Assembly: GCA_025934735.1 (NCBI GenBank)
Contig: JAICWP010000012.1
Location: forward strand, 62,001-126,000
Source: Terriglobales bacterium
Lineage (GTDB): Bacteria > Acidobacteriota > Terriglobia > Terriglobales > Acidobacteriaceae
Direction of reading: 5' to 3'
DNA length: 64,000 nucleotides
A program made the position numbers and the translations under genes. Under the pieces are notes generated by a model, which did no database searches, had not been told where the DNA came from, and saw only the letters and a program-made list of their open reading frames with translations. Shown one piece after another: positions 1 through 64,000 of this stretch (positions are counted from its first letter, which is position 1; each line of letters starts with the position of its first letter).

Positions 1-816
1 GTTTTCGCTTCCGAGACCTGCGCCTTCGATCTGATCGGCGCCCGTTATGAGCGGGAAGTGAAGCCCGGGGAGCTGGTGGTGGTCGGCCCGGAGGGGGTGT
101 CCTCGAATTTCTACGCACCTGCCGAGCAGCAGTCCGCGTGCATCTTCGAGCACGTATATTTCTCCCGGCCCGACAGCCTGGTCTTCGGCCGACCCGTGGA
201 AATCAGTCGCGAACAACTGGGCCGTGCCCTGGCCCGGGAAGCGCCGGCCGATGCTGATATCGTCGTGCCCGTACCCGATTCCGGCGTCAGCGCCGCAATG
301 GGCTACGCCGCCGAGAGCGGCATCCCCTTCCGCTTCGGCCTGATCCGCAACCATTACGTGGGCCGCACCTTCATTGAACCGCAGCAGCACGTGCGCGACT
401 TCGGCGTGAAGCTCAAGCTCAACCCCGTACGCAGTGTGCTGCAGGGCAAACGCGTGGTGCTGATTGACGACTCTATCGTGCGCGGCACCACCAGCCGCAA
501 AATCATGCGCATGATCCGCCAGGCCGGCGCCACCGAAGTGCACATGCGCATCTCCTGCCCGCCCACCATTTCGCCCTGCTTCTACGGCGTGGACACGCCC
601 TCCAAGCGGCAGCTCATTGCCGCCAACAAATCGGTGGAAGAGATCCGCGAATACATCGGGGCTGACTCGCTGGCTTATCTTTCCGTAGATGGTCTGAAGC
701 AAGCCTGCGGCGAAGGCGAGAAGACCGGCTACTGCACCGCCTGCTACACCGGCAAGTACCCCACCGACTGGGTGGACGTGGAAGAAATCCAGCCCGCCAG
801 CGCCAAATCGGATTGA
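1..816 (+). CDS. purF: Amidophosphoribosyltransferase, 5'-truncated
   Basis: This is the C-terminal 271 residues of PurF, which transfers glutamine-derived ammonia to PRPP in the first committed step of purine synthesis. The frame is open from base 1, so the N-terminal glutamine amidotransferase domain lies outside the window. The PRPP-binding motif [13 protein letters not shown] is intact near residue 153 of the fragment. The tail [15 protein letters not shown] followed by GADSLAYLS is typical of the family. The GTG at base 58 is an internal codon, not a start. purH, a later enzyme of the same pathway, lies 6.6 kb away on the other strand and is not in an operon with it. Confidence 0.97.
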
Positions 817-842
817 CGCCATCACGAGCCAAGCTTAACGAT

Positions 843-862
843 GTCATCCTGAGCGAGGACGG
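843..862. repeat. Intergenic repeat fragment, GTCATCCTGAG type
   Basis: The sequence GTCATCCTGAGCGAGGAC lies between the convergent purF and MGMT genes. Related copies occur at 3672, 3733 and 17090. It looks like one arm of a dispersed intergenic palindrome. Confidence 0.5.
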
Positions 863-866
863 CTTG

Positions 867-1403
867 CTACGCCACTCCCGCCACTCGGAACAGCTTCATC
901 TGCTCTTCGAACTTCACGCCTTCCAATTCGAGCAGCCAGCGCTTGATGGGCAACCCGCCGCCATACCCGCCCAGCGTGCCATCCGAGGCGATCACGCGAT
1001 GGCAGGGCACCACAATAGCCACAGGGTTGTCGTGGTTAGCCATGCCCACGGCACGGAAGCCGCGCGGCTGTCCCACCGCTCGCGCCAGTTCCGCGTAAGT
1101 GCGCGTCTCGCCATAAGGGATCGCGAGCAACGCCTGCCAGCAGCGCCGCTGAAAATCAGTCCCCCGCAGGTCCAGGGCAAAGCTGAACTCGCGCCGCCGC
1201 CCGGCAAAGTACTGTTCCAGCTCGCGCACGTAGTGGCGCATCTTTGCCGGCGACTCTTTCCATGTGGAATCCGCGAAGTGCCTGTTGCCGGGCGGAAACA
1301 CCCCGCGCTCAAACTCAAGCAATGCCAGCCCGCGCTCAGAAGCGGCCAGCAGCAGCGGCCCCGCCGGCGAGGAACCTAGCCGACAGTAATGTATTGGCTC
1401 CAT
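867..1403 (-). CDS. ogt: Methylated-DNA--protein-cysteine methyltransferase
   Basis: A 178-residue MGMT-family suicide repair enzyme that moves an O6-alkyl group from guanine to its own cysteine. The active-site motif PCHRV is at residues 133-137 with acceptor Cys134. The preceding GFRAVGMANHDNP and following GYGGGLPIKRWLLELE are the usual flanking motifs. The N-terminal ~70 residues resemble the degenerate ribonuclease-like domain of Ogt-type proteins, and no AraC/Ada domain is present. It converges on purF. The exact subfamily (ogt, or a stand-alone ada C-terminal domain) is not settled from sequence alone. Confidence 0.93.
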   Translation of the reverse strand: MEPIHYCRLGSSPAGPLLLAASERGLALLEFERGVFPPGNRHFADSTWKESPAKMRHYVRELEQYFAGRRREFSFALDLRGTDFQRRCWQALLAIPYGETRTYAELARAVGQPRGFRAVGMANHDNPVAIVVPCHRVIASDGTLGGYGGGLPIKRWLLELEGVKFEEQMKLFRVAGVA

Positions 1404-1494
1404 GGGCCCCAGCCTAGCACACGAGTTCGCTCACAACCTTGCTCGCAACCACGATAGCGCCTTGCGTTTAGTGAGAAAAGAGAGGAGGGAGCGA

Positions 1495-1716
1495 TCAACT
1501 GGGGCGGCGGTCAGCCTGGCGGCGGCGCCGGGGCAGCCACAGGCGAACCACAATGGTGATCAGCAGGCACACGCCCAAGACGAAGGTTACGAGGCCACCC
1601 GTAAGATGCATCCAGACGGCGATTACCCAGAAGACCGCAAGAACGCCTACTGTGATCCACAGAAACACTTCGTGCCTCGCAGTGTGTGGGATGTATGCAG
1701 GATGATGGTAGCGCAT
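1495..1716 (-). CDS. Small two-helix membrane protein (lmo0937/DUF5670-like)
   Basis: A 73-residue protein starting at an ATG (complement of 1714-1716). Two hydrophobic stretches (about residues 18-36 and 40-58) are separated by HLTGG, and the tail is arginine-rich (LPRRRRQ). The layout of two short helices with a G-G turn is that of the lmo0937/DUF5670 family of tiny membrane proteins, whose function is unknown. The frame extends further upstream into the antisense of the di-haem gene, but that part is Arg/Cys/Ser-rich and unlike protein, so the internal Met was chosen. Confidence 0.6.
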   Translation of the reverse strand: MRYHHPAYIPHTARHEVFLWITVGVLAVFWVIAVWMHLTGGLVTFVLGVCLLITIVVRLWLPRRRRQADRRPS

Positions 1717-1801
1717 GTGGCGCTGTTTGATAATAGCCCGGAGGTGCCAGGGAGCGCGCCCGGTGCCAACGCGGACAGCGGTCGCGCATCCATGGTCACG
1801 G

Positions 1802-3097
1802 CTACAGCGATCGCAAGAACTGCAGGATGTTCTCCTGGTCCTTGCGCGACAGTTTGCTGAAGCGGCGGGTGACCTCGGCGGCTTCTCCGGCATGGCGCAG
1901 AATGGCGTCGTGCAGGGTCACAGTTTCGCCGTCGTGCATCAGGCGGCTGCGCAGGCGCACGCCCCACAAAGGAGCGGTGCGGATCTTGAAGCGAGCAGAG
2001 TGATATTCCTCTACCGAGAAGTTCTTCCATTTAGCCTGGTAGATCTTGGGCCCGTAATGTTCCTGCATGGGAACGACGATGCCGTCCCCGGTTCCGACGT
2101 TATGAAGAAGGAAGTCGGAATAGGGATAGAAGGTCCTGCCACCCAGAACCGCCGGAACAGTGAAGGCGCTGATCTTGGTGCCGGCGGGCGCCGTGGTCAG
2201 CGAAGGAACATGGCATACGGCGCAGCCGATCTTGGCGAAGAGTTGCGAGCCGCGCTGCGCCTCGGGCGTGGCCGCCAGACGCGCATCCCGCGCCGGCGCC
2301 TTGGTGGCGCGGATGAACCGGGCAAAGTGATCCAGATCGTCCAGTCCGTCGGCCGCCGGGGAGTCATTAGGCTCGCTGGCAGTGTTGCAGAGCTTGGTCA
2401 CTTCGTCGGGAAACAGCCGTGTCGTAATGCCCATCTCGTTCAGGTACGCGTCGCCGGAAAAGGAGAGCAGGCTGGCATGCTGGTCTTTCCAGCCGAAGCG
2501 GCCCACCCCGGTCTGCCCCGGTGCTTCCAGAATAGGAACATAAATTACCTGGCCGCAGATCTTGTGATGGCTGGCCTTGCACTGCTGGCGAGCAAGTTCC
2601 ACCAGCGTCTGGTCGGCGACAGCTTCCACAAACCCGTCGCCCAGGACGCTTACGGCCAGGCGCGTGGTGCGGATGTTTTCGGTGTTGGGCACGCGCTCCT
2701 GAATTTCCGTGCTGGGGTAGGCGGCGCTGGGGCAGATGGCGCGGTCGTTGACCAGGGTGCGCCCGGAAATCACCACGCTGCCGCCGGCAATCGGTATCTC
2801 GGCGTTGTGGAAACGGTGGTCCGGGCCTTCATGTCCCACGCGCAACTCGGTTACCTGGCTGTTGCCCCCCGTGGCCGGGTTCTGATGGCATTCGAGGCAG
2901 GATTGCGCGTTATACAGCGGACCCAGGCCCTCGCTTACCCCTTCTACCTCGTCGAATTTGACCTGGTCGGCCTGGTGCGTGGCCTGGTCCACCAAGCCGT
3001 TGCTCCGGTTGTCGAATCCCGTGGGCGCCTCCGAGGGCGGCGCACCGGCGGAACTCATGGTCAGGCTGATAATGGCGACGGCCAGCAGGATCTTCAT
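1802..3097 (-). CDS. Di-haem c-type cytochrome oxidoreductase (DUF1111 family)
   Basis: A secreted protein of about 431 residues with an N-terminal signal peptide (KILLAVAIISLTMSSAGA). Two CxxCH haem-attachment motifs, CLECH (about 68-72) and CAVCH (about 293-297), are spaced as in DUF1111 'thiol oxidoreductase' proteins related to di-haem peroxidases. It probably acts in the periplasm in electron transfer; the substrate is unknown. Two ATGs are adjacent (3100 and 3097). The second is preferred because the AAGGAGG ribosome site ends only one base before the first. The gene stands alone. Confidence 0.87.
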   Translation of the reverse strand: MKILLAVAIISLTMSSAGAPPSEAPTGFDNRSNGLVDQATHQADQVKFDEVEGVSEGLGPLYNAQSCLECHQNPATGGNSQVTELRVGHEGPDHRFHNAEIPIAGGSVVISGRTLVNDRAICPSAAYPSTEIQERVPNTENIRTTRLAVSVLGDGFVEAVADQTLVELARQQCKASHHKICGQVIYVPILEAPGQTGVGRFGWKDQHASLLSFSGDAYLNEMGITTRLFPDEVTKLCNTASEPNDSPAADGLDDLDHFARFIRATKAPARDARLAATPEAQRGSQLFAKIGCAVCHVPSLTTAPAGTKISAFTVPAVLGGRTFYPYSDFLLHNVGTGDGIVVPMQEHYGPKIYQAKWKNFSVEEYHSARFKIRTAPLWGVRLRSRLMHDGETVTLHDAILRHAGEAAEVTRRFSKLSRKDQENILQFLRSL

Positions 3098-3263
3098 CAT
3101 CCCTCCTTGCTCATTTCGAGGGTCGAATTGGCTTCGGGACCGAGAACTTGCAGAATTGCTCTGTCCATGATGCCTTGATTTCCGGCAGGCGTGAAGAAAA
3201 GTTGGAGAGCCTGAGTACCTGGAATGTCATTCCTTGCCCAGAGACTCGGGTAACCCGAAACAA

Positions 3264-3299
3264 AAAGCCCGCCGGCGCGTCTATGGCGTCAGCGGGCTC
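3264..3299 (-). terminator. Rho-independent terminator
   Basis: On the minus strand AGCCCGC and GCGGGCT form a 7-bp perfect stem, partly extended inside, followed by TTTTT. It lies just past the stop of the 61-residue ORF at 3326-3511 and upstream of the di-haem gene, so it separates these two transcripts. Confidence 0.75.
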
Positions 3300-3325
3300 A
3301 ACTTGGAAAGCTAGTTGGCGGCGAC

Positions 3326-3511
3326 TTAGGCGGTGCGCCCGATCGCGTTTTCCTGCGGCCGCGGCTCCTCGCCCAACTCTGGACTGAGCTCCTGCTCACA
3401 GAAGCGCACCAGGCGGTCCAGCAGCTTGTGGCGGCCACCGATCATGTGTAAGCCGCTTTCGTGTTGATGTTCCTCGAGGATCCGGTTCAGGCGATTCTCT
3501 AATTCCGACAT
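3326..3511 (-). CDS. Hypothetical 61-residue protein
   Basis: A short polar protein beginning MSELENRLNRILEEHQ, with no signal peptide or membrane segment and a predicted amphipathic helical N-terminal half. Support for a real gene: a GAGG ribosome site 5-6 bases before the ATG and a good terminator just after the stop. The family is not recognised. The HExHESGLH stretch has several histidines but no recognised metal-site pattern. Confidence 0.5.
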   Translation of the reverse strand: MSELENRLNRILEEHQHESGLHMIGGRHKLLDRLVRFCEQELSPELGEEPRPQENAIGRTA

Positions 3512-3671
3512 ATGACCTCACTTAAACTGGGTTGCAGAACCTGGTCGAGCGCTGCCTGCCTGCTTCAGTCTAGCTCCAGTGGTTGTGGAACCGTCATCGG
3601 AAAAATTGATAGCCATGATAAAAATTTGCGATGCCGTCTTTGCCGCGACTCTGCCCTGAGTCATTAAGCCT

Positions 3672-3704
3672 GTCATGTTGAGCGAGGGCAAGCGCCCGAG
3701 TCCC
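3672..3704. repeat. Intergenic repeat, GTCATGTTGAG type
   Basis: GTCATGTTGAGCGAGGGC, followed by a GGGC...GCCC hairpin, lies between the dGTPase gene and the 61-residue ORF. It is a diverged member of the GTCATCCTGAG family seen at 843, 3733 and 17090. Confidence 0.45.
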
Positions 3705-3732
3705 CCTGCCGCGAAAGGCATCGTCGTAAAGA

Positions 3733-3757
3733 GTCATCCTGAGGGCCTTCAGGATGA
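3733..3757. repeat. Intergenic palindrome, TCATCCTGA/TCAGGATGA
   Basis: The arms TCATCCTGA (3734-3742) and TCAGGATGA (3749-3757) are a perfect 9-bp inverted repeat around a 6-base loop. There is no T-run, so it is more like a REP-type element than a terminator. It is the clearest member of this repeat family in the window. Confidence 0.6.
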
Positions 3758-3784
3758 AACAGAGAAGATTGCGCGCAAGCAGAG

Positions 3785-4897
3785 CTAACGGCAGAACTTT
3801 TCGTGCTGCTGCAGGATGTAGGGGTCGGTCATGCCCGCGATGTAGTCGCACACCACGCGCTGCAGGGGTTCCGAGGCGGCCTTCTCCCGGTAGTTGCCGG
3901 GCAGGGCCTCGGGATGGGCCATCCAGTGGTCGAACAGTTCGCCCACCACGCGCTCGGCATCCACCTTCTCCGGCTCCAGTTCGCGGCTGTAATAGAGGTT
4001 CTGATACAGAAACTGCTTGGCCTGGCGGCGCTCTTCATCCACTTGAGCGCTGAAGGCGGCCAGGCGCTGAGCATGGGCGCGCACCGCGTCCAGGCTCCCG
4101 ATACCCGCATTGTGAATACGGCGGCTGGTGTTGGTGATCAGATCGGTAACCAGGCGGTTGAGCATGCCCTTGAGCGCCTCATTGAACTTCAGCTTGTCGG
4201 GTGCGTCGGCATAAGCGCGGTCCGCCTCGCGATAGAACAATTCGAACAGAGGCAGGCCGGCGCGAATCTGCTCCAGCGAAAGGATGTGCGCCTCGTAGCC
4301 ATCATCCAGGTCGGCAGTGTCGTAGGCGATCTCATCGGTTAGGTCAATCAGTTGCGCCTCCAGCGGTGGACGCTGGTCGAGCAGGTACTCGGATAGGTGG
4401 GGAAACTCGGCCGCGCTGTAGTCGCGTGAATGCTTGATGATGCCTTCCCGCACCTCGAAAGTCAGGTTCAGCCCGCGAAAGGCAGCGTAACGCTGCTCGA
4501 AATCTTCCACGATACGCAGGGCGTGCAGGTTGTGGTCGAAGAAATCGCCGTGCGCGCGCATGGCCCCATCGAGGGCCTTTTCGCCGGCGTGCCCGAAAGG
4601 CGGGTGCCCGATGTCGTGCACCAGGGCCAGGGCTTCCACCAGGTCCACGTTCAGCCCCAGTTGTCCGGCGATGGTGCGCGAAATCTGCGCCACCTCGATG
4701 GTGTGCGTCAGCCGGTTGCGGAAATGGTCGGAAAAACGCCGCGTGAACACCTGGGTCTTGGCCTCGAGGCGGCGAAAGGCGCGGGAGTGGATTACGCGGT
4801 CGCGGTCGCGCTGGAACGCAGTGCGGTACGGATGCGCCGGCTCCGGATGGCGGCGGCCCTGGGAGTCCTCCGCCCGCACAGCATAATCAGCCAGCAT
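3785..4897 (-). CDS. dgt: Deoxyguanosinetriphosphate triphosphohydrolase-like protein
   Basis: A 370-residue HD-superfamily enzyme expected to remove triphosphate from dNTPs (dGTP to deoxyguanosine plus PPPi). Metal ligands are visible: H in RLTHTIEVAQI, the HD pair in ALVHDIGHPPFGHAGE, and the downstream D in LTDEIAYDTADLDDGYE. The N-terminal RDRDRVIHSRAFRRLEAKTQVF is the family signature. Its length is close to the shorter type-2 dGTPase-like proteins rather than the ~500-residue E. coli Dgt. The start is an ATG and no closer alternative is needed. Confidence 0.93.
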   Translation of the reverse strand: MLADYAVRAEDSQGRRHPEPAHPYRTAFQRDRDRVIHSRAFRRLEAKTQVFTRRFSDHFRNRLTHTIEVAQISRTIAGQLGLNVDLVEALALVHDIGHPPFGHAGEKALDGAMRAHGDFFDHNLHALRIVEDFEQRYAAFRGLNLTFEVREGIIKHSRDYSAAEFPHLSEYLLDQRPPLEAQLIDLTDEIAYDTADLDDGYEAHILSLEQIRAGLPLFELFYREADRAYADAPDKLKFNEALKGMLNRLVTDLITNTSRRIHNAGIGSLDAVRAHAQRLAAFSAQVDEERRQAKQFLYQNLYYSRELEPEKVDAERVVGELFDHWMAHPEALPGNYREKAASEPLQRVVCDYIAGMTDPYILQQHEKFCR

Positions 4898-4956
4898 GTA
4901 CGCATTTCACCACAGAAGGACGAAATTGACGATTGTGGTCGCAGCGGCCGTGAAAC

Positions 4957-4983
4957 AAAAAGACCGCGCGGCAAGCGCGGCCT
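4957..4983 (-). terminator. Rho-independent terminator of the TPR gene
   Basis: On the minus strand a 9-bp stem with one mismatch (AGGCCGCGC/GCGCGGTCT) and loop TTGCC is followed by TTTTTG. It lies about 80 bases beyond the stop of the TPR protein gene at 5066. Confidence 0.75.
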
Positions 4984-5065
4984 GCGGACGAAAAATCCAG
5001 CTGGCGATTAAAAACGCTGTTCGATCTGCTTTGCAATTGCCAATCAGCAACCGCAAATTTATCCA

Positions 5066-7174
5066 CTATTTCTGTTGCTGCACGTACGAGCTCTCGCGCG
5101 CCAGCTTGACCTTGGCAGACTCCAGTTTCTTCTGGGTCTTGGCCACGCTTTCCTGGTCCACTTCGGCGGGCACGGTCTTGGCCCACTCTTCCAAGGCGCG
5201 CTCCCAGTGGGCGGCAGCCTGCTTTAGGCGTCCCGTCTTCTGGTACAGGTCACCTAGATGTTCCTGCACCGTGGGATCGTTAGCCATGCGCTGGGAAGCT
5301 TTGCGCAGCTGCTCTTCCGCCATGTCGTAATTGCCCAGTTTAAAGTAGGCCCAGCCCAGCGAATCCAGGTAAGCGCCGTTGGCGGGATCGAGCTGCACCG
5401 CGCGCTTGACGTAGCTCAGTGCTTCTTCCAGCCGGCTGGTGTGGTCGGCCATCATGTAGCCCAGGTAGTTCAGGGTCATGGCGTTCTGCGAGTCCAGGGA
5501 CAACACCTGGTGGAACATCTGCTCTGCCTGGTCATACTTTTTCTGGCGCTCGAAAATCGAGCCGTGGAGGAACAGCGCGTATTCTTTATCGTCGGGTTTG
5601 GAGGAAAGCTGCGTGGCCTTGTCAATGGCCTGCTCAGCCTCGGGCCAGCGCTTCAGCCGGCTGTACATCTGCGACAGCGCGATGTAAATGTCTCGATCGG
5701 CGGGCGTGCCCTTAAGCATGGAGTGGACGTCAGCCAGCGCCTTGTCCGCCTGACCCTGATCCGCCAGTTGCGAATCGAGCACCATGCGCAGATCGCGGTC
5801 CTGTGGCATGCGCCCGACCGCTTCCTTAGCTACGGCCGTGGCCTGCTGCCACTCCTTGGCGTCGCGGTAAGTGTCAATCATTTCCTGGTACGCGCGCTTG
5901 GCGTTCTCGTCGCCCAGGGAAAGCATTTTGCGAAAAGTTTCAATGGCCAGGGGGATGTTGTTCTGGTCGCGATAGACGGTGCCCAGCCGCTCCAGGAAAA
6001 TGGCGCGGTTGTTGCGTTCGCCGCTGTTGTAGTTGTTGTCCGGCTTTTCCGTCTTTTTCAGCAGGTCCTGCAGGACCTGCACCGCCTCCCCATAGCGCCC
6101 CTGCACTTCGTAAATGGCCGCCGTGCGGTAGGGCACCTCCACCGAATCCTGCACCATGGAGGACGCCTTCTGCAGGGTCTGCAGCGCATCGTCGAAACGC
6201 CCGGTCCGGCGGTAAATCTCGGACATGTTGAGGTAGGTCTGCGGGTCCTCGGGATTGGCGTCGGCAATGATCTTGTATTCCGCCAGCGCGGCCTCGAGCT
6301 GGCCATCGTTCAGCAGGTTCTGCGCTAGCCCGCGCATGGCGTCCAGATTGTCGTGGTCCAGCGCCACCGCCTTGCGGTAGGCGGTAACGGCGTTCTTGTA
6401 ATCCTTCTGCTCCTCGTAGGTGTAGCCCAGCGCGGAGTAAAGCTTGGCCGAGCGATCGCCTTCGGGAATCGAACTCAGGGTCTGAATGGCGCGATTGGCG
6501 TCGCCTTCATCGTTGTAAAGATAGGCTAACGTGGTCAGCGCTTCTTCGGAATCCGGCTGCAGCTTGATAGCAGTCTTGAACTCGGTCTCCGCCTTGCCCA
6601 TATCGTTGTTCAGGCGGTAGAGGCGCCCCAGCAGCAGGTGGTCTTCCACGCTGTTGGGCTCGAGTTTCACGATCTCCTGGTACTGCTCGATGGCCAGTTT
6701 GAGCACGTTCTGCGACTGAGTGCCGGACTGCATGTCGCCCAGGGAGCGCAGGTAGATGCGGCCCAGCAGTTTGTGCGCCGCCAGATTGCCGGGATCACGC
6801 TTGAGCAGGTCCTGGGCTTCCAGCACGGCATCGCGAATGCGGCCCGTCTTCCAATAAAGCTCAGCCAGGCCATTGTTCAGGAACTCGGAGCTGGGATCGC
6901 TCTGGATCGCCGCCCGGTACTCGTCAATGGCCTTGTTGGCCAAGTCGCTGCGCCCGTAAACCGAGACCAGTTCCTCATAAATGTGGGCCATGCTGTAGTG
7001 GTAATAAGCCGAGGCGCGGTCCTCCTTGGAGGGCGTGCCGCTGGCCGGAGCGCCTGGCTTGCTGACATTAGCCGGCGCGGGTGCTGCGGGTTGCGAGGGA
7101 GGGTTGGTCGGCTGCTGGGCCACGGCCGCGGCTGCCAGCAGGAACACCAAAGAGACACCTATACACTTTTTCAT
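5066..7174 (-). CDS. Secreted TPR-repeat protein
   Basis: A protein of about 702 residues made almost entirely of tetratricopeptide repeats after a signal peptide (MKKCIGVSLVFLLAAAAVAQ) and a Pro/Ala-rich linker. TPR signatures such as LGYTYEEQKDYKNAVTAYRK recur about every 34 residues. It is probably a periplasmic protein-interaction scaffold; the partner is unknown. The start at 7174 was chosen because it opens the signal peptide and has an AGGA site just upstream; the longer frame to 7219 would bury the signal peptide. A terminator follows at 4957-4983. Confidence 0.88.
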   Translation of the reverse strand: MKKCIGVSLVFLLAAAAVAQQPTNPPSQPAAPAPANVSKPGAPASGTPSKEDRASAYYHYSMAHIYEELVSVYGRSDLANKAIDEYRAAIQSDPSSEFLNNGLAELYWKTGRIRDAVLEAQDLLKRDPGNLAAHKLLGRIYLRSLGDMQSGTQSQNVLKLAIEQYQEIVKLEPNSVEDHLLLGRLYRLNNDMGKAETEFKTAIKLQPDSEEALTTLAYLYNDEGDANRAIQTLSSIPEGDRSAKLYSALGYTYEEQKDYKNAVTAYRKAVALDHDNLDAMRGLAQNLLNDGQLEAALAEYKIIADANPEDPQTYLNMSEIYRRTGRFDDALQTLQKASSMVQDSVEVPYRTAAIYEVQGRYGEAVQVLQDLLKKTEKPDNNYNSGERNNRAIFLERLGTVYRDQNNIPLAIETFRKMLSLGDENAKRAYQEMIDTYRDAKEWQQATAVAKEAVGRMPQDRDLRMVLDSQLADQGQADKALADVHSMLKGTPADRDIYIALSQMYSRLKRWPEAEQAIDKATQLSSKPDDKEYALFLHGSIFERQKKYDQAEQMFHQVLSLDSQNAMTLNYLGYMMADHTSRLEEALSYVKRAVQLDPANGAYLDSLGWAYFKLGNYDMAEEQLRKASQRMANDPTVQEHLGDLYQKTGRLKQAAAHWERALEEWAKTVPAEVDQESVAKTQKKLESAKVKLARESSYVQQQK

Positions 7175-7435
7175 GAGATCCTTACGACCCGGTCCTACGT
7201 ACGAGACTTTGGATGCCAAGCCACTCCGGCGGGTGCGTCTCTATTTTACCCGCAAACTGGCCAGGAAGTTGCGAAAGTGAACAGGAACCGGCAGGTGCAC
7301 GGGCCCCGGTTGGACAGGGACTTTGGGATAGCGGTAGCTGGTAGCTGCAAGGTCGCAGGGGTCATTGTTTTTCAAGGACGACTCACGATCCCAGTTCGCT
7401 AAGTGCAGCTAAGGCTGTCCAGCTACTCTGTTTCT

Positions 7436-8995
7436 CTAATGCCGGAAATGCCTCACCCCGGTAAAGATCATGGCCAAACCCAGCCGGTTGGCGGCGTCTA
7501 TCACTTCCTGATCACGCACTGAACCGCCGGGCTGAATGATGGCGGTGGCGCCTGCCTTGGCTATCTCCTCCACCCCATCCGGGAAGGGGAAGAAAGCATC
7601 CGAGGCGGCCACTGTGCCCTTCAACGGCAGCACAGCTTTCATGGCGCCGAGCTTGCAGGAATCCACGCGGCTCATCTGGCCCGCGCCCACGCCCACCGTC
7701 TGCCCGTCACGGGCGTAGAGAATGGCATTCGATTTCACGTGTTTGCAGACCTTCCAGGCAAACAGCAGAGCGCGCTTCTCCTCTGTTGTGGGCTGGCGGC
7801 TGGTGACCACCTTGAGGTCGGCCTCGGTGAGCGGGCGTATGTCATTGTCCTGCACCAGGATGCCGCCGGAAACGTTCTTCAGCACCCACTTCTGCGGCTC
7901 ATGCTTGATTTCCACCAGGCGCAAGTTCTTTTTGGCCGCGAACTTCTCGAGGGCGGCGGGTTCAAAAGACGGCGCGGCAATCGCCTCCACGAACAACTTG
8001 GCCATTTCCGCAGCGGTTTCAGCATCCACCGGGCGGTTCACGCCAATCACGCTGCCAAACGCGGACACCGGATCGGCCTCCAGTGCGCGCTTATATGCCT
8101 CCGCCAGCGTGGAACCGGTGGCCGCGCCGCAGGGATTGGTGTGCTTGATGACGGCGCACATGGTTTCGCTGAAGTCCTGGGCGAGTTCCCAAGCCGCCTG
8201 CAGGTCCACAATGTTGTTGTAGGAAAGCTCCTTGCCCTGCAGCTGGCGGCCGTTGGCCACGCCCGTGCCGGAGCCGTCGCTGTACATGGCCGCTTTCTGG
8301 TGCGGATTTTCGCCGTAGCGCAGATCCATGGCTTTACGGAAATTCAGACGCAGGTTCTGGGGGAAGCCGGCAGGCTCGGCAGCCAGGCTAAAGCGGCCGT
8401 TCAAATTGACTCTCTCCAAGGTGGAAGCGATGGCGGAGTCGTAGGCGGCAGTGGTGGCGAAGGCTTTCTGGGCAAGGCGCCAGCGGGTTTCCATCGAAAG
8501 CTGGCCTCCGGAGCGCCCCATCTCCTCGGCGATAGCGGCATAATCGGCGGCCGAGGTCACCACCGCCACATCGTGAAAGTTCTTGGCGGCGGAGCGGATC
8601 ATGGAGGGCCCGCCAATATCAATGTTCTCGATCAGCTCTTCAAAGGGGACCCCCGGCTTGGCCGCAGTTTTCTCGAAGGCGTAGAGGTTCACCACCACCA
8701 TATCAATGGGCGCGATGCCGTGCTCGGCCACCGCAGCCTGGTGCTCGGGCTTGGCGCGCATGTGCAGGATGCCGCCGTGTACCTTGGGGTGCAGGGTCTT
8801 AACCCGGCCGTCGAGCATCTCAGGGAAACCGGTGAGCTCGGAAATGTCCTTCACCGCGACGCCGGACTCGCGCAGCAGGCGGGCGGTGCCGCCGGTAGAG
8901 ATGAGTTCCACACCCAGGTCAGCAAGACGGCGGGCGAATTCCACCAGCCCGGTTTTATCGGTAACGCTCAGGATGGCGCGCTGAATTTGTGCCAT
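7436..8995 (-). CDS. purH: Bifunctional AICAR transformylase / IMP cyclohydrolase
   Basis: A 519-residue enzyme catalysing the last two steps of IMP synthesis. The N-terminal MGS-like cyclohydrolase domain starts RAILSVTDKTGLVEFARRL and contains ELISTGGTARLLRESG. The C-terminal transformylase carries IKHTNPCGAA and SDAFFPFPDGVEE. Full length for the family. A GAGG site precedes the ATG by 4 bases. It is transcribed alone. Just upstream (9010-9036) is an AATTGGTAATTC-type repeat. Confidence 0.97.
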   Translation of the reverse strand: MAQIQRAILSVTDKTGLVEFARRLADLGVELISTGGTARLLRESGVAVKDISELTGFPEMLDGRVKTLHPKVHGGILHMRAKPEHQAAVAEHGIAPIDMVVVNLYAFEKTAAKPGVPFEELIENIDIGGPSMIRSAAKNFHDVAVVTSAADYAAIAEEMGRSGGQLSMETRWRLAQKAFATTAAYDSAIASTLERVNLNGRFSLAAEPAGFPQNLRLNFRKAMDLRYGENPHQKAAMYSDGSGTGVANGRQLQGKELSYNNIVDLQAAWELAQDFSETMCAVIKHTNPCGAATGSTLAEAYKRALEADPVSAFGSVIGVNRPVDAETAAEMAKLFVEAIAAPSFEPAALEKFAAKKNLRLVEIKHEPQKWVLKNVSGGILVQDNDIRPLTEADLKVVTSRQPTTEEKRALLFAWKVCKHVKSNAILYARDGQTVGVGAGQMSRVDSCKLGAMKAVLPLKGTVAASDAFFPFPDGVEEIAKAGATAIIQPGGSVRDQEVIDAANRLGLAMIFTGVRHFRH

Positions 8996-9353
8996 AGCAC
9001 CTCAAGAAAAATTGGTAATTCGGAAATTTGTAATTGACGCACGCGAATCGAGCGAATCGTACTCAATTCCATGGTAGTCGCGGAGTGACGCGCATCACAA
9101 GAGCGCAAGATTTTTGGGACCTGCGGATCAAAGCAGGTGGCCAGCAAACACCGGCTCTGGCCGGGGTACGGCCAAACCGCAGCCCTGAGCTGGCTTGAGT
9201 TCCTCGTAATGTTCTCAGCCCTTTAAACGAGGCGTGACTCGCTCCCGCATCCACACGGAATCCTGACACTCGAGATTCGGGGGACCACCCGCAAAACAGC
9301 GGGGCATCTAATCGCTCCCAAGAAGCAAATACAACCCTCAAAGGAGTACTCCC
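8996..9353. other. Intergenic region between divergent purH and a secreted-protein gene
   Basis: No gene is supported here; the minus-strand frame at 9063-9668 is Gly/Arg-rich, has no ribosome site and runs over the secreted-protein gene. The region holds a GTAATT-type repeat (9010-9036), small hairpins such as CCTGC-N8-GCAGG and GGCC-N7-GGCC, and near the gene the string CGGGGGACC followed by GGGGCATCTAATC. The latter faintly recalls the 5' half of ydaO-type c-di-AMP riboswitches, but the second conserved half is missing, so no RNA is called. Confidence 0.5.
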
Positions 9354-9926
9354 GTGCAAATGCAAGATGCCTACACACCCAAGCTGCGGACCAAACTCAC
9401 CGCAACGGTTGCTGCGTTCGCCACCTTCCTGGCCATCACAGCGGCTCTGATGATGCCGGTCAGCGCTTCCGCTCAAACCACTCCGGTACAGAAAGCGACC
9501 TCCAGCACCGTAATAACCGGCAGCACTGCCGCTGGCGATGTCTTCAATGGAATTCTGAAGATCACGAGTGTGGCCGCCAACACTACCACGGGCGCCCTCA
9601 CGGCCACCGGTCTGTTGACCGGAACCTTGACGAGTGCCACCGGTACCGTGCTTGGAACGGTGAGCCAACTGATCACCCTGCCGCTCACTTCCGTATCAGG
9701 AAGTTGCACCATTCTGACTCTGACTCTGGGGCCGCTCGATCTGAACCTGCTCGGCCTTATGGTGCACCTGAACCAGGTGGTGTTGAACATTACCGCGCAG
9801 CCCGGTCCCGGCAACCTGCTGGGGAACCTGCTGTGCTCGGTGGCCAATCTGCTCAACGGCGGCAACCTCAGCGCTACACTGACTCAGTTGGTCTCTCTGT
9901 TGAACCAGATTCTGTCCAGCCTGTAG
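9354..9926 (+). CDS. Secreted Leu/Thr/Gly-rich protein of unknown function
   Basis: A 190-residue protein with a signal peptide ending near ASAQ (about residue 41), then a low-complexity body rich in T, G, L, V and N with short echoing words such as TATGLLTGTLTSATGTVLG and GNLLGNL. Two cysteines (in SGSCTIL and NLLCSV) could form a disulphide. The GTG at 9354 is chosen over the ATG at 9360 because AAGGAG ends 7 bases before the GTG. A strong terminator follows, so it is a single-gene transcript. The family is not recognised; beta-strand-rich surface or extracellular material is a guess. Confidence 0.8.
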   Translation: MQMQDAYTPKLRTKLTATVAAFATFLAITAALMMPVSASAQTTPVQKATSSTVITGSTAAGDVFNGILKITSVAANTTTGALTATGLLTGTLTSATGTVLGTVSQLITLPLTSVSGSCTILTLTLGPLDLNLLGLMVHLNQVVLNITAQPGPGNLLGNLLCSVANLLNGGNLSATLTQLVSLLNQILSSL

Positions 9927-9945
9927 AAGCAGCTTTGCGCGGACG

Positions 9946-9975
9946 AAGCCCCACCTTTCAGTGGGGCTTTCTTTT
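9946..9975 (+). terminator. Rho-independent terminator
   Basis: AAGCCCCAC-CTTTCA-GTGGGGCTT forms a 9-bp stem followed by TCTTTT. It lies 20 bases after the stop of the secreted-protein gene. Confidence 0.9.
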
Positions 9976-10157
9976 GTGGCAAGATTTCCAGTGCAATCGG
10001 CTTGCCGCCCACAATCTCCGGGATTCAGAATCCTGTTCCCGCGGCTGGGAGCGAGTTCATAATCTCTGCCCAGCACGAAAGTGCCTGTACCACAGAACTA
10101 ACCGTCGGTGTGGCATTCACGTGCTAATGTTCTTTTGACTCACCCTGGATAAACAGT

Positions 10158-11660
10158 ATGCGGTTTGGCTGGTGCGGGCTGATCGTGGTCCTTGCGCTGG
10201 TACCCAGGCCTGCGGCTCGCCACAAACACTCTTCGACCAAGATGCAAAAGCGGGCGGCAGCGCCCGTGTCCAGCGTTGGCGCCGGCAAATTGTTTGAGGT
10301 TGGCCTAGCCGCCTTTGAGAATGAACATACTCAGTTGGCCCTGGACAACTGGCGCGCCGCGCTGCGAAAGGATCCGCGCTCTCCACTGTTGCACCTGTTC
10401 ATTTCCCTGGCCACACCCGATCCGCACGAGCAAAAAAGCGAACGCCATCGCGCCCAGGTGCTCGCGGCCAGGGCCACGAAACACGATCGGCTTACGGTCA
10501 AATGGCTGTCTGGAGTAGGAGAGGAACAGTACGTTCCAGCCATTGCAGCGATGAACGACCTGCTCTCCTCCTATCCCGCCGATAAGCACGCAGCTTTTCT
10601 CGCCGGCCGCTGGCTGAAAAACCAGGAGCAATACGAAGCCGGCACCAAGCAGCTGCGGCGGGCGACGGAACTCGACAGCAAGTACGCCGCCGCCTGGAAC
10701 CAACTCGCCTACTGCTACGCCTATACCGGCGATTACAGCAATGCCTTTGCGGCCATGGAACGCTACACCGAGCTTTTGCCCAAGGACCCCAACCCGCAGA
10801 CTTCTTATGGAGAAATCCTGCGCATGGCCGGGAATTTTCGCGATGCGCTCGCCCATTACCGGCAGGCTCTTCAAATTGATCCCGCATTCCAAACTTCACA
10901 GCTGGGCATTGCCGATACCTATGCCCTGATGGGGGACGAAGCTAGCGCGCGCACGGAATACGAGAAAGCCATCCGCCAGGCCAGCACTCGTCCGCAGCAG
11001 ATTCGCTACGCGATTCAATCCGCACTCACGTACGTGCGGGAAAAGAAGCCTAGACGGGCATTAGCGGCCCTGGACACCGCGGCCAACCAGGCGCGCAGCG
11101 CTCACCTGCCCCTGCTGGAGGCGGAGGCTGACCGCGACATGGCACTGATTGAGCCGGACAACCAGCAAAGCCTCCGCTTCCTTGACCGCGCTAACGCCGC
11201 GCTCGCCGCCGCCTCCAATTCGCCAAGTGCCGAGTTCCACCAGGTGCAGGCGGAGGTGCTGCGCGTCCGGGCGGTACGCCTGGCCGCGGCTGGCAATGCC
11301 GCCGCCGGCGAGCAGGGGCTGAAACAACTCGAACAGCTCATGAACCTTACGCACGGCTCCGCTTTGCGCCGCTCTTACGCCGGCGCGATGGGCGGGGTCT
11401 TCCTGGCGGGACAAAAATACGGACAAGCCATTCCCTACCTGGAGGAGGATAGCGGCAATCCTCTCAGCATGCGGGGCCTGATCACCGCCTACGAGAAAGC
11501 AGGCTCGGCTGACCGCGCCCATGTTTTGGAGTTGAAGCTGGCAGCGCTCAACCAACCCACGGTGGAGCAAGCGCTGGTGGTGCCGGAGTTGCGGACCAAG
11601 CTGGCCGCTACCAAGCAGAAGCGTGGCTGGTTGCGGAGATTGACCGGTGGAGACCAATAG
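10158..11660 (+). CDS. TPR-repeat protein
   Basis: A 500-residue protein with a hydrophobic N-terminus (MRFGWCGLIVVLALV) that looks like a signal peptide or anchor, followed by several TPR units. The clearest lie around residues 145-260, for example WNQLAYCYAYTGDYSNAFAA and YGEILRMAGNFRDALAHYRQA. The middle and C-terminal parts are helical and Ala-rich. Probably an exported scaffold; the partner is unknown. It lies 69 bases before the PilZ gene on the same strand and may be cotranscribed with it. Confidence 0.82.
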   Translation: MRFGWCGLIVVLALVPRPAARHKHSSTKMQKRAAAPVSSVGAGKLFEVGLAAFENEHTQLALDNWRAALRKDPRSPLLHLFISLATPDPHEQKSERHRAQVLAARATKHDRLTVKWLSGVGEEQYVPAIAAMNDLLSSYPADKHAAFLAGRWLKNQEQYEAGTKQLRRATELDSKYAAAWNQLAYCYAYTGDYSNAFAAMERYTELLPKDPNPQTSYGEILRMAGNFRDALAHYRQALQIDPAFQTSQLGIADTYALMGDEASARTEYEKAIRQASTRPQQIRYAIQSALTYVREKKPRRALAALDTAANQARSAHLPLLEAEADRDMALIEPDNQQSLRFLDRANAALAAASNSPSAEFHQVQAEVLRVRAVRLAAAGNAAAGEQGLKQLEQLMNLTHGSALRRSYAGAMGGVFLAGQKYGQAIPYLEEDSGNPLSMRGLITAYEKAGSADRAHVLELKLAALNQPTVEQALVVPELRTKLAATKQKRGWLRRLTGGDQ

Positions 11661-11698
11661 CCGGAGGTGGGGACAGGTCCTCGTTCTTGCGGCAAGTC

Positions 11699-11728
11699 AA
11701 GGGGCGCATAGATAAGGGGCGCATAGAC
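11699..11728 (+). repeat. 15-bp tandem duplication carrying the PilZ ribosome site
   Basis: Two adjacent copies of AAGGGGCGCATAGA(T/C), at 11699-11713 and 11714-11728, end one base before the ATG of the PilZ gene. Each copy contains AAGGGG, the only Shine-Dalgarno-like sequence near this start. Confidence 0.8.
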
Positions 11729-11729
11729 C

Positions 11730-12452
11730 ATGGGAAACCGTCGCCAGCCCAGAACTCCCGCCGCCCTCAAGGTGACCGTGTCGGGAGTTGACGCCTCGGG
11801 CAATCCCTTTGTCCAAACCGCCTACGCGCGCGATGTCAGTTCCGCGGGGGCTCGCCTGGATGGTTTGGCGTTGCTGCAATCGCCTGGGCAAAAGGTTGAT
11901 GTAGAGCACAGAGGCAAGAGCGCGAAATTTCTGGTGGTCTGGGTAGGAGACCCGGGCAGACGAGAACAAGGGCAGGTTGGTATCAGGAGCCTGGATCCCG
12001 CTCAGAATATATGGAAAATGGATCTGCCGCGAACCGCAGAGGACAACTACCGTGGCGCGACGGCGGATATGCAGCCAGGGCCGCCTCCCGTCCCTGCCCA
12101 GGCCGCCGCCGCGCAGGCAACTTCACAAACGGGGGAACGCCGCAAGCGGCCCCGCTACCGTTGTGCAGAGGTAAACGTGGAGTTTTGTGCCCCAGGCGCG
12201 ACGGTGGGAATGTCGGGAAAACTGACCGACATTGGCCTCACTGGATGTTACATCGAGATCTTGGTGCCGTGCCTGGCGGGAACAACCCTGGAAGTGGTGC
12301 TGCGTCACGGGGAAACTGTCGTTCGGCTACCGGCCCGGGTTGTTACTGTTCACCCGGGCATGGGAATGGGTCTTGAGTTCGACCCACTTACCGGCCAACG
12401 TTCCGCCGTTCTGGCTTCGCTGATCGAGGCCCTTCGCGTCAGGAAGTTATGA
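11730..12452 (+). CDS. Protein with two PilZ-type domains
   Basis: A 240-residue protein with two PilZ-like units joined by a Pro/Ala-rich linker (about residues 110-130). Unit 1 has RRQPR near the N-terminus and DVSSAG, matching the RxxxR and (D/N)xSxxG c-di-GMP-binding motifs. Unit 2 has RRKRPRYRC and DIGLTG, where the Ser of the second motif is replaced by Gly, so its ligand binding may be weaker. No output domain is present; it is probably a cytoplasmic c-di-GMP effector. Just upstream is a 15-bp tandem repeat that duplicates the ribosome site. Confidence 0.82.
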   Translation: MGNRRQPRTPAALKVTVSGVDASGNPFVQTAYARDVSSAGARLDGLALLQSPGQKVDVEHRGKSAKFLVVWVGDPGRREQGQVGIRSLDPAQNIWKMDLPRTAEDNYRGATADMQPGPPPVPAQAAAAQATSQTGERRKRPRYRCAEVNVEFCAPGATVGMSGKLTDIGLTGCYIEILVPCLAGTTLEVVLRHGETVVRLPARVVTVHPGMGMGLEFDPLTGQRSAVLASLIEALRVRKL

Positions 12453-12498
12453 TCCGCCGAAATCGCTGTCGCTTCTCACGGGCGGACAACATCGCGGC

Positions 12499-13104
12499 CT
12501 AGACTTTAGCTTTGGCTTTCAGGCGGACCTGGCCGGCTTCCATCTCCACTGAATACTCCACGGAATGGCAGCCGTACTGCTTGCGGATCTGGTCGGTTTT
12601 GCTCTGCACGAATTTTTCAAACGATTCCAGGTTGCCGCTCTTGGAGACGTCCTCGCCCGCCTTTTCCTTGGCTTCCACCAGGGCCTTGAACAGCTTCTCC
12701 ACTTTTTCGCGCTCGCTGCCCACGTCGGAGCACTGCACGGTGAAGGGATTCAGGGTGGCGTGATGGGATGGCGGCTTTTCCTCTTCGAAAACGCGCACCC
12801 CCTGCACGGAGAGCAGCGCGTCCTGAGGGCGGCGGTAGCCCTCTTCGCGAATGCGCATTTTCTTGCGCCATAGATCGCTGAGCAGGGCGTAACGCTGTGC
12901 CAACTCATTATAGCGGTAGCGCTGGGCCAGGTTTATGCGCTGCCCATCGTTATAGCCGTCGCTGAGCTTGCGGATGGCGTTGCTGACGCGCCATTCGGTG
13001 TCAGCTGGCGGACGCTTGGTAGGGTTATTGAAGTAGATTTCGTATTCGATTTTGAGGCGGCGCAGGTTGGTTTCCAGCAGGTTCAGTTCTTCGTCAACCG
13101 TCAC
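12499..13104 (-). CDS. Conserved hypothetical protein (MXAN_5187 C-terminal-like)
   Basis: A 201-residue soluble protein, helical and charged, beginning MTVDEELNLLETNLRRLKIEY. The YNELAQRYALLSDLWRKKMR segment and general layout recall the domain named after MXAN_5187 C-terminus; this is recollection, not a search. The C-terminal ~75 residues read like a second helical unit. The start is a GTG with GAGG 7 bases upstream. Function unknown. Confidence 0.7.
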   Translation of the reverse strand: MTVDEELNLLETNLRRLKIEYEIYFNNPTKRPPADTEWRVSNAIRKLSDGYNDGQRINLAQRYRYNELAQRYALLSDLWRKKMRIREEGYRRPQDALLSVQGVRVFEEEKPPSHHATLNPFTVQCSDVGSEREKVEKLFKALVEAKEKAGEDVSKSGNLESFEKFVQSKTDQIRKQYGCHSVEYSVEMEAGQVRLKAKAKV

Positions 13105-13344
13105 AAATCACCTCAACGGCAGCGCCCGTTCCCGAGAACAATACTGCGGTAAATAGGGGAAAACGCAATGTAACACAGGTGGGGGCCGGAGGCGGGTGCC
13201 GGGCGGACGGGGGAGGGTTACGAAGGTCATAGACATAGAAAAGCCGGCGGGCAGCAGCGAACCTGCTCTGGGCAAGGCACATCCAAGCGGAGAGCGGGTT
13301 ATTGAGTCAGGGCCCCGGGGCTGGCCCGCTGCCCGGAGCGGAAC

Positions 13345-13998
13345 ATGGGCAAGAGACTAGCTATCGTGCTGGCAGACCATCAGCAGGTGGTGCGGGATTC
13401 TATCGTCACCCTGCTGCAAACCCAGTCAGACCTGCAGGTAGTGGGAGCGGCGGCCAGCGGCAGCCAGGTGCTGGAGCTGGTGCAAAAACATCGCCCGGAC
13501 GTGCTGATCCTGGAGTTGGATTTGGCAGAAGGTAACGGCTTCGAGGTGCTGCGCACCTTGAGCCAGGAGGGCGCCTCGGTGCCCACGCTCATCCTGACCG
13601 CTTCCGACAACGAAGTGGATTACGTGCAGGCGGTGCGGCTGGGGGCCACCGGACTGGTGCTGAAGCGCGACAGCCCGGACAAGCTGTTTCAGGCGATTCG
13701 CAATGTGGCCGCGGGACAGCTGGCGTTTTCCAACGAAATTGCACAACAGGTGGTGAGCTGGATGGCAGGGGAGCGGGCGCGCCCCCGGCCCTCAGGCCTG
13801 CAGCGGCTTTCAGAACGGGAGCAGATGGTGGCGGGCCTGGTGGTGCGAGGCTTGCGCAACCGCCAGATCGCCGCCGAACTCAAGATCAGCGAAAACACCG
13901 TAAAGCGCCACCTGCAGAGCATCTTCAGCAAGACCGGCGCTCGTGACCGGGTAGAACTGGCGGCCATGGCGGCCGAACAGAAGGCAGAAGCGGCGTAA
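13345..13998 (+). CDS. LuxR/NarL-type regulator with a degenerate receiver domain
   Basis: A 217-residue protein: receiver-like domain (1-120), linker, and LuxR-type HTH (about 155-211, LSEREQMVAGLVVRG...NTVKRHLQ). The conserved Thr85 (LILTAS) and Lys107 (LVLKRD) are kept. The phospho-acceptor position reads LILELDL, Glu57 instead of Asp, and the first residue of the acidic pair is Ala (LADH instead of ADDH or IDDH). The receiver therefore probably cannot be phosphorylated normally and may be locked in one state. No histidine kinase is adjacent. Targets unknown. Confidence 0.88.
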   Translation: MGKRLAIVLADHQQVVRDSIVTLLQTQSDLQVVGAAASGSQVLELVQKHRPDVLILELDLAEGNGFEVLRTLSQEGASVPTLILTASDNEVDYVQAVRLGATGLVLKRDSPDKLFQAIRNVAAGQLAFSNEIAQQVVSWMAGERARPRPSGLQRLSEREQMVAGLVVRGLRNRQIAAELKISENTVKRHLQSIFSKTGARDRVELAAMAAEQKAEAA

Positions 13999-14155
13999 TC
14001 ACAGCTGGGAGTAACGTGTGCCGCACAACTAGCCAGAGACACGCCGAACACTATGCCAGCGCACCCAAGCCGCGGAGTACCAGCGACGGAGTACACGGGA
14101 GCAGCGTCAGATGTCGTCAGCATGGGATAAAAGGGTTAGGTCGAGCCTCCAACCA

Positions 14156-15916
14156 ATGAATTCCAGAAAAACCATGCGCCTATGTCTCGCAATCACCAGC
14201 GGGTTGGTTTTGCTGCTCTGTTCTTGCAGTGGCGGAAAGGGCTCTTCCAATGTTTCCAGTCAGACGGGCTCGCCCTCAAACTTTGACATCAACGTGACGT
14301 TTAGCGGGACGGGCACGGGCGCCGTGCTGAGCAACCCGTCCGGCATCTCCTGCCGCACCGGCGCGAGCAGCGGGTGCAGCATGTCCGTGCCGTCCGGCAC
14401 TACGGTGAAACTGACCGTCACCCCGGACCCGCTAATGGTCTTCGCGGGCTGGAGTGGCGGCGGGTGCCAGGGAACCACACAGAAGTGCGCATTTACGGTT
14501 ACTGGCAATACCAAAATCGTGGTGACGCTCAACCCGGCTCCGCCCCCTCCCCCTTCGAACGCGCAGCTTACGGTCACACTCTCGGGGAACGGGCAAGGTC
14601 AGGTGACGACCACCCCGCCGGGCATCAGTTGTCCGGGAAGCTGTACCGCATCTTTTCCCATCGGAACGCAAGTCACGGCCACCGCAACTGCCGCCGCAGG
14701 TTCGGCCTTTGCCGGCTACAGCGGGGCATGCACTACCCAAACCAGCAAAATCAAGAATTACAAAAAACGCGGCGCAAGCGTCTCTCCCTCTCCCGCCTGC
14801 ACCTTCGCGGTGAGCGGAAATGAATCCCTGACCGCGGCCTTCAGTGCCACCGCGCCTCCGCCTCCGCCGCCTCCGCCCCCCAGCCAAATATCGGTGACCA
14901 TTTCGCCATCGCCGTTTCCAGACGTGGCCAGCGGTACGGTGGTCAGCACTCCCCAGGGCATATCTTGTCCGGGAACCTGCACGGCTGCATTCGGGGAGGG
15001 GACGACGGTAACCCTGACCGCGAGCGGCGCCAATGCGGGATGGCATTTCGGGCAGTGGGGCGGCGACGGCTCCTGTTCGGGCACCAATTCCACCTGCTCC
15101 GTTAAAGTGTCCGCAAACGGCAACTCTGTTGCTGCGAGCTTTACCAGCTCGGACATGCAGTATCACGGCGGCCAGGTACTCGCCACCATGGTCACGCAAG
15201 CGATTTTCTGGGGGTCGAGTTGGGGGAGCACGAGCTTTGTGGGCGATAAGATCAGCGGGCTCGACTCCTGGTACACGGGCCTCAGCGGCAGCGGTTACGC
15301 CGGATCGCTGGACGAGTACAGCGACGTGACGGGAGCAAAGGTGAGCGCGCAATCCACTTACGCGGGGCACGTCATAGATACCAGAAAAGTAACGACTGAC
15401 GGCACCCAAGTGGCGCCCATTGTGAATGAGGCCTGTTCCGTAGGTTCCATCGTGCCCAACGGATACTACGCGGTGTACACCGATGTCCCCCGCCCGGCTA
15501 ATTCGAACGTTTGCGCTTGGCACAGCTACGGCATCTGCTCCAGCGGAAGCAGCAACACCACCATTGAAGTGGCGTTCTTCTACAACCTCGACAACGATTT
15601 CGGCTGTAACGGCGTTCCAGCCGGCAATACGGGCCATTCCGTAGGGCTTGCCGCTTTAAGCAATATGAGCGGACACGAATTATCGGAAACGCGCACCGAC
15701 CCCTTCTTCTCGGGTTGGTACGGCGGAGACGGGATTTCGGAGGAAGTCGGGGATAAATGCGACTGGATCTTCGGCCCATCCCCGGTGACCTTCAGCAACG
15801 GCTCACAATGGGTGATCCAGTTGAACTGGTCAAATAATGCCAATGACAACGGGAAAGGCGAGCAGAACGGCGGTTGCATAGACTACAACATCACAGGCGC
15901 GGCGAGCGCGCAGTGA
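14156..15916 (+). CDS. Lipoprotein with InlB-like repeats and an EXORDIUM-like C-terminal domain
   Basis: About 586 residues. The N-terminus MNSRKTMRLCLAITSGLVLL runs into a lipobox-like LCSC and a Ser/Gly spacer, suggesting an outer-membrane lipoprotein. Three divergent ~75-residue repeats follow, each with a paired Cys pattern and FAGWSGG- or FGQWGGD-type strings, as in bacterial InlB B-repeats. They are joined by runs of 5-8 prolines. The C-terminal ~235 residues contain SGHELSETRTDPF, GWYGGDG and EEVGDKCDW, which resemble the phosphate-induced protein 1 (EXORDIUM) conserved region, including an HExxE motif. The longer frame to 14111 lacks a signal and was not used. Confidence 0.8.
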   Translation: MNSRKTMRLCLAITSGLVLLLCSCSGGKGSSNVSSQTGSPSNFDINVTFSGTGTGAVLSNPSGISCRTGASSGCSMSVPSGTTVKLTVTPDPLMVFAGWSGGGCQGTTQKCAFTVTGNTKIVVTLNPAPPPPPSNAQLTVTLSGNGQGQVTTTPPGISCPGSCTASFPIGTQVTATATAAAGSAFAGYSGACTTQTSKIKNYKKRGASVSPSPACTFAVSGNESLTAAFSATAPPPPPPPPPSQISVTISPSPFPDVASGTVVSTPQGISCPGTCTAAFGEGTTVTLTASGANAGWHFGQWGGDGSCSGTNSTCSVKVSANGNSVAASFTSSDMQYHGGQVLATMVTQAIFWGSSWGSTSFVGDKISGLDSWYTGLSGSGYAGSLDEYSDVTGAKVSAQSTYAGHVIDTRKVTTDGTQVAPIVNEACSVGSIVPNGYYAVYTDVPRPANSNVCAWHSYGICSSGSSNTTIEVAFFYNLDNDFGCNGVPAGNTGHSVGLAALSNMSGHELSETRTDPFFSGWYGGDGISEEVGDKCDWIFGPSPVTFSNGSQWVIQLNWSNNANDNGKGEQNGGCIDYNITGAASAQ

Positions 15917-15984
15917 GTTCGCTAACCAATCTTCCGGATTGACGGCCAAATGACTTTGGCACTTCCCGCAGTTGTCGCCGATGG

Positions 15985-16401
15985 TCACTTCCTCTCAAAC
16001 GCAACTCTTAGCCCTTCGTCTGGATCCCCCAAAAAATAGTAAAGGCTCAGAGCAGACCACCCTTGGGAAATATCCATCTGCATGCTGAAAGGTAGTTTGG
16101 TCGTTACTTTGCCGCTCGAAATCACCTGAAAATCGAACTGCACTTGTTGTTTGCCTTCTCGTGAAACCAGTTTCCAAACACCGCTACCCCCATCAAGTCG
16201 GAGATGTGCAGGAGGAAACTCAAAAATTCCGGGCAGATCAGAAGCATCGAAAGTCCCATTTGCGGCCAGCACGAGTTTGGCGGAGTTCCCGCGCAGATCA
16301 GCGGGTAAGATTCGTCGCGAGGACTCCTTCATTGACCACATTCCGTTAAGATCCGTCGATTGGACACTTCGGCAGCTCAGCAGCCCAAAGCACAGCAGCA
16401 C
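15985..16401 (-). CDS. Putative lipoprotein, hypothetical
   Basis: 138 residues opening VLLCFGLLSCRS (GTG start), a short hydrophobic leader with a lipobox-like LLSC. The mature part has LNGMWSMKESSRRILP and ends in GLRVAFERK, and is probably beta-rich. The leader is unusually short; in frame upstream the sequence reads LRFLPIA before the GTG, so translation may begin at an upstream non-ATG codon. Family not recognised. Confidence 0.55.
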   Translation of the reverse strand: MLLCFGLLSCRSVQSTDLNGMWSMKESSRRILPADLRGNSAKLVLAANGTFDASDLPGIFEFPPAHLRLDGGSGVWKLVSREGKQQVQFDFQVISSGKVTTKLPFSMQMDISQGWSALSLYYFLGDPDEGLRVAFERK

Positions 16402-16545
16402 GGCGATCGGCAGGAATCTCAGTATCGAGCAGCCCCCATTGTTTGCACCCTCACCTGTCCTTCTGGTTTTCGTGATTATTCCATCAAGGCTACAGCCGAT
16501 GTGTCCGATCCAATCGTCGACAAGCGAGAGCTAAACCGCTGAAAG

Positions 16546-16896
16546 CTATTTTCCCGCCGTGGCGGCCATTTTCTTCACCATCGCCAGCACCAGCTTGCGG
16601 TCGCTGTCATTGAGGGAAGAAGAATAGCGGCGAATCTGGGTCAAGAAGCGGACCTCATCATCGGTGAGCTGGGGCAGGGGCTTGGAGCCGTTGTCGTGGT
16701 TGGAGTCGCTGAAGAACTGGGAGAGCGGCACTTCCATGGCGGTGGCAATCTTGGCCAGGGTATCCAGGGAAGGGATGGTGTGGCCGTTTTCCACGCGCGA
16801 AAGGTAGCAGCGCAGCAGGCCGGTCCGCTTTTCGATGTCGCCTTGCGACATGCCTTTGTGCAGTCTTAGATTTCGTATCGTTTCGCCGATATTCAT
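16546..16896 (-). CDS. XRE-family helix-turn-helix regulator
   Basis: A 116-residue protein with a Cro/C1-type HTH at residues 1-65 (IGETIRNLRLHKGMSQGDIE, then YLSRVENGHTIPSLDTLAKI) and a ~50-residue C-terminal tail ending in a helical KLVLAMVKKMAA. The ATG at 16896 was chosen because the extra 60 residues in the longer frame are Cys-rich and do not resemble protein. No convincing ribosome site. The AT-richer upstream region contains CCAGA-N9-TCTGG (16945-16963), a weak candidate self-operator. Confidence 0.85.
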   Translation of the reverse strand: MNIGETIRNLRLHKGMSQGDIEKRTGLLRCYLSRVENGHTIPSLDTLAKIATAMEVPLSQFFSDSNHDNGSKPLPQLTDDEVRFLTQIRRYSSSLNDSDRKLVLAMVKKMAATAGK

Positions 16897-17089
16897 GGTG
16901 GGTGCAGCCTGAAAATTGCTTCTGCGAGGGTGACTGCATAGTAACCAGAGTAGTACCTTCTGGCAAGAGGAATTTAAGAAATTAGTCAGCAGCCAGAGTT
17001 GCCCGCCGGCGGTGCAATGAGCGCAAATTTTATTAGCGAGGGTGCACGCGCCAGCCGAAGTGGTGTCGAAAACCATCCTCTATGAAGCC

Positions 17090-17123
17090 GTCATCCTGGG
17101 GGCCTTCAGGCCCGAAGGATCTC
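17090..17123. repeat. Intergenic repeat, GTCATCCTGGGGGCC type
   Basis: GTCATCCTGGGGGCC, then TTCAGGCCCGAAGGATCTCG, forms a nested imperfect palindrome (GGGGGCC/GGCCC, ATCCT/AGGAT). It is related to the copies at 843, 3672 and 3733. Confidence 0.55.
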
Positions 17124-17247
17124 GCGTGTCGTGGGAAAGTTCTCTTCGTGCACGCAAGATGCTTTGGTGCTGAAGCGCCTCACCATGATGCCGGTGACTT
17201 GGTCTCACCAAACTTACTCCCACCCAAGACTTGCACCGGCGCTGCGG

Positions 17248-17988
17248 CTATTTTTTGAGATTGGCGTCGAGAAATTCCAGCGTGCGGTTCCAGGCGTCGG
17301 CGGTGTCGGCGGGCCGGTAGCCGGCCTTGTTATCCGGATTCTGAAAGGCGTGCCCGGCATCGGGATAAATGGTCACGTCAATGCTCTTGCCCATGCCCTT
17401 CAAATCCTGTTCAAACTTGCGGACGTCGGCGGGAGGAATGCCCTTATCCTGAGCGCCAAACAGGCCGAGGATGGGGGCGTGAATCTGCTGCAGGCGGGCC
17501 GGGTCGGTGGCCAGGTGACCATAGTTGATGACGTCGGCCGCCAGCGTGGGATCAGCGATAGCCAGGTCGAGCGAGTATCCGCCGCCCATGCACCAGCCTA
17601 TAGAGCCGATCTTGGCCGGGTTCACCTTCTTCTGCGATTTCAGGTACTGCACCGCTGCCAGCAAATCGCGGTTGGCGCGATCCTCGGGCAGGCCGCGCAT
17701 CAACTCGTGCGCGGTTTCAGGACTGTCGGTGGCCTTGCCGCGATAGAGGTCCACTGCCAGCGTGACGTAGCCCTGGTCGGCAAGCTTCGAAGCTTGGTCC
17801 TTCACCCACGGCACCAGGCCCCACCACTCATGAATCACAACCAGCGCGGGGAACGGACCTTTGCCGCGCGGCATGTAGAGCACACCGTGAACGGTTTCGT
17901 CCCCGCTTTTGTAGGCAACGGTCTTGCCGTTGGCGGCGAAGACGGGAATAGTGGTGAGTACGGCGAGCAGCAGGACGAGCTGTTTCAC
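17248..17988 (-). CDS. Dienelactone hydrolase family protein, exported
   Basis: A 246-residue alpha/beta hydrolase with a signal peptide (MKQLVLLLAVLTTIPVFAAN). The catalytic triad of the family is visible: Cys in IGWCMGGGYSL, Asp in GAQDKGIP, and His in PDAGHAF. HEWWG in the N-terminal half is also typical. The start is a GTG preceded by AGGGAG. Substrate unknown; the exported location is different from the cytoplasmic ClcD enzymes of chlorocatechol breakdown. Confidence 0.88.
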   Translation of the reverse strand: MKQLVLLLAVLTTIPVFAANGKTVAYKSGDETVHGVLYMPRGKGPFPALVVIHEWWGLVPWVKDQASKLADQGYVTLAVDLYRGKATDSPETAHELMRGLPEDRANRDLLAAVQYLKSQKKVNPAKIGSIGWCMGGGYSLDLAIADPTLAADVINYGHLATDPARLQQIHAPILGLFGAQDKGIPPADVRKFEQDLKGMGKSIDVTIYPDAGHAFQNPDNKAGYRPADTADAWNRTLEFLDANLKK

Positions 17989-18017
17989 GGGGAGCTCCCT
18001 TTGGGGAAATTGTACAG

Positions 18018-18089
18018 TTGTGTAATTGAGTAATTGGGTAATGGAAACTCTTCGTCACTTTACCATTGTCCGATTGCACAATTACTCAA
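18018..18089. repeat. 27-bp imperfect inverted repeat, GTAATTG type
   Basis: The arms 18018-18044 (TTGTGTAATTGAGTAATTGG...) and 18063-18089 are inverted with 6 mismatches in 27. The right arm reaches into the GNAT gene and supplies its TAA stop codon. Related single arms occur at 9010-9036 and about 39080-39096. Confidence 0.65.
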
Positions 18090-18501
18090 CGGTGCGCTCC
18101 ATGTAGAGCGCGCCTGGAATTGGATTCTCCCGGTAGGGAGCGATCTCGAAAAAGCCATAAGCGCGGTACATGCGCACAGCACCTTGCATGATGGGCTCAA
18201 CCGTGTCCAGACGGATGCGCTGGTAGCCGATGGCGCGGGCCTCGGCCAGTACCGCGTTGAGCAGCGCCTTGCCCAGGCCCTGGCCGCGAAACTGCGGCCG
18301 CACATAGAGGCGCTTCATTTCGCAAATGCCGGGCTCCAGCGGGTGCAGGGCCACGCAACCCGCGAGGTCCCGGCCCAGCCGCGCCAGCAGCAGCCGTCCT
18401 TGCGGCGGAGCGTAGTCGCCGGGCAGGCCCGCCACTTCCTGCTCGAAACTTTGAAAACACAGGTTGAAGCCGAGCGATGAAGCATACTCCTGAAAAAGCA
18501 C
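18082..18501 (-). CDS. GNAT-family N-acetyltransferase
   Basis: 139 residues with the acetyl-CoA-binding motif RLYVRPQFRGQGLGKALL (motif A, R-x-x-G-x-G) and a C-terminal YRAYGFFEI typical of the family. Substrate unknown. The first in-frame start, GTG at 18501, cuts into the N-terminal helix. The frame upstream reads TPEHLAEAR and continues to the end of fabG without a stop, so the real start may be a rare codon near 18546, coupled to fabG translation. The gene follows fabG on the same strand. Confidence 0.82.
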   Translation of the reverse strand: MLFQEYASSLGFNLCFQSFEQEVAGLPGDYAPPQGRLLLARLGRDLAGCVALHPLEPGICEMKRLYVRPQFRGQGLGKALLNAVLAEARAIGYQRIRLDTVEPIMQGAVRMYRAYGFFEIAPYRENPIPGALYMERTVE

Positions 18502-18572
18502 ACGGGCTTCGGCGAGATGCTCGGGCGTGACCGCCTGGGCGATGGAGATGGCCGGAGAGGAAGGCGTGCGCG

Positions 18573-19316
18573 CTACCCCATCAGGATGCCTCCGTTCACG
18601 TTGAGCACGTGGCCGGTGATGTAGGCGGCCTCGTCGGAGGCGAGAAAGCTGACCGCATGCGCCACGTCGGCGTCGCTGCCGGCCCGCCCCAGGGGAATCA
18701 TCTTCAGGATGTTCTCTTTCATTTCGGCGGGCAGACCCGCGGTCATAGACGTCTCAATATAGCCGGGGGCTACGGCATTAACCGTGATGTTGCGGGAGGC
18801 AACCTCGCGGGCCACGGCCATGGTCAGGCCGATAAGCCCGGCCTTGGACGCCGAATAGTTGGCCTGCCCCACCTGGCCGATCTGGCCGAAAATGCTGGTG
18901 ATGTTGATGATGCGTCCCCAGCGCTGCTTGAGCATGGAACCGATGACAGCCTGGATGCACAGATAGGCGGCGGTCAGGTTGGTGTTGAGCACGGCGTCCC
19001 AGTCGGCGCGTTTCATGCGCATGACCAGCTGGTCGCGGGTGATTCCGGCATTGTTGACCAGAATGTCAATTTTCCCGAACTTGCCGAGGACGGCGCGGAC
19101 AGCGGATTTGATCTGCTCTTCACTGGCCACGTCCATGGGAAAGGCGGCGGCCTGTCCGCCCGCAGCCTTGATTTCAGCGGAGACCTGCTCCAGCTTTAAC
19201 TGATTCCGGGCCGCCAGGGCAACACCCGCGCCCGCTGCGGCCAGGCGCAGAGCGCACGCCCGCCCGATTCCTTGCGAAGCGCCGGTCACCAGCGCCACCC
19301 GGCCTGCGAGGCCCAT
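18573..19316 (-). CDS. fabG: 3-oxoacyl-ACP reductase (SDR family)
   Basis: A 247-residue NADPH-dependent short-chain dehydrogenase. The cofactor motif TGASQGIG is near residue 13 and NNAG is in DILVNNAGIT. The catalytic Ser/Tyr/Lys are in INITSIFGQ and YSASKAGL. The C-terminal GHVLNVNGG is typical of FabG in fatty acid elongation. The start at 19316 has GGAGG upstream; the longer frame adds 29 residues unlike the family. No other fab gene is adjacent, so another SDR role is possible. The GNAT gene follows downstream. Confidence 0.9.
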   Translation of the reverse strand: MGLAGRVALVTGASQGIGRACALRLAAAGAGVALAARNQLKLEQVSAEIKAAGGQAAAFPMDVASEEQIKSAVRAVLGKFGKIDILVNNAGITRDQLVMRMKRADWDAVLNTNLTAAYLCIQAVIGSMLKQRWGRIINITSIFGQIGQVGQANYSASKAGLIGLTMAVAREVASRNITVNAVAPGYIETSMTAGLPAEMKENILKMIPLGRAGSDADVAHAVSFLASDEAAYITGHVLNVNGGILMG

Positions 19317-19445
19317 GCGGTCCGCCCTCCGTGGAGAAGGCGCGATTATAAATGACAGAACCAGTTCGAGTTGAAGATTCAGGCCGGAGGGCGATGCGCT
19401 CACAAGCGGGAAAGCGGCGAGGCAATAAGGTGACGCCTGAAAACG

Positions 19446-20663
19446 CTACTCGTCATCCCCTCCGCCCTCGTGGGCGGCGACTAGGGCGGGGGCTGCCTTT
19501 CCTTTACCGCCGCTCTGATCGCGGATGAGCACCCGCAGCAAAGGCGGAGCCAGGATGGTGGTGAAGCCGGTCATAAAGATGACAATGGCGTAGGCGGATT
19601 GTGACACCATGTTCATCTGCAAGCCGACCAGGGCGACGATGAGCGCTACCTCACCCCGGGGCATCATGCCGATGCCCACGCGCAGGGTAGTAGGCCAGCC
19701 TTCGCGCAGCACGGGCAGGCCGCAGCCCACCACCTTGGAAACAACCGCCAGCAGGGAGATGATGAGGGCATCGAACAACACGTCGCCGGAGAACAGGTGC
19801 ACGTCCAGGCGGGCGCCGATAGTAAAAAAGAAAAAAGGCGCCAGGAATTCGTTGATGGCATGAATGCGGGGCTGCAGCCGCCACTCCGGGGCATAGTCGG
19901 CCAGCACCAGCCCGGCGAAGAAGGCTCCGATAATGGCAGCCATGCCGATGCGCGCGGCCGCCCAGGAAAGCAGCAGGCAAATGGCCAGGGAGAGCACCAG
20001 GGGCGCGTTCTGCAGCGAAATGTGACGCAGGCCGGGGCGCACGCGGCGCACAATCCGAGGGCCGATGAAGATCATGAACAGGGCGAAGCCCACCGCTTCG
20101 GCGAAGGTGACGCCCAGGTGAAGCCAGCGGATGCCGCCGCCGCTCGCAATGCCGCTAACCACCGCCAGCAGGATCATACCCAGGATATCGTCAAACACAG
20201 CAGCGCCCATGATGATGCGGGCGAAGCGGGCATTCAGCACGTGCAGGTCGGCGAGCACGCGGGCGGTGATGGCCACGCTGGTGGCGACCATGGCGGCGGC
20301 CACGAACACGGCTTCGTGAGTGGCCCCCCCGCGCAGGCGCATGTAGAAAAAGCCGAGGACAAAAGGAAATACAACTCCGGCCAGGGCCACACCGAGTGAT
20401 TGCCGGCCCACGCGCAGCAGATCCTGAGGCCGGGTTTCCAGGCCGGCGGTAAAGAGGACGAAAATGGCCCCGATTTCCGCGAAGGCGTACACGTTTGCGG
20501 TGGGCGCGATGAGCCGGGCAGCGTGCGGGCCGAGGATGATGCCAGCCAGGATTTCGCCCAGCACAGCGGGAAACGAGAGGCGCTCGAACAGCTCGCCGAA
20601 GATCTTCGCCCAGACAAAGATGGCGAACAGCTCCAGCAGCAACGTGTCGGCGCCACTTGGCAT
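19446..20663 (-). CDS. Cation:proton antiporter (CPA2 family)
   Basis: About 405 residues with roughly 12 hydrophobic segments. Typical strings include GELFERLSFPAVLGEILAGIILGP near the N-terminus (split here: FPAVLGEILAG), TSVAITARVL, and VFDDILGMILL with the paired Asp used in ion exchange. It exchanges Na+ or K+ for H+ across the inner membrane; which ion is unclear, and no RCK/TrkA domain is attached. The start at 20663 matches the family; an upstream TTG at 20729 is possible. Neither has a clear ribosome site. Confidence 0.88.
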   Translation of the reverse strand: MPSGADTLLLELFAIFVWAKIFGELFERLSFPAVLGEILAGIILGPHAARLIAPTANVYAFAEIGAIFVLFTAGLETRPQDLLRVGRQSLGVALAGVVFPFVLGFFYMRLRGGATHEAVFVAAAMVATSVAITARVLADLHVLNARFARIIMGAAVFDDILGMILLAVVSGIASGGGIRWLHLGVTFAEAVGFALFMIFIGPRIVRRVRPGLRHISLQNAPLVLSLAICLLLSWAAARIGMAAIIGAFFAGLVLADYAPEWRLQPRIHAINEFLAPFFFFTIGARLDVHLFSGDVLFDALIISLLAVVSKVVGCGLPVLREGWPTTLRVGIGMMPRGEVALIVALVGLQMNMVSQSAYAIVIFMTGFTTILAPPLLRVLIRDQSGGKGKAAPALVAAHEGGGDDE

Positions 20664-20906
20664 AGAAAAGAGTGGAGACGATAGGCGGAGACTTAATTCT
20701 CTAATGCCGGGCAAGGCGGCTACCAGCAAAATCGCAAGCTGCTGTGCGATTTAGCAAGCTGCTGCCGGGCACGAGCACGGGCCCGCCGCCATGGTGTATG
20801 TTGAACGGGAGCAAACGATGGCGTGTCTGGGCGGCATCTAAGGCCGCAGAGCAGCCTCTGAGCAGTCGGGCAGAGAACTGACGCAAGCAGGAGGAACTCC
20901 CCCAAA

Positions 20907-21599
20907 ATGGCAACTGCACAATTGCCGGCGCCGCCGGTGCGCTGGGCGCGCGCGCCTTTTTACTTCAACTCGGCGGCACACCTGCTCCGCATTGAGCGGG
21001 AGAAGGCCACCACTCTGGGCGAATTGCTGGCCGCGCTGCGCGCTGTGCCTAGCGAATCCATATTCCAGCACACCTTCCGCACCCTGCAGGAGCACCACTT
21101 CATCCGCGAGGGCTTTTCCAACGACTACGCACACTGGGCCTTTGCCGCTTGCAACGAAGTGGGACTGGCGGAGCGCCTGGCTTCGGTGGACGTGCGGGAA
21201 TTCACTTCTGTGGAAAGCCTGCGGGAACGCATTGTGCAGATCGTGCAGGATTACCTGAACCGCAACCCGCGCGCGGCAGACCGGGTGGCCATGGAGCCGT
21301 TTTACTTTTGCGCCTCCGATGCAGTGGTAGTGCCCACACCGTTTGTAGGCCGCAACCTGGCGGAATTCCGCGACTGCATGAACCAGGTGAGCATTCACAG
21401 CATTCATTATCATTTCATCGAAGCGCGCCTGCGGCTGAAACTGAACTCCAACGATTTTTCCGTGTGGCTGGAATCGGAACTGGACATGGGGCGCATAGCC
21501 GACCAGTTCAACCGCATTGACATCTATACTTCGACGCTGCAGGACGTGCGTCGGACCATGGTGCGCGTCATCGAACGAGCTCTACATTCCCAGGCATGA
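20907..21599 (+). CDS. DUF5752-family protein
   Basis: A 230-residue soluble protein with strings I recall as conserved in DUF5752: PFYFNSAAHLLR, SIFQHTFRTLQEHHFIREG, HSIHYHFIEARLRLKLN and RIDIYTSTLQDVR. Function unknown; members commonly sit next to trehalose or glycosyl transferases, as here. The trehalose synthase gene starts 7 bases after its stop, so the two are almost certainly one operon. AGGAGG lies 11 bases before the ATG. Confidence 0.82.
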   Translation: MATAQLPAPPVRWARAPFYFNSAAHLLRIEREKATTLGELLAALRAVPSESIFQHTFRTLQEHHFIREGFSNDYAHWAFAACNEVGLAERLASVDVREFTSVESLRERIVQIVQDYLNRNPRAADRVAMEPFYFCASDAVVVPTPFVGRNLAEFRDCMNQVSIHSIHYHFIEARLRLKLNSNDFSVWLESELDMGRIADQFNRIDIYTSTLQDVRRTMVRVIERALHSQA

Positions 21600-21606
21600 G
21601 GTAGAA

Positions 21607-23010
21607 ATGGAACCAAGGAAAGACCGGGTAGAGGAACGCGCGGCCGAGCAGACAGGCAGCAAAGTGGGAACACAAAGGCCGGTGGAAGCTCCGCCACGCA
21701 ACGGCGGAGGGGAAGCGCCAGAGGCGCCCTTCCGAGAACGGCGCAAGCGGCCGCGCATTTCGGAGACCCCGCCGGCGCCGCCTCCGCCACCCCGGCTGGA
21801 TGACTACGAGCCCATCATCGGCAAGCCGGAGCTGGACGAGCTGCGCTTTCTGGCCCGCCCCTTGCTCGGTAAGACGGTGAAAATGGTGAACTCCACCTCC
21901 CTGGGAGGCGGCGTTGCCGAAATGCTCAACCGGCTGATTCCGCTGCTCAGCGAGCTGGAAGTGGTGACGCGCTGGGACGTAATCACCGGCGGCAACGACT
22001 TCTTCGAAGTGACCAAGGCGTTCCACAACGCGCTGCACGGCGGCGACTACGTGCTGACCAAGGAAGCTCGCGACATCTTCATGATGTACAACGAGCAGAA
22101 CCGGCAGCGCATGCAGTTTACCGAGGACCTGTTCGTGATTCACGATCCCCAGCCGGTGGGGCTGGTCCGCTCGCGCGAGCGCAACCGCGGCAAGTGGATG
22201 TGGCGCTGCCATATTGATCTTTCTAACCCGCATCCCGACGTGTGGGGCTTCCTGCGGCCTATGGTTGAGGAATACGACGCTACGGTGTTCTCCTCGCCGG
22301 CATTTTCGCGCCAGCTGATGGCGCCACAGTACCTGTTCTTTCCCTGCATTGACCCGCTTTCGGAGAAGAACAAGGAACTGGATCCCGCGTACATTCAGAA
22401 GGTGTGCGACGACTTCGGTATTGACCGCAGCCGGCCCATTGTCACCCAGATTTCCCGCTTCGACCGGCTCAAGGATCCGGTGGGCGTGATCCAGGCTTAC
22501 AAGCTGGCGAAAAAATATGTGGACTGCCAGCTGGTGCTGGCCGGCGGCGGAGCCACCGACGATCCCGAAGGCGCCATCGTGCTGCAGGAAGTAATGGAAG
22601 CGGCGGGCGAGGATCCCGACGTGATCATTCTCAACCTTCCGCCGTGGTCGGCGCTGGAGATCAACGCACTGCAGCGCGCCTCCACCGTCGTGGTGCAGAA
22701 ATCGCTGAAGGAAGGCTTCGGGCTTACCGTGACCGAGGCGCTGTGGAAGGGCAAGCCCACCATCGCCGGGGCAGTAGGCGGTATCCCCACGCAGGTGATT
22801 CACAAGCTCACGGGCGTGCTGGTGCACTCGGTGGAAGGCTGCGCTTACCAGATCCGCTATCTGCTCACGCATCCGGAATTTGCCGAGCAGATGGGCAAGA
22901 ACGGGCGCGAGCACGTAAAAGAAAATTTCCTGATGACCACTAACGTGAAGCGCTGGCTGCTGCTGTTCCAAATCCTGCTGGGCATGGTGAGGAAAGAGAA
23001 GACGACGTAA
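21607..23010 (+). CDS. Glycosyltransferase family 4, trehalose synthase (TreT)-like
   Basis: 467 residues. A disordered, charged Pro-rich head of about 60 residues precedes a GT-B fold. VNSTSLGGGVAEMLNRLIPLL is split here to the motif STSLGGGVAEML, typical of TreT. The nucleotide-sugar half has RFDRLKDPVGVI and LKEGFGLTVTEALWKGKP with the acidic E-x7-E motif. TreT joins a nucleotide-sugar donor and glucose to make trehalose, a stress protectant. The start at 21607 overlaps the GAGGTAG ribosome site next to the DUF5752 stop. Confidence 0.87.
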   Translation: MEPRKDRVEERAAEQTGSKVGTQRPVEAPPRNGGGEAPEAPFRERRKRPRISETPPAPPPPPRLDDYEPIIGKPELDELRFLARPLLGKTVKMVNSTSLGGGVAEMLNRLIPLLSELEVVTRWDVITGGNDFFEVTKAFHNALHGGDYVLTKEARDIFMMYNEQNRQRMQFTEDLFVIHDPQPVGLVRSRERNRGKWMWRCHIDLSNPHPDVWGFLRPMVEEYDATVFSSPAFSRQLMAPQYLFFPCIDPLSEKNKELDPAYIQKVCDDFGIDRSRPIVTQISRFDRLKDPVGVIQAYKLAKKYVDCQLVLAGGGATDDPEGAIVLQEVMEAAGEDPDVIILNLPPWSALEINALQRASTVVVQKSLKEGFGLTVTEALWKGKPTIAGAVGGIPTQVIHKLTGVLVHSVEGCAYQIRYLLTHPEFAEQMGKNGREHVKENFLMTTNVKRWLLLFQILLGMVRKEKTT

Positions 23011-23047
23011 GGCCGTCGGTCAGGGTTCGCAAGCCAGGTGGGGGAAT

Positions 23048-23947
23048 TCATCTTTTAATGCCGCTGGCCTGCTGCTCCGGCGTGGCAAATCCCCAGGCCA
23101 TACGCGGGGTATTGTGGGCAATGCCCAAGCGCCCCTGCCCGTCCAGCACAATAATGCCGCCGTGCCCGCTTAGGCGTTTTTGCAGGTAGGCAATGGCTTC
23201 ACTGGCCGCCTGCTGCGGAGGCGCGCCCGTGGACACCCGGTCCGCCGTCCACTTGGCCAGCACCAGCTTCATAATGGGCTCGCCCCATCCGGTGGTGGAA
23301 ACCCCGGCGCTCTGGTTGTCGGCATAGCAGCCGCAACCGATAAGCGAAGAATCCCCTACCCGGCCGGGCGTCTTGTTGAGCGTGCCCCCAGTGGAGGTGG
23401 CGGCAGCCAAATTGCCGTTCTTATCCAGCGCCACCGCACCCACGGTGTCGTGAGAAGCCGAGAACACATCGGCCGGCGATTCCCCTTGCACCTGCATGCC
23501 TCGCAAGCGCTGCACCTCGCGTTCAATCACCAGCTCTTCATTCGCAATCAGGGGCACCCCGTGCTCTTCGGCAAAGCGCTCCGCCCCCGGCCCCACGAAG
23601 TACACGTGAGGGCTGTCTTCCAGCACAATGCGGGCAAGGTGAATGGGATTGCGGATGCGCTCCACGCAACCCACACCGCCGGCGCGCAGGGTGGCACCGT
23701 CCATCATCAGGGCGTCGAGTTGCACCCGGCCGTCGCGATTCAGGAAACTGCCGCGCCCGGCGTCGAAGGCTTCGTCATCCTCCATCACCTTGACCGCGGC
23801 TTCCACCGCATCCAGGGAGGAGCCGGCTCGCTCCAGCAAACGCCAGCCCGCTGCCAGGGCGGCGCGAACGCCGTTCAGGTGGGCTTCGACCATGTCATCG
23901 GGAATGGCCCACCCGCCGCCGTGGACCACCAATACCGACTTATTCAA
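23048..23947 (-). CDS. iaaA: Isoaspartyl peptidase / L-asparaginase (Ntn hydrolase)
   Basis: A 299-residue precursor of the plant-type asparaginase family, which cleaves itself into two chains. The new N-terminal nucleophile is the Thr of HDTVGAVALD, near residue 169. The substrate-binding GRVGDS and the motif AATSTGGT are intact, and the N-terminal VVHGGGWAI is typical. It degrades isoaspartyl dipeptides and may hydrolyse asparagine. The gene converges on the trehalose synthase gene with a 37-bp gap. Confidence 0.93.
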   Translation of the reverse strand: MNKSVLVVHGGGWAIPDDMVEAHLNGVRAALAAGWRLLERAGSSLDAVEAAVKVMEDDEAFDAGRGSFLNRDGRVQLDALMMDGATLRAGGVGCVERIRNPIHLARIVLEDSPHVYFVGPGAERFAEEHGVPLIANEELVIEREVQRLRGMQVQGESPADVFSASHDTVGAVALDKNGNLAAATSTGGTLNKTPGRVGDSSLIGCGCYADNQSAGVSTTGWGEPIMKLVLAKWTADRVSTGAPPQQAASEAIAYLQKRLSGHGGIIVLDGQGRLGIAHNTPRMAWGFATPEQQASGIKR

Positions 23948-24465
23948 CGCTTTGGTCTCGCATGGGATGGATGAGCCGACAGTCTAGCATTCGTGGGATG
24001 AGTTGCGGCCAGGGGCAGGTTACTTGTGGGTTTCAACAGTTCCCAGGTTTCAAGGTTTTGTTCATATGGGCGGCGGGTTTGGTCCTTGAAACTTTTCTTC
24101 CTACCACCGTTCATTCCGGCAGCAGGGGTACTGCAATTTGTAGAGTGCGTGAAGGGGCTATTACACCAGTTGACTTCCGGGTTGCTCGTAATCCGTCCGC
24201 AATTGTGCAATGGGATCGACTGCTCACGTTCTCCGAGGGTCAGGAGAGATCAGCGGCAGCTTCAGCGAGGGGCGGGACCGAACATAACAGTTCCAGGCGG
24301 CCCACCCCAAAGACCCACGCGAAGCCACCGGCCAGCATCACAGCGGCTGACCGCTGGCCTGTTAAGAGAACACATTGGGCGGTGGATGGCGCCGCCGCTG
24401 CTCGCAGCAAAGCATGGAACTGTACGAGATGACCATGCCGGAGGAGTGTAAGGAGTTGGTCCAGA
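23948..24465. other. Intergenic stretch without a supported gene
   Basis: About 500 bases between iaaA and the next minus-strand gene. Frames here are short, overlapping and unlike protein. The only structured element is the GTTTCAAGG/CCTTGAAAC palindrome at 24047-24092. Confidence 0.5.
24047..24092. repeat. Inverted repeat GTTTCAAGG / CCTTGAAAC
   Basis: The 9-bp arms at 24047-24055 and 24084-24092 are perfect. Their core is shared with the larger palindrome at 28298-28378. Confidence 0.65.
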
Positions 24466-24927
24466 TTAGCGTGGTTCTCGAATCCAAATGATATCCCCGG
24501 TTCTGGTGTCCAGCAGAGCATACGTCGCCATGCCTTCTACCCGGATGTACCGGTCACCATTAAGGACATAAGCATCAAAAGGCCCCAATTCGGTGGCTCG
24601 ACCGTGGCTTGGCCCAGAAACTCGGTGCCGTCGCTTCCGGGACCGAATGACCGATTGGTTCTGAGGGCGTTTTTTAGCTTTCGACGGCAATTCCGGTTGA
24701 CTGAATGCCCGGATGGCTTTGGCAACATCGTCCACTGCGCCGTGAATGTGAGGTCGCAGCCACCATGCCGTCATCAGCGCAATGAACAAAACGGTTGCTA
24801 GGACCAGAAGAATCGGGACCAGTCGTTGCGAATGATTGCGCCGGACTGTTTCTAGGTCGCGCTGAGGCCGAAAGTTGTCCCAATCATCGTCTGGCCCAGG
24901 GCGCACGGCACGGCGGTTGCCTGACAT
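24466..24927 (-). CDS. Hypothetical membrane-anchored protein
   Basis: 153 residues. An acidic, Arg-rich N-terminus precedes one clear membrane helix (about residues 37-59, LVPILLVLATVLFIALMTAW), then a basic linker (KAKKRPQNQ, RSRKRRHR). The C-terminal ~45 residues (YVLNGDRYIRVEG and LLDTRTGDIIWIRE) look like a small beta-hairpin domain. Orientation inferred from the charges: N-terminus inside, C-terminal domain possibly in the periplasm. No good ribosome site. Family not recognised. Confidence 0.6.
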   Translation of the reverse strand: MSGNRRAVRPGPDDDWDNFRPQRDLETVRRNHSQRLVPILLVLATVLFIALMTAWWLRPHIHGAVDDVAKAIRAFSQPELPSKAKKRPQNQSVIRSRKRRHRVSGPSHGRATELGPFDAYVLNGDRYIRVEGMATYALLDTRTGDIIWIREPR

Positions 24928-25222
24928 CACAAAAACACCCGAAAAACAGCGGGGTTAGAGGATATACCCTTTTTTGTGCTGGGTGTCGCACTTTTTGTGC
25001 AGTCACCCACTGTGCCCGGCCCGCTTAGAGGCCGCTACCCATCTGAGCAGCCCCGGAGCCCATGGTGCTACCCGAAAGGTGGCAACGGTGGCCTGTGGGG
25101 CCAAATTAGCGCGGTATAGCCCACCTCCCTACCCGTTTGCAAGCCGCGCTTCCAGACCTGCTGCCGTGCACCCGGGGCAACATAGTCAGAGGCTTGTCCT
25201 GCAGTGGCCTACCCGCCTCCTG
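24928..25222. other. Intergenic region upstream of padR
   Basis: A gene-free region between divergent genes. It contains a duplicated CTTTTTTGTGC / CTTTTTGTGC word near 24969 and 24991. The padR promoter lies at its right end. Nothing else was recognised. Confidence 0.45.
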
Positions 25223-25257
25223 TTGACATGCCACAGGTGCAGGCGCATACTCCTGTG
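25223..25257 (+). promoter_or_regulatory. Predicted padR promoter with overlapping dyad
   Basis: TTGACA (25223-25228), a 17-base spacer and CATACT (25246-25251) form a good sigma-70-type promoter 23 bases before the padR ATG. The inverted repeat CACAGG (25232-25237) and CCTGTG (25252-25257) straddles the -10 and is a candidate PadR self-operator. Confidence 0.6.
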
Positions 25258-25273
25258 CGGAGGCCACAGGAGC

Positions 25274-25606
25274 ATGGAAGAGGCGAAGTCGGAGATCCTG
25301 CAGGGAACCCTCGACCTGATGGTACTCAAAACACTGCATGCCCTGGGGCCGCTGCACGGTTACGGCATCGCGCGCCGCATCGAGCAGATCAGCGGTCAGG
25401 TGCTGCTGCTGAACCAGGGCACCATCTACGCTTCCCTGGTCCGCCTGCTGCAGAAGGGCTGGATCAGCGCCGCATGGGGCACGTCGGAGAACAACCGCAA
25501 GGCGAAGTTCTATTCCATCACCGGGCGCGGCCAAAAACAGTTGGCCGAAGAAACCGAAAACTGGGAACGCATCGCCGGAGTAATGGCGCGGGTATTGCAA
25601 CTGTAA
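25274..25606 (+). CDS. PadR-family transcriptional regulator
   Basis: A 110-residue winged-helix repressor. GTLDLMVLKTLHALGPLHGYG and YASLVRLLQKGWI (first shortened: LMVLKTLHALGPLHGYGIA) are the PadR signature. It has a short C-terminal helix, as in PadR-s1 proteins. The start at 25274 follows AGGAG closely and GGAGG at 10 bases; the longer frame adds 100 unlikely residues. The permease gene begins 12 bases downstream behind AAAGGAGG, so PadR very probably controls it. Inducer unknown. Confidence 0.92.
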   Translation: MEEAKSEILQGTLDLMVLKTLHALGPLHGYGIARRIEQISGQVLLLNQGTIYASLVRLLQKGWISAAWGTSENNRKAKFYSITGRGQKQLAEETENWERIAGVMARVLQL

Positions 25607-25618
25607 AGGAGGAACCGC

Positions 25619-26074
25619 ATGTGGGAGCGGCTGCGCACCTGGGGCTCGCGGCTCTGGTCGTGGGGACGAATGCGCCGCCTGGAGCGTGACTTCGCCGAGG
25701 AACTGGAGTCGCACGCGGCCATGCTCGTGGAGGAAAATCTTGGGAGGGGCCTATCTCCTGAACAAGCTCGCCGCCAGGCTTTGCTGCAACTCGGAGGCAT
25801 GGCCCAGCTGCGCGAGGACTACCGTGAGCAACGCGGGCTGCCCCTGCCGGAGCGAGTGGCTCAGGACCTGCGTTATGCCTTACGAATGTTTCGCAAGTCG
25901 CCCGGGTTCACGCTTTTTGCCGGAGCGGCCCTGGCCCTGGGCATAGGCGCCACGTCGGCGGTCTTCAACATCGCCGACGCGGTCCTGCTCCGCCCTCTTC
26001 CCTACCGCGATCCCTCCCGCCTGGTCATGCTCTGGCAGGATGACACCGCCTACGTTTTCCCCAGAACAACGTGA
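25619..26074 (+). CDS. ADOP-type permease, N-terminal part (frame 0)
   Basis: 151 residues: the ADOP prefix region ([33 protein letters not shown]) and the first membrane helix of the FtsX/MacB permease ([20 protein letters not shown], then [16 protein letters not shown]). ADOPs are duplicated MacB-like permeases of Acidobacteria lacking their own ATPase. The frame stops at TGA 26072-26074, in the middle of the domain. The rest of the protein continues in the -1 frame from 26062, overlapping by GTGA. Together the parts would make an 880-residue protein of normal ADOP length. Confidence 0.85.
26056..26062 (+). other. T-TTC-CCC heptamer at the frame junction
   Basis: In the zero frame the codons are GTT TTC CCC AGA. 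T TTC CCC fits the X_XXY_YYZ pattern for -1 ribosomal slippage. Slipping one base back gives TTT CCC CAG AAC AAC GTG, which continues exactly into the long downstream frame. No strong downstream hairpin is visible. The same run (TTTTCCCC) is also a likely spot for a one-base deletion or sequencing error. Confidence 0.5.
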
Positions 26075-28260
26075 GCCCCTGGGCATTCGAGCAATGGCGG
26101 AAACGGAACCAGGTGTTTGCCGGCATGGCCGCCCTGACCCACGACTCCTTTAATCTGGTTGGCGGCGGCGATCCCGAATACCTGCACGCCGATACGGTCA
26201 CTCCCAACTTTTTCTCCGTACTGGGGGTAGGGCCCGCACTCGGACGCACATTTACGGCCGACGATGGCCGGCCGGGCGCGCCGCTTACCACCGTACTCAG
26301 CTATGGACTTTGGGTGCGCCGGTTCGGGTCGCAACCTCGGGTAGTAGGCCAGGAACTGCTGCTCAACGGCGCCAAATACACGGTGGCCGGCGTGATGCCC
26401 CGCGGCTTCCAGTTCCTGGACCCGGAAGTGGACCTCTGGGTGCCGGCACAGTGGACCAGTTCCTTCATTGAAGACAGGAAGAGCGACCACTTCCTGACGG
26501 TGGTGGCGCGCCTCGGCCCCGGGATAACGGGACGAAGCGCAGGCGCGGCCATGGCTCTGTTGGGGAAACAGCTCGCTACCGACAACATCTCGGATTTCAC
26601 CGCGGTGGTGGTGCCGATGCGCGAGCAGGTGGCCGGCGATACGCGTCCAGCGTTGCTGGTGCTGCTGGGCGCTGTGGCTCTGCTGCTGCTGATTGCCTGC
26701 GCCAATCTTGCCAACCTGCTGCTGGCACGAGGCAGCGCACGCCGCGGAGAAATGGCGGTCCGCTTGGCGCTGGGCGCGAGCCGCCGGCGAGTCATCGAGC
26801 AAATGTTGACTGAGAGCCTTTTGCTCTCCAGTGCCGGGGGCGCTGCCGGGCTTGGCCTGGCGGTGTGGGCCACCAGCTTTCTTGGCCAATTGATTCCCCC
26901 GGGCGTCTCCAACACGGGCGCGCCCGCGGTGAACGCTCCCCTGCTCGCTTTCGCCACAGTCGTATCCTTGGCTACTGGAGTGCTGTTCGGCATCCTGCCG
27001 GCCTGGCGGGGCTCGCAAATTGAGCTGGTCGCGTCGCTCAAGCAGGGCGGCGGACGCTCCGGCGCGTCGGCCGGCGGAAAACAGCTGCGCAGCGTGCTGG
27101 TGGTCAGCGAAGTAGCCTTGGCCATGGTGCTGCTCGCCGGCGCCGCCCTGATGATCCGCAGCTTTGAGAACCTCTATCATCAGGACCCCGGCTTTCGCGC
27201 GCAACATGTGCTCACCCTGCAAACCCGGCTGCAACGCCCCAAGTACGAGAGTATGGCGCGCCGCAGTGAGTTCTACCGCGAGGTGCTGCAGCGCGTGGAG
27301 ACCTTGCCCGGCGTGGTCGCCGCCGGCTACACCACGGACCTGCCGCTGGCCGATGCCGGAGGCGGCAGCCTGGTCACGGTGGAAAACCATCCCACGGATC
27401 CGAAACATCTGCTGATTGCGAATGTGCGCGTGGTCAGCCCCGATTATTTCCGCACTGTCGGCATGACGCTGCGCCGGGGCAGGCTGCTGGAGCGAAGTGA
27501 CGGACCAGACAGCCCGCAGGTGGCGGTGATCAATGACAGCATGGCGCGCACTTACTGGCCCGGGGAAGACGCCGTGGGACGCCGGTTCAAGCGCGGCTTT
27601 CTGCAAACGAAATCGCCCTGGTACACCGTGGTCGGCGTCGTTGCCGATATGCGCCAGGGCGGGATGGACGTTCCCATCCGTCCCGAGGCTTACTTCACCT
27701 TTGAGCAGGCTGATTTCTTTGCGCCCGACGCGCTGGCGGTTCGAACTAGCGGCGATCCACTGGCCATTACCGAACAGGTACGCCGGCAGATCTGGGCGGT
27801 GGACCGCGAAGAACCGGTGGCAGCGGTCATGCCGCTGCAGGAAATGGTGGAAAGAAGTGTGGCCCCGGCGCGGTTGCAGACCGGCTTGCTGGGCGGCTTT
27901 GCCGGCATGGCCCTGCTGTTGGCAACGCTGGGAATTTATGCCGTGCTTTCCTTCACGGTGGCCCAGCGCACGCAGGAAATCGGGGTGCGACTGGCGCTGG
28001 GCGCCCAGCCCGCGCACGTGCTGGGCACGGTTATGGCGCAGGGACTCAAGTTGTATCTTCTGGGGGTGGCGCTCGGGCTGGCGGCAGCGCTCATGCTATC
28101 GCAGCTGATGACCCACCTGCTGTTCGGCGTGAGCGCGGCGGACCCGCTCTCCTATGCCTGCGTCATCCTGCTGATGGCCGCGGTCACTCTGCTGGCGTGT
28201 TATGTCCCCGCGCGCCGCGCCGTTCGCTTCGGCCCCATGGCCGCGCTGCGCTACGAGTGA
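26071..28260 (+). CDS. ADOP-type permease, C-terminal part (-1 frame)
   Basis: 729 residues from a GTG that overlaps the upstream stop; the -1 frame is open from 26062. It contains the first MacB-type periplasmic domain ([19 protein letters not shown]), FtsX helices ([18 protein letters not shown]), the second periplasmic domain ([20 protein letters not shown]) and the last three helices with [20 protein letters not shown]. Independent translation from the GTG would lack the first helix. Function of ADOPs is not settled; export or lipoprotein handling is inferred from MacB. No ATPase gene is nearby. Confidence 0.88.
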
Positions 28261-28297
28261 GTTGTGTGTGGGCGCAGCTCTGAGCAGGGTTTCACAG

Positions 28298-28378
28298 GTT
28301 TCAAGGCGTCACAGGTTCCAGATATCTCGCAGGTTTTCAAGGTTTCGCAGGTGCATTCGGATTGTCGAAACCTTGAAA
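28298..28378. repeat. Compound GTTTCAAGG palindrome
   Basis: TTTCAAGGTTTCG (28335-28347) and CGAAACCTTGAAA (28366-28378) are a perfect 13-bp inverted repeat with an 18-base loop. Another GTTTCAAGG copy is at 28298-28306 and further partial copies reach about 28412. It lies between the convergent ADOP gene and the small basic protein, with no T-run typical of a terminator. Confidence 0.75.
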
Positions 28379-28416
28379 CTTTGAAACCTGAATTTCATAA
28401 AAACTTGAACCCTGCT

Positions 28417-28689
28417 CTACTGTGGCTCCGTTCCCGTGGTCGTCTTATGCTCCACCTTGGTAGAGGTACGCCGCGTCTTGCGCGCGCCTTTGTGAACCAC
28501 GCGCTTGCTGGTGTGCTTGATCTTGTGGCCGGTTTTCTTGGTGGCGTTCTTGGTGGCGCGGCCGGCGGTTTTCATGTCCTGCTTGATGCCCGTGTTCGGG
28601 GTAGTGGTGGAGGTATCCGACTGCCCCCAGGCCGCTGTTCCCAAACCTACTGCCAGACTCAACAGTGCAATTCCCAGTAGATGTTTCAT
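28417..28689 (-). CDS. Small secreted Lys/Thr-rich protein
   Basis: 90 residues. A signal peptide (MKHLLGIALLSLAVGLGTAA, cleavage near WGQ) is followed by a strongly basic, low-complexity chain with repeated T-K-N, K-K-T and K-H-T words. The ATG at 28689 has GAGG 5 bases upstream. The sequence resembles small histone-like basic secreted proteins often left as hypothetical in Acidobacteria; no function is claimed. Confidence 0.72.
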   Translation of the reverse strand: MKHLLGIALLSLAVGLGTAAWGQSDTSTTTPNTGIKQDMKTAGRATKNATKKTGHKIKHTSKRVVHKGARKTRRTSTKVEHKTTTGTEPQ

Positions 28690-28811
28690 ATTCACCTCGG
28701 GTTATTGGATGCAGAATTCGCGTTTCTGAGCAGCGTGCAGCGGGGACCCTGGCCGCGTGGCGCTGCCGCGGATGCTGAAAAGCCCAAACGCGCACAGTCT
28801 GCCGCGGACAC

Positions 28812-29171
28812 TTACGTCCCTTCGGTTCGTGCGGGGCGGAAATATGCCCGCGCCTCGGTACGAAACAGAAAATACGCAAACACCGCAAATAACGCGCTGT
28901 GAACAACCAACTCCTGCCGGGAATGGATGCTCAGCAGCACGTGAAACGCAAGCCAAGCCATGGCCAGCCACCGCGCCCAGTCGCTGCGCCGGAGCATATA
29001 GATGCCGCAGACTAGCGCTACCAGACTGACGAGGACGGCCCAAACCACGTCTTGCTGGACCGGAGCTTGCCCCTTCAACTCTGCACCGTGGACCGCGGTG
29101 GCAATAATTCCGATCGCCACGAAGATGCAGCCGATGATGGTTACGGAGAGCGGACGCTTGCTGGAATTCAT
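28812..29171 (-). CDS. Hypothetical membrane protein
   Basis: 119 residues with about four hydrophobic segments (LSVTIIGCIFVAIGIIAT, VVWAVLVSLVALVCGIYML, WLAMAWLAFHVLLSI, SALFAVFAYFLF). The start at MNSSKRPL (29171) gives a normal inside-positive N-terminus; an in-frame Met 10 codons upstream is possible. Family not recognised. It may share a transcript with the small basic protein downstream on the same strand, 122 bases away. Confidence 0.62.
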   Translation of the reverse strand: MNSSKRPLSVTIIGCIFVAIGIIATAVHGAELKGQAPVQQDVVWAVLVSLVALVCGIYMLRRSDWARWLAMAWLAFHVLLSIHSRQELVVHSALFAVFAYFLFRTEARAYFRPARTEGT

Positions 29172-29201
29172 CGCTTGTCTCGCACCGCCTCTGACCTCCA
29201 A

Positions 29202-29301
29202 CAGCGGTTCCCTGGCTGAATGCTGATTGCTAAAAGCTGCTTTCGTCTATAACACCACCGTCCAGGGGCCCCTGCTAACTGCTATTTGCTACTGGCTTTT
29301 T
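29202..29301. repeat. Intergenic GCTGAATG/GCTAAAAGCT-type repeat
   Basis: CTGGCTGAATGCTGATTGCTAAAAGCTGC (29212-29240) and, further on, TGCTAACTGCTATTTGCTAC are chains of short echoing words. The words GGCTGAATG and GCTAAAAGCT recur at 51202-51220, and related CTGGCTGAA words near 52723. Confidence 0.5.
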
Positions 29302-29940
29302 CTATGCCGCGCTGATGTTCTCGGCGGGAGCCGATTCCGCGGGCTTGGTCTTCTGCCAGGTGTAATAAATGCGGTGGATGACGGTTATGTTGGAGAAAAC
29401 GGCCAGCACCCAGAGCACCGGCGCCATGCGGTTGAAGACGGCCCCTATGATCACCAGCACCAGCCGCTCCGGCCTTTCCATAAATCCCACGCGGCAGGAG
29501 CCAATCAGGGACTCGGCGCGGGCCCGGGTATAGCTCACCATCACCGATCCGGTCATCACCACCGCCACCAGCACCACGTAGAAGAAGCGGTTGACGCGGG
29601 CATAGTAAACCAGCAGGCCAAAGAAGATGGCAACATCGCTATAGCGATCTACAACCGAATCGAAAAAGCCGCCGAAGCGGGTCACCCGGTTGCTGGCCCG
29701 CGCCACCCTTCCGTCCACCAGGTCCATGAAGCCGGCAGCAAACACCACCAGTCCGGCGTAGAAGAACATGGCACGCTGGTTGGCTCCGCTGGCATAGCCG
29801 AAGAAGCAGGCGGCAATGAGGTTGATGACCAGTCCCAAAAACGTGAGCACATTGGGACTGATACGGGCAATGGCCATGCGCCGCACGATGGCGCTGAGCA
29901 GCACCCGGCAACCCCGCCCGAACGCACCCGTCCAGCTCAT
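29302..29940 (-). CDS. CDP-alcohol phosphatidyltransferase
   Basis: A 212-residue integral membrane enzyme that transfers a phosphatidyl group from CDP-diacylglycerol to an alcohol acceptor. The catalytic motif D-x2-DG-x2-AR-x8-G-x3-D-x3-D is complete, reading MDLVDGRVARASN and then GGFFDSVVDR. Six hydrophobic segments are seen. The acceptor (glycerol-phosphate, inositol-phosphate or other) cannot be told from sequence. The ATG overlaps the greA stop (ATGA), so it is translated together with greA. Confidence 0.9.
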   Translation of the reverse strand: MSWTGAFGRGCRVLLSAIVRRMAIARISPNVLTFLGLVINLIAACFFGYASGANQRAMFFYAGLVVFAAGFMDLVDGRVARASNRVTRFGGFFDSVVDRYSDVAIFFGLLVYYARVNRFFYVVLVAVVMTGSVMVSYTRARAESLIGSCRVGFMERPERLVLVIIGAVFNRMAPVLWVLAVFSNITVIHRIYYTWQKTKPAESAPAENISAA

Positions 29941-30410
29941 TGTGCCTCGTCGTGAATGGTGGTCAGGCTGAGGATCTCGAGCTCCCGCTTGCCCGCAGGG
30001 GTGGTGACCTGGGTGGTGTCGCCCACCTTCTTGTTCAACAGGGCGCGTCCGATGGGCGAGGTGGTGGAAATCTTACCCTGGGTTACATCCGATTCCTCGC
30101 TGGTCACCAGCTCGTACTCGATTTCCTCTTCCTTGGTGGAATCGTAAATTTTCACCTTGGAGCCCAGCCCAGCCTTGTCCTTGGGGATGTTGCTCATGTT
30201 GACCATGGAGAGGTCGCCCATGCGCTTTTTGAGCTGGCCCAGGCGGGCGCGCACGAACTCCTGGCGCTGTTTGGCCATGTGGTACTCGGCGTTTTCGCTC
30301 AAATCGCCCATGGCCACGGCCTTTTTCAGTTCCTTAGGGAGATCGTGATTGAGTTCGTACTCCAGGGTTTCAATCTCTTCCTGGAGCTTGCGCTTGATGT
30401 GCTCCGTCAT
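29937..30410 (-). CDS. greA: Transcription elongation factor GreA
   Basis: 157 residues that rescue backtracked RNA polymerase by stimulating RNA cleavage. The N-terminal coiled coil starts KRKLQEEIETLEYELNHDLP and has the acidic tip region GDLSENAEYHMAKQRQ. The C-terminal FKBP-like domain contains SPIGRALLNKKVGD. Full length. A terminator-like hairpin lies in its leader (30478-30503). Confidence 0.96.
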   Translation of the reverse strand: MTEHIKRKLQEEIETLEYELNHDLPKELKKAVAMGDLSENAEYHMAKQRQEFVRARLGQLKKRMGDLSMVNMSNIPKDKAGLGSKVKIYDSTKEEEIEYELVTSEESDVTQGKISTTSPIGRALLNKKVGDTTQVTTPAGKRELEILSLTTIHDEAQ

Positions 30411-30477
30411 AGGTAGCGGTAGCGATTATAACGCGGGCGAGGACCGTTGGTGGGGTGAGACCCAGCCCTCCGCGACG

Positions 30478-30503
30478 CAAAAAGCCCCGGAAACACCCCG
30501 GGC
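30478..30503 (-). terminator. Terminator-like hairpin in the greA leader
   Basis: On the minus strand GCCCGG pairs with CCGGGGC (6 bp, one bulged base), then TTTTTG. It sits 68 bases upstream of the greA ATG, and no minus-strand gene ends here, so it may act as an attenuator in the greA leader rather than as an ordinary terminator. Confidence 0.45.
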
Positions 30504-30575
30504 AGCCCCCGCCCCGAAATGGCTATTTTCTCTTCAAGCCAGCTACCACACTGTCGCCCTAAGGCCTACCTGGAA

Positions 30576-30605
30576 TTGACGTTTTGGGTACCCCCCGGGT
30601 ATAAT
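30576..30605 (+). promoter_or_regulatory. Strong sigma-70-type promoter of the carD-like gene
   Basis: TTGACG (30576-30581), an 18-base spacer and a perfect TATAAT (30600-30605) stand about 48 bases before the ATG at 30654. This is the best promoter match in the window. Confidence 0.8.
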
Positions 30606-30653
30606 CCTAGGAGTGGTAGTCCCTCAGCAGGCCTGCGTTCGCGGGTGCCCTTC

Positions 30654-31190
30654 ATGATGATCAGTGATGCCAATTTCCACATAGGTGACAAGGTCGTTTA
30701 TCCCAACCACGGGGTCGGTATTATCGAGCAGATCAGCAGCCGGACCATCGGCGCGACCGTGGAAAAATTCTACCTGCTGAAGATTAAGTCCAGCAGTCTC
30801 AAGGTGATGGTGCCGTTCAACAACGTGGGCACGGTGGGACTAAGGCGGGTGGTGCGCAACGGCGAAATCCAGAAAATTCTGGATTTTCTGACCGATGGGG
30901 AATGCAACAACAACGCTGATTGGAAGTACCGTTTCAAGGAGAACTCGGAACGGATGCGGACCGGGTCTCTGCTGGACGTAGCGGCGGTGCTGAAGAGCCT
31001 CCTGGTGTTGAACCAGACCAAGCCTTTGTCCTTCCGGGAGAAGAAGATGCTGGAACGGGCCCGCTACCTGCTGGTGAGCGAACTGGCCCTGGCCAAAAAC
31101 CTGGACGAAGAGCATATCGAGCAGCTGCTGAATAAGGCCTTGTCCAAGAGCAAGCTGCGCTTTCCCGAAGCGGCGCCTGCCGAAGCCTGA
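30654..31190 (+). CDS. CarD-like/CdnL-type transcription regulator
   Basis: 178 residues. The N-terminal CarD/TRCF RNA-polymerase-interacting domain reads FHIGDKVVYPNHGVGIIEQI and ends near RRVV. The C-terminal all-helical domain contains LLVLNQTKPLSFREKKML and ERARYLLVSELA. These proteins bind the RNA polymerase beta subunit and stabilise open complexes, often at rRNA promoters. The start at 30654 matches the family and lies behind a strong promoter; the frame to 30519 would include the promoter itself. Confidence 0.93.
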   Translation: MMISDANFHIGDKVVYPNHGVGIIEQISSRTIGATVEKFYLLKIKSSSLKVMVPFNNVGTVGLRRVVRNGEIQKILDFLTDGECNNNADWKYRFKENSERMRTGSLLDVAAVLKSLLVLNQTKPLSFREKKMLERARYLLVSELALAKNLDEEHIEQLLNKALSKSKLRFPEAAPAEA

Positions 31191-31328
31191 AGGCTGGGCG
31201 GCGCCGTCCTGATTACCTGACGGTCCTACCAGAGCTGTTTTCTTCCGGCAAGAAATTCCCTGCCGGGGCCCCCGCCCGTGCTGTCACGGCACAAACTTAG
31301 CCCACATCCATACATCTTAATACTCGCT

Positions 31329-31628
31329 ATGATGCCCGGTATCCTCCACATCATTCGCCTGGGTCAGACGCGGGATAAGTACGACCGGCTAATTGCCGAT
31401 TACCAGATAACCTACAACGTTTCCAGCGGAAACTCGTTCTCTCGCACCGTGCGTGGCGACGAAGAGCTGCAAGAGTTCCTGGGACATCATGCCGTGGTTC
31501 CTCCGGGTGAGCGGGACCGCGCTCTGGCCGCTTTGCGGGAACATGGCAATGCCACGATTACCGGGGTGGAGATTCCGCTGAAGGAAGCCGCCCCCTTGGG
31601 CATGGTGCAGGATCCCAGCGACTACTGA
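31329..31628 (+). CDS. Conserved hypothetical protein
   Basis: 99 residues beginning MMPGILHIIRLGQTRDKYDRL, soluble and mixed alpha/beta, with no recognised domain. The in-frame upstream extension to 31278 (GTG) has no better ribosome site and is unlike protein. It lies between carD and ruvX, same strand. Coding is supported by the ordinary amino-acid composition; function unknown. Confidence 0.6.
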   Translation: MMPGILHIIRLGQTRDKYDRLIADYQITYNVSSGNSFSRTVRGDEELQEFLGHHAVVPPGERDRALAALREHGNATITGVEIPLKEAAPLGMVQDPSDY

Positions 31629-31634
31629 GCAAGA

Positions 31635-31691
31635 TTCGAGTTTCGAGTGTGTTGAACGGCTGACGCCGAAAGCCGAAACTTGAAACTCGAA
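31635..31691. repeat. Inverted repeat TTCGAGTTT / AAACTCGAA
   Basis: Perfect 9-bp arms at 31635-31643 and 31683-31691 in the ruvX upstream region. It is similar in style to the GTTTCAAGG palindromes and includes GAAACTTGAAACTC words. Confidence 0.65.
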
Positions 31692-31705
31692 ACCATTCCT
31701 TCCCC

Positions 31706-31711
31706 TATAAT
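31706..31711 (+). promoter_or_regulatory. TATAAT box 6 bases before the ruvX GTG
   Basis: A perfect -10 hexamer ends 6 bases before the start codon, placing the expected transcription start at or next to the GTG and implying a leaderless mRNA. The -35 is weak: TTGAAA at 31680-31685 has a 20-base spacer. Confidence 0.5.
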
Positions 31712-31717
31712 CCCGCC

Positions 31718-32170
31718 GTGCCCGATGAATTGAGTCCGGTCTCCGCCCCTGGCCGGATCCTTGCCCTGGACGTGGGCTCCAAGACCATCGGGAGAGCCGT
31801 TTCTGACCCGCTGGGCTTCACCGCGCAAGGGCTGGAAACCATCCGGCGCAAGAACAAGCGCACGGATTTTGAACAACTTGAGCGCACTATCGCGGAGTAC
31901 GATGTGCGGGAAATCGTGGTTGGTTATCCCTTGCACATGAGTGGGGCCGCCGGCGTTCAATCCCAAAGAATGCAGGTGTTTGCCGAGGAACTGCGCCGCC
32001 GCTTCAGTCTTCCGGTGCACCTGTGGGACGAACGGCTGACCACGGCGCAGGCCAACCGGCTGCTGAGGGAGGCCGAATTAAGCATCCGCCGCCGCGCCCA
32101 GGTGGTGGACCGGCTGGCCGCCGTCCTCATCCTGCAGTCATTCATGGAAGCCCGGAGTAACAGCCGCTGA
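31718..32170 (+). CDS. ruvX: Holliday junction resolvase-like / pre-16S rRNA nuclease (YqgF)
   Basis: A 150-residue RNase H-fold protein. The first catalytic Asp is in LALDVGSKTIGRAVSD, the Glu/Asp region in REIVVGYPLHMSG and VHLWDERLTTAQANR, and the last Asp in VDRLAAVLILQSF. It is thought to process the 5' end of 16S rRNA. The start is a GTG without a ribosome site, probably leaderless (see the TATAAT at 31706). Confidence 0.92.
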   Translation: MPDELSPVSAPGRILALDVGSKTIGRAVSDPLGFTAQGLETIRRKNKRTDFEQLERTIAEYDVREIVVGYPLHMSGAAGVQSQRMQVFAEELRRRFSLPVHLWDERLTTAQANRLLREAELSIRRRAQVVDRLAAVLILQSFMEARSNSR

Positions 32171-32302
32171 GCCACAACCGCGCTTATTGCCTTCGATTTC
32201 AAAATGTTAGCCGATGAGCTGCAATTGACCTCGAATTGAGGTGGCGGGCATTGTCATCCCGCTCGGCCGGCGCCAAGTTGTTTCAGCGCAAGGAGGACTA
32301 CC

Positions 32303-33040
32303 ATGGCGCTGCAAGAGATACCCGTATTCTCCAAACTGAAGCGGCAGGGCAATTTGACTGAACCCCAAGATGAACTTAGCTTTACTGCCGCCACCCGCAT
32401 CCAGGAAAGCTTGATGGCAGGCGCTGAAAGGAAGGCGCTGCGCTGGCTGGCCACGCGGACTCCGGCCTGGATCAATTCCGACCACCTTACGCTGCTGGGC
32501 TTTGCGGGCAACATCGCGGCCGGGGTTTGCTACGCGCTGGCAGCCTGGGAGCCGCGAATGCTGCTGGGGTCCGTGGCCTGCCTGGCCATCAATTGGCTGG
32601 GGGATAGTCTGGACGGCACGTTGGCCCGGGTGCGCAACCGGCAACGGCCGCGTTACGGCTTCTACGTGGACCACGTGATTGACACTTTCTCCGGCTTCTT
32701 CCTGATGGGCGGCCTGGCCCTCTCCGGCTATGTCCACCCGGCAATTGCCATGGGCATGCTGGTGGCATTTTTGATGTTGTCGGTTGAGGTTTACCTGGCC
32801 AGCTACACCCTGAAGACCTTCCGCCTGTCGTACGCGAAGTTCGGGCCTACAGAGATTCGCATACTGTTGGCCATTGGCAGCGTGGCCCTGCTGTTCCGGC
32901 CGGTGGTCCACATTGCTGGGCGGCCGTTTCTGCTGTTTGACGTTGGAGGGGTGATCGCCATCGCGGGTATGGCCGGGATCCTTGTAGTCTCGGCTATCCG
33001 GCACACTGCGCAGCTTTATCGGGAGGAGCGGCTGCCATGA
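32303..33040 (+). CDS. CDP-alcohol phosphatidyltransferase family membrane protein
   Basis: 245 residues with about six membrane segments. The catalytic motif reads GDSLDGTLARVRN followed by RYGFYVDHVID, matching D-x2-DG-x2-AR...G-x3-D-x3-D. The ~60-residue soluble N-terminus is longer than usual. AAGGAGG precedes the ATG. The acceptor alcohol is unknown. The stop overlaps the gtrA start by 4 bases (ATGA), suggesting joint production and a shared role in lipid-linked glycan or envelope lipid metabolism. Confidence 0.85.
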   Translation: MALQEIPVFSKLKRQGNLTEPQDELSFTAATRIQESLMAGAERKALRWLATRTPAWINSDHLTLLGFAGNIAAGVCYALAAWEPRMLLGSVACLAINWLGDSLDGTLARVRNRQRPRYGFYVDHVIDTFSGFFLMGGLALSGYVHPAIAMGMLVAFLMLSVEVYLASYTLKTFRLSYAKFGPTEIRILLAIGSVALLFRPVVHIAGRPFLLFDVGGVIAIAGMAGILVVSAIRHTAQLYREERLP

Positions 33041-33543
33041 GCGCGGCGGGCAGGGTCGAACCGTGGCGCACCACCGGCTGGCGCTGGTGCAAGTTCAGCC
33101 TGGTGGGAGCCCTAGGAATTGGGGTGCAGCTGGGTGTGCTGGCGCTGCTGACCGCCACCGGCGTGCAGTATCTGCTGGCCACGGCTTTGGCCGTCGAGGC
33201 GACGGTTCTGCACAACTTCGCCTGGCATCAGAATTTCACCTGGAGGGATCGGGAGGGCAGCATAGCGGGAAGGCTGGCGCGCTTTCATATGACCAATGGC
33301 GCCATTTCCATCGTGGGCAACCTGGCCGTGATGCGGCTGCTGGTAGGACATTTCGGGCTGCCGGCGGTGCCCGCCAACCTGGTGAGCATCGGGCTGTGCT
33401 CGTTGGCGAATTTTTTGGCAGCCGACCGCGTGGTTTTCCTGCTCGGGCCACCGCGCGAGCGCGAGATGCCGGCACTACTTGCTGAGCCGCTACCAATGGA
33501 GCAAGTGATAGTTACTGAGGGCGGGAGTGGGCGTCGCCCATGA
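33037..33543 (+). CDS. GtrA-family membrane protein
   Basis: 168 residues with four membrane helices, the first starting KFSLVGALGIGVQLGVLALL (GtrA N-terminal signature) and with HNFAWHQNFTWRDR between helices 2 and 3, a hallmark of the family. GtrA-like proteins are thought to flip polyprenyl-phosphate-linked sugars across the inner membrane. The last 31 bases overlap the convergent winged-helix gene tail to tail. Confidence 0.88.
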   Translation: MSAAGRVEPWRTTGWRWCKFSLVGALGIGVQLGVLALLTATGVQYLLATALAVEATVLHNFAWHQNFTWRDREGSIAGRLARFHMTNGAISIVGNLAVMRLLVGHFGLPAVPANLVSIGLCSLANFLAADRVVFLLGPPREREMPALLAEPLPMEQVIVTEGGSGRRP

Positions 33544-34378
33544 GCAGCACGGTGCGTTGCGAGAAAGGAACGTAGACGAGGGCGGCGCAGGCGGCCAGCG
33601 CCAAGCCTAGCCCGATCTGCGGCAGCAGCAGAAACGGCGCCAGGGCCCACAGTTCGTCGAGCGCGAAGGTGAAGGGAAAAAGCCGGTGAAACTTGTAGCT
33701 GAGGCCGCGCACGTCGAAGCTGGCCGCCGCCAGCAGATACAAACGGACAGGAATGCCTGCGGCGGCGGTAACCACCAGCACCACGACGATCCAGGTCCAG
33801 TGCGCGAACGATGCCTCCAGCAGATTCTCTATAGCGCCTAGCCGGGCCAGGGCAGCAATGTAGAAGCCCAGGTACATGAGCTGAATAAGCAGGAAGAGAA
33901 CGCGCACATAGCGGCGCGGAACAGCGGGCACGTCTTCGAGCTGGGTGAGCACCGCGGAGACGCGGCCGTTGGTCGCCTGCAACGTGCCATTGGTCTTTTT
34001 GAGTTCCGCGACGGCCGAGGTCGTCGGTTGCGGCGGCGCGCCCGCGGCTTCCACAGGCGCGAGAAAGCGATAGCCGCGGCGGGCAAGGGTTTCGATGAAG
34101 CGCGGGTTGGAGGCGGAGTCGCCCAGAGTTTCGCGCAGGCGATTGATGACCGTGTTCAGGCTGTGGTCGAAATCCACAAAAGTATCGGCGGGCCACAATT
34201 TCTGGCGGATCTGCTCGCGGGTGACCAGTTCGCCGGGACGCTCCAGCAGCATGATGAGCACACGAAAAGGCTGCTCCGGCAGGCGCAGGCGCACGCCCGC
34301 TTTGCGCAGTTCGCCGGTGACGGGATCGGCTTCGTAGGTGGCGAAACGGTAGATCAGCCGGGTGGGAGCGGCGTCCAT
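33512..34378 (-). CDS. Membrane-anchored winged-helix (OmpR/PhoB-type) regulator
   Basis: 288 residues. The N-terminal Trans_reg_C DNA-binding domain (about 8-105) shows LPEQPFRVLIMLLERPGELV, FDHSLNTVINRLRETLGDSA and IETLARRGYRFLAPV. A linker follows, then 3-5 hydrophobic segments (about 150-170, 185-215, 235-280). There is no receiver domain, so signals probably reach it through the membrane part, in the manner of ToxR/CadC, but with several helices instead of one and no large periplasmic domain. Target genes unknown. Confidence 0.85.
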   Translation of the reverse strand: MDAAPTRLIYRFATYEADPVTGELRKAGVRLRLPEQPFRVLIMLLERPGELVTREQIRQKLWPADTFVDFDHSLNTVINRLRETLGDSASNPRFIETLARRGYRFLAPVEAAGAPPQPTTSAVAELKKTNGTLQATNGRVSAVLTQLEDVPAVPRRYVRVLFLLIQLMYLGFYIAALARLGAIENLLEASFAHWTWIVVVLVVTAAAGIPVRLYLLAAASFDVRGLSYKFHRLFPFTFALDELWALAPFLLLPQIGLGLALAACAALVYVPFSQRTVLLMGDAHSRPQ

Positions 34379-34477
34379 GCGTAGCTCATGTTATCCCAAG
34401 GCGCCCAGCCAGCAGCGGTGGTGTAAAATGCGGATGACGACCCTCGCAGCAACCCCCCAGCGGCTTTTTCCTTCCGT

Positions 34478-34554
34478 CGGGACGTGGCGCAGCCTGGTAG
34501 CGCACTTGCTTGGGGTGCAAGGGGTCGCCGGTTCAAATCCGGCCGTCCCGACCA
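34478..34554 (+). tRNA. tRNA-Pro (anticodon GGG)
   Basis: A 77-base cloverleaf: acceptor CGGGACG/CGTCCCG, anticodon stem-loop CTTGC-TTGGGGT-GCAAG giving GGG, T-arm CCGGTTCAAATCCGG, and encoded CCA. A stretch of DNA between the winged-helix gene and queA; no integration signs here. Confidence 0.95.
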
Positions 34555-34640
34555 GTTTCCCTCAAAATTTTCGGTTGTAGAGGTCCTTCGCGTCCCACTC
34601 AAGCCAACTGAGGGCTTGAATGGGCCACCAGTGCCGCGGC

Positions 34641-35735
34641 TCACTCCACGAACATGCAGTCGCCGTAGGAGTAGAAGCGATAGTGCTGCTGGACGGCGTG
34701 GCGGTAGGCGGCGAGCACGCGGTCGCGCCCGCCAAAGGCGCACACCAGCATCAGCAGAGTGGATTGGGGCAGGTGGAAATTGGTGAGCAGCGCGCCCACC
34801 ACCCGGAACTGGTATCCGGGATAGATAAACAGGTCGGCCTCGCCGCTCCCCGCCTGCACCTGGCGGCCTGCGGTCAAACCGGCGGCATACTCCAGGGTGC
34901 GAACCGTGGTGGTGCCCACAGCCACTACGCGCCGTCCGGCTTCCAGCGCCGCGTTGATGCGCTCCGCCGCCTCGGAAGAAATGGAATACCACTCGCGGTG
35001 CAGCTTGTGTTGTTCCACAACTTCCTCATGCACGGGCTGAAAAGTTCCCAAGCCGACGTGGAGAGTGATTTCCGCGGTGGCAATGCCGCGATCGTGCAGG
35101 CGCTGAAAGATTTCCGGGGTGAAGTGCAGCCCGGCCGTTGGGGCGGCCACCGATCCGCGCTCGCGCGCATAGACGGTCTGGTAGCGCTCACGGTCCTGGG
35201 TCTGGTCGGGACGAGCAATGTAGGGCGGCAAAGGCACATGCCCCAGGCGCTCGAGCATGGCGAAGAAGTCCGGCACCGAAAGGAAGCGGATGGTGCGTTC
35301 GCCGAAGCTGCCGCGGTCCAGGACCTCGGCCTGGAGCTCCCGCTGGGGGCCGAACCAGAGCTGCTCGCCCACCCCAATTTTTCGCCCGGGGTGGACCAGG
35401 CATTGCCAAACATTTGGTTCTGCGGAGACCTGCTTGGTGAGCAGCACCTCAACTTTGCCCTGGAGGAAATCGCGGGCGGCGGGGTTTTGTGGACTGAGGG
35501 GCTGGGCCCGAGCCCCGGAACGGTGTCCGTAAAGGCGCGCGGGGAAGACGCGAGTGTTGTTCAACACCAGCAGGTCGTCAGGGCGGAGCAGGTCAGGAAA
35601 GTCGCGGAAGGCGAGGTCGTGCCATTCCCCCGCGGTTCGCTGCAAGTGGAGCAGGCGGGAGGCTGCCCGGTCAGGCAGAGGCTCCTGGGCAATCAATTCT
35701 GGAGGAAGGTGGTAGTCAAAGTCCGAAACGAGCAC
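34641..35735 (-). CDS. queA: S-adenosylmethionine:tRNA ribosyltransferase-isomerase
   Basis: A 364-residue enzyme that adds the ribosyl part of SAM to preQ1 in tRNA to make epoxyqueuosine. Family strings: [17 protein letters not shown] at the N-terminus, [23 protein letters not shown] and [19 protein letters not shown] (last shortened: [15 protein letters not shown]). The start is GTG; translation as MLVSDFDY aligns with the family. No other queuosine genes are in the window. Confidence 0.96.
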
Positions 35736-35906
35736 AAAACAGATTACAGGAGTACAAGCTGAAAGGCCGCCCAGCCCCGGCGAGGGCTTACCAAACCGCC
35801 GGAATTTTTACCGCAACCTGCCCGAACCGGGATTGCCGCATCCCACAGGCTGCTGTACCATACAGCCACATCCGGGCAGCAGACCTCCGCGTCACCCCCT
35901 GGTCCC

Positions 35907-36629
35907 ATGAAGAGCGAACGGCAGTACCGGCAAGAAATCGTCCAGGTCGGCAGGATGATCCACGAGCGCGGCTACGTGGCAGCCACCGACGGCAACCTCT
36001 CGGTGCGTCTGAGAGAAAACCGCATCCTCGTCACCCCCACCGCAATGTCCAAGGGCCTGATGAAGCCCTCCGACCTGGTGGTCGTGGATGCCGAGGGGAG
36101 GAAGCTGCAAGGCAAGCGCCATGTCTCCAGTGAGATCGCAATGCACCTGCTGGTCTATCGCTTGCGGTCAGACATCCATGCGGTCGTGCATGCCCACCCG
36201 CCTACGGCGACGGGGTATGCGGCGGCGGGCCAGCCGCTCAATCCAGCGTTGCTGTCGGAAGTGGTGATCGCGCTGGAGGACATTCCGCTGGCCGAATACG
36301 GCACGCCGGGCACCAGCGAGTTGTGCGACACCCTGGCCCCGCTGATTCCGCGCTACCAGGCCATCCTCATGTCTAACCATGGGGTGGTCACCTACGGCGA
36401 GGACCTGCTCACCGCCTACATGCATATGGAAACAGTGGAGCACTTTGCCAAGGTGGCGCTGGTGGCCCACATGCTGGGACGGCAGCACCTGCTGAGCGAA
36501 GAGGACATGCGCAAGCTGGCCACGGCGCGGGAAAAGTATGCCGGGGGCAATCATTCCCATCGCGACGGCAACGGCAAAATGGCCAAGAGCGGAAATGACA
36601 AGGAAGCGGTGGCGGGAAGGAAGCGGTAA
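35907..36629 (+). CDS. Class II aldolase/adducin family protein
   Basis: 240 residues. GYVAATDGNLSVR and ILVTPTAMSKG form the phosphate-binding region; the zinc ligands are in VVHAHPPTATGYA (HxH) and SNHGVVTYG. It most resembles L-fuculose-phosphate or ribulose-phosphate aldolase/epimerase-type enzymes; the substrate is not certain. The C-terminal ~25 residues (HSHRDGNGK...) are low-complexity and basic, likely a disordered tail. Confidence 0.87.
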   Translation: MKSERQYRQEIVQVGRMIHERGYVAATDGNLSVRLRENRILVTPTAMSKGLMKPSDLVVVDAEGRKLQGKRHVSSEIAMHLLVYRLRSDIHAVVHAHPPTATGYAAAGQPLNPALLSEVVIALEDIPLAEYGTPGTSELCDTLAPLIPRYQAILMSNHGVVTYGEDLLTAYMHMETVEHFAKVALVAHMLGRQHLLSEEDMRKLATAREKYAGGNHSHRDGNGKMAKSGNDKEAVAGRKR

Positions 36630-36874
36630 GGGCCATCCTGGCTCCCGTGCCTGCCGCAATTTAAGAGCTCTCTCCCCGAAGTCGCCCTGTACGGGGCTAA
36701 GCGGCACCAGGCTAAGCGGGCGAAGCGCCGCCACGGTTGAGCCTCCAATTCACCCCGTGTTAGCATCAACGTTTTGGCAGGCTCTCTGCCAGACGCGCTG
36801 TCTCCCGCCTTCTAATACCGACGGCCTGTTCCGCCTTGGCGGGCGGCATCTGGCATAACGCGAAGGAGTCATCC

Positions 36875-38980
36875 GTGAAAACCTACGAAGGCGCGAATAT
36901 CCGTAATGTTGTGGTAGTCGGCCATGGCCACGCGGGCAAAACTTCCCTGGTCTCAGGCCTGCTGTTCACCACCGGGGCCACGCAACGGCTGGGGCGGGTG
37001 GACGACGGCACCACGGTCACCGATTACGACGAAGAAGAAGTGGCCCGGCAGATGTCCATTTCCGCCGGCCTCGCCTTCGCGGAATGGGGCAAAACCAAGA
37101 TCAACCTGGTGGACGTGCCCGGCTTCAACATGTTTGTGCACGAAGCCAAGATGGTGATGCCGGCGGTGGAATCGGCGCTGGTCGTGGTGGATGGCGTGGC
37201 CGGGGTGGAAGTAGTCACCGAACGCGTGTGGAACTACGCTGATGAGTTCCACCTTCCGCGGGTGATCGTGGCCAGCCGCATGGACCGCGAGCGGGCTGAC
37301 GCCGGCCGCGTGCTGGAATCGCTGACCTCCGCCTTCGGACGCACCGTTGTGCCCCTGCAGCTGCCCATCGGCAGCGAGAAAAGCCTGAGCGGCATTGTTG
37401 ATCTGGTGCGCATGAAGGCCTACACCTACGAGATGGGCGGCAATGGCAAGGGCAAGGAAGGCGAAATTCCCGGTAACCTGGCCGGCGCAGCCCAGGAGGC
37501 GCACGAAAAACTGGTGGAGATGATCGCCGAGGGCAATGATGCCCTGATGGAAGAGTTCTTCGATAAGGGCACGATCCCGGAGGAACACCTCATCCCGGCG
37601 CTGCACGAGGCCATTCGCGAAGACCGCATTTTCCCTGTGCTCTTCACCTCCGGCTTGGGCAACATCGGCACCGACAAGTTGCTGGATTTCCTGGTGGACT
37701 ACACGCCCGCGCCCACGGAGCGCGAACCCGTGAAAGGCGCGCCCACTCCCAATAATGGCGAGCCGCCTACGCGCAAAGTCGCCGATTCCGAGCCGGTTTC
37801 GCTGTTCGTTTTCAAAACCGTTTCCGACCCGTTCGCCGGCCGCATTTCTTATTACAAGGTGTTTTCCGGTGTGCTCAAGAACGACGCCATGCTGCAAAAC
37901 TTCGCCCGTAACACGCCGGAGAAGCTGGCCCACATTTCCGTGATGCAGGGTAAGACCGCTGTGCCGGTCAACGAAGTGCATGCCGGCGACATCGGCGCCG
38001 TGGCCAAGCTCAAGGACACGCTCACTGGGGACACCCTGGGCGATAAGGCCGCTGCGATTCAGTACCCCAAGATCGTCCTGCCCGAACCCGCGATCACCTT
38101 TGCCATCGAGCCCAAAACGCGAGCCGACGAAGACAAGCTCTCTAACGGCATCCATAAAGTTATGGAAGAAGACGCTATGCTGCGCTTCTTCCGCGACGAG
38201 CAGACCAAAGAATTCCTGATTGCGGGCACCGGCCAGCAGCACATTGAAGTCATCGTTTCCAAGCTGAAGAAGCGGTACCACACCGAGGTCAACCTGAAGG
38301 CGCCCAAGGTGCCCTACCGTGAGACCATTCGCGGGAAGGCCGACGTGCAGGGCCGGCACAAAAAGCAGACCGGCGGCCACGGCCAGTACGGCGACTGCAA
38401 GATCAAGATGGAACCGCTGCCGCGCGGCGCGAACTTCGAGTTCGTCAATGACATTTTCGGCGGCTCCATCCCCAGGAACTTCATTCCCGCGGTAGAAAAA
38501 GGCATTGTGGATGCAGCGCAGCGCGGCTTCCTGGCCGGCTACCCGGTGGTGGATTTCCGGGTAATCCTCTACGACGGCTCCTACCACGACGTGGATTCCA
38601 ACGAACTCTCCTTCAAGATGGCCGGCCGCATCGCTTTCAAAAAGGCCATGGAGCAGGCCAAGCCCACGCTGCTGGAGCCAATCATGTCGGTGGAGATTAC
38701 CGTGCCCGACGAATTTGCCGGCTCCATTATGGGCGACCTGAACAGCCGCCGCGGACGCATTCAGGGCATGGACAACAAAGGGGGCAAGACCATCGTGAAG
38801 GCGCAGGTGCCCATGGCGGAGATGCTGACCTACGGCGCCGACCTGACCTCCATGACCCAGGGCCGCGGCAGCTTCAACATGGAAATGTCGCACTATGACA
38901 TCGTTCCCCAAGCCCTGCAGGAGAAGATCATCACCCAGACCAAGGCGGAGCGCGGCGAAGTGGTGGAAGTGGAAGAGTAG
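36875..38980 (+). CDS. Elongation factor G-like translational GTPase (EF-G paralogue)
   Basis: About 701 residues with EF-G domain order. G1 is GHGHAGKTSL, G3 DVPGF, and domain IV has GGHGQYGDCKIKMEPL and NDIFGGSIPRNFIPAV. The G4 guanine-specificity motif, normally NKxD, reads SRMD (VIVASRMDRERAD), and switch I (GTTVTDYDEEEVARQMSIS) is of the paralogue type. It is probably a second, non-housekeeping EF-G, perhaps for recycling or stress. The GTG at 36875 has GAAGGAG 6 bases upstream; the longer frame to 36836 lacks one. Confidence 0.88.
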   Translation: MKTYEGANIRNVVVVGHGHAGKTSLVSGLLFTTGATQRLGRVDDGTTVTDYDEEEVARQMSISAGLAFAEWGKTKINLVDVPGFNMFVHEAKMVMPAVESALVVVDGVAGVEVVTERVWNYADEFHLPRVIVASRMDRERADAGRVLESLTSAFGRTVVPLQLPIGSEKSLSGIVDLVRMKAYTYEMGGNGKGKEGEIPGNLAGAAQEAHEKLVEMIAEGNDALMEEFFDKGTIPEEHLIPALHEAIREDRIFPVLFTSGLGNIGTDKLLDFLVDYTPAPTEREPVKGAPTPNNGEPPTRKVADSEPVSLFVFKTVSDPFAGRISYYKVFSGVLKNDAMLQNFARNTPEKLAHISVMQGKTAVPVNEVHAGDIGAVAKLKDTLTGDTLGDKAAAIQYPKIVLPEPAITFAIEPKTRADEDKLSNGIHKVMEEDAMLRFFRDEQTKEFLIAGTGQQHIEVIVSKLKKRYHTEVNLKAPKVPYRETIRGKADVQGRHKKQTGGHGQYGDCKIKMEPLPRGANFEFVNDIFGGSIPRNFIPAVEKGIVDAAQRGFLAGYPVVDFRVILYDGSYHDVDSNELSFKMAGRIAFKKAMEQAKPTLLEPIMSVEITVPDEFAGSIMGDLNSRRGRIQGMDNKGGKTIVKAQVPMAEMLTYGADLTSMTQGRGSFNMEMSHYDIVPQALQEKIITQTKAERGEVVEVEE

Positions 38981-39253
38981 TAGCTGCCCTCGGCCATGCC
39001 GTCGAACTCCGCCCCGAGCGGCCCCGCGTATCCACAAAAATTTCCACAGGGGTGCTGAGAGAGGTACAGCAGAGTTGTGGAAATTGGGTAATTGACTTCG
39101 CTTTTTATTCGCTTTTCACCTATACTCTCCCGAAGTGGGAATCCTGTGGAAATTCAGCAGCATTCTGGCGCTGACGCCACGGCAAACACAGGTGTACTTT
39201 AAGGTATAGATATCTCCCAAAATTACTCTCCCCCATGGGGCAGGAGCAGGCTT

Positions 39254-40345
39254 ATGGCCGATGAACGGACGGAAAAAGTGCGGGCAATTGACCTGGCGGT
39301 GTCGCAGATCGAAAAGCAGTTTGGCAAGGGCTCGATCATGCGCCTGGGAAGCAAAGAAGCGGTCGTGCCCATTGCCGTGATCTCCACCGGCGCGATTTCC
39401 TTGGACGCGGCGCTGGGCGTGGGCGGCATGCCCCGGGGCCGGGTGGTGGAGATTTTCGGGCCGGAATCATCGGGCAAGACCACGCTGGCGCTGCAGGTGG
39501 TGGCCGAGGCGCAGAAGGCCGGAGGCATGGCGGCATTTGTGGATGCGGAGCACGCGCTTGATCCCGCCTATGCGCGCAAGCTGGGGGTAGATGTTGACAA
39601 CCTGCTGATTTCGCAGCCCGACTACGGTGAGCAGGCGCTGGAAATTGCCGAGGCGCTGGTGCGCTCCGGCGCGATTGATGTGCTGGTGGTGGACTCGGTG
39701 GCGGCGCTGGTGCCCAAAGCCGAACTGGACGGCGAGATGGGCGACAGCCACATGGGCCTGCAGGCCCGGCTGATGTCGCAGGCGCTGCGCAAGCTGACCG
39801 GCATTGTTTCCAAGTCGCGCACCTGTATGGTCTTCATCAATCAGATCCGGGAGAAGATCGGGGTCATGTTCGGGAATCCCGAAACCACCACCGGCGGGCG
39901 TGCGCTGAAGTTTTATTCCTCCATCCGGGCGGACATCCGGCGCATTGCCGCCATCAAGGAAGGCGACGTGGTGGTGGGCTCGCGCACCCGGGTGAAGGTG
40001 GTGAAGAACAAGGTGGCGGCGCCCTTCCGCGAATGCGAGTTCGACATTATCTACGGCGAAGGCATTTCGCGCGAAGGCGACCTGATTGACTTGGCGGTCA
40101 ACAATAACGTGGTGGAGAAGTCGGGCGCCTGGTTCAGCTACAAGGGCGAGCGCATCGGCCAAGGACGGGAGAACGCACGCACGTTCCTTAAGGAGAACAA
40201 AGACATCACGGCGAGGATCGAGGCCGAAGTGCGGAAGGCCCTGGGACTGGTGAAGGAGCCGACCAACGGAGCGGCGGAGAAGCCGCAGGCTGCGCCGCCT
40301 CCTCCAGCCAGCCGCACCGTGGCCATGCCCGCAGCCCGCAGGTAG
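39254..40345 (+). CDS. recA: Recombinase RecA
   Basis: A 363-residue DNA-strand-exchange ATPase. Walker [10 protein letters not shown] is at 69-77; [14 protein letters not shown] holds Walker B; loop L1 region [14 protein letters not shown] and L2 region [21 protein letters not shown] are intact. The C-terminus is Pro/Ala-rich. GGAG precedes the ATG. Upstream, TATACT (39121) lacks a well-spaced -35, and no clear SOS box was found; CCCCATGGGG (39231-39240) is a perfect palindrome next to the ribosome site. Confidence 0.97.
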
Positions 40346-40517
40346 GTTTTCGTCCCGCAGGGTGGCGGCAAGAACCGGGGTCCAGCCCAGCAGTACTGCT
40401 TTTGGATCCCGCGCGAGATTAAATAGCAGCAGGCAATTTGGCGGCTTCCCCGGCCGCTGCATATCCCATGGTTCCTGCGAGTAGAGGAGTGCGCTCCGCG
40501 CTCCCAGGTGTAGGCCG

Positions 40518-43148
40518 ATGGCGCAGGTCGCACGACCGTTGTTGCCGCGCGAGCGCATTGGCAGCTACCAGATTCTCAGCCTGGTAGGCGCCGGGGGCAT
40601 GGGTGTGGTCTACAAGGCCCTCGACCTCAAACTGGAGCGCACAGTGGCGCTCAAGTTCCTGACCCAGGAAGCCAGCCTCAATCCCATCGAAAAGCAGCGT
40701 TTATTGCGGGAAGCCAAATCCGCTTCCGCCCTAGACCACACCAACATCGGGGTGGTGCATGGAGTGGAAGAATCGCCGGACGGGCAACTCTTCATCGTGA
40801 TGGCGTATTACGAAGGAGAGACGCTGGCGGCCAGAATCCGCCGGGGCCCGGTGCCGGCAGGGGAAGCGGTGGAGATTGCCGCGCAGGTGGCGCACGGGCT
40901 GGCGGAGGCGCACGCGCACAACATCGTGCACCGCGACGTGAAGCCCTCCAACATCATGGTCACCAGCCAGAATGTGGCCAAAATCGTGGACTTCGGCATT
41001 GCCCGCGTGCTGAGCGCGACCAGCGCCACGCAGAGCGCGGGCATCCTGGGTACCACCGCCTATATGGCGCCGGAACAGGCCAGAGGGGGGCGGGTGGACC
41101 AGCGCAGCGACATTTGGGCGCTGGGCGTGGTGCTGGCGGAAATGCTCACCGGGCGGCATCCCTTTCATCGCGAGAATGTCCCCGCGATAGTGTTCGCGGT
41201 GGTGAACCAGTTGCCTGTGGTGGAGGGCGCGCCGCTGGAACTACAGCGCATCATCTACCGGGCGCTGGCCAAGGACCCGGTCCATCGTTACCAGAGTTGC
41301 GGGGAATTGCTGGCCGATTTGCAGGCCCTCCCGCCGGAACCGGGCGGAAGAAGTGGAACGGTTGGCCGCGGGGTCGTGCCAGCCGCACGCGGCTGGCATG
41401 ACCTGGCGCACTATATGGAGCACGCTTCCACCCCCAAGTGGGCGCCGCGCCCGCGCTGGAGCTGGATGGGAACGGCCTTGGTGCTGGCGTTAGTGGTGCT
41501 GGCCCTGTTGGCGTTTCCGCCCACCCGCGAGCGGATCCAGGGCGCGCTCTTCAGCAGCCGCGAAAAACACATTGCGGTATTGCCTTTCGACGACCTGGGA
41601 GGCGACGCGGCCAGCGAAATCACGGCTGCCGGGCTGATGGAGAGCCTGAGCAGCAAGCTTTCCACCCTGGAGGGAGGGCGGCAATCGCTGTGGGTGGTGC
41701 CGGCCAGCGTGGTGAGGCGGAGCAAGGTGGACGATCCGGATGCGGCGTGGCGTGAACTGGGCGCGACTCTGGTGATCAAGGGAGTGATCCAGCGCGAAGG
41801 CCAAGCCGTGCGCCTGACCCTGAACCTGATCAACAGCCGACGGCTGCGGCAGGTGGCCTCCCTCGAACTGGAGGATCCCAAGGGGAACCTGGCGGGCCTG
41901 CAGGACGAGGCGGTGTTACGGCTCTCGCGGCTGATGAATGTGGAACTGCCGCGGGCAGGGCTTCACGGCGAGGACGCCAGCCCGGTTCCCGCCGCCTATG
42001 AAGCTTATCTGCAGGCCCTCGGCTACATGCAGCGGTACGACCGGCCGGGCAACCTTGACCTGGCCATCCGCTCGCTGCAGAGCGCCCTGCGCAGCGATCC
42101 CCAGTTCGCGCTCGGTTTCGCGGAGTTGGGGGAAGCCTACCGCCTGAAGTACCAGGTGGAACTCAATCCCAAGTGGATCGAGGAAGCCTCGGCGAACTGC
42201 CGCAAGGCAGCACAAATTGATGACCGGTTGCCAGTGGCTTATGTCACGCTTGGTCGAATCCATGCTGATGCCGGGAACAATGACCTGGCCATCTCGGAAT
42301 TCCAGCACGCCTTGGAGCTGGATCCGCGCAGTGCCGATGCGATTGCCGGCACGGCGCACGCGCTGGAGAACGCGGGCCGTGTGGCGGAAGCGGAGCAAGC
42401 GTACCGCAAAGCGGCGGCCATGCGACCTGACTACTGGGACGGGTACAACACGCTGGCATTGTTCTACGACCGGCACGGGCGATACCAGGACGCCATCGCG
42501 CAGCTGGGGCGGGCGGTGGAGCTAACGCCAGACAACGCGCAAGCCTACTTCAATCTGGGAGCCGTGTTGATTGACAGCGGCGATCGCGGGCGATTTGCCG
42601 CGGCGGAAGCGGCGCTAAGCAGGTCGATCGCCTTGGGCCCGACGTATGCTGCTTATACCAACCTGGGCTACCTGTACCTGCAGGAAGGACGCTATCGCGA
42701 ATCAGCCGAAACGACCCAAAAAGCGCTGCAGCTGAACGACCAGGAGTACACGGCGTGGGACAACCTGGGTATGGCCTGCAGTTGGCTGAAGCAGCAAGCA
42801 AGAGCCCAAGCAGCACGGCAGAAAGCGTTGGCGCTGCTGCAGGCAACGGCAAGGGCCAAACCCCGCGACGCCGGCATGCAGGCAGCGTTAGGGCGCCTCT
42901 ACGCCAAGCAGAAGATGAAAGCAGAGGCGCAGGCGCGAATGGAATCGGCTCTGGCCCTGGCTCCCGATGACCCCCAGGTGCTGACGGACGTGGGAGAGGC
43001 TTACGAGGTGCTGGGAGAGCGCGGGCCGGCGCTGGCGACCGTTTACAAGGCGCTGCAGAAGGGAGCTTCCCTCAACGACCTGCAACACCGTGCCGACCTG
43101 CAGAGCCTGCTTGAGGATGCGAATTTTCGGCCCATAGCAAAGCGATAA
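40518..43148 (+). CDS. Ser/Thr protein kinase with TolB-like and TPR domains
   Basis: 876 residues. The kinase domain (about 15-275) has GAGGMGVVYKA, VAL K in VALKFL, HRDVKPSN near 138 and DFG near 157. A membrane helix lies about 315-338 (MGTALVLALVVLALLAF). Outside it is a TolB/FlgO-like domain (KHIAVLPFDDLGGD, LVIKGVIQREGQAVRL), then TPRs from about 490 to the end. This Hanks-type receptor-kinase layout is common in Acidobacteria. A small-protein gene follows 23 bases downstream and probably shares the transcript. Confidence 0.93.
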   Translation: MAQVARPLLPRERIGSYQILSLVGAGGMGVVYKALDLKLERTVALKFLTQEASLNPIEKQRLLREAKSASALDHTNIGVVHGVEESPDGQLFIVMAYYEGETLAARIRRGPVPAGEAVEIAAQVAHGLAEAHAHNIVHRDVKPSNIMVTSQNVAKIVDFGIARVLSATSATQSAGILGTTAYMAPEQARGGRVDQRSDIWALGVVLAEMLTGRHPFHRENVPAIVFAVVNQLPVVEGAPLELQRIIYRALAKDPVHRYQSCGELLADLQALPPEPGGRSGTVGRGVVPAARGWHDLAHYMEHASTPKWAPRPRWSWMGTALVLALVVLALLAFPPTRERIQGALFSSREKHIAVLPFDDLGGDAASEITAAGLMESLSSKLSTLEGGRQSLWVVPASVVRRSKVDDPDAAWRELGATLVIKGVIQREGQAVRLTLNLINSRRLRQVASLELEDPKGNLAGLQDEAVLRLSRLMNVELPRAGLHGEDASPVPAAYEAYLQALGYMQRYDRPGNLDLAIRSLQSALRSDPQFALGFAELGEAYRLKYQVELNPKWIEEASANCRKAAQIDDRLPVAYVTLGRIHADAGNNDLAISEFQHALELDPRSADAIAGTAHALENAGRVAEAEQAYRKAAAMRPDYWDGYNTLALFYDRHGRYQDAIAQLGRAVELTPDNAQAYFNLGAVLIDSGDRGRFAAAEAALSRSIALGPTYAAYTNLGYLYLQEGRYRESAETTQKALQLNDQEYTAWDNLGMACSWLKQQARAQAARQKALALLQATARAKPRDAGMQAALGRLYAKQKMKAEAQARMESALALAPDDPQVLTDVGEAYEVLGERGPALATVYKALQKGASLNDLQHRADLQSLLEDANFRPIAKR

Positions 43149-43171
43149 ATCGATTTGAAAGGAGTACCACC

Positions 43172-43426
43172 ATGGCAACCCTCCCAAAGGCAGAACTTCA
43201 GCCATCAATCACCATAACCAAGGGCGCCATAAGCCCCAAGGAGATCCCAATTTCCAATCACGGCACCGTCGAATTCCACGTCAACGGCTTCGAAAACAAA
43301 ACGTTTTGCAAATTATTAATCTATGAAGTTAAGTACACGGATGACGGCATCACAGACGTCCAAAGCACTGGAACCATAGCTGGACCGGGTCCGGTGCCAC
43401 TGGGGACAATCAAGATCGGGTCTTAA
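43172..43426 (+). CDS. Small beta-rich hypothetical protein
   Basis: 84 residues without signal peptide or membrane helix, beginning MATLPKAELQPSITITKGAI. The pattern of alternating hydrophobic residues (VEFHVNGF, LLIYEVKY, GTIKIGS) suggests a small beta-sandwich. One Cys. AAAGGAG lies 8 bases before the ATG and a strong terminator follows, so it closes the kinase transcript. It may be a kinase partner or substrate; this is inference from position. Confidence 0.75.
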   Translation: MATLPKAELQPSITITKGAISPKEIPISNHGTVEFHVNGFENKTFCKLLIYEVKYTDDGITDVQSTGTIAGPGPVPLGTIKIGS

Positions 43427-43444
43427 ATTAGGCGGGCTCGAATC

Positions 43445-43482
43445 ACCGCCGGTTGGGAAGCAGCCAGCCGGCGGTTTTGTTT
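43445..43482 (+). terminator. Rho-independent terminator
   Basis: ACCGCCGGTTGG and CCAGCCGGCGGT form a 12-bp stem with one G-T pair and loop GAAGCAG, followed by TTTGTTTT. It ends the kinase/small-protein transcript. Confidence 0.92.
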
Positions 43483-43788
43483 TGCATCGGCGACGACAGA
43501 GCCAATGTCACGGCGGGAGGTGTGGAAGCGCCGCTTGCGCCCCGCTGGGGCTCGGCTTTCTTCCGCGTTGGTTCCGCGGCTTACGCGGGGCTAGATTCTT
43601 GCGCCGCTCCGCGGCTGAACTCTGCGCCGCTTCGCGGCTGAATCCTGCGCCGCAGAGCAACTGCAATCGCTATGATTCGCCTTCGTCATCTGGAACAACG
43701 ATATTATTCAGCCCTGCTAAATCTAGAATTCAGGGATTCAGCCGTCCTTTCTGCCGTCCTAACCGCACGAAAACCAGTGCTTTCTTGC
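43483..43788. other. Intergenic region with GC-rich tandem repeats
   Basis: No gene is supported. About 43597-43653 holds two and a half tandem copies of a 23-base unit (TGCGCCGCT(C/T)CGCGGCTGAA), each itself a small palindrome (CCGC...GCGG). Nothing else was recognised. Confidence 0.6.
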
Positions 43789-43816
43789 TTGACATGTGGC
43801 GGGAATGTGCTACTTT
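43789..43816 (+). promoter_or_regulatory. Predicted promoter of the lipoprotein gene
   Basis: TTGACA (43789-43794), a 16-base spacer and TACTTT (43811-43816) with an upstream TGC (extended -10 style), about 49 bases before the ATG. Confidence 0.5.
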
Positions 43817-43864
43817 GCCGCACCACGGGCCCACCACAAGGATTTCCTCTCAGGCAGGTGTTCC

Positions 43865-44326
43865 ATGAACATACATGGCAAGGCAATTTGGGCTGGGCTA
43901 ATTTTGTGTGCCGCCGCCGCGGTTGGATGCAATAAGACCGAGTCCGGAGAGCACTTTATGGGAAAACCCCAGGGAAGGACATTGGTGATCCACGTGCGCT
44001 CCGATGTGACTCCCGATCCTTCGAGGCAGTGTTCTGTGGATTGCAAAACGGTTAATGTTTACGCCTCGGATCACCAGAAGCTGCGGTGGGTTTCGGATGA
44101 TGGGAAAAAGTATACCGTCGACTTCGAGAAAGGGCCTGGATTTCCCAATCCAGACCCTGGCACCCCTTTTAAAGATGGGCAAGACAAGCCGAAGCATACC
44201 CTGTCAACCGCTGATCCTGAACTCGAGCCCACTGGACCACAAGGCTACTACTACTATTCAGTGAAGGATGCGAACGGGTATATATGTCTCAAGCCGGACG
44301 ATCCCGGCGTGCATGTTAACCCTTAA
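43865..44326 (+). CDS. Lipoprotein, hypothetical, beta-rich
   Basis: 153 residues. The leader MNIHGKAIWAGLILCAAAAV ends in the lipobox AVGC. The mature part contains QCSVDCKTV (CxxxC), a W-V-S-D-D-G-K-K-Y-T-V strand and PGTPF, then YYYYSVKDANGYIC. The 'W..DG..y.v.F...PF' pattern recalls small beta-sandwich proteins seen near Acidobacterial kinases, from memory only. It has its own promoter, and the second kinase gene converges on it 13 bases away. Confidence 0.75.
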   Translation: MNIHGKAIWAGLILCAAAAVGCNKTESGEHFMGKPQGRTLVIHVRSDVTPDPSRQCSVDCKTVNVYASDHQKLRWVSDDGKKYTVDFEKGPGFPNPDPGTPFKDGQDKPKHTLSTADPELEPTGPQGYYYYSVKDANGYICLKPDDPGVHVNP

Positions 44327-44339
44327 GTAAAATGGGACC

Positions 44340-46937
44340 TCACTTGCTGCGGAGCAGTGCCCGCAGGCGCGGGGTCTCACGCAGGTGGTCGAAGTCAGGG
44401 GTGTCGCGAATCGTCGCCGGCGAGTAGCCGCTGGCGACCGCCTTCTCCAGCGACGAAAGGCACGCTTCGGTGTCGCCCAGTTGGTTGTAAACGAGGGCGG
44501 CGCGGAAATTGACATCAGCGTCCTTGGGCGCCAATTGCAGGGCGCGATGCACGTCGGACAGCGCCTCGGCCCTATCCCCGACCATCGCTTCGTAAGTAGC
44601 CCGGAAGGCAAATAAGCTGGCGTCTCGCGGGTTAATCTGCGCCTTCGAAGTCGCCAGAGAAATGGCTCTGCCGTAGGCCGCCGCTGCCTCTGGCCGCCGG
44701 CCAGGCGCCCAGTACAGCGCATCACCTAAATTGCCCCAGGTAAGCGAGTCGCGGTAATCGTCCAATTTCAGCGCCTGTTGGTACATCTCCGCCGCTTCCG
44801 AAAACCGCCGCAGAGCAAATAACGCGGTGCCCAGGTTGCTGTAGGCTTCCAGGGTGGGCCGAATTTCTAAAGAGCGTTTCAGAACCTGGATGGAATCGGA
44901 ATATTTGCCCTGCAGAGAGAACATAGCGCCCAGATTGTAGTAGCCTTGAAAGTTCTGCGGCGCCAGCGCCACCACCTGCTGGAACATCTGCACGGCCCCG
45001 GCATAGCGGGCCTGCCGGTAATAGAACGCTCCCAGCCAGTTGTATCCCGCCCAGTACTGCGGGCGCAGAGCGATGGCCTGGCGGTAGGTAGCCTCGGCGG
45101 CAGGCAAATTGCCCAGCTTCTCGTCGGCATCGGCAAGCCCGCGGAGCGCATTGATCTGGGTCTTGTCCAGGACTACCGCCTTCTGGAACTCACCCGCGGC
45201 AAACTGGTATTGCCCCTGCTCGTTGTAAACGTCGCCCAAGCAGATGTGGGTTTCCGCTAGATCGCTGCTAAGCGCCAGAGCCCTTTTGCAATCGGCTTCG
45301 GCTAGTACGATCCAATTGTTGGTGCGATTGCTTTGCCGGAATCCCCGCCAGTACGCTTCGCCCATGCCGGCATAGGCCCGCCCATAGTTGGGATCCACTT
45401 GCAGGGCTTGCCCGAATTCGGCGATGGCGCTCTGAATGTTCTCCGGCTTCTGATATTCCTGCAGGTAGCCAATGCCGCGAAGATAGTGCTGGTAGGCCTC
45501 CGGCTTGGTGTCCGGTGGGGTCTGCACGCTGGCCCGCCGCGCCGGTGGAATTTCGGCGGATAGGATATCCAGCGCCTGATTCACTACCTGGTCTTCGAGG
45601 CTAAAAATATCATCGGCGGCGGCTGTAATGGTGCGCGCGTTCAACTGCCGCTGAGTGGCGGCGTCCACCAGGCTGCAGTTGATGCGAAGGCGCGATCCCA
45701 CTAACTGCAGGCTCCCCTCCAGCACCCAATCCGCGCCAAAATCACGGTGGGCCCGTTCGGCGCTCTTCACGCCCTCCGCCTGGATTTCACGGGTAGAAAC
45801 CAGTTGTAGCGAGCTGCGGTCGCTGAGCTGCGCCAATTTGGCGGTCAAGGTTTCAGTCATGCCATTGCCCAGGGCGCCCGTAGCCTTGTCACCATCCACA
45901 GCTTGAAAAGGCAGCACGGCCAAAATCCGTGGCGGGCGGGAAGGCGTTTGCAGGCGGTTTTTCAGACGCCAGCCGACCAGGGCCAGCCCTGCTACGAGTG
46001 CCACTCCCAGCGCCAGCAGAGCTGCGCTACGCATGGCGCGCCGGGGCGGTGGAGGGCTTTGGGCTGACTGAACCCCAGTGCTGCTGCCGCCCGGCATCAG
46101 CCGGTTCAGGTCAACCCGCAATTCCCGAGCGGATTGGTAGCGGCGCTCCGGGTCCTTATCCAGAGCCTTCAGAATGATGGCTTCCAGTCCCGAGGGCAGG
46201 CCGGGATTCACGGCTGTAGGCGGCTTGGGCTGCTGCCGCAGGATGTCGTCAATCAACTTCGGCGGATGGCGCTCGGGAAAAGGCCGCTCGCCGGTGGCCA
46301 TCTCGTACAGCACCGCTCCCGCCGCCCAGATATCGCTGCGCTCATCCACGTGCTGCCCACGAACCTGCTCGGGCGACATGTAAGGAAGGGTGCCGGAGAC
46401 AATAGGATTCTGGCTAAGACTTTCGGTAGGAAAGCTGGAATCGAGTGGGCGAGCCAGCTTGGCCAGCCCGAAGTCGAGCACCTTCAATTGGCCTTTGGCG
46501 GAAAGGCGCAGGTTGGCGGGCTTCAGGTCACGGTGAACCACGCCCTGCTCGTGAGCGGATTCCAGGGCCTGCGCCAGTTGAACACCGAGGCTCACCGCTT
46601 GCTGCTCCGGCAAAGCGCCAGCCAGCAGTTTTGTGTTCAGGGTGACTCCGGGGATGTACTCGGTGACCAGAAAATCCACCCCATCCTGGGTGCCGAACTC
46701 GTGCACGGTCGCAATATTGGGATGGTTGAGGCGACCCAGGGCCAAGCCTTCCTTGTGGAAGCGCATGCGGGCGCTGCTGTCGTTGAGAGTGCCCGCGGGA
46801 AGAACTTTCAGGGCGACGTCTCGGTCCAGTTGCAGGTCGTGGGCGCGATAGACAACACCCATCCCCCCGGCACCAATCTGCTCCACGATGCGATAGTGCC
46901 CGAGCACCTGTCCGATGCTGGGGGAGGGGGAGGACAT
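44340..46937 (-). CDS. Ser/Thr protein kinase with TolB-like and TPR domains
   Basis: 865 residues with the same layout as the kinase at 40518. The kinase domain has GAGGMGVVYRAHDLQLDRDV (shortened: GAGGMGVVYRA), HRDLKPANL and DFGLAKL. One membrane helix follows (SAALLALGVALVAGLALVGW), then the TolB-like part (RILAVLPFQAVDGD, ADWVLEGSLQLVGSRLRI) and about ten TPRs. The start at 46937 opens MSSPSPSIGQVLGHYRI; 36 extra Pro/Arg-rich residues upstream are unlikely. Probably a paralogue of the first kinase. Confidence 0.93.
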   Translation of the reverse strand: MSSPSPSIGQVLGHYRIVEQIGAGGMGVVYRAHDLQLDRDVALKVLPAGTLNDSSARMRFHKEGLALGRLNHPNIATVHEFGTQDGVDFLVTEYIPGVTLNTKLLAGALPEQQAVSLGVQLAQALESAHEQGVVHRDLKPANLRLSAKGQLKVLDFGLAKLARPLDSSFPTESLSQNPIVSGTLPYMSPEQVRGQHVDERSDIWAAGAVLYEMATGERPFPERHPPKLIDDILRQQPKPPTAVNPGLPSGLEAIILKALDKDPERRYQSARELRVDLNRLMPGGSSTGVQSAQSPPPPRRAMRSAALLALGVALVAGLALVGWRLKNRLQTPSRPPRILAVLPFQAVDGDKATGALGNGMTETLTAKLAQLSDRSSLQLVSTREIQAEGVKSAERAHRDFGADWVLEGSLQLVGSRLRINCSLVDAATQRQLNARTITAAADDIFSLEDQVVNQALDILSAEIPPARRASVQTPPDTKPEAYQHYLRGIGYLQEYQKPENIQSAIAEFGQALQVDPNYGRAYAGMGEAYWRGFRQSNRTNNWIVLAEADCKRALALSSDLAETHICLGDVYNEQGQYQFAAGEFQKAVVLDKTQINALRGLADADEKLGNLPAAEATYRQAIALRPQYWAGYNWLGAFYYRQARYAGAVQMFQQVVALAPQNFQGYYNLGAMFSLQGKYSDSIQVLKRSLEIRPTLEAYSNLGTALFALRRFSEAAEMYQQALKLDDYRDSLTWGNLGDALYWAPGRRPEAAAAYGRAISLATSKAQINPRDASLFAFRATYEAMVGDRAEALSDVHRALQLAPKDADVNFRAALVYNQLGDTEACLSSLEKAVASGYSPATIRDTPDFDHLRETPRLRALLRSK

Positions 46938-47089
46938 TGCGGGAATGTTAGGCCGGGGACGGTCGCGGGTCAATTGGGGAGATGGCCTGGGAGGCGCTTC
47001 CGCAGGTGGCCAAGCTGGTGATTGCCCGCGCCCGGCAGTGGGCATTAGAATCAGGGTGTTTCGTGGATTCCCCGTACAATTGAGGCTGA

Positions 47090-47617
47090 TTGAAGCCCGT
47101 CATCGCCATTTATCCCGGCTCGTTTGATCCGCTGACCAACGGCCACCTGGACCTGATCGAGCGTGGAGCGAAGATCTTTGACGAGCTGATTGTGGCCATC
47201 CTGCGCAACTCGGAAAAAGAGCCGCTGTTCAGCGTGGAAGAACGGCTGGAGTTTATCCGGGCCATGACGGGCAAACGGGACAATGTGCGTGTGGACAGCT
47301 TTGACGGGCTGATGGTGGATTACGCGCTGAAAGTGGGAGCGACGGCGGTGCTGCGGGGCATACGCGCCATCAGCGACTATGAATACGAGCTGCAGATGGC
47401 ACTGATGAACCGCAAGCTGGAGCCGCGCCTGGAAACGGTATTTATGATGCCGGCGGAAACCTATTCGTACCTGAGCTCACGCCTTGTGCGGGAAGTGGCG
47501 ATGCTGGGGGGCTCAGTGCGCGGGCTGGTGCCGGAGCTGGTGGAGAAGAAATTACGCGAGAAGCTGGCGCCCGCCCGGGCGCGGCGCACACAATCCAAGC
47601 AAGCAATTAACGAATAG
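47090..47617 (+). CDS. coaD: Phosphopantetheine adenylyltransferase
   Basis: 175 residues catalysing the penultimate step of coenzyme A synthesis. The nucleotide-binding IYPGSFDPLTNGHLDLI contains the T/HxGH-type motif, and YSYLSSRLVREVAMLGG holds the second signature. The start is TTG, supported by GAGG 4-5 bases upstream and by alignment of KPVIAIYPGSFDP. The ~15-residue basic C-terminal tail (ARARRTQSKQ) is extra. The aminotransferase gene follows 11 bases later. Confidence 0.95.
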   Translation: MKPVIAIYPGSFDPLTNGHLDLIERGAKIFDELIVAILRNSEKEPLFSVEERLEFIRAMTGKRDNVRVDSFDGLMVDYALKVGATAVLRGIRAISDYEYELQMALMNRKLEPRLETVFMMPAETYSYLSSRLVREVAMLGGSVRGLVPELVEKKLREKLAPARARRTQSKQAINE

Positions 47618-47628
47618 AAGGAAGGACG

Positions 47629-48828
47629 ATGGCAACCACGGAAGTGCGACCCACGGAAGGCTTTACGGAACGGATTGACCGAATTGAAATTTCCGCCACG
47701 TTGGCAGTGGTGAATGAGGCGGAAAGGCTGCGGGGCGAAGGCGCCGACCTGGTGGACTTCGGAGCCGGCGAGCCGCATTTCGCTACTCCCAAGCACATCA
47801 AGGACGCGGCCATCACCGCCATTCAGAGCAACTTCACCAAGTACACGGCGGTGGCGGGAACGGCCGAGCTGAGGGATGCCATTGTGCAGCGCCACGCCGC
47901 GGACTTCGACTCCAACTACCGGCGGGAGGAAGTGATCGCCTCCGTGGGCGGCAAGCACGCGCTATTCAACGCCATGCAGGTGCTGGTGGACCACGGGGAC
48001 GAAGTCATCATGCCCGTGCCCTACTGGGTTTCGTTCAAAGACATCGTGCGCTATGCCGGCGGCCAGCCCGTGATGGTGGAGACAGACGAGGCCCGTAACT
48101 TCGCCCTGACCGCGGAAATGGTGGAACGCGCGATCACCTCGCGCACCAAGCTGATCATTCTGAACTCGCCGGGCAATCCTTCGGGCGCGGTGGTGAGCCC
48201 GGAGGACATGAGCGAGATCGTGCGCCTGGCCACCAGGCGCGGCATCTGGGTGCTTTCCGACGAATGCTACGTATACCTGAACTTCACGGGCAGGAAATTC
48301 TCGCTGGGCTCGCTGCAGGAAGGGCGGGAACGGCTGCTGGTGGCGGGCTCGCTTTCAAAGACTTATGCCATGACGGGATGGCGACTGGGCTACGCGCTCG
48401 GACCAGCGGCAGTCATAAAGGCCATGCAGAAGCTGCAGAGCCAGTCCACGTCCAACCCGACCTCCATCGTGCAGAAGGCGGCCGTGGCGGCGCTGAAAGG
48501 CCCGCAGCAGTGCGTGGAGGAGATGCGGCAGGAATACATTGAGCTGCGCGGCCGGGTGGTCGCGGGATTGCGGGCCATCCCGGGGATTCGCTGCACCCAG
48601 CCCGAAGGCGCGTTCTACGCTTATCCCAATGTTTCCGCCTACTTCGGGCGGGGAGGGATGAAGAGTGCGGCGGACGTGGCTGGGCGATTGCTGCGCGAGG
48701 CACACGTGGTCACGGTGCCGGGCGAAGGCTTTGGCACGCGGGAGCACATTCGCATTTCCTATGCCACTTCGGCCAAGGAACTGGACCGGGGGCTGGAGCG
48801 GATGAGGAAATTCTTCTCCGCCGTTTAA
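47629..48828 (+). CDS. Pyridoxal-phosphate aspartate aminotransferase (class I)
   Basis: 399 residues. LVDFGAGEPHFATP at the N-terminus, NSPGNPSGAVVS, DECYVYLNF and the PLP lysine in AGSLSKTYAMTGWRLGYALG are all typical of subgroup Ib aspartate aminotransferases (some act also on prephenate). AGGAAGGA precedes the ATG. Probably cotranscribed with coaD. Confidence 0.93.
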   Translation: MATTEVRPTEGFTERIDRIEISATLAVVNEAERLRGEGADLVDFGAGEPHFATPKHIKDAAITAIQSNFTKYTAVAGTAELRDAIVQRHAADFDSNYRREEVIASVGGKHALFNAMQVLVDHGDEVIMPVPYWVSFKDIVRYAGGQPVMVETDEARNFALTAEMVERAITSRTKLIILNSPGNPSGAVVSPEDMSEIVRLATRRGIWVLSDECYVYLNFTGRKFSLGSLQEGRERLLVAGSLSKTYAMTGWRLGYALGPAAVIKAMQKLQSQSTSNPTSIVQKAAVAALKGPQQCVEEMRQEYIELRGRVVAGLRAIPGIRCTQPEGAFYAYPNVSAYFGRGGMKSAADVAGRLLREAHVVTVPGEGFGTREHIRISYATSAKELDRGLERMRKFFSAV

Positions 48829-48922
48829 GCGGAAAAGCCCAAGCTTGCGGCAACTATTGGGTTCTGGACGGCTTCTATACAGGTTGCTGCGTCCACCTGT
48901 CGAATGTGGAACCTGGGTTGGT

Positions 48923-48942
48923 GGTAACGCCACGTGGTTACC
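48923..48942. promoter_or_regulatory. Candidate operator GGTAAC-N8-GTTACC
   Basis: A 6-bp inverted repeat centred on CCACGTG, in a stretch (48920-48953) with three imperfect copies of GTGGT(A/T/G)AC(G/C). It lies 32 bases before manA, at the head of the GDP-mannose genes. No regulator has been matched to it. Confidence 0.4.
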
Positions 48943-48973
48943 GTGGTGACGCGTAACTGCCAGCGCCTGAACC

Positions 48974-49957
48974 ATGGAACTATATCCTTTACTGCTGCTG
49001 CCCGAATTCAGCCCGCGGCCCTGGGGGGCGACTGACCTGTCTCCTATCTATGCCGGACGCACATTCCCGGAAAAAATTGGAGAGGCGTGGCTGACTGGGG
49101 ATGAGTGCCGTGTGGCCAACGGCCCGCTGGCGGGGCAGCGCCTGGCGGAGGTGGCGGAACGCTTCGGCCGCGACTTGGTGGGCGATGCGGCACGGGAGCC
49201 GAACCGGTTTCCGCTCTTGCTGAAGTTTCTGTTTCCCCACGACAAGCTTTCGGTGCAGGTGCATCCCGACGACGCCTGCGCGCAGCGAGTGGGGCAGCCC
49301 TGGGGCAAAACCGAATGCTGGTATGTTTTACATGCGGAAAAAGGAGCGCAGGTAGCTCTGGGCATGAAGCCGGGCACCACGCGCCAACAGCTGGAACAGG
49401 CCATCCGCGAGACGCGCGCGGAAGACCTGCTGAACTGGATTGATATCCATGCCGGGGAGATGATTTACGTGGCCGGAGGCACGGTGCACGCCATCGCGCG
49501 CGGTTCCATCCTGGTGGAGACACAACAAAGTTCCGACACCACTTACCGGCTTTATGACTATGGACGCCCGCGGCCGCTGCACCTGGAACAAGGCATGGAC
49601 GCGGTAAAGGAGAAGACCGGCTCAGGCAAGGTAAAATGCCCTGCCAGCAACGGGCACGGCAAGGAGCAGCAGGAACTAATTGCGTCGCCTTATTTTATAG
49701 TCGAGAAGTTTGCCTTGAAGGAGCCGCGCGAATTCAAGACCATGGAAGAAGGACGCCGGCTGGTAGAGATTCTAGTAGCGGTAAGCGGCTGCGGCGTAGT
49801 CGAAGCAAGCGGAGGGCAGCCGGTAACCTTTGCGCCCGGGGAAGCGGTGGTGGTGCCGGCCTGCTTGACCGAATTTCGGGTGCGACCGCAGTGGACGGTG
49901 GAATTTCTGCGGGCGCGAGTGCCGGCAGGGGCGCGCTCTGAGCCCGCGGTGATTTAG
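48974..49957 (+). CDS. manA: Mannose-6-phosphate isomerase
   Basis: 327 residues of the short class I cupin type. PRPWGATDL at the N-terminus, KFLFPHDKLSVQVHPDD with the zinc-binding Q-x-H-P, GKTECWYVL, and IYVAGGTVHAIARGSILVE with a further His are visible. It interconverts fructose-6-P and mannose-6-P. It is the first of three same-strand genes (manA, manC, phosphomannomutase) that together supply GDP-mannose. Confidence 0.93.
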   Translation: MELYPLLLLPEFSPRPWGATDLSPIYAGRTFPEKIGEAWLTGDECRVANGPLAGQRLAEVAERFGRDLVGDAAREPNRFPLLLKFLFPHDKLSVQVHPDDACAQRVGQPWGKTECWYVLHAEKGAQVALGMKPGTTRQQLEQAIRETRAEDLLNWIDIHAGEMIYVAGGTVHAIARGSILVETQQSSDTTYRLYDYGRPRPLHLEQGMDAVKEKTGSGKVKCPASNGHGKEQQELIASPYFIVEKFALKEPREFKTMEEGRRLVEILVAVSGCGVVEASGGQPVTFAPGEAVVVPACLTEFRVRPQWTVEFLRARVPAGARSEPAVI

Positions 49958-50035
49958 GATGGCAGCAGCTCAACGTGCGGCACGCCGGTTCGCATCAATT
50001 GCCGGCGGCAAGCTCTTCAACAACCGCGTGAATAT

Positions 50036-51148
50036 GTGGCCAAACAGAACGCTCATTTTTATCCCGTAATCCTGGCCGGGGGCCGAGGCACGCGCTTCTG
50101 GCCGCTAAGCCGCAAACGCCGCGCCAAGCAACTGCTCGCGCTCAATGGCAAGCGCACCATGATCCAGCAAACTGTGGACCGCTTGCGGCCACTGGCGCGG
50201 GAAAAACAGTTCTGGATCATCACTAACGAAGATCTAAAGGTGGAGATTGGGCGGCAGCTGCCCAACTTGGCGAGGCGGCAGACCGTGGCCGAACCGGCGG
50301 GCCGCAACACGGCACCGGCGATTGGGCTGGCGGCCTTTATCCTGCTGCGGCACGATCCCGCGGCCGTCATCGGAATGTTTCCCTCCGACCACGTGGTAGC
50401 CGACGACAAGGGATTTCGCACCGTGCTGCAGCGAGCCGTGGATCTTGCGGCGCTGGGGGAAAACATTGTGGTCTTGGGTGTTCAGCCCACCCGGCCGGAA
50501 ACCGGTTATGGGTACATTGAAACCGGAGAAAGAACGCAGAAAGACCTGTTCCGGGTGCGGCGGTTCACCGAGAAGCCGAACCGGCAGAGGGCAGAAGAGT
50601 TTCTGGCCTCAGGACGGTATTTTTGGAATAGCGGCATGTTTCTGTGGCGGGCGGACACGCTGGCGCGGGCGCTGCGCGAGCACCTGTCGGAAACCGCACC
50701 CTACCTGGAGCAAATTGCGGCAGCTTTCGGGACGCGCAAATTCGAAGCGACGTTCCGCCGGTTGTATCCGAAATGCGAAAACATCAGCGTGGATTATGCC
50801 GTGCTCGAGCCGCGCTCGGCCAAGGGGGAACATGCATCTAACCTGTTCTGTCTCCCGGTGAACGTGGGCTGGAACGACCTGGGCTCCTGGGCGGCGCTTT
50901 ATGAGTATTCGGCCAGGACAAAGCAGAATGGGGCGGAAAACGTGATTCGTGGAGCCAACAGTTTTACGCTGGATGCGGAAGGAAATTACGTGCACGCGCC
51001 GGGTAAGTTCGTGGCCACGGTGGGCGTGAGTAACCTGGTAGTGGTGGAAACCGACGACGCGCTCCTCGTCACCACCCGGGAGCAGGCGCAGGACGTGGGC
51101 AAAGTAGTGAAATACCTGGATGAGAAGAAAATGACGAAGCTGGTCTAA
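50036..51148 (+). CDS. manC: Mannose-1-phosphate guanylyltransferase
   Basis: 370 residues. The nucleotidyl-transfer motif is LAGGRGTRFWPLSRKRRAKQ; FPSDHVVAD and RFTEKPN are typical, as is YFWNSGMFLWRAD. It makes GDP-mannose from GTP and mannose-1-P. It lacks the C-terminal isomerase domain of bifunctional ManC/AlgA, which fits with a separate manA just upstream. The start is a GTG (50036). Confidence 0.93.
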   Translation: MAKQNAHFYPVILAGGRGTRFWPLSRKRRAKQLLALNGKRTMIQQTVDRLRPLAREKQFWIITNEDLKVEIGRQLPNLARRQTVAEPAGRNTAPAIGLAAFILLRHDPAAVIGMFPSDHVVADDKGFRTVLQRAVDLAALGENIVVLGVQPTRPETGYGYIETGERTQKDLFRVRRFTEKPNRQRAEEFLASGRYFWNSGMFLWRADTLARALREHLSETAPYLEQIAAAFGTRKFEATFRRLYPKCENISVDYAVLEPRSAKGEHASNLFCLPVNVGWNDLGSWAALYEYSARTKQNGAENVIRGANSFTLDAEGNYVHAPGKFVATVGVSNLVVVETDDALLVTTREQAQDVGKVVKYLDEKKMTKLV

Positions 51149-51149
51149 A

Positions 51150-51252
51150 AACAGGTCTTCGCTCTTAGCGGTTGGCTCGCCGGCTTGAATATGGAGCAAG
51201 CGGCTGAATGGCTAAAAGCTAAGATCCAAGGCCAAGAGCTAATAACCTACAC
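51150..51252. repeat. Intergenic GCTGAATG/GCTAAAAGCT-type repeat
   Basis: GGCTGAATGGCTAAAAGCT (51202-51220) is flanked by GCTCTTAGC and GCTAAGAT arms. It shares words with 29212-29240. Confidence 0.5.
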
Positions 51253-52677
51253 ATGACTGCAATCAAATTCGGTACCGATGGGTGGCGCGGCGTAATCGCC
51301 GATGATTTCACTTTTGAGAACGTGCGGCGGGTGGCTGGGGCCATCGCTTCCTACGTGCTGAAGCATGAGGAGGCGCGGCGCGGCGTGGTTGTAGGCTACG
51401 ACACGCGGTTCGCCTCCGGGCGCGCCGCCGAAGCCGCGGCCGAAGTGCTGGCCGGGGCCGGGATTCCGGTTGTGCTGGCCAATGACTACACGCCCACGCC
51501 GGCGGTTTCCTACAATGTGAAGCAGCGGGGCGCGGCCGGCGGAGTAATGATCACCTCCAGCCACAATCCCTTCAACTGGAATGGCGTGAAGTTCAAAGGC
51601 CGATTTGGGGGCTCAGCCACGCCCGCGATCATCAAGAAAATTGAAACCGAACTGCACGCGGGAGCGGCGCCCAAAGGCGTGCCCGCCAAAATCGAGCGGG
51701 TGGATCTGAAGCCGGCGTACGTGGAGGCCATCTGCCAGTTCGCCGATCTGGATAAGATTGCAAAAGCCAACTTCAAGCTGGCCATTGATGCCATGCACGG
51801 CTCGGGCCGCGGGGTGCTGGCGAAAATCTTCGACCGGCACGGGGTGAAGTATGTGGCCATCCGCAGCGAGGTCAACCCGCTGTTTCCGGGCATTAATCCC
51901 GAACCCATCGAGCCACACGTGGCCCTACTGCAGGAAACAGTGGTGCGCGAGGGCTGCCACGCCGGGCTGGCCACTGACGGCGACGCCGACCGCATCGGAG
52001 CCGTGGCGGAGGACGGCAGCTTTGTGGATTCGCACAAATGTTTTTCCGTGCTGCTGCGCTGGCTGCTGGAGCGCAAGAAGTGGCCTGGCGACGTGGTGCG
52101 CGCCTTCAACACCACGCGCATGCTGGACCGCATTGCCGCGCGCTATGGGCGGCAACTGGTAGAGTGCCCCATCGGATTCAAGTACATTGCCGACCTGATG
52201 ATGGAGCGGGAGATCGTCATCGGCGGCGAAGAGTCAGGCGGGATCGGCTACTCGCGTTACCTGCCGGAGCGCGATGGCATCCTGAATTCCCTGCTGCTCG
52301 CCAACGTAATGGCCGATGAAGGCAAGACTCTGGGCCAACTGGTTATCGACTTACAGCGCGAATTCGGCGAACATTATTACGGACGCCGCGATCTGCACAT
52401 TCCCGACGAGGTGAAGACAGCGGCCATCGAGCGGGCGCGCTCAGAGCAGTTCACCGGGCTGGGCAACTACCGGGTGTTGCGCAAAGAAGGTCTCGACGGT
52501 GTGAAGCTTTTTCTGGACGCGCCTACCAACGGCAACGGCGCGGAGGCGTGGATTCTGCTGCGCGCGTCCGGCACCGAACCGCTGCTGCGACTCTACGCGG
52601 AGGCGGCTTCGCCGGAACTGGTGCAAGAAATGCTGGCCAGTGGCGAATCCATGGTGATGCAGAAAGCGGCAGCGTGA
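51253..52677 (+). CDS. Phosphomannomutase/phosphoglucomutase family protein
   Basis: 474 residues. The phosphoserine loop is ITSSHNPFNWNG, the metal loop DGDADRIG, the sugar-binding loop GGEESGGIGY, and the phosphate-binding loop RASGTEPLLRLY, so all four active-site elements of the alpha-D-phosphohexomutase family are intact. Placed after manA and manC, it most likely converts mannose-6-P to mannose-1-P, though glucose phosphates could also be used. Confidence 0.92.
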   Translation: MTAIKFGTDGWRGVIADDFTFENVRRVAGAIASYVLKHEEARRGVVVGYDTRFASGRAAEAAAEVLAGAGIPVVLANDYTPTPAVSYNVKQRGAAGGVMITSSHNPFNWNGVKFKGRFGGSATPAIIKKIETELHAGAAPKGVPAKIERVDLKPAYVEAICQFADLDKIAKANFKLAIDAMHGSGRGVLAKIFDRHGVKYVAIRSEVNPLFPGINPEPIEPHVALLQETVVREGCHAGLATDGDADRIGAVAEDGSFVDSHKCFSVLLRWLLERKKWPGDVVRAFNTTRMLDRIAARYGRQLVECPIGFKYIADLMMEREIVIGGEESGGIGYSRYLPERDGILNSLLLANVMADEGKTLGQLVIDLQREFGEHYYGRRDLHIPDEVKTAAIERARSEQFTGLGNYRVLRKEGLDGVKLFLDAPTNGNGAEAWILLRASGTEPLLRLYAEAASPELVQEMLASGESMVMQKAAA

Positions 52678-52679
52678 GG

Positions 52680-52793
52680 AGCAGCGGTCAGCCATCAGCG
52701 CTCAGGATTGGCTTACCAGCTGCCTGGCTGAACAGTTGCAATGCAGAAGTGATGGACTGAATGCTCACGGCTGAGTCCTGATTGCCAGTTCCT
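52680..52793. repeat. Intergenic word repeats (CAGC/CTGGCTGAA type)
   Basis: CAGCGGTCAGCCATCAGCGC, then CCTGGCTGAAC and GGCTGAGTCCTGATTGCC form an imperfect palindromic region similar in style to 29202-29301. Confidence 0.4.
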
Positions 52794-53954
52794 ATGACCT
52801 TTCGTACCAGCAGCACGGCGCAACCCGATACGCCCGAGGCTCGGCGCTATAACCGCATCCGGCGGCGGCTGGGCATTGCCGATTTCGCGCTCGGCGTGGC
52901 CATGCTGCTGGTGCTGCTGGCCACGGGCTGGACCCGCAACCTGCGCGATATCTCCTATCTGGGCTCATGGCAGATCTACTCGCTGGCTGTCTTCGTTTAC
53001 ATTGCCATGCTGCTGGTGATCGGGAAGGCTCTGGGTTTCGGACTGGACCTGTACGGCTTTTACCTGGAACACCGGTTTCATTTGTCGAACCAGAAGCTGG
53101 GCTCGTGGTTGTGGGACCAGGTGAAAGGCTTCCTGGTCGGCCTGGTGTTCGCGGGCATCGTGGTGGAAGTCATCTATTACGTTCTGCGCATGTGGCCCGA
53201 GCGCTGGTGGCTGATCGCCTGGGGCGCGTTCATTGTGATGTTCGTAGCCCTGGCGCAGATTGCGCCGGTCGTGCTGTTCCCCATCTTCTACAAATTCCAG
53301 CCGCTGCAGAGGGAGGAACTGAAGCAGCGCCTGGTGCACCTGAGCGAGCGCGCGGGAACTCGGATCCGCGGGGTGTATGAATGGAAACTCTCGGAGAAGA
53401 GTAAGAAGGCGAACGCGGCGCTTACCGGGTTGGGGAAGACGCGGCGCATCATTTTGGCGGACACGCTGCTCACCAACTACTCCGACGACGAGATTGAAGC
53501 CGTGCTGGCGCACGAACTGGGCCACCACGTGCGGCGCCACATCTTGAAGGGTATCCTGCTGGAGATTGCCATCACTTTCGTTGGCTTCTGGGCGGCCAAC
53601 GAAGTGCTGCGCTATGCCGTTTTCCAGCAGCACATGTTTGAATCGCTGGCCGATTTTGCCAACCTGCCGCTGCTGGCGCTGGTTTCGACCGTGCTGTCGC
53701 TGGCGCTGATGCCGGTGCTGAACGCCTACTCGCGGCAGAAGGAGCGGGAGGCCGACCAGTATTGCTTCGAGTCCATTGGCAGTGTGGAACCGTTCATCAG
53801 TTCCATGAACAAGCTAGCCGAGCAGAACCTGGCGGAGCGCTCACCTTCGCGGCTGGTCGAGGTGCTGTTCCATTCTCATCCCGCTATTGCCAAGCGCATC
53901 GAAGCGGCGCAAGCGTACGCCGAGGGCAGCAGCGAGCCGGTTAGCGCCGAGTAA
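52794..53954 (+). CDS. M48-family membrane metalloprotease (STE24-like)
   Basis: 386 residues. Several membrane helices in the N-terminal half precede the zinc motif AHELGHH (HExxH) near residue 240, followed by a further membrane segment and the third ligand in EREADQYCF. EHRFHLSNQKLGSWLWDQ (shortened: FHLSNQKLGSWL) is typical of the CAAX prenyl protease 1 type. It probably degrades misfolded inner-membrane proteins. The ATG at 52794 is preferred over an upstream TTG. The last 14 bases overlap kdsB tail to tail. Confidence 0.9.
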   Translation: MTFRTSSTAQPDTPEARRYNRIRRRLGIADFALGVAMLLVLLATGWTRNLRDISYLGSWQIYSLAVFVYIAMLLVIGKALGFGLDLYGFYLEHRFHLSNQKLGSWLWDQVKGFLVGLVFAGIVVEVIYYVLRMWPERWWLIAWGAFIVMFVALAQIAPVVLFPIFYKFQPLQREELKQRLVHLSERAGTRIRGVYEWKLSEKSKKANAALTGLGKTRRIILADTLLTNYSDDEIEAVLAHELGHHVRRHILKGILLEIAITFVGFWAANEVLRYAVFQQHMFESLADFANLPLLALVSTVLSLALMPVLNAYSRQKEREADQYCFESIGSVEPFISSMNKLAEQNLAERSPSRLVEVLFHSHPAIAKRIEAAQAYAEGSSEPVSAE

Positions 53955-54660
53955 GAAATTCTTCGGCGCGGTGCAGGTCGTCTTCCGTGTCCACTCCAAT
54001 GGTGTCAAACCCCGTTTCCGCGACGTGGATAGGAATGCCGTTCTCCAGGAAACGCAACTGCTCCAGGCGCTCGCTCTGCTCCAGCGACGACTCCGGCAAC
54101 GCCACGAAGTGGTCGAGCGCCGCTTTGCGATAGGCGTAAAACCCTAGATGCTTGTAGTAGCGGGTACCGGCGCCATCGCGATCGTAAGGAATGGTGGCGC
54201 GGGAAAAATAGAGGGCGCGGCCGGCGGTATCGGTCACCACTTTCACTGCGTGAGGATGTTTGATGTCAGGGGCGGCGCACGGAGTCTTGAGCGTGCCCAC
54301 CTGAACGGCGGGATCCTTCATCAGCGCGATTAGGGAGTTGATGTGTTCCGGGCGCGCCATGGGCTCGTCGCCCTGCACGTTGATATAAACATCGGCAGCG
54401 ACAGATTGTGAGACCTCGTAGACGCGTTCGGTGCCGCTGCGGCAGGAGGGGGAGGTCAGGCGGGCGTGCCAGCCGTTCTGGTGCGACAGATCGAGAATTT
54501 CCTGCGAATCGGTGGCGACGATAACATCAGCCAGCGCCGTTGCCGCGCGCACTCCCTTATAAACGTGTGCGAGCATGGGCACGCCGCCAATGGGCAGCAC
54601 CACTTTCCGCGCCAGACGAGTGGAGCCCAGGCGCGCGGGAATGATGGCGATCACCTTCAT
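53941..54660 (-). CDS. kdsB: 3-deoxy-manno-octulosonate cytidylyltransferase
   Basis: 239 residues activating Kdo as CMP-Kdo for lipopolysaccharide core synthesis. IIPARLGSTRLARKVV is the nucleotide-binding motif, with INVQGDEPMARPEHI for metal binding and YKHLGFYAYRK. It implies an LPS-bearing Gram-negative envelope. Full length. Confidence 0.95.
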   Translation of the reverse strand: MKVIAIIPARLGSTRLARKVVLPIGGVPMLAHVYKGVRAATALADVIVATDSQEILDLSHQNGWHARLTSPSCRSGTERVYEVSQSVAADVYINVQGDEPMARPEHINSLIALMKDPAVQVGTLKTPCAAPDIKHPHAVKVVTDTAGRALYFSRATIPYDRDGAGTRYYKHLGFYAYRKAALDHFVALPESSLEQSERLEQLRFLENGIPIHVAETGFDTIGVDTEDDLHRAEEFLTRR

Positions 54661-54810
54661 GGTGAGCAGCCAGTTTCCCGTGTGCAGGCAGGAGTTGGCA
54701 AGTGGGCGGTGGGATGCGGCGCTTCCTGAACCGCGAATTGACAGTGTTTTGCAGGGCCTCTTAGAATCGAATGGTGGGGCGCCTGTGGGCGCCTTTTCCC
54801 TTCTGCACGT

Positions 54811-54887
54811 GGCGGTGTAGCTCAGGTGGTTAGAGCGACGGTCTCATAATCCGTAGGTCGAAGGTTCGAGTCCTTCCGCCGCCACCA
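54811..54887 (+). tRNA. tRNA-Met (anticodon CAU), probable integration site
   Basis: A 77-base cloverleaf with acceptor GGCGGTG/CGCCGCC (one G-U), anticodon loop CTCATAA giving CAU, T-arm GAAGGTTCGAGTCCTTC and encoded CCA. It could be elongator tRNA-Met or the CAU tRNA-Ile (lysidine type); the sequence alone does not decide. The integrase gene 218 bases downstream, pointing at it, suggests its 3' end is the attachment site of the element to the right. Confidence 0.93.
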
Positions 54888-54902
54888 ACTCATTCAAAGG
54901 AA

Positions 54903-54983
54903 GTTAGCGCCAATTCATGGCATCCGATCTGAGAACATTTTGGGCACATTTTGAGAACAAAATGGCAGGAACCAGGCGCTAAC
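54903..54983. repeat. Inverted repeat GTTAGCGCC / GGCGCTAAC near the tRNA
   Basis: Perfect 9-bp arms at 54903-54911 and 54975-54983 bracket the two TGAGAACA copies at 54930 and 54952. It lies between the tRNA and the integrase stop, where attachment-arm sites are expected. Confidence 0.6.
54930..54959 (+). repeat. Two direct copies of TGAGAACA
   Basis: Copies at 54930-54937 and 54952-54959, 22 bases apart (two helical turns). The second pair, in the opposite orientation, is at 56446-56464 on the other side of the integrase gene. Confidence 0.75.
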
Positions 54984-55104
54984 GCTGGGTGTTGGCCTGC
55001 GTGAAAAGCCGCTCCTGGCGCGGCCTGGGCAAAAGAAAACCGGGCCGATGGTCTGGCCCGGCTGGGATCGGGATTGTGCGGGACCGGCCTGTATTTGTCC
55101 GGCT

Positions 55105-56406
55105 TCAGTTCACGGTCGCAGGCTGCTTCGCCAGCTCCGCGTACTCCTTGCTCTTCGTCGTCCAATGCAGCTCGAACTTCGCCATCGCCTTCTTCACTTC
55201 GTCTTTTGAAGGCTTGATGTAATGCTCTTGCGTGGTCTGCACCTTGCTATGCCGCAGGATCAACCGGATCAGCTCTGTCGGTACTTCCAGGGCGCTCAGG
55301 TTCGTCGCCAGGCCGCGTCGGAACGCATGGAAACCGCGCCATTTCGGAACGTCATTGTCGCGCCGGTATTCGTGCTTCTCCTGTCCCTCGCCTTTGCCGT
55401 GGTCGCCGGGAAGTTTCCCGCAGATCATGCAGGCATCGAGTGCCGGGAGAATGTTGCGGTTGATGAGGTTGCCCAGGTGAACTGGCGTGTTGCTCTCCGA
55501 CGCGAACATCCATCCCTCGCGCGGTTTGTTGCAGTGCTTATGCCACTGCTCCAATTTTTCACGTAACGGCAGAATGACAGGAACGGTGTCTCTACGCGCT
55601 TCAGTCTTGGGATCGCCAACATGGCTTTCCCAAATCCCGCGCACAACCTGCAGCTCCTGGCCGTTGTACTCCTCCCAGCGCAACCCGCGAATCTCCGTTC
55701 GGCTCAGCCCGGCAAACGCAGCCACGGCAACTATAGTCAACGCGAGAGGATCACCTTCAATCGTATCCATAATCGAGAAGATTTCCTGCAGTCCGTAGGC
55801 GTGAGTCGGTTTGCCCTTCGCGCCTTTCGGCAGCTCAGCGCCGACGACCGGGTTGATGTCGTCGTGAAACCCCTGGTTCTTGGCCTGGGTGAAAACGCCG
55901 GAAAGGAAATTCTTTACTCGCTGCAGAGAACCAGTCGTCAGGTTCCGGTTCTGCTTGGCGATGTCGTTCAGCCACAGGTTCACGTGATAGGTGCGAACAT
56001 CCCGCAGCCATCTGTCGCTGCAGCGCGCTTTCAGATGACGCTTCCAAATTCCCTTGTATTCCTTGACCGTCGATGGCCGCAGTTGTTCCTCAGCCCAAGG
56101 CAGGTACACGCTCTCGACAAACTCGCCCAGCCTGCGAACCTGTTCCGGTTTGCGCTCCTGGTTGTTCGCAGGATCAAGGTACTGTCGCGCGAGAACCTTC
56201 ACCGCATCTGGCACATCATCGAACTTCTTGGCCTTGCCCTGGTCTGCTCCCTTCGTCTTGCGCTGCCGCTTCGGCGGGTAATCGCTCAGCAGCGCCAGCT
56301 TCCGGCTCCTGAGCATCCGCTTCAGCTCGCCGTTTTCGACCACCGACTCCCTGTACCGCAGCAACCACCAACCATTCCGCTTGACGTAACTCCCTTCCTG
56401 AGCCAT
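55105..56406 (-). CDS. Tyrosine-type site-specific recombinase (integrase)
   Basis: 433 residues. N-terminal arm/core-binding region to about 180 (LPWAEEQLRPSTVKEYKGIW), then the catalytic domain. Visible active-site residues are HAFRRGLAT (H-x-x-R), LRHSKVQTT (second H) and nucleophile Tyr in TQEHYIK. The first catalytic Arg box reads GLSRTEIRGLRW, with Ser at the usual Arg position and Arg one residue later. An insertion before HxxR carries CMIC and many charged residues. The gene points at tRNA-Met and probably drives integration there. Confidence 0.92.
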   Translation of the reverse strand: MAQEGSYVKRNGWWLLRYRESVVENGELKRMLRSRKLALLSDYPPKRQRKTKGADQGKAKKFDDVPDAVKVLARQYLDPANNQERKPEQVRRLGEFVESVYLPWAEEQLRPSTVKEYKGIWKRHLKARCSDRWLRDVRTYHVNLWLNDIAKQNRNLTTGSLQRVKNFLSGVFTQAKNQGFHDDINPVVGAELPKGAKGKPTHAYGLQEIFSIMDTIEGDPLALTIVAVAAFAGLSRTEIRGLRWEEYNGQELQVVRGIWESHVGDPKTEARRDTVPVILPLREKLEQWHKHCNKPREGWMFASESNTPVHLGNLINRNILPALDACMICGKLPGDHGKGEGQEKHEYRRDNDVPKWRGFHAFRRGLATNLSALEVPTELIRLILRHSKVQTTQEHYIKPSKDEVKKAMAKFELHWTTKSKEYAELAKQPATVN

Positions 56407-56445
56407 CCCGATCTCCCTTTCTGGTTACTCGTCCCGGCTGGTATT

Positions 56446-56464
56446 TGTTCTCACCGTGTTCTCA
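56446..56464 (-). repeat. Two copies of TGAGAACA upstream of the integrase
   Basis: TGTTCTCA at 56446-56453 and 56457-56464, 11 bases apart (one helical turn), 40-58 bases before the integrase ATG, where its promoter should be. Opposite in orientation to the pair at 54930. Confidence 0.75.
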
Positions 56465-56572
56465 TGGGCTGCTAACTGATTGACTCTGTATGCAGCTTTT
56501 TCTGAACCACGGTTCCCACAACCGTCATTCTATTGTGTGTCATAATAGAAACAAGTATCTTTGGAGTAAAGA

Positions 56573-56818
56573 TTACTGGAGTAACCGCGCAGGTTGGGCG
56601 TGTTTGCGGTTGCTGGCGCGCGATCCATTCCCAGGGCAGCAGTGGTGCCGATCCCACCAGCTCTGCAGCTCAGCACAATCCCACTCATAGCGCCTGATCC
56701 GGCCAATTCTCTTGTGCGGGATGGGATCAGCCTTAGATCGCGTCTGATCCATCACCCAGCGTTTCGTCACCTTCCATCGCTGGGCAAGTTCTTCGGCGGT
56801 AAGGATTTCGCAAGTCAT
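56573..56818 (-). CDS. Excisionase/AlpA-like helix-turn-helix protein
   Basis: 81 residues. The N-terminal 60 form a MerR-like winged HTH of the Xis/AlpA kind: ILTAEELAQRWKVTKRWVMD, then IPHKRIGRIRRYEWDCAELQSWW. The tail is basic. Located just upstream of the integrase on the same strand, it fits a recombination directionality factor that bends the arm sites and controls excision. It could also be a repressor. Confidence 0.8.
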   Translation of the reverse strand: MTCEILTAEELAQRWKVTKRWVMDQTRSKADPIPHKRIGRIRRYEWDCAELQSWWDRHHCCPGNGSRASNRKHAQPARLLQ

Positions 56819-57293
56819 GCTACTTTGGAATCTTAGTGCATGTTGCGCTTACGGAACAGAGCACTTTCTTCTCTATATCACGTCTGTGCAGTAGAACTCA
56901 GTGAAATCAATCAGTTGCCCCGAAATCCGTTATACCACCCGTCCGTCTGCCCGATAGTTGCCGCTCTGGCTTGACCGGAAATCAATGCCGGGGGAGCCGA
57001 ATCCCCCTCCCCGGTCTTCGCAAACGTCAACGTCTCTACGGCGCGCCAATGGAAAATTACATTTATTCGGTGACACCAGACCGGCCCTTTTTGCAGGCAC
57101 CCCTCCCCACTCTCCCGAATCCAATTTCGTCCAGCCCAGGTTTGGAAATTGCATAGGGGCAGTGCCTACCGCGAGTCACTGGCTTGGGTGACTGTCATCA
57201 CCGCGTCGACCAAGGCTGTCCAGTACGCTCGCAGCGTCGGCTCTGCAGGTTCCTATCACACTTGTGTCCCTATTCCAGGTCTGGGAGCGTCTC
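56819..57293. other. Gene-free stretch in the accessory region
   Basis: About 470 bases between divergent genes. Several short frames on both strands are Ser/Pro/Arg-rich and lack ribosome sites. Nothing recognised; promoters for the xis-like gene and the next gene are expected here. Confidence 0.45.
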
Positions 57294-57572
57294 ATGTATC
57301 CAGAATTTTTCGATCCTATTTTCGACAGTGGCGCTTTCACCGAAGAGCGGCTGGAAGTTGCTGGAGTCAAGATCATGCAAGTCGCTCAAAAGGACATTAA
57401 AGAAGCGCGAGCCGCTGCGGATATGCTGGGCAAGATGCTACTTTTGGCTCTTGCCAATGATCTGGTGATTAACCCGCGCAACTGCGCCGAAGCATACTTC
57501 CGCGTGGCGGCTGCTGCTCTTGGACAGCCTACGCTGTTAGACCAGGTGAAGCGGCAGCATGGCGTGAAGTAG
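57294..57572 (+). CDS. Hypothetical protein
   Basis: 92 residues, starting MYPEFFDPIFDSGAFTEERL, mostly helical, with conserved-looking INPRNCAEAYFRVAAAAL. No signal peptide. GGGAG lies 7 bases before the ATG. Family not recognised. The next gene follows 47 bases later behind its own ribosome site. Confidence 0.6.
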   Translation: MYPEFFDPIFDSGAFTEERLEVAGVKIMQVAQKDIKEARAAADMLGKMLLLALANDLVINPRNCAEAYFRVAAAALGQPTLLDQVKRQHGVK

Positions 57573-57619
57573 TGCTTGGTGAGCCTTCGCTAAATGCTAA
57601 GGAGCCTAAGGAGGCTATC

Positions 57620-58138
57620 ATGCCGTGGTGGGTACGACTCGCCATTATCGCCCTTGTCTCCATTCCCGCACTCGCTCAATCGACTGAAAAAGTCTCGCTT
57701 GACCTTGGCAGCGTAACCGTGTGGTTGGGAATGCCGCGCCAGGAAGTCGTGAACAAATGCACGGCTGCAGGGTACAAACAGTATCCGCCGGATGATCATC
57801 AAATCCTTTTTCTCGATAGTGGGAATCACGAGTACACGACGCAATTCAAGTCCGGTCTACTTGTCTATGCAGATCGTGAGTGGTACACAGCCAAGGGAGA
57901 CATGGATGCGTTTCAGACGACTATGGCCGCGATGGGATCGTTGGTAGATAAACAGAAGTTTCCTCTATCCTGCATGATCAGCCACGAGCCAATATCGAAA
58001 CCGGGTACTCATGTAAATCGCCTCTTTGTGCTTTGCGGGAAAAGATCGTTCCTGCTGATTGACGGCCAGTTCGAGATTACTAAAGGTAGGATTTACGGCG
58101 TGACGGAGCGCATTGGAGACATGCTACTAATGAAATGA
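57620..58138 (+). CDS. Hypothetical exported protein
   Basis: 172 residues with a signal peptide (MPWWVRLAIIALVSIPALAQ). The mature N-terminus DLGSVTVWLGMPRQEVVNKC recalls small periplasmic proteins with an 'LGM.R.EV...C' start. A further pair of Cys (LSCMIS, VLCGKR) could form a disulphide. AAGGAGG is 5 bases before the ATG at 57620, which decides the start. Function unknown. Confidence 0.72.
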   Translation: MPWWVRLAIIALVSIPALAQSTEKVSLDLGSVTVWLGMPRQEVVNKCTAAGYKQYPPDDHQILFLDSGNHEYTTQFKSGLLVYADREWYTAKGDMDAFQTTMAAMGSLVDKQKFPLSCMISHEPISKPGTHVNRLFVLCGKRSFLLIDGQFEITKGRIYGVTERIGDMLLMK

Positions 58139-58586
58139 TCAGTGCGCCTGTTGTTTCGCTGCCCAATCGATGAAACTCTGCAACCTAACGCTTCGCCCTG
58201 CATCTACTCTCTTAGCTTCAGACCAACCCGGTCACGCCAGATCGTTCAAACCGCGCTCCGAAGGACTCACAGACCATTCGACGCGGGGCCGCGAGCAAGG
58301 GCGTGATCGGAATGGGCTGAGGCTATTTTTATTGGTGTCTCGCGGCTATTCTTGCTCAGGCCATAGAGAGTCTGTGGCGCACCGCAGCGGAGCGGAGCGC
58401 GGCGGTTTTTGCCGCGCGGAGCGTAGCGTAGGGCGCATTCAGTATCTGCAGCTCTCTCCCGCTCAGCTCTGTTATGCTATTCGCAACAGATAGAGCAGTC
58501 CCAAGCGAACGCGCGGCCTGGCCTTCATCTCCGACCATTGCTCCTTGCTGGGCCGCGCTGGTTTCACGCCATGCAAGCCTCGTTCT
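58139..58586. other. Gene-free stretch with a GC hairpin
   Basis: About 450 bases between convergent genes. GCGCGGC-N7-GCCGCGC (58397-58417), with TTTTT in the loop, is a strong hairpin surrounded by GCGGAGCG words. No coding frame is convincing. Confidence 0.5.
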
Positions 58587-59054
58587 CTATGTCTTGGAGA
58601 CGTTGAGCTGCGGAGCGAAGACTAACTCCCGCTTCTTCAACGCTGTGTCTGAAAAGTACATTTGCAGCTCCATCGTCTCAGAACTCTGCTCTATCGCCTC
58701 ACTTTCTAATCTCAGGGCTTTCTCTTTTACCTCAGTGAGGTAAGCCATCACGCCCGAATCGCATGGAAATAAAAAGTTGGCCTGCTCTATTGCCTCTTGA
58801 AATTTGCACAAATCGTCAATTAAGTTGAACACTCCATCGGTTCGCAAGACAACGTTGATGAACTCCTCTGTTGCACGATAGACCGCGAACCGTTTGTCGA
58901 ACAGCGCAAGTCTGAGCTGCAGCTCTCGCTGTTTGTGTCCAAGTCGTAACGACACAACCACAGCAATTACCGCCGTTGCCGCTGAAATTGAAGAAATCAG
59001 TGTTGCGACATGCGCGCTCGTTGGAAGATAGCTTGCCAGGTCGCTCAGTACCAT
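58587..59054 (-). CDS. Membrane-anchored helical protein, third gene of the HIRAN operon
   Basis: 155 residues. One membrane helix at about 18-42 (LISSISAATAVIAVVVSL) precedes a long, charged helical region (RLGHKQRELQLRLALFDKRF, shortened: HKQRELQLRLALFDKRF; TEVKEKALRLESEAIEQSSE). The 'helix plus KR...FDKRF.VY' layout recalls small membrane proteins called hypothetical in many islands. GGAGGAG is 8 bases before the ATG, and the gene overlaps the HIRAN gene by 10 bases, so they are one operon. Confidence 0.75.
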   Translation of the reverse strand: MVLSDLASYLPTSAHVATLISSISAATAVIAVVVSLRLGHKQRELQLRLALFDKRFAVYRATEEFINVVLRTDGVFNLIDDLCKFQEAIEQANFLFPCDSGVMAYLTEVKEKALRLESEAIEQSSETMELQMYFSDTALKKRELVFAPQLNVSKT

Positions 59055-59485
59055 CCCAAAATTCTCCTCCACCACGACGCCTGTGCTCGTCGCTGTGCTC
59101 GCTCCTGCTCCAATCTCTGCTCCTGCTTCGCCAGCCGCTCTTCCGTCTTCCGGCTCATGGTCAGCACATCGAAGCGCAGATTCACGCCGTAACTCCGCGT
59201 CCCCGGTTGGTGATTGATCGATCCCAGCGTCACCCGGTACGTCCAGCCTGAGTCGATGTCGCCCATTATCCGGCTGTTCTGGCCGCTCTCCAGGTAACCA
59301 AGCTGCGTGCCATCCGCCCGGCACACACGCACTGCATCAGGATCGTAGCGATTGTCAGGTTCAGGGATCAACACAATCGGCTCGCCCACGCGGCAGTGCT
59401 CACGGATGATCTTCTGTCGGCTGGTGCCATCGGCGTTGTGGTGGGTGACGCCAACAACATGCAGATAGAAAGTTCGCCTGATCAT
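59045..59485 (-). CDS. Stand-alone HIRAN-domain protein
   Basis: 146 residues. The HIRAN domain (about 5-105) shows LHVVGVTHHNADGTSRQKII, VLIPEPDNRYDPDAVRVCRA (shortened: EPDNRYDPDAVRV) and GTQLGYLES. HIRAN domains occur in HLTF/Rad5-type helicases, where they bind single-stranded 3' DNA ends and stalled forks. Here there is no helicase; the rest is a charged coiled coil (EERLAKQEQRLEQERAQRRA) and a Trp-rich end (WWRRILGWY), perhaps membrane-touching. The ATG overlaps the upstream stop (ATGA). Role unknown; DNA-damage sensing is inference. Confidence 0.85.
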   Translation of the reverse strand: MIRRTFYLHVVGVTHHNADGTSRQKIIREHCRVGEPIVLIPEPDNRYDPDAVRVCRADGTQLGYLESGQNSRIMGDIDSGWTYRVTLGSINHQPGTRSYGVNLRFDVLTMSRKTEERLAKQEQRLEQERAQRRAQASWWRRILGWY

Positions 59486-59844
59486 TGGCCGTGCAGCGCC
59501 TTCAGCAGTGTCACGATCTGTGGCACCCACTTCGATGTGAGAGCGAAAATGGCGAGCACGATGAACGCGAGCTGTATCTGCCAGGCGAGTGAGTGGAACC
59601 AGCGGAACGCTTTGACTGCTTGCAGCCCGACCAGCTTCCATGCTGCTCCGACCTTCTGCTTCCACCCGGCCCACGTCTGATTCTCATACAACGCACAGTT
59701 CGCCGGGCAGCTCACCACTTTGTACCTGCCCAGGTAGTTGATCAGGATTTCTCGCTGTGCGGCCCTGTCGCCGTAGGCCTCAATTTCCCACTTCCAACAG
59801 TCCTGTTCACACCAGGGCAGAAACAGCACCCGCATGGAATACAT
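59482..59844 (-). CDS. Cys-rich single-helix membrane protein, first gene of the HIRAN operon
   Basis: 120 residues. The N-terminal ~60 have WCEQDCWKWE and VVSCPANCALYE, two Cys pairs that may bind metal or form disulphides. One membrane helix follows near 87-108 (IQLAFIVLAIFALTSKWV). The start is uncertain: ATG 59844, ATG 59835 or TTG 59880 are in frame and none has a good ribosome site. The stop overlaps the HIRAN start by 4 bases. Confidence 0.62.
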   Translation of the reverse strand: MYSMRVLFLPWCEQDCWKWEIEAYGDRAAQREILINYLGRYKVVSCPANCALYENQTWAGWKQKVGAAWKLVGLQAVKAFRWFHSLAWQIQLAFIVLAIFALTSKWVPQIVTLLKALHGQ

Positions 59845-60196
59845 GCTGCCGGTGCCAAGCTGGTGCCGCACCTGTTTCAAATGGCCGCAACGTCGAAACT
59901 CTCCTGATCGCTTCTGGCCTTCGATCCAGTGTTTGACTTACGTGGCGCTGCAGATGTTGACCGTGGTGTCCTTCACTTCTGCCATGTGTTGGACTGAGCG
60001 TAGCAACCGCGAGCCGCAGCCGGGAGTACCTCATCAGTTAATAGAGGCCCGGCCCCGGCGCGATTCAATCTTCTCCTCGCCAGGCGTGCGATTCAGGAGC
60101 TACTATTTTCGGTAGTAGCGGTGCGCTTCACCCGGCCCGGCGAATTGCTCCCCGCGCTCACGCCCATGCTCACTCGCCCGGCTGCGCGTTTTTCTT
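59845..60196. other. Gene-free stretch upstream of the HIRAN operon
   Basis: About 350 bases. Frames on both strands are short and Arg/Ser-rich. It should contain the operon promoter, but no convincing -35/-10 pair was found. Confidence 0.4.
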
Positions 60197-60436
60197 TTAA
60201 GCCGCAGTAACACCACCCGAAAAGTCCCGATCCGCGCTGACGTGCTCGCATGCCGGCACTCTCGCCGGGCGCACAAGACGAAAAATCGCATTCCCACCGC
60301 ACTGCTGACATCGAGGAAAAGCATCGTCCTGCCACAGGAAGGCTTGGTGGGCCGCACGGTGACCTGAGTGCAAGATTTCGTACACTCCGCTAACCCTGAC
60401 GCGCTCGCCGGGAAGATAGAGCAGGGCATCGGTCAC
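60197..60436 (-). CDS. Small zinc-ribbon-like protein (YjzC-like)
   Basis: 79 residues. YLPGERVRVSGVYEILHSGH followed by HQAFLWQDDAFPRCQQCG resembles the small 'PG...SG.Y...H.....H...F..C..CG' family found in YjzC-type proteins. It carries one CxxC pair. A GTG at 60436 and a TTG at 60442 are possible starts, neither with a clear ribosome site. Function unknown. It could be the head of the HIRAN transcript, 352 bases upstream on the same strand. Confidence 0.6.
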   Translation of the reverse strand: MTDALLYLPGERVRVSGVYEILHSGHRAAHQAFLWQDDAFPRCQQCGGNAIFRLVRPARVPACEHVSADRDFSGGVTAA

Positions 60437-60538
60437 GGCCAAAAATTACCAGACTGCTGGTGCAAGTCGTGTGACACATGTCACAGGTGGCGTTCCGTTG
60501 GGCATCTGACTGGCGCTCAGAAGTAATCGAGGCTGTGT

Positions 60539-60919
60539 ATGTCGAGCAGTCCAAAGCCATTGGGCCGATCCGGCACAAGGCCAGGCTTTGCAGAAAGGAA
60601 CCGGAAGCGAGCCAGACACGCTCATTTCGCCCCCGCGCAGAAATTCTCGACCTTTCCACCTGTGAATCGTCCTGAGCCAGTCCACGCGGCTGATCTTTCC
60701 TTCCCCTCCAACCTGCGCCTGGGAATGGTGCAGGATGAGGAGCTGGTCGCCGCACACGCCGACCGCGAGGCAAGATTGCAGCAGGCGGCGGCAAGGCTGG
60801 CTGGGCCGCTGAGACGAGTCGCAACTCTGGAAGAGAACCAACTGCGAGTCGATCTCATCTCGTTCGATCTGGAGCTGCAGCGCCGTACGGTTGCGAGCTG
60901 CCTACGCCATCACGCTTGA
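60539..60919 (+). CDS. Hypothetical protein, doubtful
   Basis: 126 residues, polar and Arg/Ala-rich; the C-terminal half (EELVAAHADREARLQQAAAR) would be a coiled coil. GAGG lies about 8 bases before the ATG. Longer frames exist on the other strand, but they are Cys/Trp-rich and less protein-like. The first half is not convincing, so this is listed with low confidence. Confidence 0.35.
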   Translation: MSSSPKPLGRSGTRPGFAERNRKRARHAHFAPAQKFSTFPPVNRPEPVHAADLSFPSNLRLGMVQDEELVAAHADREARLQQAAARLAGPLRRVATLEENQLRVDLISFDLELQRRTVASCLRHHA

Positions 60920-61025
60920 CGATGTGAAGGAGTTGCGATTATTTTAATCAGCGGCCAGTCCCACCTTGCTCTCATTTGCCTGAGAGCCAACCAGCACTCT
61001 GTCCAACCTGCAGCTCAGGTGGGGA

Positions 61026-61421
61026 ATGTCTGCCCGTCGGAAACCAGCCATTCTTGTAGTAGATGACGAACCAGGGGTTGCGACAACCCTGGCTTGGGTG
61101 CTTCAACAGTCGGGTTACCTGTCAGCAGTCGCTCACACCGGCAAAGCGGCTGTGGAAATGGCCGCAACAATGGCCGCTGATCTTGTCATCCTGGATGTGA
61201 ACCTGCCAGAGATGGACGGGCTTACGGCTGCTTCGCAGATTTGCGAGAGATTGCCTCGATGCACAATTCTGCTGATGTCCGGTGATCCAGACTCAGTTCA
61301 TGCGGTTGAGTCGTTAAGAATCGGTGAGCGCAAGATCGAAGTTCTGGCGAAGCCCTTCGAGCCGCCGGAACTGCTCGACGCGGTTGCCAGGTTGCTCCCA
61401 CCAGGTGGGCGGAAGGCGTGA
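61026..61421 (+). CDS. Single-domain response regulator
   Basis: 131 residues, a complete CheY-like receiver: acidic pair in VVDDEPG, phospho-acceptor Asp in LVILDVNLPEMDG, Thr/Ser in LLMSGDP, and Lys in VLAKPFEPPEL. No output domain. GGTGGGGA precedes the ATG. It converges on the GAF gene with a 9-base gap. No histidine kinase is nearby, so the phosphodonor is presumably elsewhere or outside the window. Confidence 0.9.
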   Translation: MSARRKPAILVVDDEPGVATTLAWVLQQSGYLSAVAHTGKAAVEMAATMAADLVILDVNLPEMDGLTAASQICERLPRCTILLMSGDPDSVHAVESLRIGERKIEVLAKPFEPPELLDAVARLLPPGGRKA

Positions 61422-61430
61422 AGGAAACAT

Positions 61431-62024
61431 TCAATCGCTTGCTGCTGTCCCACACTCAATGTGATCGATAGCACGTGCGCTTCGTGGAGGTTTGGCCCCA
61501 TTCGCAGCATCTGCCATTCTCGACAGGGCAAAGCCGATCAGCTTGGCAAACAACAAATGGCGCTCGATCTCAAACTCGCTTGGCAAGTGCCGCTCAGGAA
61601 AGTGTGCTGAAAGTGAACCAATACAGTTGCCATCCCCTTTCGTCACTGGAACCGAAAACCCAGCCCTGACACCAGCGCGTTTTGCGCCCTCACGTGTCGC
61701 CGCAGAAAACAGCGGATTCGTCCAGATGTCTTCCACGTACCAGGGGGCATTGTGAAATACCGCACGTCCGCAGCACTGCTCGCCTACTGGAACGTCACCA
61801 ACGCCTTTTACGTACTCGTCCGGTAAATTGACCACCACGGCAGGCCTGAGCACACACCGGTTTTTGTGAACAAGGTACAGCGCGCCCATGTTGCTGCCAA
61901 CCGCTTCGGCGGCAATCCTCACCAGGTCGCGCACAGTTTTGTCGATGTCAGGAGATGCGATAACGTGCCGCATTCCGTTGACGAGAAACAAACCTTCTTC
62001 GTCGTGCATTGTCGTGGTATTCAT
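61431..62024 (-). CDS. GAF-domain protein
   Basis: 197 residues. The GAF domain (about 15-170) contains IDKTVRDLVRIAAEAVGSNM, LRPAVVVNLPDEYV, GRAVFHNAPWYVEDIWTNPL (shortened: APWYVEDIWTNPLF), AGFSVPVTKGDGNCIGSLS and a closing FAKLIGFALSRMA. Conserved Cys pair in EQCCGRA. It probably binds a small ligand or chromophore; no output domain. The start at 62024 is inferred; in-frame ATGs at 62099 and 62009 are possible. Confidence 0.82.
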   Translation of the reverse strand: MNTTTMHDEEGLFLVNGMRHVIASPDIDKTVRDLVRIAAEAVGSNMGALYLVHKNRCVLRPAVVVNLPDEYVKGVGDVPVGEQCCGRAVFHNAPWYVEDIWTNPLFSAATREGAKRAGVRAGFSVPVTKGDGNCIGSLSAHFPERHLPSEFEIERHLLFAKLIGFALSRMADAANGAKPPRSARAIDHIECGTAASD

Positions 62025-62333
62025 AAACAATCGGCTGGATCGAAAGATGTCTTCACGCCACAGAGTAGCTGAACAGGGAACTGCGATCAAGTCAGGCATC
62101 GCCTGACAGACGCTGACATGAAATGCGACATGGCTACCACCGGAATCTATTTGCCGGCACTATAAGACTCTCGACGCCGCGCGGATTGTTATGTCGCAGA
62201 TAGGCCGCAGGCAAAGCCGCAGCAGCCGAAGAAGGAAATTCCAGCGCGCGAGCGCATCCTTCCCGCCGATGAGTTGTTGGGTGTTCTCCAGAGTTAATGG
62301 TGCTTTGGCTCCTTCGGCGTTATCATACGCGCG
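62025..62333. other. Gene-free stretch
   Basis: About 310 bases between divergent genes (GAF gene and small membrane protein). Nothing recognised. Confidence 0.4.
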
Positions 62334-62600
62334 ATGAACAGCGGCGGTATTGCACTACTCATCTATCTCGTAATCGTGATTTGGGCGCTTACGGAAAGTG
62401 CCAAACGTCTGATGACACTCTTGTGGGTGATCGTCGCCATTGCTACTACGTTGGGACTGTTCATGTTGCTGGGCGAGATCATGCCTTGGGGGACAGTCAT
62501 CTTGGGCCACGCTGCTCTGCCGGTGTGTATCGCGATTTCCGCCTTCGTCGGAGTGACTCACATGAGAGTGCATCGCCGGGCCGCGAAGAAAGCTGCTTGA
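62334..62600 (+). CDS. Small membrane protein
   Basis: 88 residues with three hydrophobic segments (IALLIYLVIVIWAL, LMTLLWVIVAIATTLGLFML, ILGHAALPVCIAISAFVGV) and a basic tail (RVHRRAAKKAA), placing the C-terminus inside. ATG start with no strong ribosome site. Family not recognised. Confidence 0.65.
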   Translation: MNSGGIALLIYLVIVIWALTESAKRLMTLLWVIVAIATTLGLFMLLGEIMPWGTVILGHAALPVCIAISAFVGVTHMRVHRRAAKKAA

Positions 62601-62625
62601 ACGGCATTTCGTGAAGAATCGTTGT

Positions 62626-63708
62626 TTACTGCTGCTGTTCTCCCAGATCGGCAGGCGAAAGCCCCGCATTGGTGAGCCATTTCTGTCTGGCAGCTTGGGA
62701 GGTATTAAATAAATCCACAACTCGTTTGTGCCGGGCTACGGCAGTGTTCAGCTTCTGGTTGAAAGTATCGCGCACAGCATCCCGCCGAATGAATAGTTTC
62801 TCTTTACGCACGACGATTTCGCTCGAATTTGCGATTGCGACGTCGTATAAGTCCTGAGTGCTGTCGCACCAGTCTTTTTCAGCTTGCATAAGTGTTTGTT
62901 TCGTGGAAAGACTTTTGTCGAATCCCTCCATAAAACCATGCCACAGCTCGTCCTTTGTTTGCTGTGACAGCGAGGAGGAATAAATTCGCGTCTTTGTATC
63001 CGATACCACTTGCAGGATATCAGACCATGTCTTCGAGTCTGAGTCGGATATGTGTTGAACTTGCTCCTTCATGGTGGTCATTTCGACCACACTCGCAAAC
63101 GATTTCGCACTGTACAACTCGTCTAACTCACGGATAGTGTTCAGCCTTGCATTCTGTGCTTTGCTTACGTTGATTATGTCCTTAAACATCTCGCGGAAAA
63201 TGTCATTCGCCTGCTTTGGAAATGGCGAATAGCTGTTATCAAGCGGCAGTTTGCCAGCCGCCTGTTTGGCAAGCCTTCCGATCCACTGATTTGACGAGTA
63301 CTGTTTAGCAGCTGAGGTATCGGTTCGCTGGCGGGTAGCATTCACCCCGACGAAAAACAACGAAACCCAGAAAAAGGTCTTGGCAAAGGTATTCCATTTC
63401 TGAGTTTGTTTCCTCCTAGCCACGATCACGGCGACTATAACTGGTATCAAAAGCATTCCAACAGCGTATCCCGATTTCTCCGCATTCGAGATATCGCTCC
63501 GAACTGCAGCTTGGGAAAAGGCGAAGATGACTGGCAATACAATGGCCGGCATGGCCCACCAGGAGAGCGACGGTTTCTGTACGACACGATCTTCTGTCGG
63601 TTGCGACGCTTGTGGGATCGGTTCAGCTTCCGCAGGGATCGGTGCGCCACAGGAGCGACAAAACTTAGCAATTTTCAGGTTCTCGGCACCGCAAGCCGTG
63701 CAAAACAT
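62626..63708 (-). CDS. Zinc-ribbon membrane protein with long helical domain
   Basis: 360 residues. An N-terminal zinc ribbon (CTACG...FCRSCG, two CxxC pairs in the first 22 residues), a Pro-rich linker, then three hydrophobic segments (about 52-66, 81-100, 114-130). The remaining ~220 residues are polar and helical, probably on the outer face of the inner membrane. AAGG lies 9 bases before the ATG at 63708. The family is not recognised. It follows 22 bases after the gene at the window edge and is likely in its operon. Confidence 0.75.
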   Translation of the reverse strand: MFCTACGAENLKIAKFCRSCGAPIPAEAEPIPQASQPTEDRVVQKPSLSWWAMPAIVLPVIFAFSQAAVRSDISNAEKSGYAVGMLLIPVIVAVIVARRKQTQKWNTFAKTFFWVSLFFVGVNATRQRTDTSAAKQYSSNQWIGRLAKQAAGKLPLDNSYSPFPKQANDIFREMFKDIINVSKAQNARLNTIRELDELYSAKSFASVVEMTTMKEQVQHISDSDSKTWSDILQVVSDTKTRIYSSSLSQQTKDELWHGFMEGFDKSLSTKQTLMQAEKDWCDSTQDLYDVAIANSSEIVVRKEKLFIRRDAVRDTFNQKLNTAVARHKRVVDLFNTSQAARQKWLTNAGLSPADLGEQQQ

Positions 63709-63730
63709 AGATCGTTGCCTTTCCGACCTG

Positions 63731-64000
63731 TCATCGGCCCTTTGCTTCCAAAACAGAGTAGCTCCACGTCCAGTTCGGTTTTGGGCGCAAGTCACACAGA
63801 GTAGTTGTGAAACTCCTCGTCTCAGCGGATGGAACCTCGACCGTCACGTCCGCCGTGCCTCCATCGATGACTCCAGCGGGATCGGACAGCTGGACTCGCA
63901 GCTTCATGGACGTTAGCTCCTTACTCGACAGATTCCGAACACGCCCGGTAATCTCCCCACAGTATGTGCCGACGTTCATGCTCAGATCGAACAGCTCAAG
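63731..64000 (-). CDS. FxLYD-like domain protein, 5'-truncated by the window edge
   Basis: 89 residues, open to the last base of the window. GEITGRVRNLSSKELTSMKL and VQLSDPAGVIDGGTADVTVE (shortened: LRVQLSDPAGVIDGG) follow the FxLYD pattern of a small beta-sandwich (G-x-V-x-N-x-S...V...L.D..G). An ATG at 63979 exists, but the frame continues upstream (LELFDLS), so the gene probably starts outside. Function unknown. Confidence 0.6.
   Translation of the reverse strand, partial: LELFDLSMNVGTYCGEITGRVRNLSSKELTSMKLRVQLSDPAGVIDGGTADVTVEVPSAETRSFTTTLCDLRPKPNWTWSYSVLEAKGR

What the first reader, a model, noticed from the sequence alone, without database searches (positions are those of the whole stretch)
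58587..59844. Three-gene overlapping operon around a stand-alone HIRAN protein on an integrative element
A Cys-rich single-helix membrane protein, a HIRAN protein with coiled coil and Trp-rich tail, and a membrane-anchored helical protein overlap by 4 and 10 bases. HIRAN domains sense DNA ends or stalled forks, yet no helicase or nuclease is fused. Membrane proteins coupled to a DNA-end sensor on mobile DNA is an arrangement consistent with an abortive-infection or damage-signalling device. This is the best candidate here for an undescribed system; function is inference.
Basis: partly seen in the sequence, partly recalled or inferred. Interest (0 to 1): 0.62.

Follow-up and report, generated by a model that had tools for sequence, protein, structure and literature searches.

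The report
Membrane-linked HIRAN gene on integrative element
The three overlapping genes are real, but the trio was found in no other genome searched; what does recur in close relatives is that the central DNA-end-binding (HIRAN) protein is attached to the cell membrane, which hints at a role there such as blocking incoming phage DNA.

Summary
In detail: three minus-strand ORFs (59844-59482, 59485-59045, 59054-58587) overlap by 4 and 10 bases, and the middle one is a stand-alone HIRAN protein by profile and fold. They lie on a 22.4-kb element in tRNA-Met, bounded by a 47-bp repeat whose far copy lies beyond the window; the element also encodes a SieB-type superinfection-exclusion protein. The three-gene "system" is not supported: the first gene has no credible relative, the third family occurs without HIRAN, and no other genome searched held two of the three. 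Neighbours shared between HIRAN loci are generic mobile-element genes. Coupling of HIRAN to the membrane does recur: 12 of 17 HIRAN proteins of the order and its nearest relatives carry their own predicted membrane helix, including two of the three closest, where it precedes HIRAN. Here the same order (helix gene, then HIRAN gene, joined by ATGA) looks like a split form. Outside the order no such helix was seen. Best reading: translationally coupled, membrane-docked HIRAN cargo, perhaps acting on incoming DNA. Tethering is moderately supported; function is inference. It is not a PDC-M03/HipN system. New variant of a known domain kind; moderate interest.

The parts
54811..54887 (+). tRNA-Met (CAT), integration site of the element
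   Evidence: ARAGORN
54842..54888 (+). attL: 47-bp repeat of the tRNA 3' part; its exact copy (attR) lies outside the window at window-equivalent 77227-77273 (L015:13727-13773)
   Evidence: exact repeat search on window plus contig extension
55105..56406 (-). tyrosine integrase of the element
   Evidence: Pfam Phage_integrase E 1e-7; phrog_1 E 4e-45
56573..56818 (-). excisionase-like HTH protein
   Evidence: phrog_1840 E 3e-5; HTH_17 E 0.0013, below its cut-off
59482..59844 (-). P0001: orphan protein with two CX3C pairs and one hydrophobic helix in its C-terminal third; proposed membrane anchor (ATG 59844 or 59835)
   Evidence: no family in Pfam, NCBIfam or PADLOC to E 1
59045..59485 (-). P0002: stand-alone HIRAN domain (residues about 5-110), C-terminal helix and SWWRRILGWY tail
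   Evidence: Pfam E 2e-11, AlphaFold plus Foldseek to HLTF HIRAN
58587..59054 (-). P0003: N-terminal hydrophobic helix plus helical domain; member of a rare unnamed family with the motif [LR]R[LF][AD][LV][FY][DNE][KR]R

Best explanation
The locus is cargo of a 22.4-kb tRNA-Met integrative element: a stand-alone HIRAN protein (P0002) translated in coupling with a small membrane protein upstream (P0001) and a second one downstream (P0003). I think P0001 docks the HIRAN domain at the inner membrane, doing in two chains what close relatives do in one chain with a helix fused before HIRAN. There HIRAN would bind free or single-stranded DNA ends, most likely those of DNA entering through the membrane, and hinder its establishment (exclusion of phages or rival elements), beside the SieB-type exclusion gene of the same element. 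Shown: the ORFs, overlaps, HIRAN fold, element, SieB neighbour, and recurrence of predicted membrane helices in related HIRAN proteins. Inferred: docking of P0002 by P0001, DNA binding, exclusion. P0003 is probably an independent helper or passenger.
For: 12 of 17 HIRAN proteins (15 of the order with P0002, plus L072 and L075) have a predicted membrane helix (8 N-terminal, 2 C-terminal, 1 both, 1 N-terminal in a broken frame) against 50 of 181 neighbouring ORFs, Fisher p 6e-4; rows are related and the control holds crude ORF calls. Two of the three closest relatives, L072 and L075 (50-52%), have the helix before HIRAN; the third, L063, ends in KGWFRRLFGIK where P0002 ends in SWWRRILGWY. The tree joins P0002 to these three (86/84). 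Gene order helix-then-HIRAN with an ATGA junction. HIRAN fold. HLTF Y72 and Y93 stack on a bound dinucleotide (PMC4666394, passage); the Tyr of HLTF's NPYD, which is Y93 by recalled numbering, aligns with P0002 Y47. SieB on the same element (E 6e-22). Other HIRAN loci near an integrase, a phage-type repressor, a TrwC relaxase, a distal tail gene or an AbiU2 HEPN gene.
Against: P0002 itself has no membrane helix, and no data join it to P0001. P0001 has no relative, so no conserved pairing can be shown, and its codon score is weak. The closest un-anchored relative, L063, stands without a like partner beside an FTR1 iron permease gene. Outside the order anchoring was not seen: no HIRAN ORF read in the phylum loci passed the helix cut, nor did L073 and L077, and four sphingomonad plasmid HIRANs show none by eye. 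SieB is in only 3 of 15 HIRAN genomes, in the other two about 1 Mb away or on another contig. For 7 of 12 anchored HIRANs I recognised no phage, integrase or relaxase gene near. The helix predictor is a crude hydropathy cut. No assay exists.
Confidence: 0.33

Rival explanations
1. Chance neighbours: three unrelated accessory genes packed tightly on an element, without joint function. P0002 acts alone as a small DNA-binding protein.
For: No two of the three found together in any searched genome but the window's own; neighbours shared between HIRAN loci are generic; P0003 relatives lie among other genes without HIRAN, in one viral contig overlapping an unrelated 240-aa ORF (L052).
Against: 4- and 10-base overlaps on one strand point to co-translation; the helix-before-HIRAN order matches fused relatives.
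Confidence: 0.35
2. The HIRAN protein serves the element itself: it binds stalled forks or ends during replication, excision or transfer, with the AAA_25 replication-type ATPase of the element.
For: AAA_25 ATPase on the element (E 2e-18; phrog_239 DNA primase/helicase E 1e-13); a HIRAN relative lies 1.3 kb from a TrwC relaxase gene (L068); HIRAN of HLTF acts in fork remodelling (PMC4666394, title and start of abstract).
Against: HIRAN and the ATPase lie about 11 kb apart; relatives also sit where I saw no mobile genes (L016, L017, L018, L063); a replication role does not explain the membrane helices.
Confidence: 0.17
3. A toxin-antitoxin or abortive-infection unit in which HIRAN is the regulator of a membrane toxin (P0001 or P0003).
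For: HipN antitoxins carry HIRAN (PMC8262856, passages); one HIRAN relative lies 74 bp before a HEPN_AbiU2 gene (L064).
Against: P0002 has no HipS part; no HipA-type match among 12 element ORFs scanned with PADLOC; no toxin family in P0001 or P0003.
Confidence: 0.1

Closest known systems
HIRAN domain of HLTF/Rad5 (PF08797)
   Same: Domain by profile and fold; a Tyr in the NxYD loop
   Different: No SNF2 motor, RING or nuclease fused; next to membrane-protein genes; about 17% identity in the Foldseek alignment
lp_0118 (PDB 3k2y), stand-alone bacterial HIRAN
   Same: Small stand-alone HIRAN-fold chain, highest target-normalised TM-score (up to 0.81)
   Different: Chain of only 101-109 residues, too short for the C-terminal helix and tail; named uncharacterised; its gene context was not examined
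PADLOC PDC-M03 / HipI-HipN kinase systems
   Same: P0002 matches the C-terminal HIRAN part of PDC-M03B
   Different: No HipS-like part in P0002; no PDC-M03A match among the 12 element ORFs scanned
Inner-membrane superinfection-exclusion proteins (SieA, SieB)
   Same: Small membrane proteins on integrated elements; a SieB relative lies on this very element
   Different: None of the three proteins matches SieB by profile; SieA blocks injection as a membrane protein alone (PMC10883804, passages)
phrog_27141 (phage family, function unknown)
   Same: Best PHROG match of P0002, L072 and L075
   Different: Function unknown; its members were not examined

Membership tests
HIRAN domain (PF08797) | profile score above Pfam cut-off | tested here: met
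   44 bits against 24.7
HIRAN domain (PF08797) | OB-like HIRAN fold | tested here: met
   AlphaFold model to 4xzg E 3.7e-6, 3k2y TM (target) up to 0.81
HIRAN domain (PF08797) | binding of DNA ends | not testable with these tools
   only the NxYD tyrosine is seen to align; other HLTF contacts were not checked residue by residue
PDC-M03 (HipI-HipN) | HipS-like domain before HIRAN (PDC-M03B over its whole length) | tested here: not met
   best match of P0002 covers profile positions 128-216 of 232; a full member, L042, covers 4-242 of 245
PDC-M03 (HipI-HipN) | adjacent HipA kinase (PDC-M03A) | tested here: not met
   the neighbours P0001 and P0003 match nothing in PADLOC, and of 12 element ORFs scanned only P0002 matches anything; L060 shows the true arrangement
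membrane-anchored HIRAN proteins (group described here) | membrane helix in the HIRAN protein itself | tested here: not met
   no 19-residue stretch above mean hydropathy 1.7 in P0002; the helix is in the upstream gene
conserved three-gene system | co-occurrence of the three families elsewhere | tested here: not met
   103 and 104 had no positive control in the call
SieB (PF14163) | profile match of one of the three proteins | tested here: not met
   another gene of the element matches, not these three

The most novel reading that the evidence does not exclude
Acidobacteria of this order and their phages carry an undescribed class of membrane-tethered HIRAN proteins that catch the ends of linear DNA as it enters the cell. 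The window holds a split version, with the anchor (P0001), the end-binder (P0002) and a helical partner (P0003) in a translationally coupled trio: a DNA-entry sensor or exclusion device placed at the membrane.
Probability: 0.17. Interest if true: 0.75.

Novelty: new variant of a known kind. Interest (0 to 1): 0.4.

Why it matters
HIRAN domains are known as sensors of DNA ends and stalled forks in helicases and in HipA-type modules. If a group of bacterial HIRAN proteins sits at the inner membrane, that suggests a different job, watching DNA that crosses the membrane, and gives a simple test: tether or untether one and measure phage, plasmid and transformation entry. It also shows that a tidy overlapping trio in one genome need not be a conserved system.

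Tried and rejected
Three-gene system: rejected, no second case. PDC-M03/HipN membership: rejected. Downstream gene of L070 (N-terminal helix, 4-base overlap with an anchored HIRAN) as a P0003 relative: rejected (E 68). P0003 fold: best model mean pLDDT 69, the other four 39-43, no PDB match at E 0.001 or better. P0001: nothing in plasmids or viral contigs. P0003: nothing in plasmids; one viral contig by alignment, none by single sequence. P0001 and P0003 were not sought in the phage collection. P0002: no genome contig by single sequence, 12 with a two-row alignment (I read L075, L076 and L077 and ran tblastn on L078, not the other eight); 14 sphingomonad plasmid records (five read) and one phage record. 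Further viral scans with the two-row HIRAN alignment and with the L075, L016 and L070 HIRANs found nothing. Promoter scan: no sigma-70-like site upstream of P0001 on its strand; one weak minus-strand site lies inside P0002. Papers for PDC-M03: none.

Slips: the named test of P0001 was out of frame through my wrong start coordinate; the in-frame value in the same output (ORF 59482-59880) is used. The tblastn step gave nothing and failed on a gapped query; one search is the valid run. The crude gene caller missed the L020 HIRAN gene; it was read. The P0001 protein used in searches (118 aa) begins one codon before ATG 59835.

Full report
What is there. On the minus strand, P0001 (59844 or 59835 to 59482), P0002 (59485-59045) and P0003 (59054-58587) overlap by 4 and 10 bases. 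P0002 is a HIRAN protein: Pfam E 2e-11, the only HIRAN match in the own genome at E 0.001, and its model (mean pLDDT 86) matches HLTF HIRAN (4xzg, E 3.7e-6) and lp_0118 (3k2y) best. After the domain come a long helix (112-143) and the tail SWWRRILGWY. P0001 has four Cys in two CX3C pairs and one hydrophobic helix in its C-terminal third; P0003 has one near its N-terminus and is otherwise helical in a weak model. Neither matches Pfam, NCBIfam or PADLOC to E 1.

The element. A 47-bp exact repeat of the tRNA-Met 3' part lies at 54842-54888 and at window-equivalent 77227-77273 on the same contig; an integrase and an excisionase-like HTH protein follow the tRNA. The element is about 22.4 kb and runs 13 kb past the window. 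Among its ORFs that I scanned are an AAA_25 ATPase and a SieB superinfection-exclusion relative (L015:9991-10542, E 6e-22), and zinc-ribbon, receiver, GAF and sigma-70-type proteins. I saw no capsid, tail or relaxase gene among them, but not every ORF was scanned.

The three-gene test. In 200 genomes of the order HIRAN occurs in 7, P0003 in 4, P0001 in the own genome plus one doubtful hit; the only genome in common is the window's own. In the phylum draw HIRAN is in 11 of 297 and the P0003 profile in 5 of 297, one of them weak (E 8e-4, a stop inside); again only the own genome is shared. In 17 other HIRAN genomes (8 of the order, 9 of the phylum) P0003 and P0001 gave 0 of 17 each (both answers warn that an empty result without a positive control shows little). 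P0001 was not sought in the P0003 genomes G220 and G411. At the HIRAN loci themselves tblastn at E 1 or better found neither P0001 nor P0003. An all-against-all of ORFs within 5 kb found generic sharing: an integrase (L021, L071), an HTH protein (L019, L020), receivers, sigma factors, and a shared block on sphingomonad plasmids.

What does recur. A larger draw of the order gave 17 HIRAN matches in 15 of 397 genomes. I left out one HipS-HIRAN protein (L060) and one cut by a contig end (L064), and added two close relatives found elsewhere (L072, a viral contig; L075, an Acidobacteriaceae MAG), giving 17 with P0002. Twelve have a predicted membrane helix: N-terminal in L016, L019, L020, L066, L067, L070, L072, L075 and L069 (whose frame breaks inside HIRAN), C-terminal in L017 and L018, both ends in L068. 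Five have none: P0002, L021, L063, L065, L071. Neighbouring ORFs of 100-420 aa score 50 of 181 (Fisher p 6e-4; rows are related, the control holds crude ORF calls, the predictor is a hydropathy cut). Against a general rule: no HIRAN ORF read in the loci of the phylum draw outside the order passed the cut (several are HipS-HIRAN, some have Tat-like starts), nor did L073 and L077; four sphingomonad plasmid HIRANs (L031-L033, L036) show no helix by eye (not scored), and L034 was labelled so in the tree without being scored. The tree of the HIRAN cores puts P0002 beside L072, L063 and L075 (86/84) and needs six changes among the four anchor states, where three is the least possible; only 5 of 20 inner branches are well supported, so the number of gains and losses is unsure.

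The split-form idea. L072 and L075, 50-52% identical to P0002, have the helix before HIRAN. In the window the helix is near the end of P0001, and its stop overlaps the HIRAN start (ATGA). The third close relative, L063, has no helix but a like tail (KGWFRRLFGIK). This makes membrane docking of P0002 by P0001 plausible; nothing here proves it.

Context of the relatives. With mobile genes near: L019 (integrase), L020 (phage-type repressor with S24 peptidase), L021 (integrase), L068 (TrwC relaxase), L071 (an integrase homologous to that of L021; L070 is on the same contig), L072 (distal tail protein and O-acetyltransferase). L064 lies 74 bp before a HEPN_AbiU2 gene. In L016, L017, L018, L063, L067 and L075 I recognised no mobile gene among those read, mostly by eye. 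Three neighbours of L070 matched no PHROG.

Known systems. PADLOC PDC-M03B hits of P0002 reflect the HIRAN part only; full members (L042, L060) have the HipS part, and in L060 the HipA-type PDC-M03A gene stands next door. HipN and HipL are described in PMC8262856 (passages), HIRAN-HipA clusters near diDNases in PMC11706625 (passages), a HIRAN gene in phage DLP4 in PMC6469090 (passages). SieA as an inner-membrane block of injection: PMC10883804 (passages). Searches for a membrane-anchored HIRAN in print (listings, with passages of the papers named above and of PMC11090510) showed none; PMC8195603 matched only by an author name. Only open papers are in that library, and the 2006 HIRAN survey is not among those I read.

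Verdict. Observation confirmed; three-gene device not supported; a recurring link of HIRAN to the membrane within this order supported at moderate strength; exclusion of incoming DNA is my preferred but unproven function.

Noticed in passing
L015:9991-10542 (window-equivalent 73491-74042, outside the window): SieB superinfection-exclusion relative on the same element, Pfam E 6e-22.
   Followed up: partly
L064:4276-4935: HEPN_AbiU2 gene 74 bp downstream of a HIRAN gene in another Acidobacterium.
   Followed up: partly
L037:1405-1788, L039:1489-1917: HIRAN proteins of other Acidobacteriota begin with a Tat-like signal (by eye: NRRDFLKS, TRRSLLFWM), so the domain may even be exported there.
   Followed up: no
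L070:7597-8849: Anchored HIRAN overlapping by 4 bases with a downstream gene for a protein with an N-terminal helix, unrelated to P0003.
   Followed up: partly
L068:5244-10491: Two-helix HIRAN protein about 1.3 kb from a TrwC relaxase gene, on the opposite strand.
   Followed up: no
L052:4007-5202: P0003 relative on a viral contig, overlapping a downstream 240-aa ORF of unknown family.
   Followed up: no
window 61026-61421 and 66342-66767 (window-equivalent): Two homologous stand-alone receiver-domain genes on the element, the first beside a GAF protein.
   Followed up: no
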